Shown: positions 1 to 5,500 of the stretch, one piece after another | Layout: the number at the start of each line of letters is the position of its first letter | Numbering within the stretch: position 1 is the stretch's first letter | Assembly (NCBI GenBank): GCA_018260755.1 | Contig: JAGTWP010000076.1 | Span: 1 to 5,500, forward strand | Length of the DNA stretch: 5,500 bases | Direction of reading: 5' to 3' | From: Candidatus Altarchaeum sp. | GTDB taxonomy: Archaea > Altiarchaeota > Altiarchaeia > Altiarchaeales > Altiarchaeaceae | Translations under genes and position numbers: made by a program | The notes under the pieces: generated by a model | Databases searched by the model: none | What the model was told of the DNA's origin: nothing | Seen by the model: only the letters and a program-made list of their open reading frames with translations

Positions 1-125
1 ATATATCCTTTGTACTTTGAAGCAATCAAAATTGTTTATAGTGAATCTATCAGCATTTTACACCTAATATATAATTCATTGGTATGCTTTTTAATAGCGT
101 AAAAAGTCAGCAGATTGATTATAAT
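1..125. other. 3' flank of the PsbP-like gene; direct repeat
   Basis: No gene is visible here. The 13-nt sequence TATAATTCATTGG occurs at 70-82 and again at 120-132, where it overlaps the last codons of the gene ending at 126. This suggests a small local duplication. On the minus strand a short T5 run (about 97-103) follows the gene and could act as a weak U-tract terminator, but there is no hairpin. Confidence 0.35.
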
Positions 126-902
126 TCATTGGCCATCAATAAATTTGAAGGTATTTATGCTGTGATTAAACTCATTAATGCTTAAATTGAAATATTTGGT
201 TAAGGATGTATAAGAAAGAGAATAAAAATACTCTCCTTTTTTAGCGATTATATTTATCTGTTTTAAACTATCGTTGCCATATGGGTGAGTGGATACTATT
301 TTTTCAGCTAATATGCCTCCAAGCGTTGTATTTTCGTAGGATATTTCCTTTATTTCTCTTCTTTTTGCAATTTCAAGACCTATCTTATGAATTGTTTGAT
401 TTGCATCAGATGGAAGCACATTGACACTAACAATATTAAACCAAGCACTTGTGTTTTTTTTGCCCCTAAATGCTATTCCGTTGTTGTACTTAAGGATTGT
501 CCATTCCATTGGAATTTCTACGGAAAAATTTAATAAATGGTTAGGATATAACAAATGGTTTGGAGAATAATTCGGAATAAAGCAGATTGTATAATTGCAT
601 GTAAGATTTCCCGTACATCCGCAATCTTCACAACAAGTTTCTTCGTTTTCATTATTTTCACGATTGCAGATGCCGTCACCACAGTATCCTTTACTTATAA
701 TTTCTTGATACTTGGAGGTATTGTTTTTATCCTGTAAGAAATTTAATGTATTTGACAAATTACTTACATTTTCTTTAGCATTTAACTTACTTTTTATATT
801 CTCCTGCAAGTTATTTGTATTTAAAAATAGAATAACTGCACCTATTGCTCCAATTAATACTAAAAATACTCCTATCTTTAATATAGATTTATGGTTTTTC
901 AT
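126..902 (-). CDS. P: membrane-anchored protein with a Cys-rich CGDGIC motif and a PsbP-like domain
   Basis: The 258-residue product is predicted to be exported and held by an N-terminal membrane segment (residues 8-28, after a short KNHK-type positive end). A low-complexity Asn/Lys linker (30-70) follows. Next is a Cys cluster, CGDGICNRENN...CCEDCGC (74-96), with further Cys at 102 and 107. The motif is of the CGDGxCN...E..C..DCG type that recurs in archaeal surface proteins. Residues about 122-256 look like a PsbP-type fold: FSVEIPMEW at its start, a central LGGILAEK, then GEYFYSLSY and a closing FNHSINTFKFID. PsbP-like is my pattern-level assignment. About a dozen N-x-S/T sites suit an extracellular glycoprotein. 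The start overlaps the end of the upstream L1 gene by 14 nt, so the two are probably co-transcribed and translationally coupled. The ligand or role is unknown. Confidence 0.82.
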   Translation of the reverse strand: MKNHKSILKIGVFLVLIGAIGAVILFLNTNNLQENIKSKLNAKENVSNLSNTLNFLQDKNNTSKYQEIISKGYCGDGICNRENNENEETCCEDCGCTGNLTCNYTICFIPNYSPNHLLYPNHLLNFSVEIPMEWTILKYNNGIAFRGKKNTSAWFNIVSVNVLPSDANQTIHKIGLEIAKRREIKEISYENTTLGGILAEKIVSTHPYGNDSLKQINIIAKKGEYFYSLSYTSLTKYFNLSINEFNHSINTFKFIDGQ

Positions 903-1782
903 AGTTTTTCAATTCAATCATTTCGGTTAAAACACCATCTTCTCTTTTCTCCATCTTTATAAGTATCCTCTTCTTAATATCTATCCAATAAGTAATAATC
1001 TCCCCAGAAATTTGTTTTCCTTCACTATACACGGTTTCGGTCTTAGAAATACTTATAACCTTAAAACAATCTATTCCATTTATTTTTTCAATATCTGCTA
1101 CTGTCCACTCCTGTTCATTTATCAATATGCCTGACCCATCCTTTTCGAAACCTGAGATATTAGATTTTTCGAGCCATTTTACTCCTTTATCTATATATAA
1201 CATCCACTTTGCAAACATTCCTTTCAAAACTGGACAAGTATGTTGTATATTCACTTCAAGTACTTCCCCATTTTCTTCATTTACGCCAATTATATCTCCT
1301 TCGAATATACCTGGGGGTTCACCCCTTATTTTTTTCCACACACCATTTTCACCTTTTTTTAAAATATACAAATAAACAGAAACTTCTTGTGATTTTAAGA
1401 TGTAGTAATTACTCTTATTTATTACATCTATTTTCATTACCTCTATGGTAGTATTATACTCCATTGGAACTTGGATGTTATTTTCATCACCTGGCATTTC
1501 CTCCCACCAATGATAAAAATATTTCTCACCTATTTTGAATTGTGGATCTGCTGTTCTATTAAGTTCTCTAAAAGTGGAATAATATGTTTCCCCTTGTTTA
1601 GTAGTATTTTCAATGTATACTGGTTCAACATATACATGGCTAAAATTTGTGATATTTTCATCACCTATTTTTTGTTTATTATTTTTATCATTGTTGTAAT
1701 CCAAGACAATAAATCCTCCGATAATTACCAATACTATTACTCCTATAATTGCCCCTATGTATATAATATTTTTATGTGTCAT
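889..1782 (-). CDS. L1: membrane-anchored surface protein, paralogue of the lipoprotein at 3535-4467
   Basis: The 297-residue protein has an N-terminal membrane anchor (residues 7-27) and an outside domain (about 50-297). It is clearly related to L2. Shared blocks in order are YVEP/YIEP, TADPQFKIGEKYFYH / TAEPYQFKVGETYIYH, INKSNYYILKSQEVSV / INKSEYWILKAEQVNV, KWMLYIDKGVK / EWALYLNEDVK, EKINGIDCFKV / EKINNKDCFKV and a terminal YWID...IELK. The F-x-[IV]-G-E-x-Y-x-Y opening and the alternating beta pattern recall LolA/DUF3108-like half-barrel lipoprotein domains, but I do not firmly recognise the family. Unlike L2 there is no lipobox Cys, so a transmembrane anchor replaces the lipid. The ATG at 1782 has no Shine-Dalgarno and a TATA-like box about 23 bp upstream. 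It overlaps and precedes the PsbP-like gene, suggesting a two-gene unit. Confidence 0.85.
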   Translation of the reverse strand: MTHKNIIYIGAIIGVIVLVIIGGFIVLDYNNDKNNKQKIGDENITNFSHVYVEPVYIENTTKQGETYYSTFRELNRTADPQFKIGEKYFYHWWEEMPGDENNIQVPMEYNTTIEVMKIDVINKSNYYILKSQEVSVYLYILKKGENGVWKKIRGEPPGIFEGDIIGVNEENGEVLEVNIQHTCPVLKGMFAKWMLYIDKGVKWLEKSNISGFEKDGSGILINEQEWTVADIEKINGIDCFKVISISKTETVYSEGKQISGEIITYWIDIKKRILIKMEKREDGVLTEMIELKNYEKP

Positions 1783-1796
1783 TATTTATAATTGTT

Positions 1797-1812
1797 TATG
1801 TATTTATATTTT
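1797..1812 (-). promoter_or_regulatory. Probable TATA box for L1 (leaderless)
   Basis: The minus strand reads TATAAATA at 1801-1808, preceded by an A/T-rich AAAAA stretch. Its centre lies about 23 bp before the ATG at 1782. Archaeal transcription starts roughly 25 bp downstream of TATA, so the message would begin at or next to the start codon. This agrees with the missing ribosome binding site. The surrounding sequence is AT-rich, so the box could be chance. Confidence 0.35.
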
Positions 1813-1909
1813 TAAAAATTCATTTAGTTTTCTGATTTGTTAAGAGGTTAAAAAAGCATATTTTTTTGGAAAATCATATTTTTAAAATCAATATAATCCG
1901 GTTACCAAA

Positions 1910-2056
1910 AATTTGAAATTTCACCTCTCTGTTGCTCGGAGATTTTCAAAACTATGCGTTTTGAAAGTGCTTAATTGGGATATTTTCATCATTCTACAAA
2001 TGTTATTGTAGCAATCCTAATATTTACATACTCAAAACTAAATGGTTTTTTCGAGT
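1910..2056. other. Hairpin-rich intergenic stretch between S2 and L1
   Basis: The 395-bp gap between S2 and L1 (1783-2177) carries no convincing gene. It does carry several inverted repeats. TTTCAAAAC and GTTTTGAAA form a perfect 9-bp stem with a 5-nt loop (1944-1966). CTACAA and TTGTAG form a 6-bp stem with a 6-nt loop (1994-2011). ACTCAAAA and TTTTcGAGT form an 8-bp stem with one bulge (2030-2056). At 1921-1942, CACCTCTC...GGAGA (minus strand TCTCC...GAGAGGTGA) is a copy of the element also found near 2946-2998. A 23-codon minus-strand ORF starting MMKISQLSTF overlaps it but is probably incidental. It may be an untranslated region, a small RNA or a mobile-element remnant. Confidence 0.4.
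1913..1967 (-). repeat. Copy A of an SD-containing hairpin element
   Basis: On the minus strand this reads GTTTTGAAAATCTC, a 7-9 nt loop, then GAGAGGTGAAATTTCAAA. The same arrangement recurs at 2946-2998. GAGGTGA matches the archaeal anti-Shine-Dalgarno exactly, and the TCTC before the loop can pair with the GAGA, which would mask it. No good start codon follows in this copy. Confidence 0.35.
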
Positions 2057-2069
2057 AATATGTTTAATT

Positions 2070-2115
2070 TTAAAAAAATAAAAAAATAAAAAAAGAGTGG
2101 AATCTTATAGCACTC
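2070..2115 (-). terminator. Hairpin plus U-tract terminator after S2
   Basis: Reading the minus strand downstream of the S2 stop at 2178, GAGTG (2111-2115) pairs with CACTC (2095-2099) around an 11-nt loop. Directly after comes a long T-rich run (2094 down to 2072; T7-A-T7-A-T6 type). This is a clear transcription stop about 65 nt past the gene, so S2 and L1 are probably separate transcripts. Confidence 0.65.
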
Positions 2116-2177
2116 GCCTTTCAATCTATTTCTTAATCATCGTGTTTCTTATTATAGATACTATAAGCAAAGGTTAA

Positions 2178-2504
2178 TTAACAACACCACTTTTGTATGG
2201 TTGCAGAACTTGAATAAGATGTCACCCATAGTTGCTCAGCGTCGGCCCAACAATCTACACTACCTGTGCTGTAAGACCAACCATTGCCCATTTGTCCATT
2301 AGCATACCCATCATAGAAGCCACAGATATTTGATAAATAACACTTAGCAGTATTGCCATTACCATATACTGTTTTTTCACTTATGCCACCCCCTGCGTTT
2401 ATCTTGCAATGTGCCATTTCTGCTACCGCTACTGAACTTATCATCATCCCTATCATTGCTATTCCTACCAACATTACCAATATCCCTATTTTTAATTTAT
2501 CCAT
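2178..2504 (-). CDS. S2: small secreted Cys-containing protein
   Basis: The product has 108 residues: a signal peptide (1 to about 28; core GILVMLVGIAMIGMMISSV, likely cleavage after AVA) and a mature part of about 80 residues rich in Gly, Ser, Asn, Trp and Tyr. Six mature Cys (AHC, AKC, NIC, VDC and a terminal WCC) suggest up to three disulfides outside the cell. The leader is almost identical to that of S1 (4561-4899): 21 consecutive nucleotides match (2467-2487 and 4865-4885), while the mature parts hardly align. Gene-specific cargo behind a constant leader is typical of secreted effector or peptide families, but nothing here proves an activity. The ATG lies 3 nt after the stop of a 39-codon ORF and has no Shine-Dalgarno of its own, so coupling is possible. 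A terminator follows. Function unknown. Confidence 0.8.
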   Translation of the reverse strand: MDKLKIGILVMLVGIAMIGMMISSVAVAEMAHCKINAGGGISEKTVYGNGNTAKCYLSNICGFYDGYANGQMGNGWSYSTGSVDCWADAEQLWVTSYSSSATIQKWCC

Positions 2505-2507
2505 TGC

Positions 2508-2627
2508 TCATATTTTAAATTTTTCAATATTTGGCTTTACCCGCCACGGTGGCATTCGCCGCCACGCTGCCCTATTTGCCTCCTTCTCCGTCATCGGCCA
2601 TACATCCTTTTTCAGGATGCGTCTCAT
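2508..2627 (-). CDS. Small GC-rich ORF (39 aa) or structured leader upstream of S2
   Basis: An ATG-to-TGA reading frame encodes a very basic, Trp-rich peptide: it begins MRRILKKDVWPMTEKEANRA, continues AWRRMPPWRVKP and ends IEKFKI. The stop is 3 nt before the S2 start. By hand count the stretch 2531-2627 is about 57% GC (2541-2600 about 67%) in a window near 30%, and it uses CGC, CGG and CGA codons that its neighbours avoid. It also folds on the minus strand: GCATCC/GGATGT, GTGGC/GCCAC and TGGC/GCCA hairpins in series, with CGTGGCGG occurring twice. A foreign mini-gene, a leader peptide or a structured RNA are all possible. Its first 56 nt overlap the end of the 138-codon frame at 2572-2988. 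No equivalent precedes S1. Confidence 0.4.
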   Translation of the reverse strand: MRRILKKDVWPMTEKEANRAAWRRMPPWRVKPNIEKFKI

Positions 2628-2988
2628 CAGGTTTTAATGAGTGTAAAAAAGGTGATGAAAGCATAAAAGAAATTGTATTTGTATATTTTCTATTGACTTC
2701 TCGTTTTAGAGGTTTTGTATTAATTACTTTCCATCCTTTAGAAACAAAAAATTGTAAATAATTTATCGTCTTGTTATTAAAAGAGGGCTTTGTTGATCTT
2801 AACACTATGATGTTAGGATTTTTCTTTTCCACAATTCTTTTTATCATATCTAAATTGTGCTCGTCTCTTATCTTTATATTTACAATTGGTGCCCAAGTAT
2901 TTTCTTTTTGAGAATTAGAAATTCTTGCAATATCAATATTATTTTTGTTTTGGAATTCACCTCTCCTCAAATGAGATTTTGAAATCAT
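2572..2988 (-). CDS. M: small alpha/beta protein resembling the C-terminal half of a FkbM-type methyltransferase
   Basis: The frame has 138 codons. Residues about 34-112 alternate as strand IVNIKI, helix LDMIKRIVEKKNP, strand NIIVLRS, helix KTINYLQFFVSKGW, strand KVINTKPL and strand NTISFML. This is the order of the C-terminal half of a class I methyltransferase. The KI-x-I...NPxIIVLxS spacing recalls the FkbM family, but the acidic KID residue is absent and there is no SAM-binding N-terminal half. Catalysis is therefore unlikely and the label is weak. It aligns without gaps to psiM (5154-5417), where the relative begins with Met at the position of Trp32. Residues 1-31 here may therefore not be native. 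The last 20 or so residues run into the GC-rich 39-codon ORF and have a different composition, so the true end is doubtful. A TATA-like box lies at about 3056-3070. Confidence 0.55.
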   Translation of the reverse strand: MISKSHLRRGEFQNKNNIDIARISNSQKENTWAPIVNIKIRDEHNLDMIKRIVEKKNPNIIVLRSTKPSFNNKTINYLQFFVSKGWKVINTKPLKREVNRKYTNTISFMLSSPFLHSLKPDETHPEKGCMADDGEGGK

Positions 2989-2998
2989 TTTTGATAAG
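2946..2998 (-). repeat. Copy B of an SD-containing hairpin element
   Basis: The minus strand reads TTTCAAAATCTC, a 7-nt loop (ATTTGAG), then GAGAGGTGAATTCCAAA. This is closely similar to copy A at 1913-1967. It covers the ATG at 2988 and the first codons of the M frame. The strong GAGGTGA is inside the frame, about 10 codons after that ATG, so the frame may really start further in at a non-ATG codon, or the upstream part may be leader. Confidence 0.35.
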
Positions 2999-3055
2999 TT
3001 GAATTTTTATTCTCATATTACAGCAGCAATTAAAATTTGGATTATAAGTAATTAA

Positions 3056-3070
3056 GTTTTTATATAATTA
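3056..3070 (-). promoter_or_regulatory. TATA-like box upstream of M
   Basis: The minus strand reads TAATTATATAAAAAC, a good match to the methanogen TTTATATA-type box. It lies about 75 bp before the ATG at 2988, which would give a leader of about 45 nt ending in the SD-containing hairpin element. The region is AT-rich, so the match is only moderately specific. Confidence 0.35.
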
Positions 3071-3087
3071 AATAATAATTAAAACTA

Positions 3088-3107
3088 TAAATAAATAAAT
3101 AAATAAA
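3088..3107. repeat. TAAA x5 microsatellite
   Basis: Five perfect TAAA units lie in tandem, followed by AATGCTGGG. On the minus strand this is a T-rich tract that could help end transcription coming from L2. Confidence 0.7.
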
Positions 3108-3281
3108 ATGCTGGGTATAATTAATTAAATTTTACAATAAATAAATTAAATTGATATTATAAATAATTATAAAAATTTCTAAATAAATTGATGTTGAATA
3201 GAAGGTTATATGGACGGCCTATATGAACGAGCGGTCTGTTATTATAGTCAATCTGTTGATTTTTCTATATTTTATCTTCTA

Positions 3282-3380
3282 TTATTTTCTTCCAAATTTC
3301 TTAAATATTACAACTACAGCAATTATACCTATTCCGATTATTGCATATCCGAGCAATAAACATGTTGCAAAATAACTTTT
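3282..3380 (-). pseudogene. Relic of a surface protein C-terminus (membrane anchor)
   Basis: The minus strand encodes KSYFATCLLLGYAIIGIGII followed by AVVVIFKKFGRK and a stop. This is a hydrophobic segment of about 23 residues with a basic tail, like the C-terminal anchors of archaeal surface proteins. A stop codon precedes it directly (3381-3383) and there is no start, so it is only the 3' scrap of a lost gene. It may belong with the -1-frame segment that ends at 3422, 41 nt upstream on the minus strand. Confidence 0.4.
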
Positions 3381-3418
3381 TTACATTTAAATTTTATTAG
3401 TTTTCACCCGTAAAATTT

Positions 3419-3550
3419 TTAATTTGCAACAACTCTAGTTATTTCAAACACATCAAGGGCATTTTTTGTTTTTGTTTCATCCCCCTTATATTCTTTATCT
3501 TCTTTATTTTCATTATATTCTTTATCTTTAATTTTTAATACATCTTTTTT
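3419..3550 (-). other. -1-frame continuation of L2 behind an A AAA AAG heptamer
   Basis: Near the end of L2 the codons ATA AAA AAG ATG TAT TAA contain the canonical -1 slippery heptamer A_AAA_AAG (3544-3550). Slipping back one base would replace MY-stop with 41 more residues, DVLKIKDKEYNENKEDKEYK plus a tail ending NALDVFEITRVVAN, to the TAA at 3419-3421. The same heptamer is in L3, where the extension is only AVLKIKDK. No obvious stimulatory hairpin is seen, and the simpler view is a decayed fragment of another gene. Confidence 0.3.
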
Positions 3551-3564
3551 ATTTCTTTTAATTC
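3521..3564. repeat. 44-nt block shared by the 3' ends of L2 and L3
   Basis: The last codons, stop and first 18 or so downstream bases of L2 are repeated at 5428-5471 at the end of L3, with only two mismatches (CAT versus CGG at 3541-3543 / 5448-5450). Identity that continues past the stop codon points to a recent duplication or gene conversion. Confidence 0.7.
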
Positions 3565-4467
3565 TATTTCTACATCAAGAAGAAAACCTTTATCAGTACC
3601 TATATATCCTTGATATTTCATAACCATTCTTGTTTGTTTATCTATCCAATATATATTTTTTCTTAAGTATGTTCTTTGAGATATTTTATCATTTACCTCC
3701 ACAAATCCACAATTTGTACTCTCTAATACTTCAACCTTAAAACAATCTTTATTATTTATTTTTTCAGAGTCAAGAACAGATATTTCCATTCTATTTCCAC
3801 ATTCTTTTTTATCTTTTCCAATAGCGCCCTTTGATTCTTGCACAATTTTAACATCTTCGTTTAAGTACAATGCCCATTCTGGGGGTATTTCCACAAATGT
3901 CTCCACACACATCGAATTAAGATTATTGGCATTAAGGCTAAAACCATAAGATAAATTGTTTTTATAGACAGCTATTATGGATCCTCCAAAAGATACCGGA
4001 ATAGGTGTTCCATCACCGTTTTCTATTAAATATCCCTTTCTAAATTGTCCATTAGGTAAAGGAACATAACATTGTGGAGTAACATTAACTTGTTCCGCTT
4101 TTAAAATCCAATATTCGCTTTTGTTTATTCTTTCAGACCTATCCACATGAACAGGTATGTCTATTTCTACTGGCTCACATTGTGACTCTGTCCATCCAAC
4201 AAAGGTTGGATGTATATGATAAATATAAGTTTCGCCTACTTTAAATTGATATGGCTCTGCGGTTGGTTTAAGTCCCTTTAATGTGTTTATTGTCTCAGTC
4301 ATTTTTATCTCCCCTTCTAGAGGTTCAATATATGAATCGTCTGATGTGTTCAGTATTGTGCTTTGATTATTTTCAGAGCTCTTTTCTTTTGTTGGAGTAT
4401 TTTCATTTAAACATCCGCTGATAAATACAATCAATCCTATAATTAAAATTATAATTATTTTTTTCAT
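3535..4467 (-). CDS. L2: surface lipoprotein, paralogue of L1 and L3
   Basis: The 310-residue product has a lipoprotein signal peptide (KK, then IIIILIIGLIVF, lipobox ISGC with Cys19). An Asn/Ser/Thr/Lys linker (20-45) and an outside domain (about 46-310) follow. The domain shares with L1 the TAEPYQFKVGETYIYH opening, INKSEYWILKAEQVNV, EWALYLNEDVK, KINNKDCFKV and a closing YWID...IELKEIKK. This beta-rich pattern is reminiscent of LolA/DUF3108-like ligand-binding half-barrels, but the family is not firmly recognised. L2 has six further Cys (97, 133, 187, 223, 242, 253) that may form disulfides; only the DCF Cys is shared in position with L1. The ATG has no Shine-Dalgarno, and a TATA-like box sits about 28 bp before it. 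The gene follows S1 by 93 bp, across a U-tract. A slippery-type heptamer occurs just before its stop. Confidence 0.87.
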   Translation of the reverse strand: MKKIIIILIIGLIVFISGCLNENTPTKEKSSENNQSTILNTSDDSYIEPLEGEIKMTETINTLKGLKPTAEPYQFKVGETYIYHIHPTFVGWTESQCEPVEIDIPVHVDRSERINKSEYWILKAEQVNVTPQCYVPLPNGQFRKGYLIENGDGTPIPVSFGGSIIAVYKNNLSYGFSLNANNLNSMCVETFVEIPPEWALYLNEDVKIVQESKGAIGKDKKECGNRMEISVLDSEKINNKDCFKVEVLESTNCGFVEVNDKISQRTYLRKNIYWIDKQTRMVMKYQGYIGTDKGFLLDVEIELKEIKKMY

Positions 4468-4490
4468 ATTTGATTTTTAAAGTCGGTTAA

Positions 4491-4500
4491 TTTTTAAAGC
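4491..4500 (-). promoter_or_regulatory. TATA-like box for L2
   Basis: The minus strand reads GCTTTAAAAA with its centre about 28 bp before the ATG at 4467, so the message would start near the ATG. The same spacing is seen for L1, and neither gene has a ribosome binding site. The evidence is weak because of the base composition. Confidence 0.3.
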
Positions 4501-4511
4501 ATTTTTCTAAA

Positions 4512-4527
4512 TAAAAAATTAAAAAAA
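4512..4527 (-). terminator. U-tract terminator after S1
   Basis: About 35 nt past the S1 stop, the minus strand carries T7-AA-T6-A-TTT. Archaeal RNA polymerase can terminate on such tracts without a hairpin, and none is obvious. If it works, L2 is transcribed from its own promoter. Confidence 0.4.
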
Positions 4528-4560
4528 GTATTTTATGTCGGTCACTAAAATTTCATTAAT

Positions 4561-4899
4561 TCACATGCAACCTACTTTGGCATATACAAAGTTATATCCT
4601 CCTGAAGATGCTAATGCCTTGAAACTTTTTCCTGAAACACAACACATTCCGTAATTTGATGCTGACTGTTGATGTCCAGATCCATCTATTGCATTTGCAT
4701 TACCACTTCCTTCTGATCCTTGATTACAAGTCATAGTAACATAATATTGTGGAGAGAAGGTTAGTTGGCCAGTACAATGTGAAGTATTGGGATAATTTTG
4801 TGTGTGAACATATACATAATTAGCACCCACCGAACTCACTATCATCCCAAGGATTGCTATTACAACCAACATTACCAATATCCCTGTTTTTAAATCCAT
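4561..4899 (-). CDS. S1: small secreted Cys-containing protein
   Basis: The product has 112 residues: a signal peptide (1 to about 26; GILVMLVVIAILGMIVSSV, likely cleavage after VGA) and a mature part rich in Ser, Gly, Asn, Gln and Tyr. The mature part has five Cys (SHC, MTC, MCC and a terminal GCM). The leader matches S2 almost residue for residue. The bases just upstream of the ATG (AAAAATTTAAA-x-AT) are also shared. Beyond the leader only faint similarity remains. It is exported and probably disulfide-bonded; whether it is a toxin-like peptide, an adhesin or a matrix component cannot be told. A strong TATA box lies about 105 bp upstream, and a palindrome with direct repeats lies about 70 bp beyond that, so this gene looks regulated. 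L2 follows. Confidence 0.8.
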   Translation of the reverse strand: MDLKTGILVMLVVIAILGMIVSSVGANYVYVHTQNYPNTSHCTGQLTFSPQYYVTMTCNQGSEGSGNANAIDGSGHQQSASNYGMCCVSGKSFKALASSGGYNFVYAKVGCM

Positions 4900-4929
4900 T
4901 TTGTGTTTTATGTTTAAATTTTTTTATTT

Positions 4930-4980
4930 AATTTTCCCATTTCAGGGACCATTGTCATTCAGAGAATGCTTCTTGAATCT
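4930..4980 (-). other. Leader with hairpins upstream of S1
   Basis: Between the TATA box and S1 the minus strand holds a less AT-rich segment with GAATGC...GCATTC (6-bp stem, 15-nt loop) and TCCC...GGGA (4-bp stem) hairpins. Only very short frames (12-15 codons) are present, with no relative of the GC-rich 39-codon ORF that precedes S2. Confidence 0.3.
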
Positions 4981-4997
4981 ATGTGCATTCCTGTCAT

Positions 4998-5013
4998 TTT
5001 ATATATTATAAAT
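4998..5013 (-). promoter_or_regulatory. TATA box of the S1 promoter
   Basis: The minus strand reads TTTATAATATATAAAA, the best archaeal TATA-box match in the window. Transcription would start near 4975, giving S1 a leader of about 75 nt. The palindrome/direct-repeat cluster at 5073-5100 is upstream of it. Confidence 0.5.
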
Positions 5014-5072
5014 ATGATGAAAAAGCATAAATATTAGCAATGAAAAGCTTTTTACAAAGGCATGAAAAAGGT

Positions 5073-5100
5073 TGAAAACGTTTTCACGGTTTTTCACGGT
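5073..5100. promoter_or_regulatory. Palindrome plus tandem 10-mers, candidate operator
   Basis: TGAAAACGTTTTCA (5073-5086) is a perfect 14-bp palindrome. It overlaps two perfect tandem copies of TTTTCACGGT (5081-5090 and 5091-5100). Several TGAAAA half-sites spaced about one helical turn apart, 60-90 bp upstream of the S1 TATA box, suit an activator or repressor site. The regulator is not known. Confidence 0.45.
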
Positions 5101-5153
5101 GCGTAAAAATTCCAAAAAAATAAAATAGTTTTTTGTTTTGATTTGTTTCGTTT

Positions 5154-5417
5154 TCATTTTTTGTAACTATTTTTTGGCTTTGTTATCATAAATTGTAACA
5201 AATTATTCTCATAATTTTCTTTTCTATCGCTATACTTTACCTTGACTGGATTGAATCCTTTTTTGATTAATTCCTGTGTAATTCTACCTGTTTTTGTATT
5301 GTATTCAAATTTTAAACTTTCCAACGCTAAAATTTCAAATCTTTCGTTTTCTATCTTTGCCTGTATATCCTTTACTTCTATATTATATCAAATTTGTATC
5401 TTTAAAATTGCTGGCAT
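5154..5417 (-). pseudogene. psiM: M relative interrupted by an in-frame TGA
   Basis: From the ATG at 5415-5417 the frame reads MPAILKIQI, then TGA (5388-5390), then 77 more codons to a TGA at 5154-5156. It aligns without gaps to M (2572-2988): MPAILKIQI with WAPIVNIKI, the TGA with Arg41 (AGA in M, so one substitution), ILALESLKFEYNTKT with IIVLRSTKPSFNNKT, ITQELIKKGF with YLQFFVSKGW and FMITKP with FMLSSP. It therefore shows the same C-terminal methyltransferase-like alpha/beta pattern. It starts 24 bp after L3 and ends about 255 bp before S1. TGA-encoded selenocysteine is unlikely because the aligned residue is Arg. Confidence 0.55.
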
Positions 5418-5441
5418 TTTGTTGTTATTTATCTTTAATTT

Positions 5442-5500
5442 TTAATACGGCTTTTTTATTTCTTTTAATTCATACCATTGCTCAAGAAAACGCCCGCCGC
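5442..5500 (-). CDS. L3: C-terminal end of a third L-family paralogue (partial)
   Basis: The last 19 codons before the window edge encode GGRFLEQWYELKEIKKPY and a stop, matching the L2 end GFLLDVEIELKEIKKMY. The DNA is nearly identical to that of L2 over 44 nt, through the stop codon and into the 3' flank. The rest of the gene lies beyond 5500. This places an L gene directly upstream of psiM and S1, mirroring L2 upstream of M and S2. Confidence 0.65.
   Translation of the reverse strand, partial: GGRFLEQWYELKEIKKPY

What the first reader, a model, noticed from the sequence alone, without database searches (positions are those of the whole stretch)
2178..5500. Tandemly duplicated three-gene cassette: L (surface lipoprotein) - M (alpha/beta) - S (small secreted Cys protein)
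In transcription order the window reads L3-psiM-S1 and then L2-M-S2, followed by a third L gene (L1) with a PsbP-like partner. All three gene types are paralogous between the two units: L by many shared blocks, M by an ungapped alignment, S by the leader. Repeated co-duplication of these three suggests they belong together. The combination of a surface-anchored protein, a small alpha/beta protein and a variable secreted peptide does not match any system I can name.
Basis: partly seen in the sequence, partly recalled or inferred. Interest (0 to 1): 0.7.

Follow-up and report, generated by a model that had tools for sequence, protein, structure and literature searches.

The report
Archaeal secreted-protein cassettes with shared heads
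In the biofilm archaeon genus Altarchaeum, many different small secreted proteins, almost always encoded just before a surface-anchored LolA-like partner, are placed behind a few nearly identical "heads" (regulator, promoter and start of the export signal), which suggests that recombination keeps swapping what the cells secrete.

Summary
The window is one 5.5-kb contig of a Candidatus Altarchaeum genome. It reads, on the minus strand, L3 end - psiM - S2 - L2 - M - S1 - L1 - P. L, M and S are each real paralogous families that recur together across the genus: 16 of 18 S genes found genome-wide are followed within about 410 bp by an L gene, and all 10 M genes sit just upstream of a signal-peptide gene. 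The true unit is M-S-L(-L/P), not L-M-S. L is a LolA-like, membrane-anchored ectodomain family. S is a family only in its leader: its mature parts fall into 13 types with no detectable homology. The most interesting fact lies outside the window. In the same genus three S genes share a 444-bp head (wHTH regulator, promoter, first 44 nt of the signal peptide) at 100% identity, then become unrelated. Heads are 98-100% alike within a genome and about 87% between species (concerted evolution). Window S2 and its positional counterpart in another species share upstream DNA at 82% but carry unrelated mature proteins. Best reading: a recombining expression-and-secretion head with exchangeable S-L bodies, probably effectors with a surface partner. 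The function is inferred, not shown.

The parts
126..902 (-). P: N-terminal TM, Cys-rich CGDGICN...CCEDCG motif, weakly PsbP-like C-terminal part; follows L1
   Evidence: Pfam PsbP E 0.15, PsbP_2 E 0.28, both below cut-off; paralogue on G000:C56 behind the paralogous L; fused to an L-type domain in two other loci
889..1782 (-). L1: TM-anchored LolA-like family ectodomain, 297 aa
   Evidence: L family E 3e-68; paralogue G000:C56 10035-10952, 49% identity, dN/dS 0.27
2178..2504 (-). S1: Sec leader plus 82-aa mature part with 6 Cys
   Evidence: S family; mature part related only to G000:C56 Sa (Z about 15), whose L and P are also the relatives of L1 and P
2430..2504 (-). S1 leader module, conserved at DNA level among paralogues
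   Evidence: 82.7% identity over 75 nt with the S2 leader, about 25% in register beyond it
2572..2988 (-). M: 138-aa protein, predicted beta-alpha-beta-alpha-beta-beta; upstream of S1
   Evidence: M family; low-confidence model, secondary structure; Alba-like only as a fold lead
3282..3442 (.). Remnant of another surface-protein 3' end plus a dispersed repeat between L2 and M; not part of the unit
   Evidence: 91% match of its first part to the 3' end of a 690-aa protein gene in G003:C100; second part in about 20 places in the genome
3535..4467 (-). L2: lipobox (ISGC) LolA-like family ectodomain, 310 aa
   Evidence: L family E 1e-95; model pLDDT 67.6; Foldseek best hits YmcC-like lipoproteins and LmcA, E 1e-5 to 8e-4
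4561..4899 (-). S2: Sec leader plus 86-aa mature part with 5 Cys
   Evidence: S family; upstream DNA and leader 82% identical to G003:C67 Sb over 616 bp, mature parts unrelated
4822..4899 (-). S2 leader module (signal peptide, about 26 codons); similarity to other S genes ends here
5142..5426 (-). psiM: M paralogue with an internal TGA
5442..5500 (-). L3: last 18 codons of a third L gene, cut by the contig end

Best explanation
The window is part of a genus-specific, recombining family of small operons: [regulator M, or in other units a ThrRS-editing-domain::wHTH regulator 'R'] - promoter - S (secreted) - L (surface-anchored, LolA-like) - often a second L or P. SHOWN: the 5' head (regulator, promoter, leader start) is one homologous module shared by S genes whose mature parts are unrelated; homology stops abruptly inside or at the end of the signal peptide; heads are homogenised within a genome; S body and L travel together. 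INFERRED: homologous recombination or gene conversion between heads moves S-L bodies in and out from behind a common regulated export head, so the cell diversifies what it secretes while keeping control and export constant. MOST LIKELY ROLE (inferred): S products are secreted effectors (antagonistic or self/non-self recognition proteins) in dense Altarchaeum biofilms, and L is the cognate surface or periplasmic partner (protective, binding or anchoring). M and R act as local regulators of the operon.
For: Adjacency: 16 of 18 genome-wide S genes followed by L within about 410 bp; M directly upstream of S in 6 of 10. 17 units: only 5 of 136 pairs have homologous mature S, and these 5 are among the closest L pairs (L Z 73-187); all other mature pairs Z 4 or less; leader identity uncorrelated with mature similarity, Mantel p 0.30. 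444-bp head 100% identical in three copies of G003:C104 with three unrelated bodies. G000 heads 98% alike against 86-88% between species. Window S2 and G003:C67 Sb share 82% DNA identity from -530 to +78, then unrelated mature parts and only 23%-identical L. G000:C22 and C56a: 88% to +77, mature Z 0. S bodies are constrained (dN/dS 0.3-0.7), so the differences look like replacement, not runaway point mutation. One S body carries PepSY/DUF4901 domains and pairs with a different lipoprotein. The head's R carries HTH hits.
Against: No S body other than the PepSY one matches a known domain, so 'effector' is a guess. L is homologous across units whose S bodies are not, and L also occurs in tandem without S, which fits poorly with strict immunity. 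Switching within one population was not observed; only between-copy and between-species comparison was possible. All genomes are fragmented MAGs. The window's own S1 and S2 share only the leader, not a long head.
Confidence: 0.48

Rival explanations
1. Surface-coat or matrix assembly: S proteins are small, Cys- and Tyr-rich structural or adhesive proteins of the biofilm, exported by Sec, and L (LolA-like) is the chaperone or anchor that carries or holds them in the two-membrane envelope. The shared head simply gives common regulation.
For: Several S bodies are rich in Tyr, Gly, Ser and Cys. L has a LolA/YmcC/LprG-like fold. Ca. Altiarchaeum has two membranes and makes a biofilm with hami (PMC4460559). 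Some M genes stand before cohesin/dockerin or other secreted proteins.
Against: Unrelated S bodies differing from 85 to 409 aa, one with PepSY domains, are odd for a common structure; a body differs between species at the same position.
Confidence: 0.28
2. Neutral gene-family churn: segmental duplications of a promoter plus signal-peptide segment fuse to whatever lies downstream in a fast-rearranging, repeat-rich genome; there is no system and no selected swapping.
For: The genome has dispersed repeats, gene remnants (3282-3442), a decayed M copy and thrS-derived segments.
Against: S-L linkage kept for 16 of 18 S; constraint on S, L and M (dN/dS below 1); head identity falls off upstream (about 84-91% at -500 to -400 against 100% from -400 to +44), as in gene conversion rather than one recent duplication.
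Confidence: 0.17
3. Conserved signal peptide plus accelerated point evolution of one toxin-like family (venom-like), without recombination.
For: Conserved leader, variable Cys-containing mature part.
Against: Abrupt loss of all similarity after 400 bp or more of 100% identity; unrelated lengths and domains; dN/dS below 1 in alignable pairs.
Confidence: 0.05

Closest known systems
VARTIG modules of Thermococcales (Makarova et al. 2021, PMC8416519)
   Same: Lineage-restricted archaeal loci of secreted or surface proteins with a variable part made by recombination and changing downstream genes; function unknown, conflict proposed
   Different: VARTIG is centred on a large Ig-domain protein with a hypervariable C-terminal domain; here the constant part is regulator-promoter-leader DNA, the body is a small secreted protein, and the partner is LolA-like. 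No Ig-domain hit in the window proteins
Polymorphic toxin systems (PMC3482391)
   Same: Constant 5' or trafficking part with exchangeable 3' part followed by a partner gene
   Different: No trafficking domain beyond a Sec leader, no recognised toxin domain, and the partner family stays the same while bodies change
Bacteriocin/immunity arrays with shared leaders (for example pneumococcal blp; from memory, a lead only)
   Same: Small secreted proteins with near-identical leaders, each followed by a membrane partner, in arrays
   Different: Sec leader instead of double-glycine leader; no killing shown; L is much larger than usual immunity proteins
LolA/LolB/LprG/YmcC lipoprotein superfamily (PF17131, DUF3108)
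   Same: Pfam hits in 11 of 29 L members and Foldseek best hits for L2
   Different: Window L2 itself does not reach a Pfam match; here it is multiplied and paired with secreted proteins in an archaeon

Membership tests
LolA-like superfamily (PF17131) | Profile match | tested here: met
   11 of 29 L-family members match LolA_like (best 2.1e-8) and 4 match DUF3108; the window L2 itself matches neither in its own scan. Met for the family, not for each member
LolA-like superfamily (PF17131) | Incomplete beta-barrel fold | tested here: met
   L2 model pLDDT 67.6; Foldseek top hits YmcC-like lipoproteins and LmcA, then LprG and LolB (E 1e-5 to 0.03); TM-scores are low (0.24-0.47), so moderate support
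LolA-like superfamily (PF17131) | Binds lipid or lipoprotein acyl chains | not testable with these tools
   needs biochemistry
Alba (PF01918), for M | Sequence profile match | tested here: not met
   hhalign of the M alignment with archaeal Alba: probability 0.2; the Alba profile does not find M in the own genome
Alba (PF01918), for M | beta-alpha-beta-alpha-beta-beta fold | tested here: inconclusive
   the model has that order and VIA-align's best rows are Alba (Z 7.6, rmsd 2.1), but pLDDT is 49 and Z is under 8
Polymorphic toxin systems | Recognisable toxin domain with cognate immunity gene | tested here: not met
   No toxin domain in window proteins (Pfam; PADLOC; PHROGs)
VARTIG | Large Ig-domain protein with hypervariable C-terminal Ig domain | tested here: not met
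   No Ig-fold domain in window proteins
PsbP, for P | Profile above cut-off | tested here: not met
   PsbP 12.5 bits against cut-off 23.5; PsbP_2 11.6 against 27
Bacteriocin/immunity systems | Killing of relatives and protection by the partner | not testable with these tools
   needs expression and killing assays
Diversity-generating retroelements | Reverse transcriptase with template/variable repeat pair | not tested
   no dedicated search; whole-body replacement is unlike adenine-directed mutagenesis

The most novel reading that the evidence does not exclude
An archaeal variation system: gene conversion keeps several regulator-promoter-signal-peptide heads identical, and recombination at the signal peptide moves different secreted-protein/surface-partner bodies behind them, so that an uncultivated biofilm archaeon reshuffles its secreted repertoire much as pathogens vary their surface antigens.
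Probability: 0.3. Interest if true: 0.8.

Novelty: new variant of a known kind. Interest (0 to 1): 0.56.

Why it matters
Archaeal social and conflict systems are poorly known, and Altarchaeum is an abundant, uncultivated, biofilm-forming, two-membrane archaeon of the deep subsurface. A family in which unrelated secreted proteins are repeatedly joined to a constant regulated export head, each next to a LolA-like partner, gives a concrete handle on how such cells vary what they show or release, and makes S-L interaction and body-switching directly testable in existing metagenomes.

Tried and rejected
Genome-contig scan with L2 alone found nothing. L and M alignments were too diverse to seed viral-contig scans, so presence in viruses is untested. 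Alba membership of M was not supported by profile comparison. Weak DpnI/Dam-replacing (E 0.003) and GNAT (Foldseek E 0.002 on a pLDDT-49 model) hits for M were not followed. An integration-site idea (thrS as attachment site, because all thrS fragments end near nt 373-393) was dropped: that end is the in-frame junction of a ThrRS editing domain with a wHTH. PADLOC gave no defence match to the window proteins; PHROGs gave only weak hits, for L2 mainly to the signal region. No Rfam match. No Mantel correlation between S and L over all pairs (p 0.13), because S has no signal outside 5 pairs. The 2019 archaeal antimicrobial-peptide/polymorphic-toxin survey was not held.
Full report
What the window is. 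The window is the whole of contig C37 (5500 bp) of a 1.3-Mb archaeal MAG. All genes discussed are on the minus strand. In transcription order: L3 (last 18 codons), psiM, S2, L2, M, S1, L1, P.

Check of the observation. ORFs and paralogies are confirmed. Iterative profile searches gave a family of about 46 L ORFs, 16-20 S, 8 M and 5 P in the fetched loci. Profile searches of the 29 genomes of the class confirmed these families: L in 5 genomes (4 of the genus and 1 other), S and M in the genus and one further genome. M and psiM are true relatives, and an intact counterpart of psiM lies in G003:C67; psiM has an internal TGA.

The unit. Of 18 S genes found genome-wide in the genus, 16 are followed on the same strand by L within about 410 bp. 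As a rough yardstick of my own, about 40 L genes in about 5 Mb would give such a neighbour by chance in roughly 0.2% of cases. Six of 10 M genes lie directly upstream of S; the other four lie upstream of another gene with an N-terminal signal sequence. So the unit is M-S-L(-L or P), not L-M-S. G000:C56 carries a paralogous M-S-L-P set in the same order as psiM or M, S1, L1, P, followed by S-L, S-L-L and L-P fusion units. In some S-L units without M, the gene upstream of S is a chimeric ORF: a complete archaeal ThrRS editing domain (PF08915, E 1e-45) fused in frame to a winged helix. Elsewhere the corresponding winged helix sits at the C-terminal end of larger proteins. Thus a small putative regulator precedes S in most units whose upstream sequence is available.

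Nature of the parts. L has an N-terminal TM or lipobox (7 of 29 by pattern) and a LolA-like domain: PF17131 in 11 of 29 members, best 2e-8. The L2 model (pLDDT 67.6) finds YmcC-like lipoproteins, LmcA, LprG and LolB. S has a 26-residue Sec-type leader and a mature part with 2-10 Cys. M is predicted beta-alpha-beta-alpha-beta-beta; the best structural rows are Alba, but the model has pLDDT 49 and profile comparison with Alba fails, so this is only a lead.

Key finding: constant heads, exchangeable bodies. Across 17 S-L units, only 5 of 136 pairs have homologous mature S parts (Z 15-44; all others 4 or less), which leaves 13 unrelated mature types. Those 5 pairs are among the closest L pairs (Z 73-187). 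Leader DNA identity averages 75% and is unrelated to mature similarity. In G003:C104 three S genes carry a 444-bp head (winged helix, promoter, 5' UTR, first 44 nt of the leader) at 100% identity, followed by bodies of 131, 87 and 409 aa that are unrelated. The 409-aa body carries PepSY/DUF4901 domains and is followed by a different lipoprotein. The ThrRS-derived part just upstream is only 84-91% alike at -500 to -400, so identity is focused on the regulator-promoter-leader tract. In G000 the homologous heads are 98% alike, while heads of the two species are 86-88% alike. Higher identity within than between genomes is concerted evolution, that is, gene conversion or lineage-specific duplication; the identity gradient favours conversion. 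In G000, units C22 and C56a share M, promoter and leader at 88% up to +77, then unrelated mature parts. Between species, window S2 and G003:C67 Sb share 82% DNA identity from -530 (through psiM/M) to +78; the mature parts are unrelated and the L genes only 23% identical. The body has therefore been replaced at one position. Misassembly cannot make this pattern: permuting identical heads would still leave each body behind a head, and the 82% and 88% comparisons do not involve identical repeats. Alignable S, L and M pairs are under constraint (dN/dS 0.19-0.72), so the genes are used and differ by replacement rather than by fast point change.

How it most likely works. Shown: common heads, abrupt junctions, homogenisation, S-L linkage. 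Inferred: recombination between heads exchanges S-L bodies behind a common regulated, Sec-directed expression site. Proposed role (about 0.5): diversified secreted effectors or recognition proteins with a surface partner in dense biofilms. Main rival (about 0.3): structural or adhesive surface proteins, with L as carrier or anchor in the two-membrane envelope described for Ca. Altiarchaeum (PMC4460559). Against simple toxin/immunity: no toxin domain, and L is conserved across unrelated S and outnumbers it.

Relation to the known. The logic resembles polymorphic toxin systems and the VARTIG modules of Thermococcales (PMC8416519), but their defining domains are absent. Eight literature searches turned up no description of this family in Altiarchaea. 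I rate it a new variant of a known kind.

Limits. All genomes are fragmented MAGs (65-87% complete in the genus), only four genomes of the genus were available, no read-level or expression data were available, and functions rest on fold similarity and neighbourhood.

Noticed in passing
L071 9104-9796 and L010 12195-12998: Chimeric putative regulator: complete ThrRS editing domain (PF08915) fused in frame to a winged helix, encoded just upstream of the S promoter and present in several copies beside the intact thrS.
   Followed up: partly
window 3282-3442: Between L2 and M: a remnant matching the 3' end (TM anchor) of a 690-aa surface-type protein gene, joined to an approximately 85-bp dispersed repeat found in about 20 places of the genome.
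   Followed up: partly
L071 9919-11145: S-type leader on a 409-aa protein with PepSY/DUF4901 domains; its N-terminal part has SGHGND and TCES segments that by eye recall caspase/gingipain-like peptidases (no Pfam support). Its neighbour is a lipoprotein outside the L family.
   Followed up: partly
L010 14025-15155: Matrixin-type (M10) secreted metallopeptidase with a leader segment like that of S, immediately upstream of an L gene.
   Followed up: no
L068 5522-8358: M is followed by two secreted or membrane proteins with cohesin domains, one also with PKD and a weak dockerin hit, in an archaeon.
   Followed up: no
L069 457-4511, L059, L070: Tandem L genes lie next to ABC ATPase and ABC-2-like permease genes in several loci.
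   Followed up: no
L010 2582-4213 and L071 7076-9001: L-type domain fused to the P (Cys motif plus PsbP-like) domain in one long protein, suggesting that L and P act together.
   Followed up: no
window 2530-2620: GC-rich stretch (CCCGCCACGGTGGC...GCCGCCACGCTGCC) in a very AT-rich contig, overlapping the 3' end of M.
   Followed up: no

What the first reader, a model, noticed from the sequence alone, without database searches (positions are those of the whole stretch)
2508..2627. GC-rich island with a 39-codon basic, Trp-rich ORF 3 nt before S2
About 97 bp at 57% GC (core about 67%) in a window near 30% GC carries a clean ATG-TGA frame ending 3 nt from the S2 start. The frame uses CGN arginine codons unlike its neighbours. 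The same DNA forms three consecutive hairpins and repeats CGTGGCGG. In AT-rich thermophilic archaea, GC-rich islands often mark structured RNA, so this is either a mini-protein gene, a leader peptide or a new RNA motif.
Basis: partly seen in the sequence, partly recalled or inferred. Interest (0 to 1): 0.6.

Follow-up and report, generated by a model that had tools for sequence, protein, structure and literature searches.

The report
GC-rich junction after Alba-like gene
The GC-rich patch is not a separate mini-gene: half of it codes for the acidic tail of a predicted nucleic-acid-binding (Alba/IF3-C-like) protein, and half is a short GC-rich spacer before a secreted-protein gene, a place where related genome copies often carry previously unlisted structured elements.

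Summary
The island is real (97 bp, 57% GC, 40-nt core 70% in a 29% GC contig) and unique in the genome and its relatives. The 39-codon ORF exists, but the evidence is against it being a gene. It overlaps, out of frame, the last 18 codons of a better-supported gene, ORF 2572-2988(-). In that gene's frame the island's first 60 bp show native codon phase (GC1/2/3 0.70/0.45/0.30) and near-native codon use; in the 39-codon frame both look foreign. ORF 2572-2988 belongs to a family with 10 copies in 3 genomes and a predicted Alba/IF3-C fold. The island encodes its acidic, disordered tail. The remaining 42 bp (2530-2571) are non-coding, carry a GTGGC/GCCAC dyad, and have no homologue. In all 10 loci the Alba-like gene is followed by a spacer and then a gene with a signal-peptide-like N-terminus. 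Seven spacers carry recurrent elements: A (P1 hairpin with compensatory changes; 6 firm genus-wide copies plus one marginal), B (in two families) or C. None matches Rfam. The island matches neither A nor B. Best reading: gene tail plus a locus-specific cis element in a recurring Alba-like gene / structured spacer / secreted-protein cassette. Regulation by the Alba-like protein is inferred, not shown.

The parts
2572..2988 (-). ORF 138 aa, predicted Alba/IF3-C-like nucleic-acid-binding protein; its 3' end makes up the first half of the island
   Evidence: Family of 10 loci in 3 genomes; AF2 beta-alpha-beta-alpha-beta-beta domain 33-112; PDB matches led by Alba and Alba/IF3-C on the isolated domain; domain pI 10.6
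2575..2634 (-). 5' half of the island = C-terminal acidic tail KPDETHPEKGCMADDGEGGK
   Evidence: GC by codon position 0.70/0.45/0.30 (P 0.009 for GC1-GC3); codon usage near native; tail pI 4.6; pLDDT <50; acidic or E-rich C-termini also in G003:C80, G003:C84, G026:C225
2530..2571 (-). 3' half of the island = non-coding GC-rich spacer after the stop codon, up to 70% GC
   Evidence: Codon usage foreign in the frames scored; no homologue; GC level otherwise seen outside ORFs only in tRNA/rRNA
2543..2565 (-). Dyad/hairpin GTGGC(2565-2561)...GCCAC(2553-2549) and palindrome GCCACCGTGGC (2553-2543)
   Evidence: Sequence; folding no better than shuffles
2526..2532 (-). TATA-like AAATATT about 25 nt upstream of the S2 ATG; AAAGCCAAATA (2538-2528) is shared with the G003:C44 spacer
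   Evidence: Reading of the sequence; similarity P 0.008-0.012; promoter role is inference
2508..2627 (-).
2178..2504 (-). S2: small secreted protein with signal-peptide-like N-terminus
   Evidence: paralogues in G000, G001 and G003
4923..4995 (-). Element A, structured spacer element before the next secreted-protein gene (4561-4899)
   Evidence: CM R1 81.7 bits; covariation in P1; 6 firm copies in the genus; no Rfam match
5154..5324 (-). Second, apparently N-terminally decayed copy of the Alba-like family, upstream of element A
   Evidence: Profile match 5142-5417 with 2 TGA inside, the 3' one being the ORF's stop; alignment

Best explanation
The island is a composite junction. Its first 60 bp are the 3' end of ORF 2572-2988, which encodes a basic Alba/IF3-C-like nucleic-acid-binding domain followed by an acidic disordered tail; GC is high there because of the amino acids used (D, E, G, P), not because the DNA is foreign. 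The next 42 bp after the stop codon are a non-coding GC-rich spacer with a dyad, directly upstream of a TATA-like box and the secreted-protein gene S2. This lineage carries a recurring cassette: Alba-like gene, structured spacer element, secreted-protein gene. The island's 3' half is most likely the locus-specific version of that spacer. It would act as a cis element (hairpin at the 3' end of the Alba-like transcript, or an operator next to the S2 promoter) that couples the two genes, possibly by binding the adjacent Alba-like protein. Shown: anatomy, codon-phase asymmetry, linkage in 10 of 10 loci, covariation in element A. Predicted: Alba fold. Inferred: function as a cis element, and protein binding.
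For: Codon phase and codon usage separate the frames. Family, fold and disordered tail. Basic domains throughout (pI 9.4-10.6) and acidic tail. All 10 Alba-like loci are followed on the same strand by a spacer and a protein with a strongly hydrophobic N-terminus (nine of them scored, the tenth, G003:C44, cut by its contig end but with the same N-terminus), against 11% of background ORFs. Spacer elements: A in 4 loci plus a marginal fifth, B in 2 loci across two families, C shared by G003:C80 and C79. GC as high as the post-stop segment is otherwise confined to tRNA/rRNA outside ORFs in the sampled genome.
Against: The island has no homologue, so neither its structure nor its function can be tested comparatively. 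Its fold energy is at the level of shuffles. It matches neither model A nor B. No sequence-level match to Alba (Pfam, NCBIfam, PDB profile search, hhalign); the fold rests on AF2 models with two sequences. Spacers are not uniformly GC-rich (maximum 40-nt GC 0.38 to 0.75). The linked loci are partly paralogous duplications, so 10 of 10 overstates independence.
Confidence: 0.55

Rival explanations
1. The 39-codon ORF is a genuine basic, Trp-rich mini-protein or leader peptide translated just before S2.
For: Open ATG-TGA frame 3 nt before S2. Three related loci (G003:C80, G026:C225, G003:C84) also have an ATG in the same relative frame overlapping the end of the Alba-like gene, giving short ORFs (read).
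Against: Foreign codon usage and GC3 0.64; 12% of shuffles give an ORF as long; the overlapping ORFs in the relatives encode unrelated peptides and one is only 7 codons; no homologue by tblastn.
Confidence: 0.08
2. The whole island is a recent insertion of foreign GC-rich DNA without function.
For: Unique in own genome and relatives; locally aberrant GC; another contig of this genome holds a GC-rich stretch beside methylase genes.
Against: 5' half has native codon phase and near-native usage in the 138-aa frame; the C-termini of relatives align up to EKG/EEG and continue in acidic tails; no near match in plasmids, phages, E. coli or one 26-mer scan of GTDB genomes.
Confidence: 0.15
3. The island as a whole is a free-standing structured small RNA.
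For: GC-rich islands in AT-rich genomes have been used to find ncRNAs (PMC3432209, PMC6429828); in this genome comparable GC outside ORFs is tRNA/rRNA.
Against: No excess folding; no Rfam match; half of it is better explained as coding.
Confidence: 0.12
4. The 3' half is a DNA operator upstream of the S2 promoter rather than an RNA element.
For: Palindrome GCCACCGTGGC plus repeated CGTGGCGG lie just upstream of a TATA-like AAATATT 25 nt before the S2 ATG.
Against: No second copy of the site within 3 mismatches in the genome; the TATA box is weak.
Confidence: 0.2

Closest known systems
Alba / Sac10b (Sso10b, Mja10b) and the IF3-C fold
   Same: Predicted beta1-alpha1-beta2-alpha2-beta3-beta4 domain, about 80 residues, basic; that topology is the published Alba architecture and resembles IF3-C (PMC11621453)
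   Different: No detectable sequence similarity; acidic tail; present as several paralogues each next to a secreted-protein gene
ncRNAs found as GC-rich islands in AT-rich genomes (Klein et al. 2002, cited in PMC3432209)
   Same: GC-rich segment in an AT-rich archaeal genome
   Different: Half of this one is coding; no conserved structure could be shown for it
Archaeal cis-regulatory UTR elements
   Same: Elements A and B lie in spacers before genes; A has a covarying hairpin
   Different: No Rfam family matches; elements lie after an Alba-like gene and, for A, appear to end at the next gene's own promoter (inference)

Membership tests
Alba domain family | beta-alpha-beta-alpha-beta-beta fold | tested here: met
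   AF2 models, modest confidence; top PDB matches Alba, Z up to 9.5; Alba and IF3-C tied at about 8 on the isolated domain
Alba domain family | Recognisable Alba sequence profile | tested here: not met
   No Alba hit in Pfam, NCBIfam or PDB profile search, none by hhalign
Alba domain family | Basic protein, dimer, binds DNA/RNA | tested here: inconclusive
   Basic: yes, pI 9.4-10.6. Dimerisation and binding not testable here; Mth10b shows that an Alba-fold protein need not bind (PMC3097224)
DpnI (PF06044) | Pfam model above gathering score | tested here: not met
   17.7 bits against cut-off 26.7, one of 7 members
Element A (this study) | P1 hairpin, AATGAC box, CCCTGRAAYGGG, match to CM R1 | tested here: not met
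   Island not listed at E <=10 with filters off
Element B (this study) | Match to CM R2 | tested here: not met
   2521-2668(-) 5.4 bits, E 1.4, at background level
Structured ncRNA of a known Rfam family | Match to a covariance model | tested here: not met
   No match at E <=1
Protein-coding small gene (39 aa) | Codon usage and conservation of the frame | tested here: not met

The most novel reading that the evidence does not exclude
An archaeal lineage carries many copies of a cassette made of a diverged Alba-like RNA-binding protein, a structured RNA element of several unrelated types, and a secreted-protein gene; each Alba-like protein recognises the element of its own locus and controls the secreted protein. 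The island would be a one-of-a-kind element of this system.
Probability: 0.25. Interest if true: 0.7.

Novelty: new variant of a known kind. Interest (0 to 1): 0.42.

Why it matters
For the finding itself, it removes a spurious mini-gene and explains half of the GC anomaly as ordinary coding. The wider pattern, a sequence-diverged Alba/IF3-C-like protein repeatedly placed beside structured spacer elements and secreted-protein genes, would if confirmed give a set of natural protein-RNA pairs in which the specificity of Alba-like proteins can be tested, and supplies at least two candidate RNA motifs absent from Rfam 15.

Tried and rejected
tRNA, Rfam. C/D box and H/ACA readings considered by eye: no complete box set. 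Amber read-through of TAG 2574-2572 considered: codon usage beyond the stop is foreign, so rejected. Idea that the contig end (GCCCGCCGC) is a second copy of the island: rejected, it reads as coding of a lipoprotein paralogue. Search for organism names through genome contigs found no relative, so the taxon is not named.

Full report
What is there. The window is a complete 5500-bp contig (G000:C37, 29.2% GC) of a 1.32-Mb draft archaeal genome; archaeal identity is supported by an archaeal RNase P RNA on another contig. The GC-rich island is real: 2530-2626 is 56.7% GC, its best 40-nt window 70%. In 292 kb of sampled sequence from this genome, runs of 65% GC or more over 40 nt outside ORFs are otherwise tRNA or on the rRNA contig. 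The 39-codon ORF 2627-2508(-) exists as described.

The 39-codon ORF is probably not a gene. An ATG-ORF this long appears in 12% of dinucleotide shuffles of the region. It lies on the same strand as, and out of frame with, ORF 2572-2988(-), 138 aa. In the frame of the 138-aa ORF, the first 60 bp of the island (2575-2634) have GC 0.70, 0.45, 0.30 at codon positions 1-3, the pattern of coding DNA in an AT-rich genome (GC1-GC3 contrast P 0.009), and mean log relative codon usage +0.03, against +0.17 to +0.27 for six window genes (one of them the body of this ORF). The 39-codon frame scores -0.45 over the GC-rich part with GC3 0.64. The island 5' half is therefore best read as the C-terminal tail KPDETHPEKGCMADDGEGGK. 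Beyond the stop (2574-2572) the frames scored look foreign.

What the 138-aa ORF is. A profile of it and relatives finds 10 loci in 3 of 29 genomes of the phylum, some decayed. AF2 on an alignment of two window proteins gives a beta-alpha-beta-alpha-beta-beta domain at residues 33-112 and a disordered tail at 116-138. Foldseek ranks Alba proteins first (E 1.7e-3 to 5e-3); VIA-align gives Alba in the top 17 rows, Z 9.5 to 7.6. The domain alone gives Alba and IF3-C tied near Z 8, in line with the published similarity of the two folds (PMC11621453). No sequence method detects Alba, and middling Z values are common, so the fold is a prediction. The proteins are basic (pI 9.4-10.6) while the island-coded tail is acidic (pI 4.6).

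The neighbourhood pattern. In all 10 loci the Alba-like gene is followed on the same strand by a spacer and then a protein with a signal-peptide-like N-terminus; 11% of background ORFs have as hydrophobic an N-terminus (nine of the ten were scored, the tenth being cut by its contig end). Several spacers carry recurrent elements. Element A (window 4923-4995(-), G000:C56, G000:C22, G003:C67, plus G001:C52 and C67 whose upstream sides are cut by contig ends; marginally G003:C44) has a P1 helix with changes on both sides in 5 of 9 pairs. The alignment used for this had hairpin loops trimmed by hand, and only five sequences. Element B occurs at two places in G003:C84, partly in G003:C139, and before a secreted-protein gene in a genome of another family, G026:C246 (44.9 bits, E 7e-10). 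Element C is shared by G003:C80 and C79. None has an Rfam match. The post-stop part of the island (2530-2571) and the G026:C225 spacer are singletons at the same position. The island is not a member of A or B; its 3' edge AAAGCCAAATA and the AT-rich leader resemble the G003:C44 spacer (P 0.008-0.012), a weak link.

Likely mechanism. Most likely the post-stop segment is a cis element between the Alba-like gene and S2, either a hairpin at the 3' end of the first transcript or an operator next to the S2 promoter (TATA-like AAATATT 25 nt before the ATG). The adjacent Alba-like protein is the natural candidate to bind it, since Alba proteins bind DNA and RNA (PMC7498313, PMC3585288), though one family member does not (PMC3097224). 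Binding and regulation are inference; folding energy gives no support for the island on its own.

Limits. No second copy of the island exists in anything searched, so conservation could not be tested; assembly error at the junction cannot be excluded without reads. The taxon could not be named with these tools. The 10 loci include duplications within two genomes.

Noticed in passing
window 4923-4995 (-): Element A: hairpin with compensatory changes plus conserved AATGAC...CCCTGRAAYGGGAAAATTAAATAAA box upstream of secreted-protein genes; 6 firm copies in the genus, no Rfam match.
   Followed up: yes
L037:2878-3022, L111:436-580, L061:1304-1376, L139:1609-1685: Element B: GCGCCGA....GGGCGC and CAAGG...ACCTTG hairpins followed by GTAAATAC, conserved between two families of the phylum, before secreted-protein genes; no Rfam match.
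   Followed up: partly
window 4999-5157 (-) and L030:3110-3316: A long near-perfect hairpin (CCGTGAAAAACCGTGAAAACGTTTTCAACCTTTTTCACGG type) lies between the Alba-like gene and element A; the overlapping 52/68-aa ORFs differ mostly by amino-acid changes and look non-coding.
   Followed up: partly
L107:4284-4606 (G000:C63): A 320-bp stretch up to 72% GC between methylase genes in the same draft genome, looking like bacterial (candidate-phyla-type) intergenic DNA: possible gene transfer or chimeric contig.
   Followed up: no
L036:2774-2820 and L034 end: Element C: 47 identical bases, with similarity running on to the gene start, before two different secreted-protein genes of G003; one copy sits at a contig end, as expected for an assembly-breaking repeat.
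   Followed up: partly
window 126-1782 and L031:9248-10952: Two adjacent membrane/secreted-protein genes in the window have a paralogous pair in the same order on contig C56, so this whole neighbourhood appears duplicated within the genome.
   Followed up: no
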